The notes under the pieces were generated by a model, which made no database searches, was not told where the DNA came from, and saw only the letters and a list, made by a program, of their open reading frames with translations. Made by a program: the position numbers and the translations under genes. A stretch of 44,119 nt of DNA from Saprospiraceae bacterium (GTDB taxonomy: Bacteria > Bacteroidota > Bacteroidia > Chitinophagales > Saprospiraceae), in assembly GCA_020436935.1 (NCBI GenBank), contig JAGQWX010000043.1, positions 1-44,119 of the forward strand, read 5' to 3'. This document shows positions 1-44,119 of this stretch, piece after piece; within the stretch, counting starts at the first letter, position 1, and every line of letters begins with the position of its first letter.

Positions 1-17
1 CGCTTGCGCTGCGTTTA

Positions 18-81
18 GTACAACACCAGCGACAATGACGCCGACGCCTTACGCGTCATCATTGGTCGCTAATTGTTATGG
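18..81 (+). repeat. attC-like imperfect inverted repeat
   Basis: Two GC-rich arms, AGCGACAATGACGC (28-41) and GCGTCATCATTGGTCGCT (53-70), pair with an extra G (64) and a 3-nt bulge on the right arm and enclose an 11-nt loop. Outside the stem, AAC (22-24) and GTT (75-77) could pair across short unpaired spacers of 3 and 4 nt. This order (R box, unpaired spacer, bulged L stem, loop, L, spacer, R) is that of integron attC sites, and the 64-nt length falls in their range. The outer boxes GTACAAC and GTTATGG match the attC consensus only in part. The next gene is a toxin-antitoxin pair, a common cassette cargo. It could instead be an ordinary intergenic hairpin. Confidence 0.35.
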
Positions 82-94
82 ATTACTGATACTT

Positions 95-310
95 TTATGC
101 ATACATTAATTTACCTTTTGGTTTAGGAATTTCTCTTCCAAGTCTTAAGGCAGTTTCAATCCAATCGTTAATAATTAGCCGTGCATTTGCAATCGCTTCT
201 TCATATGAATCTCCGTCTGCTTTGCAGCCTGCTAGTTCCGGAACTTCCACGATAAAAGATTCATCTTTTGTGCTCCAGTAAATAATTAGCTCGTATTTTA
301 TATCATTCAT
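95..310 (-). CDS. hicB: HicB-family antitoxin
   Basis: This 71-aa protein has the short HicB fold: an N-terminal beta-strand pair around YELIIYWSTKDESFIVEVPEL, the conserved PELAGC turn and the A-DG-SYEEA segment leading into a helix. HicB antitoxins bind and neutralise the HicA RNase and usually repress their own operon. The gene begins with ATG at 310 and overlaps the 3' end of the upstream toxin gene by 8 bp (ATGAATGA), so the two are probably translationally coupled. It lacks an extended C-terminal DNA-binding domain, so DNA binding would depend on this compact form or on the complex. The family call is strong; activity is inferred. Confidence 0.85.
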   Translation of the reverse strand: MNDIKYELIIYWSTKDESFIVEVPELAGCKADGDSYEEAIANARLIINDWIETALRLGREIPKPKGKLMYA

Positions 311-563
311 CTATCTCTATGTTTAATTCGTATTTAATGATCAATTCTCTTATTTGTTTTACTTGGTAAGGTTTGGCTTGTCCATTTTTTGGTTGTAGAT
401 TAATAATTTCTGCAACATCTTCTCTTACAAAAATGTGGTGGCTTCCATTAATTCTCAGTTCAAACCCAAATTTTGAAAGTAAGTTTATAAGTTCAGAAAA
501 AGCAATGTTTTTATCGGATAAACCGCTGAGAATTTTTTGCAATATTTTATCCGTCTTACTCAA
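303..563 (-). CDS. hicA: HicA-family mRNA interferase toxin
   Basis: This 86-aa protein matches the HicA toxin family, which has a double-stranded-RNA-binding-like fold and cuts mRNA. The diagnostic segment is the glycine followed by SHHIF near residues 41-46, carrying the catalytic-type histidine, preceded by LLSKFGFEL. Order is toxin then antitoxin, as in typical hicAB operons. The start is TTG at 563, because no ATG lies upstream in frame before a stop; a TANNTTTG-type box lies 18 bp upstream. The C-terminus is somewhat extended (KYELNIEIDE). The pair lies next to an attC-like sequence, which would fit a cassette or other mobile origin, but this is inference. Confidence 0.82.
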   Translation of the reverse strand: MSKTDKILQKILSGLSDKNIAFSELINLLSKFGFELRINGSHHIFVREDVAEIINLQPKNGQAKPYQVKQIRELIIKYELNIEIDE

Positions 564-581
564 GTCAAATTAAACTTAGAA

Positions 582-589
582 CAAATATA
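582..589 (-). promoter_or_regulatory. Candidate -7 box of the hicAB promoter
   Basis: Read on the minus strand this is TATATTTG, a full match to the Bacteroidota -7 consensus TAnnTTTG, placed 18 bp before the hicA start codon. No clear TTTG element sits 19 bp further upstream, so the call rests on the -7 box alone. Confidence 0.4.
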
Positions 590-590
590 A

Positions 591-600
591 CAAAATTTTG
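591..600. promoter_or_regulatory. Palindrome upstream of hicA, possible operator
   Basis: CAAAATTTTG is a perfect 10-bp palindrome just upstream of the candidate -7 box of hicAB. HicAB operons are usually autorepressed through short palindromes over the promoter, so this is a plausible operator. AT-rich palindromes of this length also occur by chance. Confidence 0.3.
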
Positions 601-710
601 ATTTTGTCTTTTAAGAGTCAATTTCCTATATCTCTGGTTTCCAATCATATAGATAGTCAGTCAACGGTGGGCTCAGGGAGAATTACTTTTTTATTTGTTT
701 ATTCAGGGAG

Positions 711-845
711 TCAGTTCCAATTTATAAGTTTTCTTTTTTCATAAGCCATAATTTTTTTATCCGCGCGACAAAAAATGGTAAAACCATATTCCGCTTGGCA
801 TAAAATAATCACTTCGCAGCTTTCTAAATCTGCGCTATCTCTGAT
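711..845 (-). pseudogene. Orphan C-terminal gene fragment
   Basis: The minus strand between the glycosyltransferase stop and hicA holds a 44-codon open stretch that reads like the end of a real protein (CEVIILCQAEYGFTIF, then IMAYEKRKLINWN and a stop). It has no start codon near its 5' side; an in-frame TAG lies at 846-848. It may be the 3' remnant of a gene cut by deletion or rearrangement. I do not recognise the family. The rest of the 305-bp gap up to hicA shows nothing else beyond the hicA promoter region. Confidence 0.3.
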
Positions 846-868
846 CTAAATTCCTTTTGCATTAATGA

Positions 869-2398
869 TCACTCTTGAATCAATCCATTTTTGCACCAAA
901 TAGCTTTTTCCTGAATGGCTATCTCCAAAATTTCATCGTTTAGCTGCAATTGATCTCTCTTGGCTTCGGGGTGAAAAAGGTGGAAGGCAACTGCAGAAAG
1001 CACCATGTTCTTGCGTTTCACACCTGCATTCTGTAATCTTACCGCCAGTTCACTGTCTTCCCTGCCCCAGCCTTTGATGTCTTCATTATAGCCATTGACT
1101 TTCACCAAATCCTCCTTCCAAAAGTGCATTGAACATCCGCGGGTGGCCTTGATGTGGTTGCGTATGGGGCTCAGCCACTTTGCCAAGAACGGCACAGAGA
1201 TCGCATTCAACCGATTGGTAATGCCTTTGGTAAAGGGTCCCGGATCGATTAGCTCTCGTTTGAGTACAGCATCAGTGGTTGAAGCAGACAACAATACGCG
1301 TTTGCCCTGAAGGTATTGTCCTTTTCTTGCATGTTGGCTGATGTCCTTGATGAAATCCCGATGCAGGACCATGTCTCCGTCGATGACCGCAATAAAGTCT
1401 CCGGATGCTGAAAGAATGGCTTTGTTTCTGATGGCAGACAGACGAAATCCCTCATCTTCGTGCCAAATGTGTTGTATGGGAAGTTTATCCCTAATTGAAT
1501 CAACCACACTCTGCGTTGCATTGCTGCTACCATCATCAGCGATAAGCACTTCCATTGGGATCAAACTTTGCCTTACGACCGATTCCAGTACTCTTTCAAG
1601 CGCATCAGGACGATTGTAGGTCCCAATGATGAGACTTATGCTGATTTTTTTATTTAAAGCATGAAGTTTTGAATATTTGAGCCTCACTCCCCGGGCATTG
1701 TATCCGGTAATCATCCATCCCGTAGCACCATATAAAAACCCACGTCTCAGTACGAAGTCCTTGAAAAAAGTAAAGCCGGTTTTAAAGGGGATGAGCCATG
1801 TGGCTACTTCCTTTTTCCTATAATTTTGCTCAGCATAAAGGCTACTGTATCGCTCAGCTTTAAGTGCCAGTTGTGACTCTTCATCGTAAGCCAAATGGGT
1901 GATGAACTCTTCCCTTTTCACCACATTCATGCCCTCCGTTTTTATGGATTCATGCACCATGGCATCTGTAAATGAAGTAAATTTTCGATGGTATAACCGA
2001 ATCGGATAATCGTTGTCCCAGCCGCAGGCATTGATGACTTTGCCCTTATAACAATTGTTGCGTTTGAAGGCATACACTGCATAAGGATTGTGTGTTTCTT
2101 CGGCCAAAAATGATATCAATGAAGGGCTGGCGATTTCATCGGTATCCATAGAAAAGATCCAATCGTTTTTAGCAAGGGAGGTAGCCAGATTTTTCATTGG
2201 CCCAAACCCTTTGAATGCCAGTTGATGTGTGGTAACATTGCTGTATGATGCACAAATAGTCCCACTTTCGTCAGTGGAGGTTTCGTCGAGCACCACGGTT
2301 ACATCCTCGAAATCCTCCAGGGCATCGAGACAAAGTCGCAATGTTTTTGCAGCGTTTTTACAAATGAGTACAGCCGATATGTCTTTAATTTTACCCAA
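869..2398 (-). CDS. Tandem two-domain GT2 glycosyltransferase
   Basis: The 509-aa protein carries two GT-A glycosyltransferase family 2 domains. The first (about residues 1-245) starts with ISAVLICKNAAKTL and has the metal-binding DTDE segment, resembling WaaE/KdtX-type LPS core transferases. The second (about 250-500) starts with KISISLIIGTYNRPDAL, has ADDGSS and DGDM motifs and a late GWGREDSEL segment typical of catalytic regions in galactosyltransferase-like GT2 enzymes. No membrane segment is evident, so it is probably cytoplasmic or peripheral at the inner membrane. Two transferases in one chain suggest two consecutive sugar additions to one acceptor, perhaps LPS core or another envelope glycan. 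The start is TTG at 2398. The GT2 call is firm; substrates are unknown. Confidence 0.82.
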   Translation of the reverse strand: MGKIKDISAVLICKNAAKTLRLCLDALEDFEDVTVVLDETSTDESGTICASYSNVTTHQLAFKGFGPMKNLATSLAKNDWIFSMDTDEIASPSLISFLAEETHNPYAVYAFKRNNCYKGKVINACGWDNDYPIRLYHRKFTSFTDAMVHESIKTEGMNVVKREEFITHLAYDEESQLALKAERYSSLYAEQNYRKKEVATWLIPFKTGFTFFKDFVLRRGFLYGATGWMITGYNARGVRLKYSKLHALNKKISISLIIGTYNRPDALERVLESVVRQSLIPMEVLIADDGSSNATQSVVDSIRDKLPIQHIWHEDEGFRLSAIRNKAILSASGDFIAVIDGDMVLHRDFIKDISQHARKGQYLQGKRVLLSASTTDAVLKRELIDPGPFTKGITNRLNAISVPFLAKWLSPIRNHIKATRGCSMHFWKEDLVKVNGYNEDIKGWGREDSELAVRLQNAGVKRKNMVLSAVAFHLFHPEAKRDQLQLNDEILEIAIQEKAIWCKNGLIQE

Positions 2399-2650
2399 AT
2401 GTCAGGATTAAATGAAAGGGCAAAGTAAAGACAAATCATGCCTATCCAACGAATACTTCCTACCCTTAATTTTGATAGAAGTCAAACCGAGTATCATTTC
2501 AGCCACAATCGACAACTGGTAATTTTGAAGACTCACTGCTGCGGTTTGACATTTTGGCAAACAAAAAATACTGACCTTTCTTGGCTACTCGGCATTAAAG
2601 CCTACTTTTGGCACTTAATTATTTGTAACAGCAAGGCTTTATATCTGCAG

Positions 2651-3499
2651 ATGATCAAACAGTTGTACCGATTTCTATCTCCCAAATTCCAGAATCTATT
2701 TCTTGATTACAAGGTGGATCTCAAACCCAGATGGGGGCATGGTAAACCTCCTCATAAAGGCTTGTACGATGTGATCAATGCCAATAGAAGTGAATATGAA
2801 ACTTTACTCCACAAGGCGCTGGAATACAAGGAGTCATTCAAAAGCATCCAGGACGCCACACAAAATCAAGACCCAACGATGCCTGCCTGGAATAACGGTT
2901 ATTTGCCAGGTCTGGACATCATCGGCATTTACACGCTTTTATCGCATTTCAAACCCAAAAAATACATAGAAATCGGATCCGGCAATTCAACCAAGGTGGC
3001 TTATAAAGCAAAAAAAGAACAAGAGCTTTCCACCTCCATCATCTCAATAGATCCCATGCCCCGCGCTGAAATTGACCACCTCGCAGATCAGATCATCCGA
3101 TCCCCTTTTGAAAATCTGGACTTGGCAATGTTGCTTGAACTCGAGGAAAACGACATTCTTTTCGTAGACAATTCGCATAGGATTTTACCCAACTCTGACG
3201 CCATGGTATTTTTTATGGAAATCCTTCCTCAGCTCAAAAAAGGTGTGATCGTACACATTCATGATATTTTTCTGCCCTATGATTATCCTCAGGAAATGTG
3301 CGATAGATTTTACTCTGAACAATATGGTCTTGGAATTTTCCTGATTGCTGACCCCGTCAGATATCAAACCATATTTCCCAATTATTTCATCTCAGAGGAC
3401 AAGGCCCTTGCCTCGATATTGGACCCCATCTGGCAATTGGACAATACCAAAAATGTGGAACGTCATGGTGGATCTTTCTGGCTGCGAATAGGAAACTAA
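2651..3499 (+). CDS. Class I SAM-dependent methyltransferase-like protein
   Basis: Preferred form is 282 aa from ATG 2651, beginning MIKQLYRFLSP. The frame stays open back to 2438, but those 71 extra residues look unlike coding sequence. The Rossmann core begins near residue 105 with YIEIGSGNSTKVAYKAK (SAM motif I), followed by SIISIDPMPR (acidic end of beta 2), DILFVDNSHR and a VIVHIHDIFLPYDYP segment; these resemble the Methyltransf_24 group, often found with glycan or peptide modification genes. It is divergent from the GT2 gene and ends 1 bp from the convergent DUF3365 gene. A role in modifying a surface glycan is inferred from the neighbour only. Confidence 0.68.
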   Translation: MIKQLYRFLSPKFQNLFLDYKVDLKPRWGHGKPPHKGLYDVINANRSEYETLLHKALEYKESFKSIQDATQNQDPTMPAWNNGYLPGLDIIGIYTLLSHFKPKKYIEIGSGNSTKVAYKAKKEQELSTSIISIDPMPRAEIDHLADQIIRSPFENLDLAMLLELEENDILFVDNSHRILPNSDAMVFFMEILPQLKKGVIVHIHDIFLPYDYPQEMCDRFYSEQYGLGIFLIADPVRYQTIFPNYFISEDKALASILDPIWQLDNTKNVERHGGSFWLRIGN

Positions 3500-3500
3500 T

Positions 3501-4469
3501 TTACTTTGATTTCCTTTCCATTTCAACGACCCAAATGCCCCTTAGTTCATTTTCTCCATATCCTGTAGCTTTGTCTTGAGGATATAGCGTACCAATTCGC
3601 TTTAAAACCTCTTCACTGATGTCTTTACCCACTACCCCATGGCACTGGAGACACATTTTATTGGTCGTTATTGGATAATATCCCACCATCCCCCCTTCCA
3701 TTTCCTGGATTTTGGGTTTAATATCCCCTGTTTCAGCAAGTTGTTTTTTGGCGTGAATGATGTACTCCAATTCCTGAAGATTCGCGGCATTTTCGGGATT
3801 GCGGTATTGATCAGAAACCCGTTTTATTTTGGTGTGTAGCACATTTTGCATACTGTCTGTAAGACCTGTGGCTTTTAGGTTACAAAATTCTACAGCACCG
3901 GCCGTGCCTCTATTATTGATGGCTCCGAGCAGATTTTTCCCCAGTTCGGCCTTTGTTGTCAAAGCTGCTGTTTTTCCTGCTTCCATATAAGCAGCCAGGC
4001 TGGTATCTGATGGTAAATTGAATTTTTTCTGCTCTTCCAGAACGTGCTGGGCGTACCAATCCGGTGCTTCAACATCTGTATAAAATAGATATTTTGCGAT
4101 GGCCTCAAATTGCTCTTTCGTAAAATCCATTTTGGGCATCAGGCCAAAGCGTTGAACAGCTCTTGGCATTTTTGTATTTTTCTCATCGGGCTGCAAAAGA
4201 TAGGCAACCATGTTGTTGACGAAAGTATTTTCATCGGCACCAATACCCAGGTAATGTTGTTTGATGGCTACTAACGGAGGTGCTACCCTGCTGGATTCGG
4301 GTGTCTCTGCGTTGTGGCATGAAATACAGTTCTGGCTGATGATGGCCAAACCTGCTTCCATGGTTTTCGGATCAAGTTCCTGAGTGGCATTTGATGCTTT
4401 TTGACCTCCACATTGTGCTAAAATTATGATGGTTGCAAATGCTGAGACTGCAATGATTATTTTCTTCAT
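3501..4469 (-). CDS. Diheme c-type cytochrome lipoprotein with DUF3365 domain
   Basis: The 322-aa protein begins with a lipoprotein signal (LAQC, Cys20), so it is probably anchored in the envelope facing the periplasm. An N-terminal cytochrome c domain has the heme motif CISCH at residues 48-52 and a later MPKMDF that could supply the axial methionine. The C-terminal half (about 160-322) matches DUF3365, a haem-binding sensor-like domain, with a second motif CLQCH at 273-277. Both haem-attachment sites are intact. It likely carries electrons or senses redox or ligand state in the periplasm. It is monocistronic, and no oxidase or dehydrogenase partner is visible nearby. Confidence 0.8.
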   Translation of the reverse strand: MKKIIIAVSAFATIIILAQCGGQKASNATQELDPKTMEAGLAIISQNCISCHNAETPESSRVAPPLVAIKQHYLGIGADENTFVNNMVAYLLQPDEKNTKMPRAVQRFGLMPKMDFTKEQFEAIAKYLFYTDVEAPDWYAQHVLEEQKKFNLPSDTSLAAYMEAGKTAALTTKAELGKNLLGAINNRGTAGAVEFCNLKATGLTDSMQNVLHTKIKRVSDQYRNPENAANLQELEYIIHAKKQLAETGDIKPKIQEMEGGMVGYYPITTNKMCLQCHGVVGKDISEEVLKRIGTLYPQDKATGYGENELRGIWVVEMERKSK

Positions 4470-4737
4470 GGTTTATGGTTTGTCTAAACCTTTCAAAAAT
4501 AAAAGATTCCGTCTGAATGATATGTAACACCGGTTTCATTCAGACACCCAAGGAATCTGATGTGGCATTTCTATCTTATTTATAAAAAATAAATTTTCTT
4601 TTTCTCCACATTCAATTGCACAGGATTTGCTTTATATTGGCTTCAAGACCATTCGGACAAAGATTTGACCGTTTATGGGTTGATGGATCGATGGTTATAC
4701 AATTATTCATTTATAGATCAAAAAATTCAAATCGTTT

Positions 4738-5925
4738 ATGCAAAAAATTGGTATGCTGGGCTCCGGATTCATAGCCGAGTTTTACATTTCAGCCATTCAG
4801 GGGCAAAGAAGCAAAGACAAGGTCATCGCTATAGCCTCAAGAACCATGAGTGCTGTGGATAAGATAGCTGACAAATATGACATATCCTTCAGAAGTACTG
4901 AGATGCTGGACGTCATCAATCACCCGGAGGTGGACCTGGTATGCATAGGACTGCCCAATTACCTCCACAAGGCTGCCGTGCTGGCATGTGCAAAAGCCGG
5001 CAAAGGTGTCATTTGCACAAAACCACTGGGTCGAAATGCCGAAGAAGCATTGGAAATGCTTGAGGCTGTTGAAGAAGCCGGTGTATTCCACGGATACATG
5101 GAAGACCTTGTCTACACGCCTAAAACTTTGCGCACGATGGACAGCATTAAACAAGGTGCGATTGGCAAGGTGCTCTGGGCACGCTCCAGGGAAACGCACC
5201 CCGGACCACACAGCGACTGGTTTTGGGATAAAAATAAGGCCGGCGGTGGAGCCATCCTCGACCTTGCTTGTCATTGTATAGAAATAGCCCGGTGTTTCAT
5301 CGGGAAAGAACATAAGCCAATCGAAGTCATGTGCTGGGCAGATACACAGGTAAAGCCCATTGAAGCCGAAGACCATGCCATAGGTTTGGTAAAATACAGC
5401 AATGGGGCCATCGGACAGTTTGAGGTCAGCTGGGCATTCCGGGGGGGGCTAGATCTTAGAGATGAAGTGATGGGCACCCACGGCACAGTATGGCTCAATC
5501 ACTTTCTACGGACAGGGTTTGACATGTTTACGGCCCCTGGACAAGGAGGTTATGTCGCAGAAAAAGCCGAAAGCGATTCCGGATGGATCTTTCCCGTGGG
5601 TGACGAAAACCAGGATCTGGGATACAATCACATGTTTGCCGACATGTTTAACGCCAAGGAAAATGGAAGCTTGCCCGCAGAAACATTCTATGATGGTTAC
5701 ATTGTAAATGCCGTCATGGATGCAGCATATGCTTCAGTAAAATCTAAAAAATGGGAACCGGTTCTGCTCCCTGGCTGGAAAGGTCCCGAACCCGAAATCA
5801 AGAGCTCACCGGTTCTGGAAGACTATGACGATCAATACTATCTGATCAAGGAAGAACTCTTGCCTGACGGCTCCAAAAAAATCATTCTGAAGGACAAAAA
5901 CACAGGAGAGATCATCCAAAAATAG
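4738..5925 (+). CDS. Gfo/Idh/MocA-family oxidoreductase
   Basis: This 395-aa protein has the N-terminal Rossmann NAD(P)-binding motif GMLGSGFIAEFY (residues 5-16) and the C-terminal Gfo/Idh/MocA alpha/beta domain. These enzymes oxidise or reduce hydroxyl groups of sugars, inositols and related polyols. The usual EKP signature reads TKP (94-96) here; the catalytic-type lysine K95 is kept. DLACHCIEIARCF (about 178-190) supplies the histidine region of the active site. No signal peptide is seen, so it is cytosolic. The permease gene follows after 9 bp and is probably co-transcribed, which suggests uptake then oxidation of a carbohydrate or nucleoside-like compound. Substrate unknown. Confidence 0.88.
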   Translation: MQKIGMLGSGFIAEFYISAIQGQRSKDKVIAIASRTMSAVDKIADKYDISFRSTEMLDVINHPEVDLVCIGLPNYLHKAAVLACAKAGKGVICTKPLGRNAEEALEMLEAVEEAGVFHGYMEDLVYTPKTLRTMDSIKQGAIGKVLWARSRETHPGPHSDWFWDKNKAGGGAILDLACHCIEIARCFIGKEHKPIEVMCWADTQVKPIEAEDHAIGLVKYSNGAIGQFEVSWAFRGGLDLRDEVMGTHGTVWLNHFLRTGFDMFTAPGQGGYVAEKAESDSGWIFPVGDENQDLGYNHMFADMFNAKENGSLPAETFYDGYIVNAVMDAAYASVKSKKWEPVLLPGWKGPEPEIKSSPVLEDYDDQYYLIKEELLPDGSKKIILKDKNTGEIIQK

Positions 5926-5934
5926 CAAGGCACC

Positions 5935-7140
5935 ATGGAAGGAATCAAGATCAGGCTTTCGATACTCATGTTTTTGGAGTTTTTTATTTGGGGAGCCTGG
6001 TACGTGACCATGGGCACCTACTTGTCCAAAATCGGATTTGATGGCATTGACATCGGCAATGCATACAGCACTGTCAACTGGGGGGCCATTATCTCTCCGT
6101 TGCTGATTGGCATGATTGCAGATCGCTATTTTGAAGCTCAAAAGGTCCTTGGAGTATTGCATTTGTTGGGGGCTGTTTTTTTATACCTCGTATCGCTCCA
6201 GACAGAACCCATGACCTTTTTCTGGAATCTGCTGATCTACGCCCTGTTGTACATGCCCACCATCGGGCTTGCCAATAGTATAGGCTTTTTCCATTTGCCA
6301 AATCCGGAGAAGTCGTTTGCCTCAATCCGGGTGTGGGGTACACTTGGCTGGATCGTCGTTGGGCTGATTGTCGGATGGAGCAAGCTGGAAGACAGCGTGA
6401 ATGTATTTTACTGGGCAATGGGAGCTTCCGTTATTTTGGCCATCTATAGCTTCACCATGCCACCTACCCCACCCAAGGACAAAGGCAAGTCTGCAAGTGT
6501 TATGGATTTGCTGGGTTTGAGTTCATTGACCTTACTCAAAGACAGAAGTTTTGCCATTTTCATATTGTGCAGTCTGCTGATTTCAATTCCGCTTGCATTT
6601 TATTACAGTTTCACCAACCTGTTTTTAAATGAAACGGGCATGATCAATGCGGCATCAAAGATGACCTTTGGACAGGTTTCCGAGGTGGTCTTTATGTTGC
6701 TCATTCCCTTCTTTTTCCAACGGCTGGGTGTGAAAAAAATGCTGGTCTTAGGCATGGGCGCATGGGTATTGCGATACTTGTTGTTTGCCAATGGAAGCGG
6801 AACGGATGGCATGTGGATGTTGATTCTTGGCATTGTACTCCATGGCATATGCTACGACTTCTTTTTTGTGACGGGTCAAATCTATGTCGACAAAGCAGCT
6901 CCCATCAATCTGCGGGCAAGTGCTCAGGGACTGATCACACTGACCACATACGGTGTAGGTATGTTGATAGGCAGCTGGTCTTCGGGTTGGGTGGTCAAGC
7001 ACTACACGTCAGAGACCAATGTGCACGACTGGCCGGCCATTTGGTATGTTCCTGCTGCAATGGCGGCAGTAAGTCTGGGGCTTTTTATGCTTTTGTTTAA
7101 AGAGAAAAAAGAAAAAGAAGCGATAGAGATAAATGGTTAA
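5935..7140 (+). CDS. MFS permease, nucleoside:H+ symporter-like
   Basis: A 401-aa inner-membrane protein with about 12 hydrophobic segments. The N-terminus (LSILMFLEFFIWGAWYVTMG) and the segment FASIRVWGTLGWI match the nucleoside/H+ symporter (NupG-like) branch of the major facilitator superfamily. In Bacteroidota this branch is often paired with Gfo/Idh/MocA dehydrogenases and sugar isomerases, so the substrate may be a sugar or sugar derivative rather than a nucleoside. It starts with ATG 9 bp after the dehydrogenase stop, indicating one operon. The C-terminus ends in a charged KEKKEKEAIE tail. Confidence 0.85.
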   Translation: MEGIKIRLSILMFLEFFIWGAWYVTMGTYLSKIGFDGIDIGNAYSTVNWGAIISPLLIGMIADRYFEAQKVLGVLHLLGAVFLYLVSLQTEPMTFFWNLLIYALLYMPTIGLANSIGFFHLPNPEKSFASIRVWGTLGWIVVGLIVGWSKLEDSVNVFYWAMGASVILAIYSFTMPPTPPKDKGKSASVMDLLGLSSLTLLKDRSFAIFILCSLLISIPLAFYYSFTNLFLNETGMINAASKMTFGQVSEVVFMLLIPFFFQRLGVKKMLVLGMGAWVLRYLLFANGSGTDGMWMLILGIVLHGICYDFFFVTGQIYVDKAAPINLRASAQGLITLTTYGVGMLIGSWSSGWVVKHYTSETNVHDWPAIWYVPAAMAAVSLGLFMLLFKEKKEKEAIEING

Positions 7141-7258
7141 TTGTGAATGGTTAATGATTAATGGGTTGATGAGATGCTGGAGGTTCGGTCGCTTTTCCTG
7201 CAGAAAACTCAGGAAGGTGCGCGGAAATCCGCTGAACTGAAGCAATGGTGTCTTTCTA

Positions 7259-7291
7259 TTAGCGGGATTTTTGACCAAAAATCATGACAAA
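7259..7291. repeat. 33-bp palindrome-bearing repeat, copy 1
   Basis: This 33-bp sequence is repeated exactly at 7467-7499. Inside it, GATTTTTGACCAAAAATC (7266-7283) is a perfect inverted repeat with 8-bp arms and a 2-bp centre. The copies start 208 bp apart in a non-coding stretch after the permease gene. A related sequence with ATTTTTGACCAAA lies near 12830. It may be a REP-like or MITE-like element or a protein-binding site. Confidence 0.7.
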
Positions 7292-7466
7292 CTAAAATGA
7301 CGATGTATGAGATGTCCGATTCATTTTTCCGCTGAATTACCCTGAAAATGGCACAGACTTACACTCAATAAAACATGTCATTCGTAGTAGATTCTGATTA
7401 AATACAATATAAAAACCCGACAGGGCTGGCATGATTGTAGCAAAATCAAGAGGTTATGCCTTTATT

Positions 7467-7499
7467 TTAGCGGGATTTTTGACCAAAAATCATGACAAA
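7467..7499. repeat. 33-bp palindrome-bearing repeat, copy 2
   Basis: Exact second copy of the 33-bp repeat at 7259-7291, with its inverted repeat at 7474-7491. The 7141-7710 gap contains no convincing gene; besides the repeats it holds only AT-rich filler. Confidence 0.7.
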
Positions 7500-7600
7500 A
7501 TCCAATGGCGAAGTCATTGGTCACAACATGGATCGATCTTGCCCCTCCGATAAGCCAATTCGCTAAAATGCCAAGAACCAAATTCCAAAACTGCCAATCC

Positions 7601-7680
7601 GGTTTCAATTCTCAATTTTCAATTCTCGATTCTCAAATTTCAAATTTCAAATTTCATTTCTCAATTTTCAATTCTCTTTG
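7601..7680. repeat. Low-complexity TTTCAAATTTCAATTCTC tract
   Basis: About 80 bp of degenerate short repeats built from CAATTTTCAATTCTC and CAAATTT words, directly upstream of the CNNM/CorC-like gene. It is simple sequence with no visible coding content. Confidence 0.6.
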
Positions 7681-7710
7681 TCTATTTTTGTGATTCACCC
7701 AACTTAAGCT

Positions 7711-8985
7711 GTGGAACTCATCATCATTTTTGCCCTCGTTTTGCTCAACGGCATTTTTTCCATGTCAGAAATGGCACTGGTTTCAGCAAAAAAATTCAAA
7801 CTTGAAAATGCGCGTAAAAAGGGACTTACCGGCGCCCGAACTGCACTAGAATTATCCGAAGATCCCACCAAGTTTTTCTCCACCGTCCAAATTGGTATAA
7901 CAGTCATTGGAATTTTGCTTGGTATCTTTAGTGGAGAGAACATGGCTGGTGATATTGCCATCCACCTCAAAAAAATCGAATTTATTGCACCTTATGCAGA
8001 CAAAATAGCTGTAGGTCTTTTGGTCATTTTCATCACCTATTTATCCATTGTCCTCGGAGAGCTCTTCCCCAAAAGACTTGGAATGACGTTCCCTGAACCT
8101 ATAGCACTCATGATGGCAAAGCCCATGAAGCTGATCTCAAAAATTACTGCTCCCTTTGTGTGGTTACTTTCATTTTCCAATGATCTTTTGTCCAGATTGA
8201 CAGGAATCAAAAACCGAAAGGAAAATTTTGTTTCTGAAGAAGAGATCAAATCTATCATTAAAGACAGTACGACAAGCGGAGAGATCAGAGAAATCGAACA
8301 CACCTTAGTGGAGCGTGTCTTTGAGATGGGAGATAAAAAGGTTGACGAATTGTTTACTTATCGAAGCGACATCGTATTTCTGGACGAAAACAGCAGGTGG
8401 GATGAAATTGTTGAGACCATAAAAACCAACCGCCACTCGGCTTATCCGGTTGTAAAAAATCACGACATAGACGAAATCATTGGTATTGTCCTGGTCAAAG
8501 ACCTCTTTATTGCAGGAATTGATCCGGAAATCAAAATTGCCGAGGTAATGAGAAAGGCCGTGTTTTTCGCAGAAAACACCAACGCATACAAAGTTTTGGA
8601 AACTTTTAAAAAAGAAAAGCTTCAGCATGGCATAGTCGTAGATGAGTACGGTCAGGTAAGAGGTCTTGTCACTTTGAATGATCTACTTCACGCCCTCGTT
8701 GGTGATGTCAACATGGAAGAAGATGCCGACTTCACCATACGAGAACTTAGTCCAACTCAATGGATCATGGATGGTCAATATGCGCTGAGCGATTTCTCAA
8801 AAAAGTTTGAACTGGACATAGACGAAGACATTCGGGTGCAATATGTCACCGTATCTGGTTTGTTGATACATTCTCTTGGAGAATTACCCAAAGAAGGCAA
8901 TAAAGTAGACCTGGATGGATATAGCCTTGAAGTGATGGACATGGATGGCCAGCGTGTGGACAAAATCTTGCTAACCAAACTCTAA
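7711..8985 (+). CDS. CNNM/CorC-type membrane protein (DUF21, CBS pair, CorC_HlyC)
   Basis: The 424-aa protein has the full hemolysin-C/CorC-like layout. A DUF21 (CNNM transmembrane) domain covers about residues 1-190 with several hydrophobic helices, a CBS pair about 205-335 (segments VDELFTYRSDIVFL and IAEVMRKAVFF begin its two halves), and a CorC_HlyC domain about 345-424 (WIMDGQYALSDF). Members sit in the inner membrane and are linked to Mg2+/Co2+ efflux, with CBS domains sensing nucleotides; the old hemolysin label is not well supported. The start is GTG 7711. It is convergent with the DUF4199 gene, and no operon partner is visible. Confidence 0.88.
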   Translation: MELIIIFALVLLNGIFSMSEMALVSAKKFKLENARKKGLTGARTALELSEDPTKFFSTVQIGITVIGILLGIFSGENMAGDIAIHLKKIEFIAPYADKIAVGLLVIFITYLSIVLGELFPKRLGMTFPEPIALMMAKPMKLISKITAPFVWLLSFSNDLLSRLTGIKNRKENFVSEEEIKSIIKDSTTSGEIREIEHTLVERVFEMGDKKVDELFTYRSDIVFLDENSRWDEIVETIKTNRHSAYPVVKNHDIDEIIGIVLVKDLFIAGIDPEIKIAEVMRKAVFFAENTNAYKVLETFKKEKLQHGIVVDEYGQVRGLVTLNDLLHALVGDVNMEEDADFTIRELSPTQWIMDGQYALSDFSKKFELDIDEDIRVQYVTVSGLLIHSLGELPKEGNKVDLDGYSLEVMDMDGQRVDKILLTKL

Positions 8986-9036
8986 ATCCTTAGGAAACAA
9001 TTCAAGCATATCCCGGCACTTTTTTTTAAGGGTACT

Positions 9037-9561
9037 TTATGATTTCTTTAGAAATAAAGCCGACACAAATGACACCAGGATTCCAACCGGAGCAGGCTCA
9101 GTTAATGTGATTAAAAACACACTAAAGGGAGAACTATACATCGATTTGAATCCATCCATTTGGGTTTTCATGGCCTGAATACTTTCTGCTGAGGAGCCGG
9201 CAGCTTCCATTTTAGTCACTTGGTAATTGACGTAATCATCCATAAAGGTGGGCATAAAATTGTAGTAAACGACCAACCACATCAGTGAGTAAAAAATACA
9301 TGAAATGACTGTGATGCCCAAACCAATCAATAAACCCTGAACAAAAGTGACTTTACCATCATTGACTGCCTCTCTGAAGTACCTGATGGCTGCATAAATC
9401 ATCAACATCGCAAGCAATATACATGTGTAGCCCACATAAGCCCCATATTCAAAGTGAAGCGCATTGTCTCCAAATTGTTTCATGACCAACATTGATGCGA
9501 ACATCAGGCCTGCTGAAATCAGACCTGAAATAACACCATATTTTAAAATTGCCTTTTTCAT
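9037..9561 (-). CDS. DUF4199 membrane protein
   Basis: A 174-aa protein with four predicted hydrophobic segments (about residues 8-28, 41-62, 77-102 and 147-170), fitting the Bacteroidota-specific DUF4199 family. The loop between helices 3 and 4 is polar and contains the family-like YVNYQVTKMEAAG region. It belongs in the inner membrane; its function is not known. The ATG at 9561 is preceded by a TAAATTTA sequence that could act as a -7 box. The 210-bp gap to the radical SAM gene shows nothing else. Confidence 0.8.
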   Translation of the reverse strand: MKKAILKYGVISGLISAGLMFASMLVMKQFGDNALHFEYGAYVGYTCILLAMLMIYAAIRYFREAVNDGKVTFVQGLLIGLGITVISCIFYSLMWLVVYYNFMPTFMDDYVNYQVTKMEAAGSSAESIQAMKTQMDGFKSMYSSPFSVFLITLTEPAPVGILVSFVSALFLKKS

Positions 9562-9771
9562 TTGTAAATCTTTATTGTGATTGAATGGGATAAATTTAAC
9601 TCGATAAGCTTGTCCTGACCTTCATACTTTTCGGTGATTTTTCAATTTCATACTAAAGTTTACACGAAAAAAGAGGAAATCATCCCCATCTCCGAATGGG
9701 GCGGACATTTTCAACATGATTTTAAATAAACTCAGCTAAATCCCATTTCTGATCAGTGCTCAAAAATGCTC

Positions 9772-11976
9772 TTATAATACAATTAAAGCTCCTTCTTCGC
9801 GCAACCTTTGGATCAATTCATGATCAAGAAAAGCAGCCAACTCTAAACCCATGCCATTTAAAAAAGCCTCAAGTTTTTCGATCGTTGGTGTCTCATTTTC
9901 ATTGATCTTAAGGAATGATAATGCCTCCATCATTGGACCGGCTTCTGCTGCAAGAAGTTCGACTTCCAGACTTTCTCTCTTGTCATGAAATGTAAGGACC
10001 ATGCCTTCTATTACTTTTCCTCTTTTAACAACGGTGGTAGTTCTGACTTCGGGCATAGCGCCCAAATACACGATCTTCGCAGTTGGTTTGATGGCACTTT
10101 CTTCCTCTGATTCCAAACATCCCTGGATATAATCTCGAGGAATTTTGGTCTTAGGTATCCTAAAGTCAAACCATTCCTGGAGATCAAAATCAAAACACAT
10201 GCCGTGCATGTAGTTGAAGAGGGACTTTTTAAGGCCAAAGCTGAACTGATCATGATCGATTCCGGTGCTGTCTGTAAATTGTATGTCGTTATTGGCAAAT
10301 GTGATGTCTTTGTAGTCAGGTAAAATTCCGTAGGAATCAGGATCCAGCCCAACAGGACTATGGGCAGTGAGGGCAAATTGATGCCAAAAAGCGGAATGTA
10401 GGATGCCCATTTCAAACATTTGCCTGACCATCTCCAGACTATCGACGGTCTCCTGGATGGTTTGCGTTGGATAGCCATACATGAGGTAAGCATGGACCAT
10501 GATGCCCCCTTCTGTAAAATTTCGGGTGACTTTTGCTACCTGTTCTACCGTGACGCCTTTTTGAATCAGGGCCAATAACCGGTCTGATGCAACCTCCAAT
10601 CCACCTGACACAGCAATGCAGCCCGAAGCCTGCAACAACAAACAAAGATCTCTGGTAAATCTTTTCTCAAACCGGATGTTGGTCCACCAAGTGACACTCA
10701 ATTTTCTACGCAAAATCTCCAGGGCAAGTTCGCGCATAAGGGCCGGTGGTGCCGCTTCATCTACAAAATGAAATCCCCTTTCTCCTGTCTGAGCTATGAT
10801 GGTTTCCATCCGGTCCACCAGCATTTTAGCAGCAATGGGTTCATAAACCTTAATGTAATCCAGGGACACATCACAAAATGTGCACTTACCCCAGTAACAG
10901 CCATGGGCCATGGTGAGTTTGTTCCATCGTCCGTCACTCCACAAACTGTGCATGGGATTGGCCATTTCGATGACGGAGATGTATTTGTTCAGCAATAGGT
11001 CGCTATAATCCGGCGTGCCAACTTCGCTGTGCTTATAATCTCGCCTTAATGAATGGTTGTTGTAAACAATGGCACCATTCTCCAACAAAAAAGTCCTTTT
11101 ATGAAGTTGAAAGTCGGGATTGGACGGATGTGGGTTCATCACATTGGAAACCAGCAACTCTATGGGCAATTCTCCGTCATCCAGCGTTATAAAATCAAAG
11201 TATTCAAAGACTCTGACGTCATTGACAGACCTCAGCTCTGTATTTGGAAAGCCCCCTCCCATCGCAGTTTTGATGTGGGGGAAATGTTGCTTTATGAATT
11301 GAGCACATCTGAAGGCTGTGTATAAATTCCCCGGAAAAGGAACAGAAAAACAAACCAGTTTTGGCTTATGTTCGATCAGTCTGGATTGTAAAATATCCAG
11401 GCTGTAAGTATCAATAAAACTTCGGGGTCCCAGAAGAGAATCATGCAATTCGTCGAATGAATTGGCGCTCCTCCCCAGGCGTTCCGCATACCTTGAGAAC
11501 CCAAAATGGCCATCCACACACTCCACGATAAAATCAGAAATATCCTCCAGAAAAAGTGTAGCCAGATGTTTGGCCTTGTCCTGAATGCCCATCGACCCGA
11601 AAGCCCATTCCATATCTTCCAGTTGTGCGAATCTCGATGCCTGAGGCAGCATGTTTTCACTGGCTATCTTCCGCGCCACGGTTTGATTGTTGCCTTGCAA
11701 AAAAGAGATGGCTTCATCCACGACATGCATATACTCTTCTCGAAGCGCATAAATCCTTCTCGCATTGTCTGACTTGATTTGGCCCCTGGACTCAGCAAGT
11801 TCAAACATATGTCTGAGACCTTCTTTTGAAAACAACTTCAAAATCACCTCTATGCCCAGATCCATTTGAAAACAGGATACATTGATGGTGTTTAGAAAAC
11901 CCTTCAGGTAAGCCGTCGCCGGATAAGGTGTGTTGAGCTGGGTAAACGGAGGTGTGACAAGGAGTAAATCGGCCAA
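9772..11976 (-). CDS. B12-binding-type radical SAM protein with CX4CX2C motif
   Basis: The 734-aa protein begins with a B12-binding-like Rossmann segment (DLLLVTPPFTQLNTPYPATA). The central radical SAM barrel contains HGCYWGKCTFCD, giving Cys360, Cys365 and Cys368 as probable [4Fe-4S] ligands with spacing CX4CX2C instead of the usual CX3CX2C. Later segments HFVDEAAPP, VTWWTNIRFEKRF and VSGGLEVASDRLL fit B12-dependent radical SAM enzymes. The C-terminal 130 residues do not match a family I know. It is probably a cytosolic enzyme doing a methylation or other C-centred rearrangement; the substrate is unknown. The start is TTG 11976 with a TACCTTTG box 16 bp upstream. Its upstream region holds the tandem palindrome array. 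Confidence 0.8.
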   Translation of the reverse strand: MADLLLVTPPFTQLNTPYPATAYLKGFLNTINVSCFQMDLGIEVILKLFSKEGLRHMFELAESRGQIKSDNARRIYALREEYMHVVDEAISFLQGNNQTVARKIASENMLPQASRFAQLEDMEWAFGSMGIQDKAKHLATLFLEDISDFIVECVDGHFGFSRYAERLGRSANSFDELHDSLLGPRSFIDTYSLDILQSRLIEHKPKLVCFSVPFPGNLYTAFRCAQFIKQHFPHIKTAMGGGFPNTELRSVNDVRVFEYFDFITLDDGELPIELLVSNVMNPHPSNPDFQLHKRTFLLENGAIVYNNHSLRRDYKHSEVGTPDYSDLLLNKYISVIEMANPMHSLWSDGRWNKLTMAHGCYWGKCTFCDVSLDYIKVYEPIAAKMLVDRMETIIAQTGERGFHFVDEAAPPALMRELALEILRRKLSVTWWTNIRFEKRFTRDLCLLLQASGCIAVSGGLEVASDRLLALIQKGVTVEQVAKVTRNFTEGGIMVHAYLMYGYPTQTIQETVDSLEMVRQMFEMGILHSAFWHQFALTAHSPVGLDPDSYGILPDYKDITFANNDIQFTDSTGIDHDQFSFGLKKSLFNYMHGMCFDFDLQEWFDFRIPKTKIPRDYIQGCLESEEESAIKPTAKIVYLGAMPEVRTTTVVKRGKVIEGMVLTFHDKRESLEVELLAAEAGPMMEALSFLKINENETPTIEKLEAFLNGMGLELAAFLDHELIQRLREEGALIVL

Positions 11977-11992
11977 AACAAAGTAGTTTTTA

Positions 11993-12000
11993 CAAAGGTA
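11993..12000 (-). promoter_or_regulatory. Candidate -7 box of the radical SAM gene
   Basis: On the minus strand this reads TACCTTTG, an exact TAnnTTTG match 16 bp upstream of the TTG start. There is no clean TTTG 19 bp further upstream, so support is partial. Confidence 0.4.
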
Positions 12001-12148
12001 ATTTAATGAATGGTAAAATGCTGTTATTATCCGCTACTAAACCTACTTAAGAAAATATAGCCTTCTAATATTATATGCGGCATATTTTTATCTGGCCTCA
12101 CCCCATAAATTGTTCAAAAGCACCAAAAAGACCATTTTCAATCCAAAA

Positions 12149-12190
12149 CTCAATATGTGGTGCACTTTCGACCAATCGAAAAGGAATAAT
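12149..12190 (+). repeat. Degenerate unit at the left edge of the palindrome array
   Basis: This stretch aligns with the array unit (ATATGTGG...CACTTTCGACCAATCG...AAGGAATAAT) but has several substitutions and has lost the perfect palindrome. It looks like a decayed edge copy. Confidence 0.5.
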
Positions 12191-12562
12191 GCAACATGTG
12201 AATCACATTCGTCCTATCGGAAAACAAGATCGCAACATGTGAATCACATTAGTCCATTCGGAAAAGAAAGATCGCAACATGTGAATCACATTCGTCCATT
12301 CGGAATGGAAAATCGCAACATGTGAATCACATTCGTCCATTCGGAATGGAAGATCGCAACATGTGAATCACATTCGTCCTATCGGAAAAGAAAGATTGCA
12401 ACATGTGAATCACATTCGTCCAATCAGAAAACAAGATCGCAACATGTGAATCACATTCGTCCATTCGGAAAGCAAAATCGCAACATATGAATCACATTAG
12501 TCCAATCGGAAAGAAAGATCGCAACATGTGAATCACATTCGTCCAATCAGAAAAGAAAGATC
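12191..12562. repeat. Nine tandem 41-42 bp units with a phased 13-bp palindrome
   Basis: Nine units start at 12191, 12232, 12274, 12315, 12356, 12398, 12439, 12480 and 12521. Eight contain the identical core GCAACATGTGAATCACATT; unit 8 has one change (ATATG). The core holds ATGTGAATCACAT, a perfect palindrome with one central base. The 17-18 bp second half (CC[AT][AT]TC[GA]GAAAA-type) varies. The 41-42 bp period is about four helical turns, so all palindromes lie on one face of DNA. Because unit lengths are not multiples of three, no protein is encoded. It sits between the divergent radical SAM and lipoprotein genes. It may be a multi-site binding array or a structured RNA source. Confidence 0.9.
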
Positions 12563-12875
12563 TCAACATTCCATAACCAAATACATGAGTCGATCCATAA
12601 CACAACTTTAAATTTGCAATAACTATTTACTCACAATTTTTCATTTTACCAGTAAGTTATAAGACAAATTAAAGCACATAAGATTCAGCTTTTACACATC
12701 AATTAATGTCATCGTCACTAAGATTGCATTCAGGGATTTTTATAAGAAAGTATTGGAAGTCGGCAGGATCCTAAAAATAGCTTACATCGAAGTTTCATTA
12801 TTATATCTCTGAAAATTTTGCGGCTGGCATTTTTGACCAAACACTACCTCTTTTCTCACGCTAAATCTTATCGCT

Positions 12876-13379
12876 ATGTACAGATTGTTTTTCTTTTCAG
12901 TTCTCATTATGGGTTTGCTTTCCTGTTATGAAGAAACTACCTTATTCGATGAACCGGAATCTCCGCAAACCGGTACTTATCCCAATGTAGATCAAAACTT
13001 ATGGTCACATTTCGCAAACTTCGAAAAAGAAGCCGCTGCCAGAGGCTTCAACATTGAACTCAATCGACTGCGTCTGAATGCAGTAATATCAGAAATTGCA
13101 GAGAATGGCGTATTGGGACAATGTCAGTACAGTAGCCAGTACCCCAATCGCGTAACCATTGACAAAACCTTCTGGTCAAGGAGTTCTGAACTCTACCGTG
13201 AATTTGTCGTTTTTCATGAACTTGGTCATTGCGTTTTGGACCGGGACCACAAAGAAGATCAGGACCAAAGGGGCTTATGTCTCAGCATCATGAGGAGCGG
13301 CCTGGGCGACTGCAGGGATGCCTACAATTCGGTCAACCGTACTTATTATCTGAATGAGTTGTTTGAAAATGTCCGTTAA
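12876..13379 (+). CDS. Putative metzincin-like zinc-binding lipoprotein
   Basis: The 167-aa protein has a lipoprotein signal ending LLSC (Cys17), so it should be anchored in the envelope. Near the C-terminus HELGH (His114, Glu115, His118) with a third histidine, His125, forms a zinc-protease-like motif HExxHx6H, and SIM at 137-139 resembles the methionine turn of metzincins. Metzincins normally have five residues between the second and third histidines; here there are six, so the call is family-like rather than exact. The rest is short, with four cysteines that could form disulfides. Its promoter region would contain the palindrome array. It may be a small surface metalloprotease; activity is unproven. 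Confidence 0.65.
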   Translation: MYRLFFFSVLIMGLLSCYEETTLFDEPESPQTGTYPNVDQNLWSHFANFEKEAAARGFNIELNRLRLNAVISEIAENGVLGQCQYSSQYPNRVTIDKTFWSRSSELYREFVVFHELGHCVLDRDHKEDQDQRGLCLSIMRSGLGDCRDAYNSVNRTYYLNELFENVR

Positions 13380-13460
13380 AAGGATGTTCCGCCGCATCTA
13401 AACAAGTATGCACTGTAGGTATGATCCGGATTTTGAATTTGGTGCCAACTCATAACAAAT

Positions 13461-13886
13461 CTAGATCATACCCATTTCTTTAGCTTTGATCATGGCTTGT
13501 GCCCGGCTTTTGGTGCCTAACTTTTCGAAAATTCTGTTGGTGTGTGTTTTCACTGTATTTTCAGAGACGAATAGTTGTCCTGCAATTTCCTGATTGGACA
13601 TGCCCTGTCCCAACAATTGGAGCACTTCCATTTCGCGTTTGCTTAATTTAAGACCGATTGTTTCAGCTTGATTGATGTCTGCAGGCTGATGGTTTGTCCT
13701 CTTTTCATCATCAATTCTGTTGTGCTTTTTGCTCAACCACCATCCCGTGACCAAAAAGAGCAAAGCCGTAAAGGCCATGTAATAGCCCAGGGATTGGTAC
13801 TTCATCCAAAATAGGTATTCGGAAATTTTGATCAGAAAGACCATCAGCCCCATGACCAGGCCATAGATGAGCCATACTTTTTTCAT
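13461..13886 (-). CDS. Membrane-anchored LuxR-type HTH regulator without receiver domain
   Basis: The 141-aa protein has two N-terminal hydrophobic helices (about residues 3-22 and 33-52) and then a LuxR-type HTH domain (about 76-141) with LSKREMEVLQLLGQGMSNQEIA and NTVKTHTNRIFEKLG. It has no REC domain. A membrane-tethered HTH protein would sense an envelope signal directly or be released by proteolysis; this mechanism is inference. It lies 78 bp downstream of mutS on the same strand, but functional linkage is not clear. Confidence 0.8.
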   Translation of the reverse strand: MKKVWLIYGLVMGLMVFLIKISEYLFWMKYQSLGYYMAFTALLFLVTGWWLSKKHNRIDDEKRTNHQPADINQAETIGLKLSKREMEVLQLLGQGMSNQEIAGQLFVSENTVKTHTNRIFEKLGTKSRAQAMIKAKEMGMI

Positions 13887-13964
13887 GACCCTAAGATCGA
13901 AAGTAGATCAAGGAAAATGAAATTTAATTTGTAGTTGATGTCTCTGGCGATTTCATAGCGCAAA

Positions 13965-16592
13965 CTAGCCAATCAACTTTTTGAGTTCGTTGAGTTTGAG
14001 CATGCATTCAATGGGTGTCATCGCATTCAATTCCAGCCCCGAAATCTCTTCCTTGAGTTTTCCGAGCGCAGGATCGACCGTTTCAAAAATGCTCAATTGA
14101 TAAGCCTGAGGTGCGACATTGTTTTTCAAGGACTTTTTGGTTTGATCTCCATCTACCCCAATTGACTTTTTCTCCAGTTCGTGTAGGATCTCAACTGCTC
14201 GGTCAACGATCGTTCGCGGCATACCGGCCATTGCTGCAACGTGAATTCCGAAGCTGTGCTCACAACCTCCTTCCACCAGTTTGCGCAAGAAAATCACCTT
14301 ATTACCTACCTCTTTGGTGGAAACATTGTAATTTTTGATCCGTGGATATTTTTCAGCCAGCTCATTCAATTCGTGGTAATGCGTTGCAAACAAGGTTTTA
14401 GGTCTGGCCTTCTTGTTGTTGTGCAGGAATTCGGCCAATGCCCATGCAATGCTGATGCCGTCGTAAGTAGATGTTCCCCTTCCAATTTCATCGAGCAGGA
14501 TCAAACTTCGCTCTGAAATGTTATTCATGATGCTCGCAGTTTCATTCATTTCGAGCATAAAGGTTGATTCACCGGAGGAGATATTATCTGAGGCTCCAAC
14601 TCTGGTGAAAATTTTATCCACTATACCGATTTCAGCTGCTGATGCCGGTACAAAGCTGCCTATCTGAGCCATCAGGACAATAATGGCAGTTTGTCTAAGC
14701 AAAGCGGACTTACCACTCATATTGGGTCCGGTGATCATCATGATCTGGAGGTCGTCATTGCTTAGGTGCATGTCGTTGGGCACGTATTGCTGGTCTATTG
14801 GCAGGACTTGTTCTATCACCGGATGCCTGCCGCTCTTGATGTTGATGTCCAGGCCATCATTCATCAAAGGCTTACAGTATTGATTTCTGGAAGCTTGTTT
14901 TGCGAATGAAATGAGACAGTCGATTTGAGCAATGATCTTTGCGTTTTGTTGTATAGTGTCTATAAAGGGGAACAAACGCGTCAATAGTTCATCATACAAT
15001 CTGATCTCAATATCCAAAATCCTTTCTTCCGCGTGCAAAATTTTGTCTTCAAGCTGCTTCAATTCATCGGTGATGTATCGTTCGGCATTGCTCAATGTTT
15101 GTTTGCGCACCCAGCTGTCGGGAATGAGGTCGTGGTCTTTGTATTTGTTGGTCACCTCGAGGTAATAACCAAAAACAGAATTGTATCCAATCTTCAGATT
15201 GGTGATGCCAGTTTTTTGGGCTTCTCTGGTTTGAAGGTCAACCAGGAGGGACTTGCTGTTTTTGATGATGTTGCGGTATTCATCCAATTCTTCATTGAAT
15301 CCATTTTTGATGGCTCCTCCTTTTGTAATCATGCTCGGTGGATCTTCGTGGATAGCACTCGTGATCATCTCATCTGCGGAGGAGCAAGGCTGTAACACAT
15401 CGGCCAGGGCTTTGAGGTGCATCTCTCCTCTCTGAGACAATGCCGTTTTTATGGCCTCAGTAAAACGCAGGGCTTTGCTGAGTTGGAGCAATTCCCTGGG
15501 AGCCACCTTGGCCATGCTGAGTTTGGAGACAATGCGCTCAAGGTCTCCAATGCTTTTGATGTGGTCGTCCATCTCCAATGCCAAATCGCTTTGTTGCAAG
15601 AAATGATCCACCATTTGATGGCGCTGTTCGATCTGTACCTTGTTGATGAGTGGCATCAGGACCCATTTTCGCAGCAATCGTGCACCCATTGGGGTTGAAG
15701 TCTGGTCCAGAACATCGAGCAGGCTTTTGCCTGTTTCGTGAAATGAGTGGATCAATTCAAGATTCCTGATCGTAAACCTGTCGAGCCAGACGAACTCCTC
15801 TGAGTGAATCCTGTGAATGGATACGATGTGCCCAAGCCGGTCATTTTTGGTATTGGCCAGATAATACAGCGCAGCACCCGCAGCAATTTGAGCCTGTATC
15901 ATGTCCTCGATGCCAAAGCCTTTCAGACTGGTAACATTGAATTTATCGTGCAGTTTTTCTTTTGTAAAGTCTTCGGTGTAGATCCATTCATCCAATCCAT
16001 AATGGTAATACTTTTCGCCAAACTTGTCTTCGATGATCGTACCGTTGGACCTGGAGTGTATGATTTCTGCAGGTCCAAAACTTTCAATGAGCTTAGTTAT
16101 GGTCTCCAGACTGCCTTCGCTGACCAAAAAATCACCGGTGGAAATGTCGATGAATGCAATGCCGTGAACACCTTTTGCGGTAAAGTGCACGGAGGCCAGA
16201 TAATTGTTGGACCTTCGGTCGAGCAGTGCGTCTTCGATGGTTACGCCCGGTGTAACCACATCTGTCACTCCCCGCTCAACAATCTTTTTTTCTTTGGAGG
16301 GCTTCTCCAACTGCTCGCATATGGCCACGCGATAACCTGCGCGCACAATTTTGGGAAGGTAAAGGTCCAGCGAATGGTATGGGAATCCGGCCAGCTCAAT
16401 ATCAGAGCCACCATTGTTGCGGGCTGTAAGTACAATGCCAAGTACATTGGAAACGGTGACCGCATCTTCACCAAAAGTTTCGTAGAAATCTCCCACCCTG
16501 TACAGCAGAATTGCATCAGGATTCTGGGACTTGAGTTTAAAATATTGGGCCATCAATGGCGTCACCTTGCCATTCTCTTCAGATTTCTTCAC
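13965..16592 (-). CDS. mutS: DNA mismatch repair ATPase MutS
   Basis: The 875-aa protein carries all MutS domains: the N-terminal mismatch-recognition domain with DAILLYRVGDFYETFGEDAV, where the F-Y-E triad contacts mismatched DNA, the connector, lever and clamp regions, and the C-terminal ABC ATPase. The Walker A motif GPNMSGKS is near residues 622-629, followed by LLDEIGRGTSTYDG (signature and Walker B region). Length fits family members. The preferred start is GTG 16592: a TTG 48 bp further upstream keeps the frame, but its first codons overlap a TACTTTTA box that could be the promoter -7. MutS binds mispairs and starts strand-directed repair with MutL. Confidence 0.95.
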   Translation of the reverse strand: MKKSEENGKVTPLMAQYFKLKSQNPDAILLYRVGDFYETFGEDAVTVSNVLGIVLTARNNGGSDIELAGFPYHSLDLYLPKIVRAGYRVAICEQLEKPSKEKKIVERGVTDVVTPGVTIEDALLDRRSNNYLASVHFTAKGVHGIAFIDISTGDFLVSEGSLETITKLIESFGPAEIIHSRSNGTIIEDKFGEKYYHYGLDEWIYTEDFTKEKLHDKFNVTSLKGFGIEDMIQAQIAAGAALYYLANTKNDRLGHIVSIHRIHSEEFVWLDRFTIRNLELIHSFHETGKSLLDVLDQTSTPMGARLLRKWVLMPLINKVQIEQRHQMVDHFLQQSDLALEMDDHIKSIGDLERIVSKLSMAKVAPRELLQLSKALRFTEAIKTALSQRGEMHLKALADVLQPCSSADEMITSAIHEDPPSMITKGGAIKNGFNEELDEYRNIIKNSKSLLVDLQTREAQKTGITNLKIGYNSVFGYYLEVTNKYKDHDLIPDSWVRKQTLSNAERYITDELKQLEDKILHAEERILDIEIRLYDELLTRLFPFIDTIQQNAKIIAQIDCLISFAKQASRNQYCKPLMNDGLDINIKSGRHPVIEQVLPIDQQYVPNDMHLSNDDLQIMMITGPNMSGKSALLRQTAIIVLMAQIGSFVPASAAEIGIVDKIFTRVGASDNISSGESTFMLEMNETASIMNNISERSLILLDEIGRGTSTYDGISIAWALAEFLHNNKKARPKTLFATHYHELNELAEKYPRIKNYNVSTKEVGNKVIFLRKLVEGGCEHSFGIHVAAMAGMPRTIVDRAVEILHELEKKSIGVDGDQTKKSLKNNVAPQAYQLSIFETVDPALGKLKEEISGLELNAMTPIECMLKLNELKKLIG

Positions 16593-16822
16593 ACACTCAG
16601 ACTCTTGGTTATTAATTGTAAGCGGGTAAAAGTAATACAATTTTATATTTTACTGAACCGTCTGTTCCAGGAGTGTAAATAACAAATTGTACAGCCTCCA
16701 TTGCTTTACCCCTCCCACTAAAAATGGAGAATAGCAAAAAATGATGGTATTATTGGTGCTCTACTTTAGAAGAATTAGAGAGGTGAATTAATATCATCCT
16801 CTTATTAAAACTCTACCCTATC

Positions 16823-18652
16823 CTATTGAAGAAAATTGACCCCTACGCCTAGTTCTGATGAGCCAAGCAAAGCCGGTACCCTTGCCATCACATACACTCC
16901 TTCGCCAGGACGACTGTCATAGACAATATTGCCCTTTAGATAATTGATTCGGCTGTAAATATTTTCAAGACCCATGCCTTTTTTAGGAAGGTTTTCTTTA
17001 TCAAATCCTATGCCGTCGTCCTCGTATTGCAGGGTCAGCTCTTCGCCGTCTCCATTGATCTGAATCAAAATTTCAGATGCCTTTGCATATTTGATGGAGT
17101 TATTGAGCAGCTCTTGAATTACCCTGAATACAGAAATGGAGACCAACTCGTCAATCTTCTCAGGCACATCATAGTGCTGGAAGAAAATTTCCGGCATGCC
17201 TTCCTGATCCAGCCTGTTGATGAGATCCTGCAGGGCTTGAACGAGGCCATAGCGCTTTAATGCCGAAGGTTGAAGGTTACGGGAAATACTCCTTACTTCT
17301 TCAACCGCAGTATCCAGAAGATTGGCAGCTTTGTTGTACTGGTCCATGGACTGATGTCCGTTGAGCTTGGTTTTGAAGTTGTCAAACTGCAACTTCACAG
17401 TACTCAAAAGACCTCCCAGACTGTCGTGCAAATCTTTGGCGATGCGTTCCCTTTCTTTCTCTTCACCGACAATCATGGCCTGCATCGAATTGATTTTGAT
17501 CTTATCTTCCAGCTCTCTGATCTTCTGTTGGTCAATTTCATGTTGCTGACCGTTGATGATATTTTCTGTCTGGATTTTATGCATGTAAAAACGTATCAAA
17601 TAATACATAAATCCAAGCAATAGCAGGAAAATAATGCCCACAAAATAAAGTGCCCTGGACTGCAGCACCGTTTTTTGAAAGATAGATTCCTTCTCTGCCT
17701 GGACGTTGGCGAGTTCTTTTTGTTTCTCATTGACTCCATACCTGATGGCCAGTTCATTGACGATAGAAAGCCGGTCCTGATTCAGGATGCTATCGTTGAG
17801 TTCTGAATAGAGCTTGAAGTATTTGAGCGCATTGCCGGTGTCTTTATTGGACTCATAGATGATGGACAAGAGTTTATAGATGGCGCGCTTGTCTGTGCTG
17901 TAGGCGATATTGGGGATCAGTTCGAGCGACTTGAGCAAATATTTGATGGCAATGTCATTCTTCTTTTTGAGATAGTTGATGAATCCTACAAAGTACAAGG
18001 CCTTGCTCATGGCTTTATCATCATTGATCTGACCGGCAATTTCAACAACATTGGCAGCTACAATCAGCGCACTGTCTTTCTCATTGAGATTGATATAACT
18101 TTCTATTTTATCGAGCTTGATATTGGCAATCAGCGAAGTATCCGGGTTCTGCTGATTCATTTGTTCAGCCTGGAGGAGATAATCCAGGTTGGTTTCTCCG
18201 TCTCCTCTGAGTCTGTAAGCTTTGCTCAGCTTGTATAGCGCATTTGCGGCGGCTTTGGAGTCTCCTTGTTTTTCATAGTATTCTGCAAGATCTTTGTAGA
18301 TGTCGATACCTTCCTGCAACAATCCTAGGTTGATGTAGCGGTCTGCTACAAATCCATCAATGAATTTGACATTGTCCAGGTCATCTTCACGCAAATAATA
18401 TTGCCTGGCGTTGACGTAGTTTTCAAAAGCCTTGTCAAGATTGAGCGATTTGTACTGGTAGTACTCTCCTATTTTGAAATAGATGTCTGCTATCTCTTCA
18501 TTGGATTTGCTCTCTCTTGCAGTCTGTAAGTCCCTTGTCAGGGAATTGAGGTTGTCTTCCTGTCCCAATTTCATCTGAGCCCATACAGGAACTGCCACGA
18601 CGATTAACAGAACAAAAAAACAAATCCATCGAAAGACGACATGATTATTCAT
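16823..18652 (-). CDS. TPR-containing sensor histidine kinase (NarL/HisKA_3 type)
   Basis: The 609-aa protein starts with a signal-like segment (residues 1-26), followed by a periplasmic TPR array (about 35-330), one transmembrane helix (about 335-357), a coiled coil and a HisKA_3 dimerisation domain with the phosphoacceptor His409 in KDLHDSLGG. The ATPase domain shows QELLNNSIKYAKAS (N box) and EDDGIGFDKENLPKKGMGL (G1/G2 boxes). It signals from the envelope to a NarL/LuxR-type response regulator, but no REC-containing regulator is in this window. The LuxR protein at 13461-13886 lacks a receiver, so it is not an obvious partner. Confidence 0.88.
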   Translation of the reverse strand: MNNHVVFRWICFFVLLIVVAVPVWAQMKLGQEDNLNSLTRDLQTARESKSNEEIADIYFKIGEYYQYKSLNLDKAFENYVNARQYYLREDDLDNVKFIDGFVADRYINLGLLQEGIDIYKDLAEYYEKQGDSKAAANALYKLSKAYRLRGDGETNLDYLLQAEQMNQQNPDTSLIANIKLDKIESYINLNEKDSALIVAANVVEIAGQINDDKAMSKALYFVGFINYLKKKNDIAIKYLLKSLELIPNIAYSTDKRAIYKLLSIIYESNKDTGNALKYFKLYSELNDSILNQDRLSIVNELAIRYGVNEKQKELANVQAEKESIFQKTVLQSRALYFVGIIFLLLLGFMYYLIRFYMHKIQTENIINGQQHEIDQQKIRELEDKIKINSMQAMIVGEEKERERIAKDLHDSLGGLLSTVKLQFDNFKTKLNGHQSMDQYNKAANLLDTAVEEVRSISRNLQPSALKRYGLVQALQDLINRLDQEGMPEIFFQHYDVPEKIDELVSISVFRVIQELLNNSIKYAKASEILIQINGDGEELTLQYEDDGIGFDKENLPKKGMGLENIYSRINYLKGNIVYDSRPGEGVYVMARVPALLGSSELGVGVNFLQ

Positions 18653-18945
18653 GATTCAATGATTTGTATTGGATATTGACGCTCAGATTAGATGTATCAC
18701 AAACGAAAATAGTTTTACCTATATTCTAATTGAATTCACAATAGCAAATGTAATAATTATCTCATTCAAAGGAACGAAATGGGTTTAACCAATTGTATTC
18801 TTTTGAATTTACAAATGTATATGCATCATATACAAAGTACAAAAACAAGTCTTGTGAAGACAGTCGAGCGACAATATCCCTACAATATCAGAAGTAGCCC
18901 TCCTTTTGTTGAATGGCCAAATTATCTCATAAGTCTACATGGAGA

Positions 18946-19302
18946 TCATTTTATAATTTCCACCTCTTCAGGGACGATGAAAAAGATCACACAACCCTGT
19001 TCCGAAGAGACTCCGTGTTTTGCTCCGGGAGGAGTATACAAATAGTCTCCGGCATTCAGCAAAGCTCCGTTGATTTGCACACTGCCTTCGAGAACCAACA
19101 GCTCCTCTCCTGCCGGATGGTTGTGGTAGGGGTATGAAGCCCCCGGCTCAAATTTGATCAGAAAGCTTTCCGGTCGCCCTGCCTCATCCCTCTTTAAGGC
19201 TTTAACAAACATCCCAGTAGTGTCTACCCCTGATTCCTGAAGAGGAATCCACGTTGCGTTATTGCTTCTCACAATAAATTTTTCCATTGTACTGCTCATC
19301 AT
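18946..19302 (-). CDS. Cupin-domain protein (ChrR-like single cupin)
   Basis: The preferred 118-aa form starts at ATG 19302. The conserved cupin core is PYHNHPAGEELLVLEG followed by GDYLYTPPGAKHG, giving the usual metal ligands (two His, Glu and a later His). It probably binds a metal and a small ligand or performs a small-molecule oxidation. A 10-base poly-A tract lies just upstream of the start on the coding strand. It lies 60 bp downstream of the disrupted AraC gene on the same strand and was probably its regulatory target or operon partner. No substrate can be assigned. Confidence 0.8.
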   Translation of the reverse strand: MMSSTMEKFIVRSNNATWIPLQESGVDTTGMFVKALKRDEAGRPESFLIKFEPGASYPYHNHPAGEELLVLEGSVQINGALLNAGDYLYTPPGAKHGVSSEQGCVIFFIVPEEVEIIK

Positions 19303-19362
19303 TGTTTTTTTTTTAATGGAACAAAGATGATAACTGGTGCAATGGCAGACCATAGACAATCC

Positions 19363-20169
19363 TTAGGAAACCATGTAATTTTTGGATTTGAATGATTCCT
19401 TGTAGTCTTGAGGAGATAATCCTGTGTGTTTTTTGAAAAAATTTGAGAAATAAAATGCATCATTGAATCCCAGGGCAGAAGCCAATTCTTTGATAGAAAG
19501 GTCATCGTACAATAGAAGCCGTTGGGCTTCAGAAATGACCAGGCTGTGGATGATCTGCTGCGCTGTCTTTCCTGCGTATAGTTTTGAGAGTTCGTTGAGT
19601 TTCAAAACGGTAGTGGATAAATTTTGCGCATAATCTGTCAGCACCTTGTTGTGCTGGAAATCTGATCTGATGGCTTCAAGGAATTTCAAAAAAGTCGCAG
19701 AAGGTCTCCATACTTCAGCACCCTGGCTGATTTTTGCTCTGTTGATGCCAATGAGCAAAAGCTTGATTTTGCTGTGGATGGCTGTGAGGTATTGATGCTG
19801 CTACAATTGCAGCTCCTCTTGTATTTGGTGCAAAAGCTGTGGAATTTCTGATTGTCTACCGATGTCTAATACTTCATTTTCATCAAAATGACAAAACAGG
19901 CCATTGTAAAAAATCAACTCTATGTCCTGATCATCTTTGCAGAAATAATCGAATGTAAAACTAAGCACCACTGCTTTCCCCGTGCAAGCAGCAATCCTTT
20001 GGTACTGCCCGGAAGTAATGGTAATCAAATGATTTTCAGGAATTTCGTAATGCTTTCCATCGATGTCCATGGTGACCATACCCTGCTCACAGCATACAAG
20101 AATGTACTTTTTAAGCCTGATTGCTTTTGCGGCTTTGTATGAATCATCTATGGAAAAGCATTCTACCAC
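19363..20169 (-). pseudogene. AraC-family regulator interrupted by an in-frame TAG
   Basis: An N-terminal ORF (20169-19801, 122 aa, GTG start) with a cupin-like ligand domain (IDGKHYEIPENHLITITSG) and a C-terminal ORF with an AraC HTH domain (LSIKELASALGFNDAFYFSN, KHTGLSPQDYKESF) lie in the same frame, separated only by the TAG at 19801-19803 and 14 sense codons before the first alternate start. Restoring that codon gives about 268 aa, the normal AraC length. A single-base change (for example from CAG, AAG or TTG) explains this. It could be a real recent inactivation, a sequencing error, or readthrough. The cupin gene follows, as in regulator-target pairs. Confidence 0.8.
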
Positions 20170-20245
20170 AGGTTTGTTATTTTAATCCGAAAGATATCAA
20201 ATGAAAATTTACATAATGATATGGTATCCTCATTTTCATGTTTTT

Positions 20246-20952
20246 CTATAGCGTATAATGTAAATTTATACCTAAACAGGGGTTTATTCCAACTGCCGTT
20301 CCTATAACATTCCTAAAATCTTCCATTCCAAGCATATCACCGTATTCAGGCCCCAGGTCTACAGCACTTGGATTGATTACATTTGTAAAAGTATTGTATC
20401 TGACCCTTACCCCCAACCACCGTAGATGTTTACTCTAAATCGACTTTTAGAATAAATGATTGCGCCAAATTTTAGATTTAAACCAAATTTTTGCCTTTGA
20501 AAATCCACCTGTTCATAAGAAATTGATTCTCCTTTTATTCTAAAATAATGCCCATTCTTAAAAACGTCTTTATGGCTGATGTAAAACAATTCTCCTGATA
20601 AATATCTTTTTGTTTTCCGTTGGGGATTTATGATCCAATAAATTTCTGGCCTGATTTCAATCAGTTGGTAATGACTTCCCCTTATATTTCCAAACTCATA
20701 AAGAGATAACCCCCGGCTTCCATATCCAACATTCAAACCAATCTTCCAATCTTCATTCAGATTTTGGAGATAGCCAAATCTCCAACGAGGATTGAAGGGA
20801 TCTAAAGGTGTTGCTAAGTTTATCAAAAAATAGGAGTCGTTTTCCCTCAAACTATCAAGCGAACTTGCACTTATTTCCCCTTTTAAATTTCCTGAAGAAG
20901 GGAGAATCATTAACATGAAATAAATTCCTAAGTAAAATCTGTACTTCATCAC
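20246..20952 (-). pseudogene. Outer-membrane beta-barrel-like protein, frameshifted at a G5 run
   Basis: The minus-strand ORF from 20952 reads 181 aa with a signal-like N-terminus and alternating amphipathic strands (WRFGYLQNLNEDWKIGLNVG, YLSGELFYI) and stops just after a run of five G (20410-20414, minus strand). In the -1 frame coding sense continues without a stop to 20246 (VRVRYNTFTNVINPS ... CLGINLHYTL), as expected for a barrel C-terminus. Adding one G restores about 235 aa. Programmed frameshifting is possible because GGGGG is slippery, but a homopolymer indel is simplest. It is probably an outer-membrane protein; the family is not recognised. Confidence 0.75.
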
Positions 20953-21184
20953 TATTTTTCACAATGGCAAAACTTTTTCAATAATAAACACATTAAACAA
21001 TTTTAAAATATGTGTAATTTATTGAACAATAAAAATACAATGAACAAAGGAATTTATCCTAATTAAATTGGAAGGTCATTTCACTGATTCAATAAAACTG
21101 GCAGTGTTAAAGACCTAAAACTTAAGTTGATACAGCCTTCAACCAAAAAGCTAACAGACCCCTAAATCTACTATTGGCATTCAA

Positions 21185-22288
21185 CTATTTTAAATCAATA
21201 CTGATCTCCGCAAACTCTTTATGATTTATGATAGCATTCAAGACTTTAAAGGTAAGAGGTTGCGTATCAATGTTACCTCTTGCCGTAACAACCTGAATCA
21301 AAATTTTAGATTGAGGCTCAACTTCAATAATTTTCCCATGTTGTCGAAAATCATAGACACTTGTATTTTCCAAAATGAAAGCTGCATCTGAGTTGTTCCT
21401 TAATTCTATTTCAAGGATAGAGGTATCTCCTTCGTAACCTTTGATTTTGGTTTTAAGACAAGCATCAAGTAAAGCCTTCATGTTTTCTTTTTTCCCAAGA
21501 AGTGTCTGTCTAAACCACGCCACTGTCCTTCCTGCAAATAGCGCCTCCTTGATTGCCTCCTCGGTTTTTTCTTTTGCGAAGACCAGGCAAATCGGTCTGT
21601 GGCCTCCGTTCGCTACTTCAAACTCATAGTCAACAAGTCCATGAATGTCGGACGTACCCATTGCTGTAAGATTGTGATCAACGGCCAGTTGAAGGGCAGC
21701 TTCCGACATACTCAAATCATTCACCACTTCAATACCATGCAGCAAGTCATTTGCAATCAATTGTTTATGAAAATCAGAAAGGACCGGAAGGGCATCCTTT
21801 TGTTGCCTGATCCAATCCGGATGATTCCAAAAAATGTATGCACCCTGAGCCCTTGCCGCTTTGTAAGCATCCATGGCATCCTCTTTTTTTATGGCGTTGA
21901 CATCCTTCACGAACAACGCATTGGCATGGCCGGGAGGCATGGACCTGGTGATCTCAGTTCCATGTATTACCAACAAATCATGGGGTTTTGCAGCTTCAAG
22001 AGCCAAATGATAACTTCTGTTTCTGTCGGGATGTGGAATATCATCCTTATGGGGCTGATACTCAATATGTTCTGTCAATGCAATGGCGTCCAATCCATCA
22101 CGAACAGCCTCCTCTACCCTGATGTTGGGCCAAACAGATCCGTCGCTGAATACAGTATGGATGTGCAGGTCACACTTGAGGCTTTTATATCCTTCCACAT
22201 CGGGAAAGTTGATTTTTCGATCGGTATCCTGGGCAGTAAGTCCGTAAGCCAGTCCAATAAATGCGATCAACAAATTTGATTTTCTCAC
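21185..22288 (-). CDS. Secreted PHP-domain phosphoesterase
   Basis: The 367-aa protein has an N-terminal signal peptide (LIAFIGLAYGLTAQ) and a PHP domain, whose metal ligands are visible as CDLHIHTVFSDGS (residues 39-51), ALTEHIEY, HGTE, IFWNHPDW and GTSDIHG. PHP domains hydrolyse phosphate esters with a trinuclear metal centre; secreted Bacteroidota members of this layout are usually labelled Sb-PDE or TrpH-like phosphodiesterases. The C-terminal 100 residues form a beta-rich extension. It acts in the periplasm or outside the cell. The substrate is unknown. A TATATTTA sequence upstream could be a -7 box. Confidence 0.82.
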   Translation of the reverse strand: MRKSNLLIAFIGLAYGLTAQDTDRKINFPDVEGYKSLKCDLHIHTVFSDGSVWPNIRVEEAVRDGLDAIALTEHIEYQPHKDDIPHPDRNRSYHLALEAAKPHDLLVIHGTEITRSMPPGHANALFVKDVNAIKKEDAMDAYKAARAQGAYIFWNHPDWIRQQKDALPVLSDFHKQLIANDLLHGIEVVNDLSMSEAALQLAVDHNLTAMGTSDIHGLVDYEFEVANGGHRPICLVFAKEKTEEAIKEALFAGRTVAWFRQTLLGKKENMKALLDACLKTKIKGYEGDTSILEIELRNNSDAAFILENTSVYDFRQHGKIIEVEPQSKILIQVVTARGNIDTQPLTFKVLNAIINHKEFAEISIDLK

Positions 22289-22471
22289 TTCAATTCAAAA
22301 TTTTATTACAGTAAATATAGGGCATCTGCAGTTATCATTATTGCTGAATCATGCAGACAATGTATCCATTCAGCTGTAAATCTAATTGTCCAAGGTCAAG
22401 CAAATGTTTGGGCATTGTGATGAAATTGTAAATATCCAAAAATTAATATCAGCATAATCCGGACGCTGCTG

Positions 22472-22502
22472 TTTGAAAATTATCTGTTTGCATCTATATT
22501 TG
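22472..22502 (+). promoter_or_regulatory. Bacteroidota-type promoter of the ThuA-like gene
   Basis: TTTG (22472-22475), a 19-bp spacer and TATATTTG (22495-22502) match the Bacteroidota -33/-7 consensus TTTG-N19-TAnnTTTG exactly. The ATG at 22508 follows within 6 bp, so the transcript would be leaderless or nearly so. Confidence 0.6.
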
Positions 22503-22507
22503 ACATC

Positions 22508-23248
22508 ATGAAGCACACATTTATATTTATTTTTTGCCTGACAGTGGCATCCATGATGGCGCAGGCAAAACACGTATTGATTTACACCCACAACGGCAAG
22601 GGTTATATTCATGAAAATATTCCTGCCAGCGTCAAAGCACTTGGAGAAATTTGCAAAGCTCAGGGATGGACCTTTGAAGCATCCGAAGATCCAGCACTTT
22701 TTACAGCTCAAAATTTAAGGAAGTACGATTGCCTGGTGTTTTCCAATACCAACAATGAAACTTTCGACACCGAAGCGCAAAAAATGGCTTTCCAGCAATA
22801 CATCAGGGGTGGCGGAGGATTTGTTGGCATACACTCGGCATGTGGCTCTGAACGTGCATGGCCATGGTTCTGGGCCAATCTGGGAAGTAAGTTTGTCAGA
22901 CATCCGAAGCTCCAGCCTTTCCCCATCAAAGTCATTGACAAAAACAATCCAGCAACCGCCCACCTTCCGGAAACCTGGGCGTGGGAGGATGAATTTTATT
23001 ATATGAATCAGCTCAATCCCGACATCCATGTTTTGCTTGCCGGTGTGACAACAGATCTTGAGGACGATAAAAAAGCTGAATATCCAGGTGAAACTTTCGG
23101 ACAGTTGTTCCCGCTTTCCTGGGTACACCAATTCGACGGTGGCAGGCAGTTCTATACAGCCCTGGGCCACAAATCAGAATACTACAGTGATCCCAATTTC
23201 AGACAACATCTATTGGGAGGCATGAAATGGGCCATGAACATCAAATGA
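22508..23248 (+). CDS. Secreted ThuA-like protein
   Basis: The 246-aa protein has a signal peptide (residues 1-20) and the ThuA (class I glutamine amidotransferase-like) fold: KHVLIYTHNGKGYIHENIPA, CLVFSNTNNETF, RGGGGFVGIHSACGSE and GQLFPLSWVHQFDGGRQFYTALGH. ThuA proteins are linked to trehalose or other disaccharide use through 3-keto intermediates, and in Bacteroidota they often accompany Gfo/Idh/MocA enzymes and secreted hydrolases. The nucleophile-elbow region has Ser/Ala-Cys (HSACGS). It ends 5 bp from the convergent SRPBCC gene. The exact reaction is unknown. Confidence 0.88.
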   Translation: MKHTFIFIFCLTVASMMAQAKHVLIYTHNGKGYIHENIPASVKALGEICKAQGWTFEASEDPALFTAQNLRKYDCLVFSNTNNETFDTEAQKMAFQQYIRGGGGFVGIHSACGSERAWPWFWANLGSKFVRHPKLQPFPIKVIDKNNPATAHLPETWAWEDEFYYMNQLNPDIHVLLAGVTTDLEDDKKAEYPGETFGQLFPLSWVHQFDGGRQFYTALGHKSEYYSDPNFRQHLLGGMKWAMNIK

Positions 23249-23253
23249 TGTTC

Positions 23254-23670
23254 TTATAAATTTTCCACATACTTTTTGAAATTATCCAGTATGGCTTGCC
23301 AGCCTTCCTGCTGGACCTCAGGAGAATTTTCTGACTCGGCTTCAAATTCTTGTTCGATGTGGGTATTGGGGCCCAACTCCGTAAAAATCACCTTGACTTT
23401 GCGTCCGTCTTCCAGTGTATATTCCAAATATTCATTTGGGACCACAATGTCGTAGGTACCACAAAAATCAAAGCCAAAACTACCGTCTTTTGCTTCCATC
23501 CTGATGTTGAACTTTCCACCTTCCGTAACATCGTTTTCAACCCTGGGTGAATGCCAGGTATCAATCGCAGTATTCCATTGCACAATGTGTTCGGGCAAAG
23601 TCCAGTAATCCCAAACTTCGTCTACAGAAGCACCGACCAGGGTTTCAATATTAATGCTGATTTTTTCCAT
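23254..23670 (-). CDS. SRPBCC-family protein (AHSA1-like)
   Basis: The 138-aa protein has the START/Bet v1-like ligand-binding fold of AHSA1-type proteins: INIETLVGASVDEVWDYWTL at the N-terminus, GTYDIVVPNEYLEYTLEDGRKV in the middle and WQAILDNFKKYVENL in the C-terminal helix. Such proteins bind hydrophobic ligands or act as small enzymes; most have no known role. It is the last gene of a likely operon with the GCS2-CBS gene and kdsB, 38 bp after kdsB. Confidence 0.85.
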   Translation of the reverse strand: MEKISINIETLVGASVDEVWDYWTLPEHIVQWNTAIDTWHSPRVENDVTEGGKFNIRMEAKDGSFGFDFCGTYDIVVPNEYLEYTLEDGRKVKVIFTELGPNTHIEQEFEAESENSPEVQQEGWQAILDNFKKYVENL

Positions 23671-23708
23671 ATACTTATATCAATTCATGGTTTTATTCAC
23701 AAGAAGGC

Positions 23709-24446
23709 CTAGCCCATCAAATTTTCTACTTTCCTGATATCTTCCGGCAAATCAACGCCTATAGATTGGTACTCTGTATACAAACAATCGATGTTCATGC
23801 CAGCTTCCAACCACCTGAGCTGCTCCAGCGATTCAGCCATTTCCAATTTTCCCTTAGGAAGCTTTTTGATCAACTTCAGTGCATTTTTGGTAAAGCCGTA
23901 TATGCCAAGATGTTTGAAATATGCTCCATTGTCCAGCCATTCTTTGTACGGCAGGTCTCTGAAAGCGGGTATAGCCTGACGACTGAAGTATAAAGCTCTG
24001 TCCTGTTGACCTCTTACTACCTTCACCACATGGTAACTGAGCAAATCCTCAATGTGGTTGATGCTGTTGCAGGCCGTTACAATGGCAACTTTGTTTGTGG
24101 CCAGGCGCTGGATCAGCTGATCGATGAGGTGGGGATCTATCAAGGGCTCGTCTCCCTGAACATTGATGAAATAATCTGCATCAATGTGTTCTATTGCTTC
24201 CAGAATGCGGTCAGTACCTGTGGGGTGCATGGGTGATGTCATGATGGATCTGCCACCAAAGGACTCCACCGTCTCTTCTATGTCTTCGTGGTCGGTTAAT
24301 ACAAAGATCTGATCTGCCCTCTTGCTTTTTTGACATTGTTCCCAGACGTGTTGTATCATGGGCTTTCCGGCTATCATCGCCAGAGGCTTTGCTGCAAAAC
24401 GGGATGAAGCATATCTCGCCGGAATGAGAATACAGGTTTTTGCCAT
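23709..24446 (-). CDS. kdsB: 3-deoxy-manno-octulosonate cytidylyltransferase
   Basis: The 245-aa protein is a full-length KdsB: CILIPARYASSRFAAKPLA at the N-terminus (CTP binding), VQGDEPLIDPHLID in the middle with the metal-binding acidic residues, and HLGIYGFTKNALK and LEQLRWLEAG further on. It makes CMP-KDO from KDO and CTP, the activated sugar for the lipid A inner core, in the cytoplasm. It starts one base after the stop of the GCS2-CBS gene, so the two are very probably cotranscribed. LPS relevance is shared with the GT2 gene at 869-2398. Confidence 0.95.
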   Translation of the reverse strand: MAKTCILIPARYASSRFAAKPLAMIAGKPMIQHVWEQCQKSKRADQIFVLTDHEDIEETVESFGGRSIMTSPMHPTGTDRILEAIEHIDADYFINVQGDEPLIDPHLIDQLIQRLATNKVAIVTACNSINHIEDLLSYHVVKVVRGQQDRALYFSRQAIPAFRDLPYKEWLDNGAYFKHLGIYGFTKNALKLIKKLPKGKLEMAESLEQLRWLEAGMNIDCLYTEYQSIGVDLPEDIRKVENLMG

Positions 24447-24447
24447 C

Positions 24448-26373
24448 TTATTGCTGATTGAGTCTGCTGAGCAATCTCGAGGTGATTCGCAAAAAGTCGG
24501 TTTCTGTCACAATACCCACCAATTCACCATTTTCCTTGACAACAGGTAGGCATCCTATCTGATTCAGTTGCATTTTATCCATGGCTTCTATGATGGGGCT
24601 GTTTTGCATAATGGTCACCGGGTCTTTGATCATCAAATCTTTTACGAGTATGATTTTTTTGCTGACCCGTGATTTTTTGAGAAAGTTTCTGATGACCAGC
24701 TGGGTAGAAACCAAACCGCTGAGCTTTCCCATTTTATCTTCGACCGGAACGTAGCGTATGTTTTTCCAATCCATCAGCTCCGCAACCAGATCAACAATAT
24801 CGTCTTCCTGAACGGTAAAAAGGTCGGTGGTCATGAATTCCGAAACCAGCAGGTGACCTGGCTTATATTGTTTCAGGTGGCCGACCTGCGGAATATCCCA
24901 GTCATGTACACATTTACCGCTGATCTGATTGTCCATGATCATGGCTGTAACTGTAGACAGGGCCTCATCCTCTGTTGACTTGGTCTTCAGATCTGTGTAG
25001 GATTTGAGCAGCCATCTTGCGCCTGTCATGTGCTTTTTCGCCCTTTCGCTGATGATGCCCAGATACAGGTCAATATCGGCTTCAGCTACATTTTTAATTC
25101 TAAGACCATGCCTTGCTATGTCGATGAGTTCGTTGTTGATCAGATCTATAGCGTTGACTTTTTTGTCATTGTACCAGTTGAATTTGCTGTCTATTCCAAA
25201 CTTGGCAGCTTTTAAAAAATTATCGCTCACATCGTCAAATGACAATTTTGTTCTGATGTCCTTGACAGTGTCGGTCATGCCCGACATGAGTCCTAGCCAA
25301 AAACAACCATTAGCGACTTCATCTGCAACAGTGGGTCCTGCAGGAATCACCCTGCATTCAATTCGAAGATGCGGTTTGCCGTTGTCGCTGATGCCATAAC
25401 AAGGTCTGTTCCAGCGATACACGGTAGAATTGTGTACCTGCAAATGCCTCAGCTTGGGCACCTGGCCTTTTCTGATCATTTCAAGAGATTCTTCTTCGAC
25501 TTCTGAGCCCAACAAAACTCTGAACCTGGAAATGTCTTCTTTGTAAATGTCCAGCGATGATTCAGAAAGCCATTGTTTGCCGAAGGTTACCCTAGGGCTT
25601 CTTTCCCGCATATGGTCGTGGGAAGATCTGGTATCCAGGGCCTGCTGGAACAAGGCAATTCTGGATTCATGCCAAAGTCTTTTGCCAAATACCAAAGGTG
25701 AATTCGCTGAAATGGCCAGTATGGGTGCTGTAATGGCCTGAGCTATATTGTATTGATGCACAAAATCGTGTGATGGCACCTGAAGGTGGACCTGGAAGCT
25801 GGTATTGCAAGCTTCAATCAATGGTGAGTCGTGTTTAATGATAAGTTCATCCAGCCCTTCAAGGCGCAGCTCGTAGTTGGGTCCAAGGTGTTGGGCGTTG
25901 ATGGCATCCATCAGGGCATAGTATCTCGGCTTCGGGGTGAGATTGTCCATGATCAGATGGTACTTGCGCAGTGTGGGAAGAATACCGGTCAGTATGAGCG
26001 ACACATCCATTCCGTTGAGGATCTCCTGGATTTGATTGAGTTTTTCTGCATTTTCTTTGTGAAGGTCAGAAAAACAGGTGCCTGAAAATTCTCTTGGTGT
26101 GAGGTTGGTCTCCAGATTGAATTTCGCCAATTCCGTTTCTACCCATGGGAGATCTTTCATCAGCTCCAGTGCCTCCATCGCCACAGTTGCCGGTTTGTAG
26201 GTTTCTTTGTGAACCAGTACCATCTCCTGTTCTGCACCTATCCTGACGATGTCGTTCTCAAACCAATCATTTTCAATCATGTATTCAAGGGCCCGTACAT
26301 CGTTGAGCAACGCCTTCATAAAACGTTGCATTTGTTTCTGTTCTTTGACTAAATGGACTCTTTGTTCCCCCAT
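24448..26373 (-). CDS. GCS2-family carboxylate-amine ligase fused to a CBS pair
   Basis: The 641-aa protein starts with a GCS2 (YbdK/glutamate-cysteine ligase-like) domain (about residues 35-430), recognised by IGAEQEMVL, KFNLETNLTPREF, NTSFQVHLQVPSHDF and RIECRVIPAGPT. A CBS pair follows (about 515-640; VSEFMTTDLFTV, VKDLMIKDPVTIMQ, IGCLPVVKENGELVGIVTE). CBS domains bind adenine nucleotides, so energy state may control the ligase. YbdK-like enzymes form weak gamma-glutamyl-cysteine or related products. The upstream TAAATTTA may be a -7 box. It heads a likely three-gene operon with kdsB and the SRPBCC gene. Exact substrate unknown. Confidence 0.85.
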   Translation of the reverse strand: MGEQRVHLVKEQKQMQRFMKALLNDVRALEYMIENDWFENDIVRIGAEQEMVLVHKETYKPATVAMEALELMKDLPWVETELAKFNLETNLTPREFSGTCFSDLHKENAEKLNQIQEILNGMDVSLILTGILPTLRKYHLIMDNLTPKPRYYALMDAINAQHLGPNYELRLEGLDELIIKHDSPLIEACNTSFQVHLQVPSHDFVHQYNIAQAITAPILAISANSPLVFGKRLWHESRIALFQQALDTRSSHDHMRERSPRVTFGKQWLSESSLDIYKEDISRFRVLLGSEVEEESLEMIRKGQVPKLRHLQVHNSTVYRWNRPCYGISDNGKPHLRIECRVIPAGPTVADEVANGCFWLGLMSGMTDTVKDIRTKLSFDDVSDNFLKAAKFGIDSKFNWYNDKKVNAIDLINNELIDIARHGLRIKNVAEADIDLYLGIISERAKKHMTGARWLLKSYTDLKTKSTEDEALSTVTAMIMDNQISGKCVHDWDIPQVGHLKQYKPGHLLVSEFMTTDLFTVQEDDIVDLVAELMDWKNIRYVPVEDKMGKLSGLVSTQLVIRNFLKKSRVSKKIILVKDLMIKDPVTIMQNSPIIEAMDKMQLNQIGCLPVVKENGELVGIVTETDFLRITSRLLSRLNQQ

Positions 26374-26506
26374 TTCATTTGGTTATATGGGGTAAATTTA
26401 GAAGAATTTTGTTTGAAAACGCATCCTGTCGTGATGAATTCCCAAACTACTTTTCAATATCCCAAACTATGGACCTTTCTGGTAATTCCAATGGGTTAAA
26501 AAGACA

Positions 26507-27010
26507 TCAATCCAGAGCAATGATGTCCTCGTCGAGGTAAACTTCAAATGGTGTTCCCTGAGGTATGGTCACGTCTTTGCCTTTGAACAAAAGAAACAAA
26601 GGGTTCACCAAAACAGCTGCACCGATCACCAAAATCTGTTTGTCTTCAACGTTGTCGAGTTCCTTGTTGGATCGAAGGTGGATATTATTGCCATTGGGAA
26701 GTCGGAGATAATCAACACTGATGTCAAATTTGGCATTGGTCCCTGCCAGCCTTGCCCTCTTGCTTTTCTGAACAGTTCCTGTCACTTCACTGCCGGAAGG
26801 AATAACAAGTTCTTCATTGACATAAATGTCTTCTGAAACAGTAAAGTGCACAATATCTCCGGATTGGTTGATTTTGCTCCCCATATCCGAAAGCGAGGTG
26901 ATTTTGAGAACGGTTCCTCTGTCCAGAACTACTTTATTCTGAGCAAAAATTGGGGCAGTAAGGCATAAGATCAAAAATAGAAGTGTAAGATTTTTCATCA
27001 TATTCAACAT
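26507..27010 (-). CDS. Secreted beta-rich protein of unknown function
   Basis: The protein has a signal peptide (MKNLTLLFLILCLTAPIFAQ, with ATGs at 27010, 27001 and 26998 as possible starts) and about 140 beta-rich residues. Segments VIPSGSEVTGTVQKSK and IPQGTPFEVYLDEDI resemble repeats seen in VirB10/TrbI-like beta-barrels, but no conjugation genes are near, so this is only a fold hint. It is likely periplasmic. A hydrophobic stretch (about 125-146) is too short to call a membrane anchor with confidence. Confidence 0.65.
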   Translation of the reverse strand: MLNMMKNLTLLFLILCLTAPIFAQNKVVLDRGTVLKITSLSDMGSKINQSGDIVHFTVSEDIYVNEELVIPSGSEVTGTVQKSKRARLAGTNAKFDISVDYLRLPNGNNIHLRSNKELDNVEDKQILVIGAAVLVNPLFLLFKGKDVTIPQGTPFEVYLDEDIIALD

Positions 27011-27220
27011 TTACATTAGGGAATAAAAAAGCTGATTTCCTATGCTGTCTCAGCAGAAAATCTTCTAATAAATTTATGCTATTCCTGGAATATGATGTTG
27101 TAAAATCACCTCATTTAGCAATAGTTTAAATGTGCTTTAAGGATTCATTCACAGATGACCTTCAAGTAGATTTTTAAACGCTAAAATGTAGGTGTTTTCA
27201 AAAATAAATGGTTTTAATAT

Positions 27221-28135
27221 TTATTTCAATTTCCCTCTTTTAATGAGGTAAGAAGTGAGGATCTGGTCAAAACCTTTGTGGATGTCGGCCTCTATAAAGT
27301 CGATTTTGTACTGCAGGCATTTCATCTTGATGGTTTCCTTGTAGGCTTTGATTTTTTCTACGTACAATTCTTTGACCTGATTGCTTTGAAGTCTCACTTC
27401 TGCTCCGGACTCCATGTCAACGAAGAGATAAGGACGGTTTTCAAATTCAAACTCCATCTCATATTTGCCATCTACTACATGAAAAAGAATGACTTCATGT
27501 TTGGCATATTTTAAATGCTGGAGTGCTGAAAACATCTGGTCGATGTCTCCGCTGGAATCCAGCATATCGCTGAATATGATGACCAGAGATCTTTTGTGGA
27601 TGCTGTCGGCTATCTGGTGGAGGGCATCCGTAGCTGCTGTGGTTTTAAAATGTTTATCGTTTCTGATGAGGGTGTCGAGAAATGTCAGCAAAAGGTGGTA
27701 ATGGGTGGTTGAACTTTTGCATTGCGTATGTTCAATGACCTTATCTTCAAAAAGTGAGAGTCCAAATGCATCGCGCTGTCTTCTGAAGAGGTTCATCAGA
27801 CTTGCGGCAGCGAGAGCAGAAAACTGTATCTTATTGATGCGTTTATCACCTTCAGGAAAGTACATGGAGGATGAAGTATCGATGACGATTTGGCACCGCA
27901 GGTTTGTTTCTTCTTCAAACTTTTTGATGAACATTTTTTCACTTCGAGCATACACTTTCCAATCAATGTCCTTGGTAGACTCCCCCTGATTGTACAATCT
28001 GTGCTCTGCAAATTCGACCGAAAAACCGTGAAACGGGCTCTTGTGCAAACCTATGATAAATCCTTCCACCACCTGCTTTGCCAGCAAATCGAGGTTTTCA
28101 ACTTTTTTCAGATCCAGTCCTTCAAAAAAATCCAT
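27221..28135 (-). CDS. DUF58 (vWA-like) protein
   Basis: The 304-aa protein has the DUF58 layout: FHGFSVEFAEHRLYNQGESTKDIDWKVYARS followed by a vWA-like domain with DTSSSMYFPEG (MIDAS-type DxSxS) and IFSDMLDSSGDI. DUF58 proteins usually sit next to MoxR AAA ATPases and aerotolerance (BatA/B/C) genes, and are thought to help metallo-protein or complex assembly; no moxR gene is visible in this window. No membrane segment is evident. The divergent small membrane gene shares an 84-bp intergenic region. Confidence 0.85.
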   Translation of the reverse strand: MDFFEGLDLKKVENLDLLAKQVVEGFIIGLHKSPFHGFSVEFAEHRLYNQGESTKDIDWKVYARSEKMFIKKFEEETNLRCQIVIDTSSSMYFPEGDKRINKIQFSALAAASLMNLFRRQRDAFGLSLFEDKVIEHTQCKSSTTHYHLLLTFLDTLIRNDKHFKTTAATDALHQIADSIHKRSLVIIFSDMLDSSGDIDQMFSALQHLKYAKHEVILFHVVDGKYEMEFEFENRPYLFVDMESGAEVRLQSNQVKELYVEKIKAYKETIKMKCLQYKIDFIEADIHKGFDQILTSYLIKRGKLK

Positions 28136-28219
28136 ACGACAACAATTGTGATAAATGATTAACGAAGTAAAGGTAAGATTTTAGTTTGCACAGTATAAAA
28201 ACAATACTTTTTTTGAACT

Positions 28220-28612
28220 TTGAGTGCATTCTCCCCTATTATAAAGATATCATCAAAACACGACCATATCTTGGACAAGATCATCAAAATTCTGATAGCC
28301 GGACTCGTTGTATACTTTTTAGCCTGGTTTTTACCCGACATTTCAGTAGACAATTATTGGACAGCCATCCTGGTAGCACTCCTTATTTCTATTATCGATA
28401 TTACCATCAAACCTTTGATTGAGTTTGTCACATTCCCATTGACCATCATTACACTGGGGCTTTGGTTATTGGTCATCAACATATTTTTGATATACTTCAT
28501 AGATTTTTTGCTGCCCGGTTTCCATGTAACCAGCAAGTTTTGGGCACTGGTTTTTGCCTTTGGTTGCTCACTCCTTGGAGCAGGCATCAACTTGGGTGAC
28601 GATAAAAAATAA
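28220..28612 (+). CDS. Small membrane protein, phage-holin-4 superfamily type
   Basis: The 130-aa protein has four hydrophobic helices and the PF04020-type pattern (IKILIAGLVVYFLAWFLPDI, ISIIDITIKPLIEFVTFPLTIITLGLW), with the conserved TIKP and FP residues between helices. The family is named after a phage holin, but most chromosomal copies are not phage genes, and no other phage gene is present. The start is TTG 28220. Its function is unknown; the location is the inner membrane. Confidence 0.78.
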   Translation: MSAFSPIIKISSKHDHILDKIIKILIAGLVVYFLAWFLPDISVDNYWTAILVALLISIIDITIKPLIEFVTFPLTIITLGLWLLVINIFLIYFIDFLLPGFHVTSKFWALVFAFGCSLLGAGINLGDDKK

Positions 28613-28627
28613 ACGAGTCTACTAAAA

Positions 28628-29272
28628 CTAAATATTTGGTGGGATCAAATTCTGGAAGTGGCCGTTGAGTTCAGCCCTTTTCCTCAGGTTTTCCATCAAA
28701 ATGACCTGAGGTACAAATACTTCGAGGTGCTTTAGCATGTATTCAGCCCTCAGTTTTTCATTGGTAAACAAAAGGAATTGCAATTCCTGATCATTGGAAA
28801 AACCAACTTTGTGGGCTATCTGACTGGTTCTGAATTCCATTGGGCTTTTCAGGGTAATATTGTCGATGTTCATCACTTCATACATCTTCTCCAATTGAGC
28901 GATTATGCTGATGTTGAGATCGAGGTCAAAATTGTCAAAAAAACCGATCCGCTCAACTTCTCCGCCAGGGTACAAACGACCGGGTTTGGTTGCAAAAAAA
29001 TCAACCACACGCAGCAAATTGGTTCCTCTGAGGCGCACATCCATTTTCCCGTCTTCATAGGTTTTTGAGATCTCCACCAACTCTACCTCAGTGGCCATCC
29101 TATTGTCTTTACCTTCAAAATAAGGAAAGATGCCAAAAGTCAGTCCGGTGGAATGTACCTCATTGATGAGCTGCTTGTACCTGGTTTCAAAAATATGGAG
29201 GTGAATGATTTCTCCGGGAAACACAACAGTACTGAGAGGAAAAAGTGGTAAAATGATGTAGTCTGCAGCCAT
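28628..29272 (-). CDS. LON substrate-binding-domain protein
   Basis: The 214-aa protein covers the N-terminal LON domain (IILPLFPLSTVVFPGEIIHL, FETRYKQLI, GTNLLRVVDFF) without the AAA or protease parts, as in stand-alone LON-like proteins. Function is not established; a role in protein quality control or binding is inferred from the family. The start ATG 29272 is chosen because a full promoter (29290-29320) lies between it and the longer in-frame ATG at 29302, which would fall inside the -7 box region. Confidence 0.82.
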   Translation of the reverse strand: MAADYIILPLFPLSTVVFPGEIIHLHIFETRYKQLINEVHSTGLTFGIFPYFEGKDNRMATEVELVEISKTYEDGKMDVRLRGTNLLRVVDFFATKPGRLYPGGEVERIGFFDNFDLDLNISIIAQLEKMYEVMNIDNITLKSPMEFRTSQIAHKVGFSNDQELQFLLFTNEKLRAEYMLKHLEVFVPQVILMENLRKRAELNGHFQNLIPPNI

Positions 29273-29289
29273 GAATCTATAGTTGCATG

Positions 29290-29320
29290 CAAAATTAAAC
29301 AATTAGCCACTTTGGCCAAA
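29290..29320 (-). promoter_or_regulatory. Bacteroidota-type promoter of the LON-domain gene
   Basis: On the minus strand TTTG (29317-29320), 19 bp, then TAATTTTG (29290-29297) match TTTG-N19-TAnnTTTG in every defined position. It sets the LON-domain protein start at 29272. Confidence 0.6.
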
Positions 29321-29407
29321 AGAGTCTCCATCCTTACTTAATTTAAATTCTGATTTCCCTCCAATTCAAACACGTTAAGTGCCTGAATGACCCAGGTGAT
29401 TTCATGC

Positions 29408-30085
29408 TCAAAATGATGCAAATACAATGACATTTGCCTGATCCCGAAAACTTGCTCGCAAACTCTGTCTCAACCATCCAAGCTCTGCTCTCAACAGTGG
29501 ATTGAACCGGTATCCCAAACCCGCATAAAAACGGTTCCTGTCAAAATATTCCATTTTGGTGTTGATGAATATTTCGTTGTAGGCTGACAAATAAAGTGTT
29601 TTATCCATCATTGCTTTTTGATTTAAAGCCACATTCAAACCTAAAAAATACCTCAGCCTCATTCTTACATCGTCACCAATAAACCTTTGCTCAAACCGGT
29701 AACGGTGTTGTAAAGAAGTTCTGCCAAAGGCTTGCCTGGTGATGAACTGCTGATAAATTCTGTGCTCAGTGGTTTTAGTCTTGTTTTCCGTTCCTGATAT
29801 ATAGGGCTCACTGTGAATAAAGCCATAACCCATCAGCAAGTTGTTGTTATTGGCCGTAAGATTATAACCTATACCTGTCCTCAAGAGGAGCTGTTCTGTA
29901 TCTCCTATAAAATTGTAGTTTCTGTATTGAACTTCATGATGCCAATTGAACCGTTCGTTGATTTTCACATTGCCGAAGTATATCCACCAGTTGCCAAAAT
30001 CGCTATCCTGAGCTTGGATAACAGTTGAAACCATTGAAATCCATCCAAATAAGAAGAAAATTATACCCTGCTTTCTGATGCGCAT
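29408..30085 (-). CDS. DUF2490 outer-membrane-like protein
   Basis: A 225-aa protein with a signal peptide (residues 1-25) and DUF2490-type beta strands: NWWIYFGNVKINERFNWHHEVQYRNYNF, LLLRTGIGYNLT, RYRFEQRF and FYAGLGYRFNPLLRAELGWL. It ends in an aromatic-containing strand (VIVFASF), common in barrel proteins. The probable location is the outer membrane; the function is unknown. No gene with a linked function is adjacent. Confidence 0.8.
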   Translation of the reverse strand: MRIRKQGIIFFLFGWISMVSTVIQAQDSDFGNWWIYFGNVKINERFNWHHEVQYRNYNFIGDTEQLLLRTGIGYNLTANNNNLLMGYGFIHSEPYISGTENKTKTTEHRIYQQFITRQAFGRTSLQHRYRFEQRFIGDDVRMRLRYFLGLNVALNQKAMMDKTLYLSAYNEIFINTKMEYFDRNRFYAGLGYRFNPLLRAELGWLRQSLRASFRDQANVIVFASF

Positions 30086-30250
30086 GTGGTTTACTTTTTA
30101 ACTTGAGGCTTCAATTTAAGGCATAGCTTTCTAAAAATCGATTGGCTTTGACATTTCATGGTCAATTAATTGGCATCAAAGCCACCATATGATTCAAATA
30201 AAACTATGCTACAAATGATATACTCTTTTTCAACATTCAAATCAAAGCGC

Positions 30251-31018
30251 ATGAAATTACAAAAGCACGCAGGCATTTTATTGACCTTGTTCTTCATCGT
30301 TCAACTTCTCAATGGGCAGGAATCCCGATACAGTTTTGAAGTTTTCAAAAATGACAAGGGAGACAGTTTACTCTACAGATCAATGCTTTCTGATGCCAAT
30401 TCTTTTGATAAATTGCCATTGGTAATTTTCCTCCATGGTTCCGGAGAACGTGGCAGTGACAATGTTTCCCAGCTCAAATGGGGTGCCATGCAATTTGCCA
30501 GTGATGAATTCATCAAAATGTTTCCATGCGTAGTCATAGCTCCGCAATGTCCGCGAGGCACGGGATGGGGCAATTATGTCCGCGATGGAAATGGTTTCAA
30601 GCTGGCTGACAGTCCATCCAAAACCATGGAATTGCTCCACGAGCTCATCCTTAAAGTAAAAAACTCAGGCTTCATTGACAGCAACCGCATATACATCACC
30701 GGTCTTTCTATGGGTGGCATAGGCACCTTTGACGCGCTGGCCAGATACCCTGAATTATTCGCTGCAGCAATGCCTGTTTGCGGAGCTGGTGATACTGCTA
30801 TGGCCTCCCGCTTTTCCAAAATACCCATGTGGATCATTGGAGGAGCAGAAGACGGAGCTGTCAGTCCGGAGGAATCTTACAAAATGGCTGACGCCCTCCG
30901 TAAAGAAGGCGCCCGACCGGGACTTACCATCTATCCTGATGTGGGTCACTTCTCGTGGGTGCAGGCATACAGCGACATGCTGCACATCCAATGGTTGTTC
31001 AGACAAAGGAAGCCGTAA
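30251..31018 (+). CDS. Secreted alpha/beta hydrolase (esterase/phospholipase-like)
   Basis: From ATG 30251 the protein is 255 aa with a signal peptide (KLQKHAGILLTLFFIVQLLNGQ). It has the oxyanion region VIFLHGSGERGSDN and the nucleophile elbow GLSMGGIGT in an alpha/beta hydrolase fold, plus a late GHFSWVQAY carrying the catalytic histidine; the acid is likely in AEDGAVSPEES. Secreted members of this dienelactone-hydrolase/polyhydroxybutyrate-depolymerase-like group cleave esters on plant polysaccharides or polymers. It is convergent with the type B carboxylesterase gene. The substrate is inferred. Confidence 0.85.
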   Translation: MKLQKHAGILLTLFFIVQLLNGQESRYSFEVFKNDKGDSLLYRSMLSDANSFDKLPLVIFLHGSGERGSDNVSQLKWGAMQFASDEFIKMFPCVVIAPQCPRGTGWGNYVRDGNGFKLADSPSKTMELLHELILKVKNSGFIDSNRIYITGLSMGGIGTFDALARYPELFAAAMPVCGAGDTAMASRFSKIPMWIIGGAEDGAVSPEESYKMADALRKEGARPGLTIYPDVGHFSWVQAYSDMLHIQWLFRQRKP

Positions 31019-31053
31019 GCGTAAGGAACACTTTTTTAACCTACAAACTGGAA

Positions 31054-32655
31054 TTAAGGGTTGGTCACCAAAGCGATCAATTCCTTGTCCAGTTGAGGCA
31101 TGACCTTGCAGACATTGTTGAAATGCATGGTCGAAGTATTCTTCTCATTGTATGCGGGCCAGTTGACCAGGCCTTTGTGATTTGGATTTCCGGTCCTTGC
31201 AAAGTTGATCCAGGCCATGCTCACCTTATCTGCCAGTTTTTGAGCTTCGGGTGTGCCTCCGGTCATATTGCGTGTCCTCTGAATCGTATTGAAAGCAAAT
31301 GCGATCTCCATACAATGAACTGATTTGTATTTACCATCCAAAACAGGAGATTGCCAGTCAAAGATGTACATGTATACGGGGGCTCCGCCACTCACTGCCG
31401 ATTTAACATTGGCCTGATATACTGCTCCAGGTCTGAAACGCAAATCGATGTCCATCAAATCAGACGGTCTTACATGGTCGGGCCAGGCTTTTGCAGCATA
31501 TTCTAAATATTTATCTGTTTTACCGGGATAGGTTTTTTCGACATATGCTCTAACTTCCTCCTTGGTGGCCTTCAACATATTGAGACCTATGGATGGCATA
31601 AACTCAGTGATGGTAGTGCCAATGATGAGCGGAATATTTTTAGATAGTTGCAGGGCTTCTTCAGACAACATGTCGTAAGGCAAGAGGTCTCCATCGAGGC
31701 TAGGTCCCCAGCTCAAGCCAAAACCAGGCATGCTTTTTCCCTCATTTCTCATTTTTTCGGCCACTTTTCTCAAGGCAACACTGCTGGCAGCACTGAGTTT
31801 TTCATAAGGTACTTTTTGTATCTCATCGACATTTGATGTGGCAATGCCAAGTTCATTTAATACCTCAGCCGAAATTTGCTGAGTAACACTTTTACCCAGT
31901 ATGTTGCCACGGAAGGCACCACTCTGGTTGATGGCTTTGTGAAACAAACCTTTAGCAGAAGGCATAGCCATCAGTGTATTGACCTTTGCTCCCCCACCCG
32001 ATTGTCCGAAAATGGTAACGTTGTTGGGATCACCACCAAAATTTGCGATGTTGTCACGAACCCACTCCAGTGCAAGCCTCATGTCAAGCACAGAATTGTT
32101 TGCAGAATATTTGTACTTGTCACCATAAGCAGACAGGTCCAAAAATCCCAAAACGTTGAGCCTGTGATTGATAGAAACTACCACCACATCTCCCAGTTTG
32201 GCCAAATTCTCCCCATGGTAAGAAGGCAATTCCTGTGATGAACCTGCTGTAAACCCGCCTCCATGTATCCAAAACATGACCGGACGCTTTTTACCATCAT
32301 TGATGCCATTGCTCCATACATTCAATACCAGACAATCTTCATTGGTATATCCAAAATCATGGTCAAAAACCCACTCCACCTCATCTGAAACCGAAGTCGT
32401 TGGGGTCAGCAGTGGAGAAACCGGTCCCCAGGTCATAGAAGACCTCACCCCTGTCCATGGCTCAGGTTTTTGTGCAGCTTCAAAACGGGCAGCTTTTCCA
32501 TAGGGAATGCCCATATAGGTATAAACACCATTGGATTGAAATCCTCGGACCTTGCCTTGTGTGGTACTTACAACAGCAAAATCAAGACCTGTTTTCAATT
32601 GCCCCAATAAACCGGAAGCAATGCCAACAAACATTAAAATCAAGTATTTTTTCAT
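31054..32655 (-). CDS. Secreted type B carboxylesterase
   Basis: The 533-aa protein has a signal peptide (about residues 1-19) and a complete carboxylesterase type B fold: oxyanion HGGGF (131-135), nucleophile elbow GQSGG (Ser219), the acid region TTITEFMP and a late HCMEIAFAFN with the catalytic histidine. MGIPYGKAARFE and EDCLVLNVW are family hallmarks. These enzymes cleave carboxylic esters, for example aryl esters or acetylated glycans. It is convergent with the other secreted hydrolase, 35 bp away. Substrate unknown. Confidence 0.9.
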   Translation of the reverse strand: MKKYLILMFVGIASGLLGQLKTGLDFAVVSTTQGKVRGFQSNGVYTYMGIPYGKAARFEAAQKPEPWTGVRSSMTWGPVSPLLTPTTSVSDEVEWVFDHDFGYTNEDCLVLNVWSNGINDGKKRPVMFWIHGGGFTAGSSQELPSYHGENLAKLGDVVVVSINHRLNVLGFLDLSAYGDKYKYSANNSVLDMRLALEWVRDNIANFGGDPNNVTIFGQSGGGAKVNTLMAMPSAKGLFHKAINQSGAFRGNILGKSVTQQISAEVLNELGIATSNVDEIQKVPYEKLSAASSVALRKVAEKMRNEGKSMPGFGLSWGPSLDGDLLPYDMLSEEALQLSKNIPLIIGTTITEFMPSIGLNMLKATKEEVRAYVEKTYPGKTDKYLEYAAKAWPDHVRPSDLMDIDLRFRPGAVYQANVKSAVSGGAPVYMYIFDWQSPVLDGKYKSVHCMEIAFAFNTIQRTRNMTGGTPEAQKLADKVSMAWINFARTGNPNHKGLVNWPAYNEKNTSTMHFNNVCKVMPQLDKELIALVTNP

Positions 32656-33090
32656 GTGACGTGTTAATTAACGATTGAATTTTAATAAAGTAAAAACATC
32701 AGAAATTTCTAATGTCGCAATTTAAGACAATAATAATACTTCTCTGTCTTCCCACATAATTTATCTTTTAAAAACAAAAAATGAGTGCGTAATTTACAAT
32801 TCAAACAGCCCTAAGAACATGTTCATTCGAATGACAATTTGAACACATTGCGCATGCAAAAACGCATAAAGATTTAAAGGTAAAATCGGGTATTTGGGCT
32901 AATCGTCCTATTCTTCTGCCATTTTCGGCTGTAATTTGGGCTGTTTGTCCCATTCCAATTTTTGCATAACATCCATCTTTGTCAAATCCATATCATCGTA
33001 TTTAAGTCATTCAATGTCATTGAATTATTCACATATTCAAGAACAAATCGGCATCCAATGGCATCTCCAAAACGATGGTAGTGAACCAAA

Positions 33091-33316
33091 ATGGTTGAAG
33101 TCAAAAAGAAGAAACTAAAACAATGGTCGGTCCAAAACTATTACCTATTTACCTATCGCTCAGAGGAGTTCGTAGATCACCCAGCAACAGGCAAAACGTC
33201 CACTATAGCAAAGAAGAATTTTTGACTTAGATGATTTTGAACCATTTATTGCTGACCTCTTGAAACAAAACTTTCACCTAATCTTAAATAATGAATACTG
33301 TGCTTATTCCTTTTAA
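33091..33316 (+). pseudogene. Frameshifted small-gene remnant upstream of the surface protein
   Basis: ATG 33091 opens a 44-codon frame (WSVQNYYLFTYRSEEF, then KTSTIAKKNF) that stops at 33223-33225. One frame over, after a T5 run at 33219-33223, coding-like sense continues (DLDDFEPFIADLLKQNFHL) to a stop at 33314-33316, overlapping the start of the surface protein gene. Removing one T joins the two parts into about 74 residues. I do not recognise the family. The 635-bp gap between 32656 and 33290 otherwise contains only AT-rich sequence. Confidence 0.35.
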
Positions 33317-36300
33317 ATTAAAAAATAATACAGTTCAATTGGCTGTTGCTGACAAGCTATTTTTAATGATAATCCTACTCGTTTGCTTTTGTCTAAAGTT
33401 GAGTGCACAAACGTTTTATTTCGACTATTCCGGTGGTCCTATACAACAATATACAATTCCAAGTGGTGTAAATTATATATCAGTTGAGGTTGTTGGTGCG
33501 GATGGTGGAAACAGCGTTGGGAGTAATCCCGTAAATGGAGGAAGAGGGGCATCGGCAAGTGGTATATTTTCTGTCAGTCCGGGTGATGTATTAGATTTAA
33601 TATTAGGAGCAGCAGGGGCCAATTCAACTTTACCTGTATTGGGGGAAAATGGAATTTCATATTTGACAAAATCATCCGGAGGAGGAGATGCTTCTGCAGT
33701 ATATTTTATGAGTAACCCATTAATTATTGCAGGAGGTGGTGGCGGTAGCAGTGGGATATATCCTGGGAGCGGTGGAACTAATACCACTAATGGTGGTGCT
33801 TCAGGTGGCAATTTTTGGGTTCCTTCAGTACCGGGTGGTACAAACGGTAGTGGAGGTCAAGGTGGAGGATGGAGCAGTGAACAGGGAGCTGATGCATATG
33901 GTGGTGGTGGTGGTGGTGGTTATCTAAGTCCCGGCGCCAGTGGATTTGATAATCTTGTTATTGTTGATTTACCTAGTGCAGGTCCGGGAGTAGGAGGAGG
34001 AATTCTCAAAGGGGGTGGAGGAGGAACCGGTGTGGATGCAGGGTATGGTGGCGGAGGCGGAGGCGGCGGCTACAGTGGAGGTGGAGGAGCCTATGGCAAC
34101 GCTCCATTGATTCCTGGTCCGGGAAACGGAGGCGGAGGTGGCTCATTTGTGAGTAGTTCTGCAATTATTCCAGAGATTAGTGCAGGTGCAAATGGTGGTG
34201 GCAATGGAAGTAATGGCCAAGTCATTATCACTTTGAATCCTTGTATACCTGTATCTATTACAAGTCCTGCAACAAGCAATAGCCCCATTTGTGGTGGCAG
34301 TGGAAATACACTCAATTTGAGTGTTATTGTATCAGGCCAGGGGCCTTTTAATTACAATTGGTCAGGTCCACCGGGAGCGCTCATCGTAAATGGCAATACC
34401 GCGACACCTTTTGTCCTGGGTCCGTTAAGTGGTGATTATACAGTGACTATCACCAATAATTGCGGATCAGTAACCAGTACGACGACTGCTGTTGTTAATA
34501 CTGCTCCCACCATTTCTGTGCCCGGTACTTTTAATTTGAATACAGACCCGGGACAGTGTTTTGCCACGCTCAACATTGGTGACTTGTATTCCTTTGTATC
34601 TTTAACCGGGTCGCCTACACCTAATTTGGTATTTACATTCAACAGCACCTACCCTACCGGAAATTCAGTCATATCAGGTGAGGCTGTCAATGTTTGTGGC
34701 AGTGCAATGGCTAATGTTTCCGTAGTAGTCACTGACAATGAAGTTCCTTCTATTTCCTGCCCGCCCAACATGACCATAGGCACTGACTTTGGTCTTTGTG
34801 AAAAGGTGCTGGACTTTGCAAATTTGGTGTCAGTTGCAGATAATTGTGGTCTACCCATTTTGACTTTAAGTGGAGGATTAAATATCGTAGACACACTTCC
34901 CATAGGAATTTATCCCATTACCTATACGGCTACTGATCAAACCGGCAATACAGCAACATGCAGTCACACGGTGACAATAGAAGACAATAGTCCTCCCGTC
35001 GCTTTATGTAAAAATATTGGTGTGGAGCTCATCAATGGGCTTGCGACCATTACCAGTGCAGATATAAATGACGGCAGTTATGATAATTGCGCAATACAGA
35101 CCCTGTCTTTGAATGCTTTGGATATGGTGACCCTTGACAACAATAGTCCCAGGTTAAATTTTGTCACACTTACTGCCACAGACATTTATGGCCTGCAGTC
35201 AAGTTGCTCAGCCGTTTTAGTATTGCAGGAGGACCTTTGTCCAGGGAATGACGGGGTCGATTCAGACCATGGAGGCTTACCTGACGATTGCGATTGCAGC
35301 CCTTTGGATGCTTTCAATGATAAAATCGCCCTACTGAAAGACCAAAATATTGGGCTTGATTTTGATGGTGTGGACGATCATCTGCTGATTCCCCACGATT
35401 ATGCTTTCAACCCTTCAGACAGTGCGTCCATTACTTTTGAAGCATGGATCAAACCCAATTTGAACAAAGAATTCAATACCATTATGTCCAAAGGCAATGG
35501 TGCTTCACAAACAGCCTATATTTTTAATGTCGCCAATTTTAATACTATTGGCCTTTTCCTTGGTCAACTTGGGGGCGGAGGCTCCTGGTTTTATGCAGAT
35601 ACCACACTCATGGCCGGGGTCTGGGTGCACGTAGCTGCAGTTTACAATCACCAGAACAAGACGGTTTCCTTTTATTACAATGGCAATCTGGTCAATACGG
35701 AAGTGGTGCCTTTCACACTGTTTGCCGGCGACACTCAAGGCGTTTATGTAGGTCAGCAAGGGTACAGCTGTGCGTGCAATCACTTTGATGGGCAAATGGA
35801 TGAAGTGCGGATTTGGAGCAGCGCCAGGAGTGGTATTGAAATTAAGCAAAAAATGTCTCATGAATTGAAAGGCTGGGAGCAGGACTTGCTCGTCTATTAC
35901 CACTTCAATGATGGAATTCCGGGAGACGACAATACAGTTTTGTCTATTATCCTTGATCATTCGGTTTTTAGTCACCATGCATTGATCAATGCCTTTAGCA
36001 AAAATGGTGCTGCATCAAACTGGGTTTCGCTTGATTTGCCACTGATTATCAATAACAGAGATACGCTGGCGAGATGTCTCACATGTCCGGATACAACCAA
36101 TATCGGAATCTCATTTGATGGCATAGATGATGAAATCGTCATCAATCACGTTGATGCGTTTAATCCAGGAGTAGGTCAGTCATTTAGCTTTGAGGCATGG
36201 ATCAAACCAGCCCCTGGGCAAGTAGCCTACACCATATTGTCTAAAGGTACAGGTTCAGGCGGCCAAAATTCTTATATTTTCAGCATCTTACAAGATAAAA

Positions 36301-37742
36301 TCGCCTTATATATAGCAGACGGAACACAGGCTTCCTGGATTTATTCAAATTCCGACATTGCCTATAATACATGGAACCACATCGCTGTTGTCTATGATGG
36401 CATGGCTAATAATTTTACCTTTTATCTCAATGGCGTAGCTGATGGACAAGGAAGCTTCCCATTAGGTTTTTATGCCGGCAACCACCCGGTGTATATTGGT
36501 AGACAAGGAACGGTCTGCGACTGTAATCATTTCCTGGGACAAATGGATGAAGTCCGCATATGGAAGGAAGCGAGATCGGCCAACCAGATCCAGAATTTTA
36601 TGAACAAGGAACTATTTGGTAATGAAAAAAATCTGGAGGCGTATTATACCTTTAACAATGGCATACCCCAAGGAAACAATTCCAATGTAAGCACAACACC
36701 TGATGTAAGCCTTCATGGTCGCGACGGCATGGTGATTGACTTTGCAAAAACAGGAAGTAATTCCAATTGGGTCAATACCACGATTTCTATGGCCCATACA
36801 AAAAACACAGCCTTGCATTTTGACGGTTTCAATGATTATATTCGTATACCCCATGATGCTTCATTGATTCCGACTTCGGGCAACGCTGTTACATATGAAG
36901 CATGGATTTATCCGGAATCCAGCGCAAATGAACTTGGATTCATTTTCTCTATGGGATCCTTTCCAAATCAATATCACCAGATGTATTATTACAACGATAT
37001 CAAAAAAATTATTTTAACAAGTGATGGAATGTCACCAATCTTCAGTAACACAGTGGTGCCTTTGCAAACCTGGACGCATATTGCCATAGTCTTTAATCAG
37101 ACAGAAACAAAGTTATATATCAACGGAAAACTCGACAATACCAGAACCCAAACCTTGCTTGCTACGGATCCAGGATTTGATATAACGATCGGAAACCAGG
37201 ATGCCGGTGGTCCATCAAATTGGAATTTTAAAGGCAAGATGGACGATATCCGAATTTGGTCTGTTGCCCGTAATGATACTGAAATACCAAAAGGAATGCA
37301 CCAGGAATTGACTGGGAATGAAACTGGAATTGCGGCATATTACAATTTGAATGAAGGACTACCAGCAGGAGACAACTCCATATTGACCAAGGTTTATGAT
37401 GTAACAAATCAAGGACACGACGGTACAATGAATGGCTTTCTGAAGACGGGAAGCACTTCCAACTGGGTGTCAAGCCCGCTTAACTTTGGCGACGGGGATA
37501 ACGATGGTGTACCTGATTTTTGCGACAACTGTGTTGCACAAAAAATGCTATTGCTTGAAAACCACACCTTGTTTGGTATATACAGAGCCGCAGAAAGCAT
37601 TACCCTTGGAACTGGCTTAACCTTGCCAACGAATGGATTGATAGAGTTTAGAACACCAAAGGTCGAAGTCACACAGGTCTTGCCAGGTATCAATGCAGCA
37701 GTAGAATGGCTGATTACACCCGAGGTTTGTCCGAATGAATAA
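33291..37742 (+). CDS. Giant Gly-rich/HYR/triple-LamG surface protein
   Basis: The 1483-aa protein has an N-terminal signal-like segment (to about residue 40, LKLSAQ). A Gly-rich domain (about 55-310, with GGGGGGY-type tracts and (GGT)6 at 33900-33917) is followed by an Ig/PKD-like segment, two HYR-like modules (about 482-650; ISCPPNMTIG) and three LamG/ConA-like domains starting near 685, 936 and 1172 (each with FDGxxD, EAWI and DEVRIW or DDIRIW). A DNDGVPDFCDNC calcium loop and a short coathanger-type tail finish it. No Por_Sor (T9SS) sorting domain is visible at the C-terminus, which is unusual for such proteins. It likely binds glycans or neighbouring cells at the surface. Confidence 0.82.
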   Translation: MNTVLIPFKLKNNTVQLAVADKLFLMIILLVCFCLKLSAQTFYFDYSGGPIQQYTIPSGVNYISVEVVGADGGNSVGSNPVNGGRGASASGIFSVSPGDVLDLILGAAGANSTLPVLGENGISYLTKSSGGGDASAVYFMSNPLIIAGGGGGSSGIYPGSGGTNTTNGGASGGNFWVPSVPGGTNGSGGQGGGWSSEQGADAYGGGGGGGYLSPGASGFDNLVIVDLPSAGPGVGGGILKGGGGGTGVDAGYGGGGGGGGYSGGGGAYGNAPLIPGPGNGGGGGSFVSSSAIIPEISAGANGGGNGSNGQVIITLNPCIPVSITSPATSNSPICGGSGNTLNLSVIVSGQGPFNYNWSGPPGALIVNGNTATPFVLGPLSGDYTVTITNNCGSVTSTTTAVVNTAPTISVPGTFNLNTDPGQCFATLNIGDLYSFVSLTGSPTPNLVFTFNSTYPTGNSVISGEAVNVCGSAMANVSVVVTDNEVPSISCPPNMTIGTDFGLCEKVLDFANLVSVADNCGLPILTLSGGLNIVDTLPIGIYPITYTATDQTGNTATCSHTVTIEDNSPPVALCKNIGVELINGLATITSADINDGSYDNCAIQTLSLNALDMVTLDNNSPRLNFVTLTATDIYGLQSSCSAVLVLQEDLCPGNDGVDSDHGGLPDDCDCSPLDAFNDKIALLKDQNIGLDFDGVDDHLLIPHDYAFNPSDSASITFEAWIKPNLNKEFNTIMSKGNGASQTAYIFNVANFNTIGLFLGQLGGGGSWFYADTTLMAGVWVHVAAVYNHQNKTVSFYYNGNLVNTEVVPFTLFAGDTQGVYVGQQGYSCACNHFDGQMDEVRIWSSARSGIEIKQKMSHELKGWEQDLLVYYHFNDGIPGDDNTVLSIILDHSVFSHHALINAFSKNGAASNWVSLDLPLIINNRDTLARCLTCPDTTNIGISFDGIDDEIVINHVDAFNPGVGQSFSFEAWIKPAPGQVAYTILSKGTGSGGQNSYIFSILQDKIALYIADGTQASWIYSNSDIAYNTWNHIAVVYDGMANNFTFYLNGVADGQGSFPLGFYAGNHPVYIGRQGTVCDCNHFLGQMDEVRIWKEARSANQIQNFMNKELFGNEKNLEAYYTFNNGIPQGNNSNVSTTPDVSLHGRDGMVIDFAKTGSNSNWVNTTISMAHTKNTALHFDGFNDYIRIPHDASLIPTSGNAVTYEAWIYPESSANELGFIFSMGSFPNQYHQMYYYNDIKKIILTSDGMSPIFSNTVVPLQTWTHIAIVFNQTETKLYINGKLDNTRTQTLLATDPGFDITIGNQDAGGPSNWNFKGKMDDIRIWSVARNDTEIPKGMHQELTGNETGIAAYYNLNEGLPAGDNSILTKVYDVTNQGHDGTMNGFLKTGSTSNWVSSPLNFGDGDNDGVPDFCDNCVAQKMLLLENHTLFGIYRAAESITLGTGLTLPTNGLIEFRTPKVEVTQVLPGINAAVEWLITPEVCPNE
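33900..33917 (+). repeat. (GGT)6 microsatellite
   Basis: Six GGT codons in the Gly-rich domain of the surface protein gene. Changes in copy number would alter the number of glycines without shifting the frame. Confidence 0.9.
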
Positions 37743-37848
37743 CAACTGATATGGTGCAGCAAAACAGCTGAATTTGATATATTCAATCGAAATTCAAGTC
37801 TAATCCTAAAGGCTTGTTCATGCCTCGCTAAGTAAATGGCTCGTCTAT

Positions 37849-38061
37849 GTGGTAAAGTTTTTTCGATTCATACGACAATCACTGCTTTCTGAAAATAAGT
37901 TCAGCGAGTATTTGCTGTTTGCTATTGGTGAAATTGTTCTGGTCATTCTTGGAATATTGATTGAAATAAAATTTTTTAAATCTGGTCGAGGTCTGATATT
38001 TCCTGCCAACGGGACTAGGATTTATAAGATGGATTTACCCTCTTTTCTTAAGGTGAATTGA
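37849..38061 (+). pseudogene. Truncated DUF6090 gene remnant
   Basis: GTG 37849 opens a 70-codon frame whose first 38 residues (VKFFRFIRQSLLSENKFSEY and LLFAIGEIVLVILGILI) match the N-terminus of DUF6090 proteins: a charged segment and one transmembrane helix. After that, sense is lost (EIKFFKSGRG) and the normal long soluble region is missing, so only the 5' end of the gene remains. It lies between the surface protein and the hydrolase genes. A similar start (GTGGTAAAGTTT) recurs at the window end (44086). Confidence 0.6.
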
Positions 38062-38110
38062 ATATCGACAAGTGTTTAAAAACTCATATCTTTCGGACTT
38101 AATACAAATC

Positions 38111-40261
38111 ATGGCCAGATCAATAATCACCGCATTTTTCACTATTATTCTGATTTTCAATAACCTGAGGGCACAGCATGTTTTTGTTCAATATGATCAA
38201 TCCAACATTCAAGCAGCTTATGCTGCGAAAAAGCTGTCCGAAATACTCAAAAACAAGTCCTACAACATTGTTGAGATTGGAGCTAATCCAGACTTCCAGA
38301 TTGTGTTGAAAGAGGATGCAAATACATTGGGCGCTGAGGCATTTAAAGTCACTGCAGAAAATGGAAAAATTACTGTCATAGGCGGAGACAAGCGGGGATT
38401 GATTTATGGAAGTCTTGCACTTGCAGAAAAGGTCAAACACGGTGATGCGCTCAAAGAAATCGTTGCTTTTGAAGAAAAACCCTATCTCCAATTTCGGGGC
38501 ATCAAATACAATCTTCCTTGGGAAACCTACCGTCCCAGTAATGCACTGACACAGCATACCGAGACTGCCAAGGATCTGAAATACTGGGAAGCTTTCCTGG
38601 ACATGATGGTAGAAAACAGGTTCAACGCCATCAGTTTATGGAATTTGCATCCCTACTCCTTTATGATCAGGCCAAAAAACTTCCCCAAAGCATGTCCCTG
38701 GTCAGATGAAGAGCTCGCAGAATGGCAGAAATTATACAAAGGCATTTTCTCTATGGCCAAGGAAAGGGGCCTCGATACGTATATAGTCCATTGGAGCATT
38801 TTTGTAAGTCAGGCTTTTGCAGAAAACTACCATGCTGCAGAAAAGAATTTTTATCCTACCTATTATGTGGAAGGCGACACATCGGCCATTGTAAAAAAGT
38901 ACTTCAAAGAAAGTGTCAAACAATTGCTTGAAGAATATCCTGATCTGGATGGAATTGGCATTTCTCATGGTGAAGGTATGGCAGGTATGACACCCCTCCA
39001 GCGGCAAAAGTGGATGGATGATGTGCTGATTGCTGGCATGATGGAAGTGGATCGCCCAGTTAAACTCATTCACAGGGTGCCGTTTTCTTCCGGTCTTTCT
39101 TCCGATCCTGGAGTTTCCAAAAATGTGGAAGTCGTCACCAGAGATGCCATGGAAAGACTAGGCAATAAGTTTGAAGGTCCCATCTGGGTCGAAATAAAGT
39201 TCAACTGGTCACACGCCCATTCTACTCCAAAACTTGAAAAAGTTCACGGAGGAGCATTAGGAGATACCTACTTCAAACCGACACCCACCAATTATAAGAT
39301 CACCTGGCAGGCAAGGAACGAAGACTTTTTTGCATTGCGTTGGGGTGTGCCGTCATTCATCAGAAAACACATAGAACTCAATACGGGTCAGGATTATGTT
39401 GGAGGTTATTTTATTGGTTCTGAAACTTACATTCCCGTCCTTGATTATTTTTCAGCTGTGCCTCATGATCAATGGAAATGGGCATTCGAGAGACAATGGC
39501 TTTTCTACAAGCTTTGGGGCAGACTGGAGTATGACCCCAAGACAAAAGATGAAGTATTTGCCCGGGAATTCAAAAGTCGATATGGCGCAGGAACAGAAAA
39601 ATTGCTAGAGGCCTACGAACTGGCATCAAAAACCCAGTTAAGACTGGCATCGCTGTACGATTCGAGGTGGGATTTTACATTGTATTCAGAAGGATTTCTC
39701 GCGCTGCAGGGAGATACCACCAAATACATCTCCGTCGACCAGCTGATCCAACAAAAAACCATGGCATCAGAATATGTGTCCATACTGGATTATGTGCATG
39801 CCACGATGGCCGGCAAAAAGTTTGATGCAGATAGAATGACGCCTGACAAGCTAGCTGATTTATTGGAAAAAGACAATAGAAGAGCACTGATGCTGGTCAA
39901 TGGTATAAAAACAAATGGGAATACAGCTTTGATGTATGAAGTTAACGATGTAAAAATCTGGGCAAACCTGGGCTTGCATCTTGCGGAAAAAATCAGGGGT
40001 GGGATTGCTCTGGAAACTTACAGGAAAGGTGATGGAAAATCCTACAAAAATAAAGCCGTTAAACATTTGAAAAACGCTTTAAAACATTGGGATACAGTGA
40101 TTTCCATATCCCGACCCATCTATAAGGACATGCCATTGACCCACTACAACCACAACTTTTTCTACCCCAATGAAAACAATCTATTTCACTGGGCTTTGAT
40201 CAGGAATGAGGTGGCCAATGACATCAGGATAGCACAAAACAGCAAGGTAGCCTACCATTGA
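38111..40261 (+). CDS. Secreted putative glycoside hydrolase (GH67/GH20-like N-domain)
   Basis: From ATG 38111 the protein is 716 aa with a signal peptide (ARSIITAFFTIILIFNNLRAQ). An N-terminal alpha/beta domain (about 20-125: AAKKLSEILK, VIGGDKRGLIYGSLALAEKV) resembles the non-catalytic domain of GH67 and GH20 enzymes. A TIM-barrel-like part follows with YLQFRGIKYNLPWETYR, MMVENRFNAISLWN, LDGIGISHGEGMAG (candidate acids) and GPIWVEIKFNWSHAHS. It may be an alpha-glucuronidase-type enzyme; exact family and catalytic residues are not certain. It lies close to the GLPGLI/TonB receptor pair, but no shared promoter is seen. Confidence 0.75.
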   Translation: MARSIITAFFTIILIFNNLRAQHVFVQYDQSNIQAAYAAKKLSEILKNKSYNIVEIGANPDFQIVLKEDANTLGAEAFKVTAENGKITVIGGDKRGLIYGSLALAEKVKHGDALKEIVAFEEKPYLQFRGIKYNLPWETYRPSNALTQHTETAKDLKYWEAFLDMMVENRFNAISLWNLHPYSFMIRPKNFPKACPWSDEELAEWQKLYKGIFSMAKERGLDTYIVHWSIFVSQAFAENYHAAEKNFYPTYYVEGDTSAIVKKYFKESVKQLLEEYPDLDGIGISHGEGMAGMTPLQRQKWMDDVLIAGMMEVDRPVKLIHRVPFSSGLSSDPGVSKNVEVVTRDAMERLGNKFEGPIWVEIKFNWSHAHSTPKLEKVHGGALGDTYFKPTPTNYKITWQARNEDFFALRWGVPSFIRKHIELNTGQDYVGGYFIGSETYIPVLDYFSAVPHDQWKWAFERQWLFYKLWGRLEYDPKTKDEVFAREFKSRYGAGTEKLLEAYELASKTQLRLASLYDSRWDFTLYSEGFLALQGDTTKYISVDQLIQQKTMASEYVSILDYVHATMAGKKFDADRMTPDKLADLLEKDNRRALMLVNGIKTNGNTALMYEVNDVKIWANLGLHLAEKIRGGIALETYRKGDGKSYKNKAVKHLKNALKHWDTVISISRPIYKDMPLTHYNHNFFYPNENNLFHWALIRNEVANDIRIAQNSKVAYH

Positions 40262-40367
40262 TTCTTTTGCGATTAGAAAAACTTGGTTAAAGAAAAGTTA
40301 ATGTAAAATGTACAATTAATCTCTTCTTACATTGTTTTATCTAAGCAATAAATCAATACTTATTCAC

Positions 40368-41102
40368 ATGAGATTACTCCTTTCCTTCGTCTTGCTATTC
40401 AGTTTATATCTTTCGGGCTTCTCACAGGAGTCGATAAAGATAAAGTATAAGGAAACCAACTTCCTTGGCGACAACATGAATTTACCACCGCAGTTTGCAC
40501 AAAACATGCCCAAAAGTTTTGAGAACAACAAAATTCTTTATGCTACTGAGTCTAAAGCGCTTTACATCGTCAATACGGAAGATGTAGACCCAAATCCCCA
40601 GCAACAACAGAGATGGATGAGAAGAGGATCAAATGAAGAGGTTTTCACCGACTCTGACAATGACATCCGTTTTACTTTCACCGACCTTTTCGGAAAAGAG
40701 TTTCTTGTCGAAGATCAATTGACCAGAACCCCATGGAAATTACACAGCGGTGAACAACGGGATATCCTTGGATTTACCTGTGTAAAAGCTACATTCGTTC
40801 AGGATACCACAGAAGTGACCGCATGGTTTACAACACAACTACCTTTTTCTTTTGGACCTTCGACTTATTCAGGACTTCCGGGTACCATTCTTGCAGTGAC
40901 ATACGGAGAAAACAGAGTCATGCTGGCGACATCAGTAGAAAAAGACCCAGCTAAAATGCCTGCTTTGGAAAAACCTAAAAAAGGCGAGGCTATAACCCGC
41001 GAAAAATTCACCAAACTCTCTGAAGAAAAACGCAAGGAAATGCAACAGATGTATGGTGGAAACAGACAAGGAGGCCAATTCAGAACTTTCAACGGCAATT
41101 AA
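40368..41102 (+). CDS. GLPGLI-family protein
   Basis: From ATG 40368 the protein is 244 aa, with a signal peptide (RLLLSFVLLFSLYLSGFSQ) and the family hallmark GLPGTILAV (about residues 167-175), preceded by the typical FGPSTYS. GLPGLI proteins are found only in Bacteroidota, normally just upstream of TonB-dependent-receptor-like genes, as here (3 bp before the next ATG). They are thought to act at the outer membrane with this receptor, but no function is established. The C-terminus has a Gln/Gly-rich tail (MYGGNRQGGQF). Confidence 0.9.
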   Translation: MRLLLSFVLLFSLYLSGFSQESIKIKYKETNFLGDNMNLPPQFAQNMPKSFENNKILYATESKALYIVNTEDVDPNPQQQQRWMRRGSNEEVFTDSDNDIRFTFTDLFGKEFLVEDQLTRTPWKLHSGEQRDILGFTCVKATFVQDTTEVTAWFTTQLPFSFGPSTYSGLPGTILAVTYGENRVMLATSVEKDPAKMPALEKPKKGEAITREKFTKLSEEKRKEMQQMYGGNRQGGQFRTFNGN

Positions 41103-41105
41103 TTC

Positions 41106-43856
41106 ATGAAAACTATAAAATTAAACATCATCGCAAGCTTACTTTTGCTTGCATCTGTGGCCTTTGGCCAAGTCAAAAAAGTTACAGTAGACGGAACTAT
41201 CCAGGACAGTAAGGGAGAAGGACTTATTGCTGCAACTGTAGTATTTCTAAACCCATCGGACAGTGTTCTCGTATCATATGGTACTACAGATGAAATGGGA
41301 AAATTTTCCATCCGCAATGTACCGCCGCAGCAGTTTAAGATGCAGATATCATATATCGGTTTTGGAACCATTGAAAAAATGGTTGATATACCTGCTGATT
41401 CACCCAATTACTCATTCGGAATTATCACCATGAGCGAAGGCACCAACTTATTGGATGAAGTGGTGGTAAAGGGTGAATTCATTCCTATTTCAATTAAAAA
41501 GGATACCATTGAATACAATGCAGATGCGTACCGATTGAGGCCCAATGCCAGTGTGGAGGATTTGCTGAAGAAACTTCCTGGAATTGAAGTCGACGAACAG
41601 GGAGGTATTACAGCTCAGGGAGAACAAATCACCAACATCACAGTCGACGGGAAGAAATTTTTTGGCAATGACCCTAAAATGGCTACTAAAAATATTCCAG
41701 CCGATGCAGTGAAAAAAGTTCAGGTTTTTGAAAGAAAAAGTGATCGCGCTGAGTTTACAGGAGTGAGTGATGGCGAAACAGAAAAATCCATCAACCTCGA
41801 GCTTAAACCAGACCGTAAGGTTGGAACATTTGGTGAAGTTTTGGCAGGATATGGAACAAATGACCGTTTCGACTCAAAACTTACAGCGAATAAATTCAAC
41901 GATAAATTTCAAATTTCATTCATTGGAAAACTCAACAACCTCAACAATGCAGGTTTCAGCCCTCAGGAATATGGAACTTTGACGGGAACAGGTGGTTTTG
42001 GTCGCGGAGGCGGAGGTCTTATCTCTTCAGGAAACAACAGTGGTCTTACTCAAAGTGGAACTGCCGGATTAAACGTGTTTTACCAGTTCAATCCAAAATA
42101 CAGCGCGACAGCAAGTTATTTTCTATCACAAAGTGATCAGTTCATCACTAATCTTTCTGACAAAGAAAACTTTACACCAGTTGGTAGCTTTTTCAGTACA
42201 GAAGACAGCAAATCCAATACTGACAGATGGGGTCACAATATTTCCCTTGATGTTCAGGCAAAACCAGACAGTTTCAATATTGTAAGACTGCAGTCGTCTA
42301 TTGCTCTGAACAACACCTACCAAAGCAATTTGGGACTCATTTCTACTGCAGGTTCTGATGGAGCTCTGACTTCGCTTACAGATCAAACCGACAGTACATT
42401 TTCGAAGAATCAAAATCTTTCAGCCACTTTAAACTGGACCAGAAGGTTTAGAAAACCAAAGAGATCCATTTCTTTCAGCGGCAGCATTGGCAATACTGAC
42501 AACACCTCAGATTATTTCCTTGATCAAATCATAGATGGTGGTCAAAACGCACGTAATGTATTCCAGAACCAATTGTCAAGCACATACAATGATAATTACA
42601 ACTTATATGCAGAATACCGCGAACCTCTCACGCTTAAGAGCAATCTTGGTTTTTCTGCAACAGTAAGAAATTTCAGAACATTACAGGACAAAGACTTTTA
42701 TGACCTCAATCGGTTTGACTTGACAGTTAGAGAACTCAACCAGATATTGTCCACACTTGCGGATAACAATACCGACTACCAGCGTGCATCTGTTTTGTAT
42801 TCACACGACACAGAAAAGCACAACTTTAATATGGACCTGGGAGTGCAAAGATCTTTGATTTCCAATAATTCAGGGGTAGAGAGAGTAGCCAAGCCTTTCA
42901 TCTATTTTTTACCTTCATTGACTTACAATCTTAGAGACAAAAATTTGAGGTTTAGATACTCGACTTCAGTCAATGAGCCTAGTGCCCGTCAATTGCAGTC
43001 TGTATTCGATAACTCTGACCCACTCAATTCATATCAGGGAAATCCGGATTTGAAACCCGAATACACGCACAGAGTGAATGCGCGATATGTGTTCTTTGAC
43101 AACTTCAACTTCAGAAACTTGTTTGCCAATGTGGATGTGAGCCAGACTTCCAATAAAATCATCAACTCAAGAGTTGTTGATCCTGAGACCTTCCTGAGCT
43201 TTTCAACACCGGTCAATACGAAATCTGCCCAAACAGCAAGCCTCAATCTTTCATTCTCAAGTCCAATCAGAAAATTGAAGATGAGAACAAGGATCACCGG
43301 CGGATACTCTTTATCAAAAAACATCAACATCATCAACAATGCATTGAACGATGTGGTGACTTCAGCACCAAGAGCTGGTATTGAAATTGAAAACACGGGT
43401 ACAGATATATTCACCCTGACACTTGGTACCAACTTCTCATACAGAAGCAACGATTATTCTGTCAATAAAACTCAAAACTCTAATGTAACGAGCCAGCAAT
43501 ACTACAGCAACCTGGTCGTCAATATTGGAAAGACATGGTTTTTTGAAGGTAATATTTCACACAGCATTTATGACGCCTCAACTTCACCAACTGCCAACAT
43601 CCTTACCATGGCCAACAGCAGCATTTCCAAACGATTGCTCAAAGACAGACTGACACTCAAGCTATCAGTGGCGGATTTATTCAATGTTGGAAAAGGAATT
43701 ACTCAGAATGCAACATCAACCTATGTTGAAGAACTCACCACCAACAATTTGGGTAGATATGGATTACTCACGGCCAATTACCGATTATCAGGATTTGGTG
43801 CTGCAACTCCCCAAGGACAGGGAAGAGGCGGCATGGGAGGGTTCAGACCTTTCTAA
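41106..43856 (+). CDS. TonB-receptor-like outer-membrane beta-barrel protein
   Basis: The 916-aa protein has a signal peptide (residues 1-21, ending AFG), a carboxypeptidase-regulatory-like domain (about 25-105; VTVDGTIQDSKGEGLIAATV), a plug-like domain (about 110-230; LLKKLPGIEVDEQGGI and NITVDGKKFFGND) and a C-terminal outer-membrane beta-barrel of the OMP_b-brl_3 type, finishing with a Gly/Arg-rich tail (GQGRGGMGGFRPF). It has a final phenylalanine, which favours Bam insertion. It is probably cotranscribed with the GLPGLI gene. It may take up or export a ligand, but the substrate is unknown. Confidence 0.88.
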   Translation: MKTIKLNIIASLLLLASVAFGQVKKVTVDGTIQDSKGEGLIAATVVFLNPSDSVLVSYGTTDEMGKFSIRNVPPQQFKMQISYIGFGTIEKMVDIPADSPNYSFGIITMSEGTNLLDEVVVKGEFIPISIKKDTIEYNADAYRLRPNASVEDLLKKLPGIEVDEQGGITAQGEQITNITVDGKKFFGNDPKMATKNIPADAVKKVQVFERKSDRAEFTGVSDGETEKSINLELKPDRKVGTFGEVLAGYGTNDRFDSKLTANKFNDKFQISFIGKLNNLNNAGFSPQEYGTLTGTGGFGRGGGGLISSGNNSGLTQSGTAGLNVFYQFNPKYSATASYFLSQSDQFITNLSDKENFTPVGSFFSTEDSKSNTDRWGHNISLDVQAKPDSFNIVRLQSSIALNNTYQSNLGLISTAGSDGALTSLTDQTDSTFSKNQNLSATLNWTRRFRKPKRSISFSGSIGNTDNTSDYFLDQIIDGGQNARNVFQNQLSSTYNDNYNLYAEYREPLTLKSNLGFSATVRNFRTLQDKDFYDLNRFDLTVRELNQILSTLADNNTDYQRASVLYSHDTEKHNFNMDLGVQRSLISNNSGVERVAKPFIYFLPSLTYNLRDKNLRFRYSTSVNEPSARQLQSVFDNSDPLNSYQGNPDLKPEYTHRVNARYVFFDNFNFRNLFANVDVSQTSNKIINSRVVDPETFLSFSTPVNTKSAQTASLNLSFSSPIRKLKMRTRITGGYSLSKNINIINNALNDVVTSAPRAGIEIENTGTDIFTLTLGTNFSYRSNDYSVNKTQNSNVTSQQYYSNLVVNIGKTWFFEGNISHSIYDASTSPTANILTMANSSISKRLLKDRLTLKLSVADLFNVGKGITQNATSTYVEELTTNNLGRYGLLTANYRLSGFGAATPQGQGRGGMGGFRPF

Positions 43857-43891
43857 AGTAAGTTGAAAATACATTCATAAAATAACTTTTT

Positions 43892-43923
43892 AAGGGCACA
43901 TGCTTAAAACATGTGCCTTTTTT
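43892..43923 (+). terminator. Rho-independent terminator after the receptor gene
   Basis: GGCACATG (43895-43902), a 7-nt loop and CATGTGCC (43910-43917) form a perfect 8-bp stem followed by six T residues. It lies 35 bp after the stop of the TonB-receptor-like gene and ends the GLPGLI/receptor operon. Confidence 0.88.
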
Positions 43924-44085
43924 ATTTATAATCGTATGGAACTAATTCTTCAAACAACCACTTAGATTTTATCAGAAATCTTTTTGTACTTTTTACAATA
44001 ACTATTAATTTGCTTTATATTTAATCTTTTGACAATATTTATACCAATGTCGTTTAGTTAAGCATCAGAACCGCTTATAATTCAT

Positions 44086-44119
44086 GTGGTAAAGTTTCTT
44101 TGGTTTCTTTTTTCTTGGA
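44086..44119 (+). CDS. Possible start of a DUF6090-like gene (partial)
   Basis: GTG 44086 begins a frame (VVKFLWFLFSW) that runs off the window. Its first 12 nt, GTGGTAAAGTTT, are the same as the start of the truncated DUF6090 gene at 37849, and the neighbouring bases agree in part. It may be an intact relative. There are too few codons to be sure. Confidence 0.25.
   Translation, partial: MVKFLWFLFSW

Follow-up and report, generated by a model that had tools for sequence, protein, structure and literature searches.

An intergenic tandem array between two divergent genes

The window, by which we mean the whole stretch of 44,119 nucleotides analysed here from a Saprospiraceae genome, contains a tandem array in the intergenic region between a radical SAM protein gene and a gene encoding a putative lipoprotein. 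The relevant features are as follows.

9772..11976, minus strand: radical SAM protein gene (PF04055, 734 aa), flanking the array
12151..12191, plus strand: decayed tenth (first) unit, beginning CAATATGTGGTGCACTTTCGACCAATCG, with at most 6 mismatches to the first 23 core bases
12192..12562, plus strand: nine-unit family A array, each unit consisting of the 26-bp core CMACATGTGAATCACATTCGTCCAAT and a 15-16 bp spacer, period 41-42 bp
12192..12217, plus strand: first good 26-bp core, with the 13-bp palindrome ATGTGAATCACAT inside at 12196-12208
12481..12506, plus strand: variant core carrying ATATGAATCACAT
12876..13379, plus strand: gene for a 167-aa protein, a putative lipoprotein whose match to a metallopeptidase family is weak (PF18894, 23.2 bits, cut-off 23.7), flanking the array

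The nine units start at 12192, 12233, 12275, 12316, 12357, 12399, 12440, 12481 and 12522, spaced 41 or 42 bp apart, and the palindrome is exact in eight of them, with the single variant in the unit at 12481. Both the unit count and the palindrome had been described in an initial annotation of this DNA and hold, with the decayed tenth unit at 12151 as an addition. Tandem Repeats Finder (TRF) called the array at 12163-12569 with a period of 41, plus higher-order rows at 124 and 165. By our own arithmetic, about 0.001 exact matches to a given 13-mer are expected by chance in 44 kb, and the array is thus far beyond chance. Elsewhere in the window, at 7603-7688, lies a heptamer array (TCAATTC / TTTCAAT) with a 7- and 21-bp period; arrays with periods of 7, 8, 14, 16 or 21 bp are numerous in the sampled stretches of the window's genome and of the genomes G004 and G005.

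The array belongs to a dispersed family of at least eight arrays

The genome of the window (G000) comprises 5.82 Mb in 181 contigs, of which C119 carries the window, and holds 50 copies of the 13-mer. A 23-base piece of the core, allowing up to 3 mismatches, was found at 68 places in this genome, all of them inside arrays. These arrays lie on ten contigs: C119, the end of C9, the starts of C10, C129 and C109, and C110, C132, C147, C153 and C169. On the basis of unit length and spacer type, C9/C10 and C129/C109 probably each represent one array split by a contig break, which leaves 8 arrays with 73 units (the partial unit at the very start of C10 not counted) in unrelated intergenic regions, joined by one common core. 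We refer to these repeats as family A. A calibrated sequence model, applied to 150 of 2329 first-look candidates, returned 76 matches at E<=10 and was bimodal over this scored set: 69 matches had an E of 4e-5 or better and fell within arrays, while the remaining seven were four edge or decayed array units, one unit read twice and two chance-level places (C157 and C77). No solo copy of A was seen, either in the search of the genome with up to 3 mismatches or among the 150 candidates scored with the model.

Units are arranged head-to-tail in all 8 arrays. The spacers are locus-specific and 14-17 bp long, apart from those of about 49 bp in the two-unit array on C147. Higher-order periods of 80-84, 122-124 and 165 bp make tandem growth of the arrays evident; on C153, two unit types alternate. 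Several end units are decayed.

The core is retained while the spacers change

Column conservation across the 73 units identified the 26-bp core, rather than the 13-bp palindrome, as the conserved block. Twenty-five of its 26 positions are 89-99% conserved, the exception being position 2 (C 70%, A 23%, T 7%), and conservation falls to 62% at position 27. In conservation, the palindrome (positions 5-17) does not surpass positions 18-24. Cores diverged by 0.035-0.121 within arrays and by 0.057-0.162 between arrays, compared with 0.163-0.500 and 0.356-0.708, respectively, for the spacers, computed on pairs of equal length. In the window array, the six 41-bp units gave a pairwise divergence of 0.062 for the core and 0.178 for the spacer when the decayed unit was excluded, and 0.121 and 0.224-0.232 when it was included (seven units). 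We then slid a 26-column frame around the unit in each of the seven arrays with enough units, C147 having two units only: in all seven the least variable stretch started within -4 to +2 columns of the core, and in four of them exactly at the core start.

Almost identical sets of bases are thus preserved in separate arrays as the spacers drift. This points either to a factor reading the core or to renewal of the core by a copying process. The earlier proposal of selection on the palindrome stands in so far as the core is kept and the flanks change in seven of seven arrays, but the block concerned measures 26 bp and not 13. The comparison supports maintenance of the core by selection or by another sequence-specific process, and we consider it very probable, judging from these patterns of sequence conservation, that a factor recognises the 26-bp core in trans. 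A different account would be that of a neutral satellite, in which the repeats spread and are homogenised by recombination with neither a binder nor a function. The higher-order periods and the alternating unit types on C153 look like ordinary tandem duplication, and the decayed end units fit this account as well; homogenisation should, however, affect spacers as much as cores, whereas almost the same set of 26 columns is protected in each of seven arrays, and the loci have the core in common but not the spacers. We regard a purely neutral origin as unlikely.

Short palindromic repeats with regular spacers also call to mind a CRISPR-like array or a structured RNA, with ATGTG and CACAT forming a 5-bp stem around an AAT loop. 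CRISPR spacers are unrelated to one another and about 25-40 bp long, whereas family A spacers measure 14-17 bp and are similar within an array. As for RNA, there was no Rfam match at the gathering score, RNAalifold returned zero consensus pairs on 45 units, and the stem contains no compensatory change. This explanation is hardly credible.

A second family with a different core

A 218-kb sample of the same genome yielded an 18-unit array with a 46-bp period and the core GTAAATGTGACATATACGTCA, here called family B. Allowing up to 2 mismatches, a 19-base piece of core B matches the genome at 132 places; the same search found none in five genus-mates and a lone match in G045, which is more distant. 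Fifteen B stretches were examined, leaving out the loci on C128 and C137. Spacing differs by locus (46, 47/48, 47/58, 60-66, 63-77, 67-85, 70/75, 100-105 and 212-218 bp), and some copies are single. The 21-bp B core coincides exactly with the least variable 21-column window in four of the six testable arrays, out of nine given; the exceptions are those on C126 and C92, and three more arrays have too few units of equal length. The A and B cores are weakly alike, with 236 of 20000 mononucleotide and 1427 of 20000 dinucleotide shuffles scoring as high, so that kinship between them is suggestive only.

On C147 both families occur in one intergenic region (L037, at about 5430-5650 of the contig), where an altered B core, AAATGTGACATATACCTCA, sits within the A spacer. 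Decayed A cores that we suspected by eye inside the B array on C108 gave no model match at E up to 10. Two single B cores (L185 and L196; C55, 59343 and C122, 33679) have about 40 bp of similar flank, AATTTTCCAATCTAATTTCTAACACCTAAC, and some B copies thus seem to travel within longer repeats. In the B array of L186, some spacings are multiples of 7 (63, 70 and 77 bp) and others are 71 or 72 bp. We rejected a coding role for the arrays, since no reading frame is maintained at periods of 40, 41 and 46 bp; frames of 86 and 101 aa over the arrays on C110 and C108 were taken as by-products of periods of 81 and 75 bp.

Neighbouring genes and helical phase do not define the family

In its original reading, the window array was tied to the two divergent genes beside it and thought to present all its sites on the same side of the helix. 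As an operator array of this kind it would control the radical SAM and lipoprotein genes, and its position between divergent genes fits that view. The genome-wide survey speaks against the tie. The pairs of genes flanking the 8 A arrays are as follows.

Radical SAM and putative metallopeptidase (window)
DUF202 and succinyl-CoA ligase
ArsR-like and D-Ala-D-Ala ligase
ThuA and CysS
DUF3641 radical SAM and GH113
Hybrid two-component regulator and TonB receptor
Peptidase M15 and enolase-superfamily enzyme
Unassigned protein and RpoC

No common theme is apparent among these genes, and two of the arrays lie between convergent genes, where neither neighbour starts beside the array. Taking A and B together, 22 loci comprise 6 divergent, 6 convergent and 10 co-directional arrangements. 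These are the 8 A loci and 14 of 15 fetched B loci (L135 was excluded as its left neighbour was out of view), scored on mechanical ORF calls of at least 80 aa, with B locus L185 uncertain. Such a split fits insertion into any intergenic DNA and not promoter operators.

The A core (24 bases, up to 3 mismatches) was found in none of 59 relatives, five genus-mates included, and all five of these have the radical SAM homologue, which is thus not specific to the array. The putative lipoprotein and four further window neighbours were not found in the 4-10 kb examined around the radical SAM homologue in the five genus-mates, so that these stretches offered no orthologous empty site for comparison. 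Exact 20-21-base A cores had no match in public genome-contig or viral-contig collections, and the A array had none in plasmid or phage collections. Sequence-model matches in relatives were weak and scattered, and the four best (E 0.002-0.011; L086-L089) were discarded as copies of A because they lie outside any such array, one of them within a 105/318-bp repeat that, judged by eye, looks coding. By these searches family A appears to be species-specific.

The claim of a common helical face depends on the helical repeat that is assumed. Over the ten positions of the window array, coherence is 0.98 at 10.3 and 0.84 at 10.4 bp per turn, but drops to 0.39 at 10.5. The corresponding values are 0.97, 0.76 and 0.42 for C109, 0.99, 0.87 and 0.68 for C129, and 0.59, 0.90 and 0.80 for C132, so that in the four arrays with 41-42 bp units the best coherence reaches 0.90-0.99, in the last three at one of the three values. 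In the 40-bp arrays (C9, C10 and C153) coherence is 0.54, 0.29 and 0.05; on C110 and C169 it is 0.06-0.19 and 0.18-0.27, and in nine family B arrays 0.01-0.73. Phasing is kept in the 41-42 bp arrays and lost in the 40-bp arrays, on C110 and C169 and in most B arrays, and is therefore a property of some arrays and not of family A as a whole. Given the seven other loci, the genus-mates that keep the radical SAM gene but have no core, and the loss of phase elsewhere, a phased operator array dedicated to the two window genes is very unlikely. The initial annotation had counted occurrence at many unrelated loci with random spacing against a binding array; the loci are indeed many and unrelated, but at each of them the spacing is regular.

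One array of each family adjoins an ArsR-like gene

Two of the flanking genes, one per family, encode small paralogous proteins, here ArsR-A and ArsR-B.

C129, 330-689 (L035, 330-689): ArsR-A, 119 aa, transcribed away from its A array, which ends 134 bp before the gene start
C122, 20942-21301 (L195, 2443-2802): ArsR-B, 119 aa, transcribed away from its B array, which ends 122 bp before the gene start

The two proteins are 39% identical and are each other's only homologues in the genome at an E of 1e-6 or better, and in both cases the array lies upstream of the gene start. ArsR-A scores above the cut-offs of PF01022 and PF12840 and ArsR-B above that of PF12840 (HTH_20), and a three-sequence profile matches the ArsR structure 6j0e in the PDB with an E of 9.7e-8. 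Both are thus predicted to carry a winged-helix ArsR domain, which places them in the same fold family as the ArsR/SmtB repressors. They differ from the metalloregulators of that group in having 0 and 1 cysteines, respectively, which makes a metal-sensing role unlikely, and in scoring 42.3 and 40.4 bits against the cut-off of 55 of NF033788 (HTH_metalloreg, NCBIfam). ArsR-type dimers bind inverted repeats. We know of no ArsR protein whose operators occur in tens of tandem copies at scattered loci.

How much weight does this pairing bear? Our own rough estimate of the chance of a paired coincidence is about 0.004, assuming about 5000 genes, 16 and 30 flanking places and 50-100 HTH paralogue pairs, for a link that was noticed after the fact and consists of two cases in this genome. 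WYL, LysR and HTCS genes also flank arrays, so that an HTH neighbour alone is not rare. Whether the core-reading factor is the ArsR-like protein is, on this sequence evidence, about an even bet.

ArsR-like homologues and repeats in related genomes

A survey of 398 family genomes at an E of 1e-10 or better returned 19 homologues of the ArsR-like protein in 11 genomes, and arrays or direct repeats adjoin five of the 19. Six homologues form a Cys-rich ArsR clade (6-7 Cys, support 100/99), none of which lies beside repeats. Among the 13 Cys-poor homologues, five adjoin repeats, namely both of those in the window's genome and three of six in G103, a genome of another genus. No repeats were seen beside the Cys-poor homologues in G144 (two), G243 and G289, nor beside the other three in G103. 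ArsR homologues on plasmids are 31-36% identical among the records listed (10 of 15), and no ArsR homologue was found in viral contigs.

In its 2.7 Mb, G103 encodes six Cys-poor ArsR-like paralogues that start with MAFSK (L310, L320, L321, L323, L324 and L325), an unusual expansion. Beside one of them, about 15 bp from the 3' end of the gene, lies a 5-unit array with a period of 108-110 bp that contains five copies of GTATTTTGACAAAATAC and carries the perfect palindrome GTATTTTG-A-CAAAATAC, which is absent from a 92.6-kb control sample of G103. The other two cases are two-copy direct repeats only, flanking the gene on both sides: one of 84 bp (93% identical) and one of 43-48 bp (81-84%). L320 as a further carrier of the L325 repeat was dismissed as a chance match. 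In none of 20 G103 control stretches did a non-coding direct repeat of 35 bp or more occur within 1.5 kb, and three had coding ones only; 3 of 6 against 0 of 20 gives a one-sided Fisher P of 0.008 by our own arithmetic, with controls that were taken from contig starts (92.6 kb) and were not anchored on genes. From these comparisons the ArsR pairing seems to recur in G103.

The genus-mate G005 gives a different picture. Upstream of its ArsR-like gene there is no array but the end of a multi-copy element, which is identical over at least 55 bp, carries TGCTTATAAGCA and abuts the ArsR-like start codon (C227, 1-77, of that genome). The element end is present seven times, at C227 and at six other places (L300-L306). 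We had considered TGCTTATAAGCA as the cognate core of a third family and rejected it, because it is the end of a longer repeat that looks like an insertion sequence. A 572-kb sample of G005, about 10% of the genome, contained no A or B core array. It does contain a dispersed perfect palindrome of its own, AGACGCAAGGCCTTGCG(TCT), with five copies at three loci (L262, 17796 and 17928; L264, 17285 and 17374; L284, 8556), two of the loci holding pairs separated by 132 and 89 bp. A CGTC end is present in three of the five. With no known ArsR link, this palindrome indicates that such sequences can occur where no ArsR partner is visible; its weight falls about equally on that view and on palindrome families being common here.

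Comparison with known repeats and mobile elements

The initial annotation knew of no described system of this kind, and in doing so overlooked REPs and the arrays of dRS3, or neisserial intergenic mosaic elements (NIME): dispersed palindromic intergenic repeats are already known, and the dRS3 arrays of Neisseria are the nearest in look. According to PMC3898611, dRS3 has a core of about 20 bp, ATTCCC(N8)GGGAAT, in which 6-bp terminal inverted repeats enclose 8 free bases; its about 650-725 copies per genome are concentrated in intergenic arrays with different spacer DNA, are joined with RS elements of 30-160 bp and are used by a phage integrase. Families A and B resemble this description in having inverted-repeat cores in intergenic arrays with differing spacers. 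They differ from it in core sequence and length (26 and 21 bp), in their head-to-tail order, in far lower copy numbers and in the ArsR-like gene beside one array per family.

In CGTC REPs, the tag stands directly before the stem. In family A, CGTC follows the palindrome after one base on the same strand (ATGTGAATCACAT-T-CGTCC), which equals GACG before it on the other strand. REPs, as described in PMC3733652, are extragenic palindromes of 20-40 bp, some families being species-specific and some genomes holding several; CGTC REPs carry the motif at one end, have stems of 8-9 bp and loops of 4-5, and occur mostly as head-to-head dimers, with head-to-tail arrangements negligible. The family A palindrome forms a 5-bp stem with a 3-base loop (as duplex, 6-bp arms around one base), and all 8 arrays are head-to-tail. 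GTAG REPs have GTAG before the stem and a linked RAYT. In family B, many units carry GTAG or GGAG at that place but others AACG or GCCG, and neither family has a linked RAYT, as judged within 1.5 kb of the two Y1 genes of the genome.

These parallels raise the possibility that A and B are REP- or dRS3-like elements spread by a transposase or phage integrase, with the core as the recombination site and the ArsR genes as mere neighbours. Arrays of this type are known, including as phage integrase targets (PMC3898611, PMC3733652), the 22 A and B loci display no promoter preference, the genome has two Y1 transposase genes, and G005 has a different dispersed palindrome of its own. On the other hand, no A or B core lies within 1.5 kb of either Y1 gene, for which reason we discarded a RAYT as the mobiliser, and the hairpins around the Y1 gene on C141 belong to another family; compared with CGTC REPs, the stem is too short and the tag stands on the opposite side, and the head-to-tail order is not that of most REPs. 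A transposing unit should moreover leave solo copies, none of which was seen for A, though some B copies are single. Taken together, this makes ArsR genes as bystanders of a mobile element rather doubtful.

The RAYT-like gene on C141 (L199, 10284-13625) lies amid hairpins with a CTAAAG/CTTTAG centre (GTGCTAAAGCAC, GGGGCTAAAGCCCC and GGACTTTAGTCC), similar ones occur in L147 at about 4618-5170, and this looks like a genuine REP-type family of the genome. The second Y1 gene (L198; C95, 43229-46588) is IS200-like by its look and has GGCTAAAGCC / CTGAAG hairpins nearby.

A protein that binds repeat arrays has a precedent in Cbp1, an HTH protein that binds the CRISPR arrays of Sulfolobales and forms chromatin-like structures there with Cren7 (PMC10883916). 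Cbp1 shows that such a mode of action exists and could serve as a model for the ArsR-like proteins; we claim no kinship. Cbp1 differs in its targets, which are CRISPR arrays, and in its HTH domains, of which there are at least three, and ArsR-A scores 16.2 bits against the NCBIfam Cbp1 model with its cut-off of 140. Among titles and abstract openings in the open PMC literature, we found no account of an ArsR-type partner for arrays of this kind, and a dedicated ArsR-type partner would be the new element.

A proposed protein partner for dispersed satellite arrays

Our preferred reading is that linked ArsR-type proteins bind A and B, which would be satellites of a REP/dRS3-like kind. We assign this reading a probability of roughly 0.5, the binding being predicted from sequence and gene order. 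The window array would then be one locus of family A, a set of dispersed, intergenic, head-to-tail tandem repeats whose 26-bp core is read in trans by one factor. That factor may well be ArsR-A, encoded beside the C129 array, and family B may likewise be bound by its paralogue ArsR-B beside the C122 array. Each ArsR-like protein might autoregulate through the neighbouring array, while the other arrays might act as a nucleoprotein or titration reservoir of the same operators; we put forward this division of roles as a possibility only. Arrays would have grown as copies slipped or exchanged unequally, and would have spread at little cost to intergenic sites; the window copy would owe its place beside the radical SAM and lipoprotein genes mostly to chance. 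A DNA-binding protein by itself does not explain the dispersal.

A bolder and tentative extension is a two-part satellite, composed of a Cys-poor ArsR-type protein and its own dispersed family of palindromic tandem arrays. Divergent pairs would coexist in one genome, as A and B, and recur with new cores in G103, protein and core co-evolving.

The pairing of ArsR-A and ArsR-B with their arrays permits a specific and cheap test, namely protein A against core A, B against B, and the cross pairs. If the preferred reading is true, a class of bacterial satellite DNA would gain its protein partner, together with natural co-evolved pairs of protein and site. If the two-part system is also true, these genomes would hold a bacterial counterpart of satellite DNA with a dedicated binding protein.
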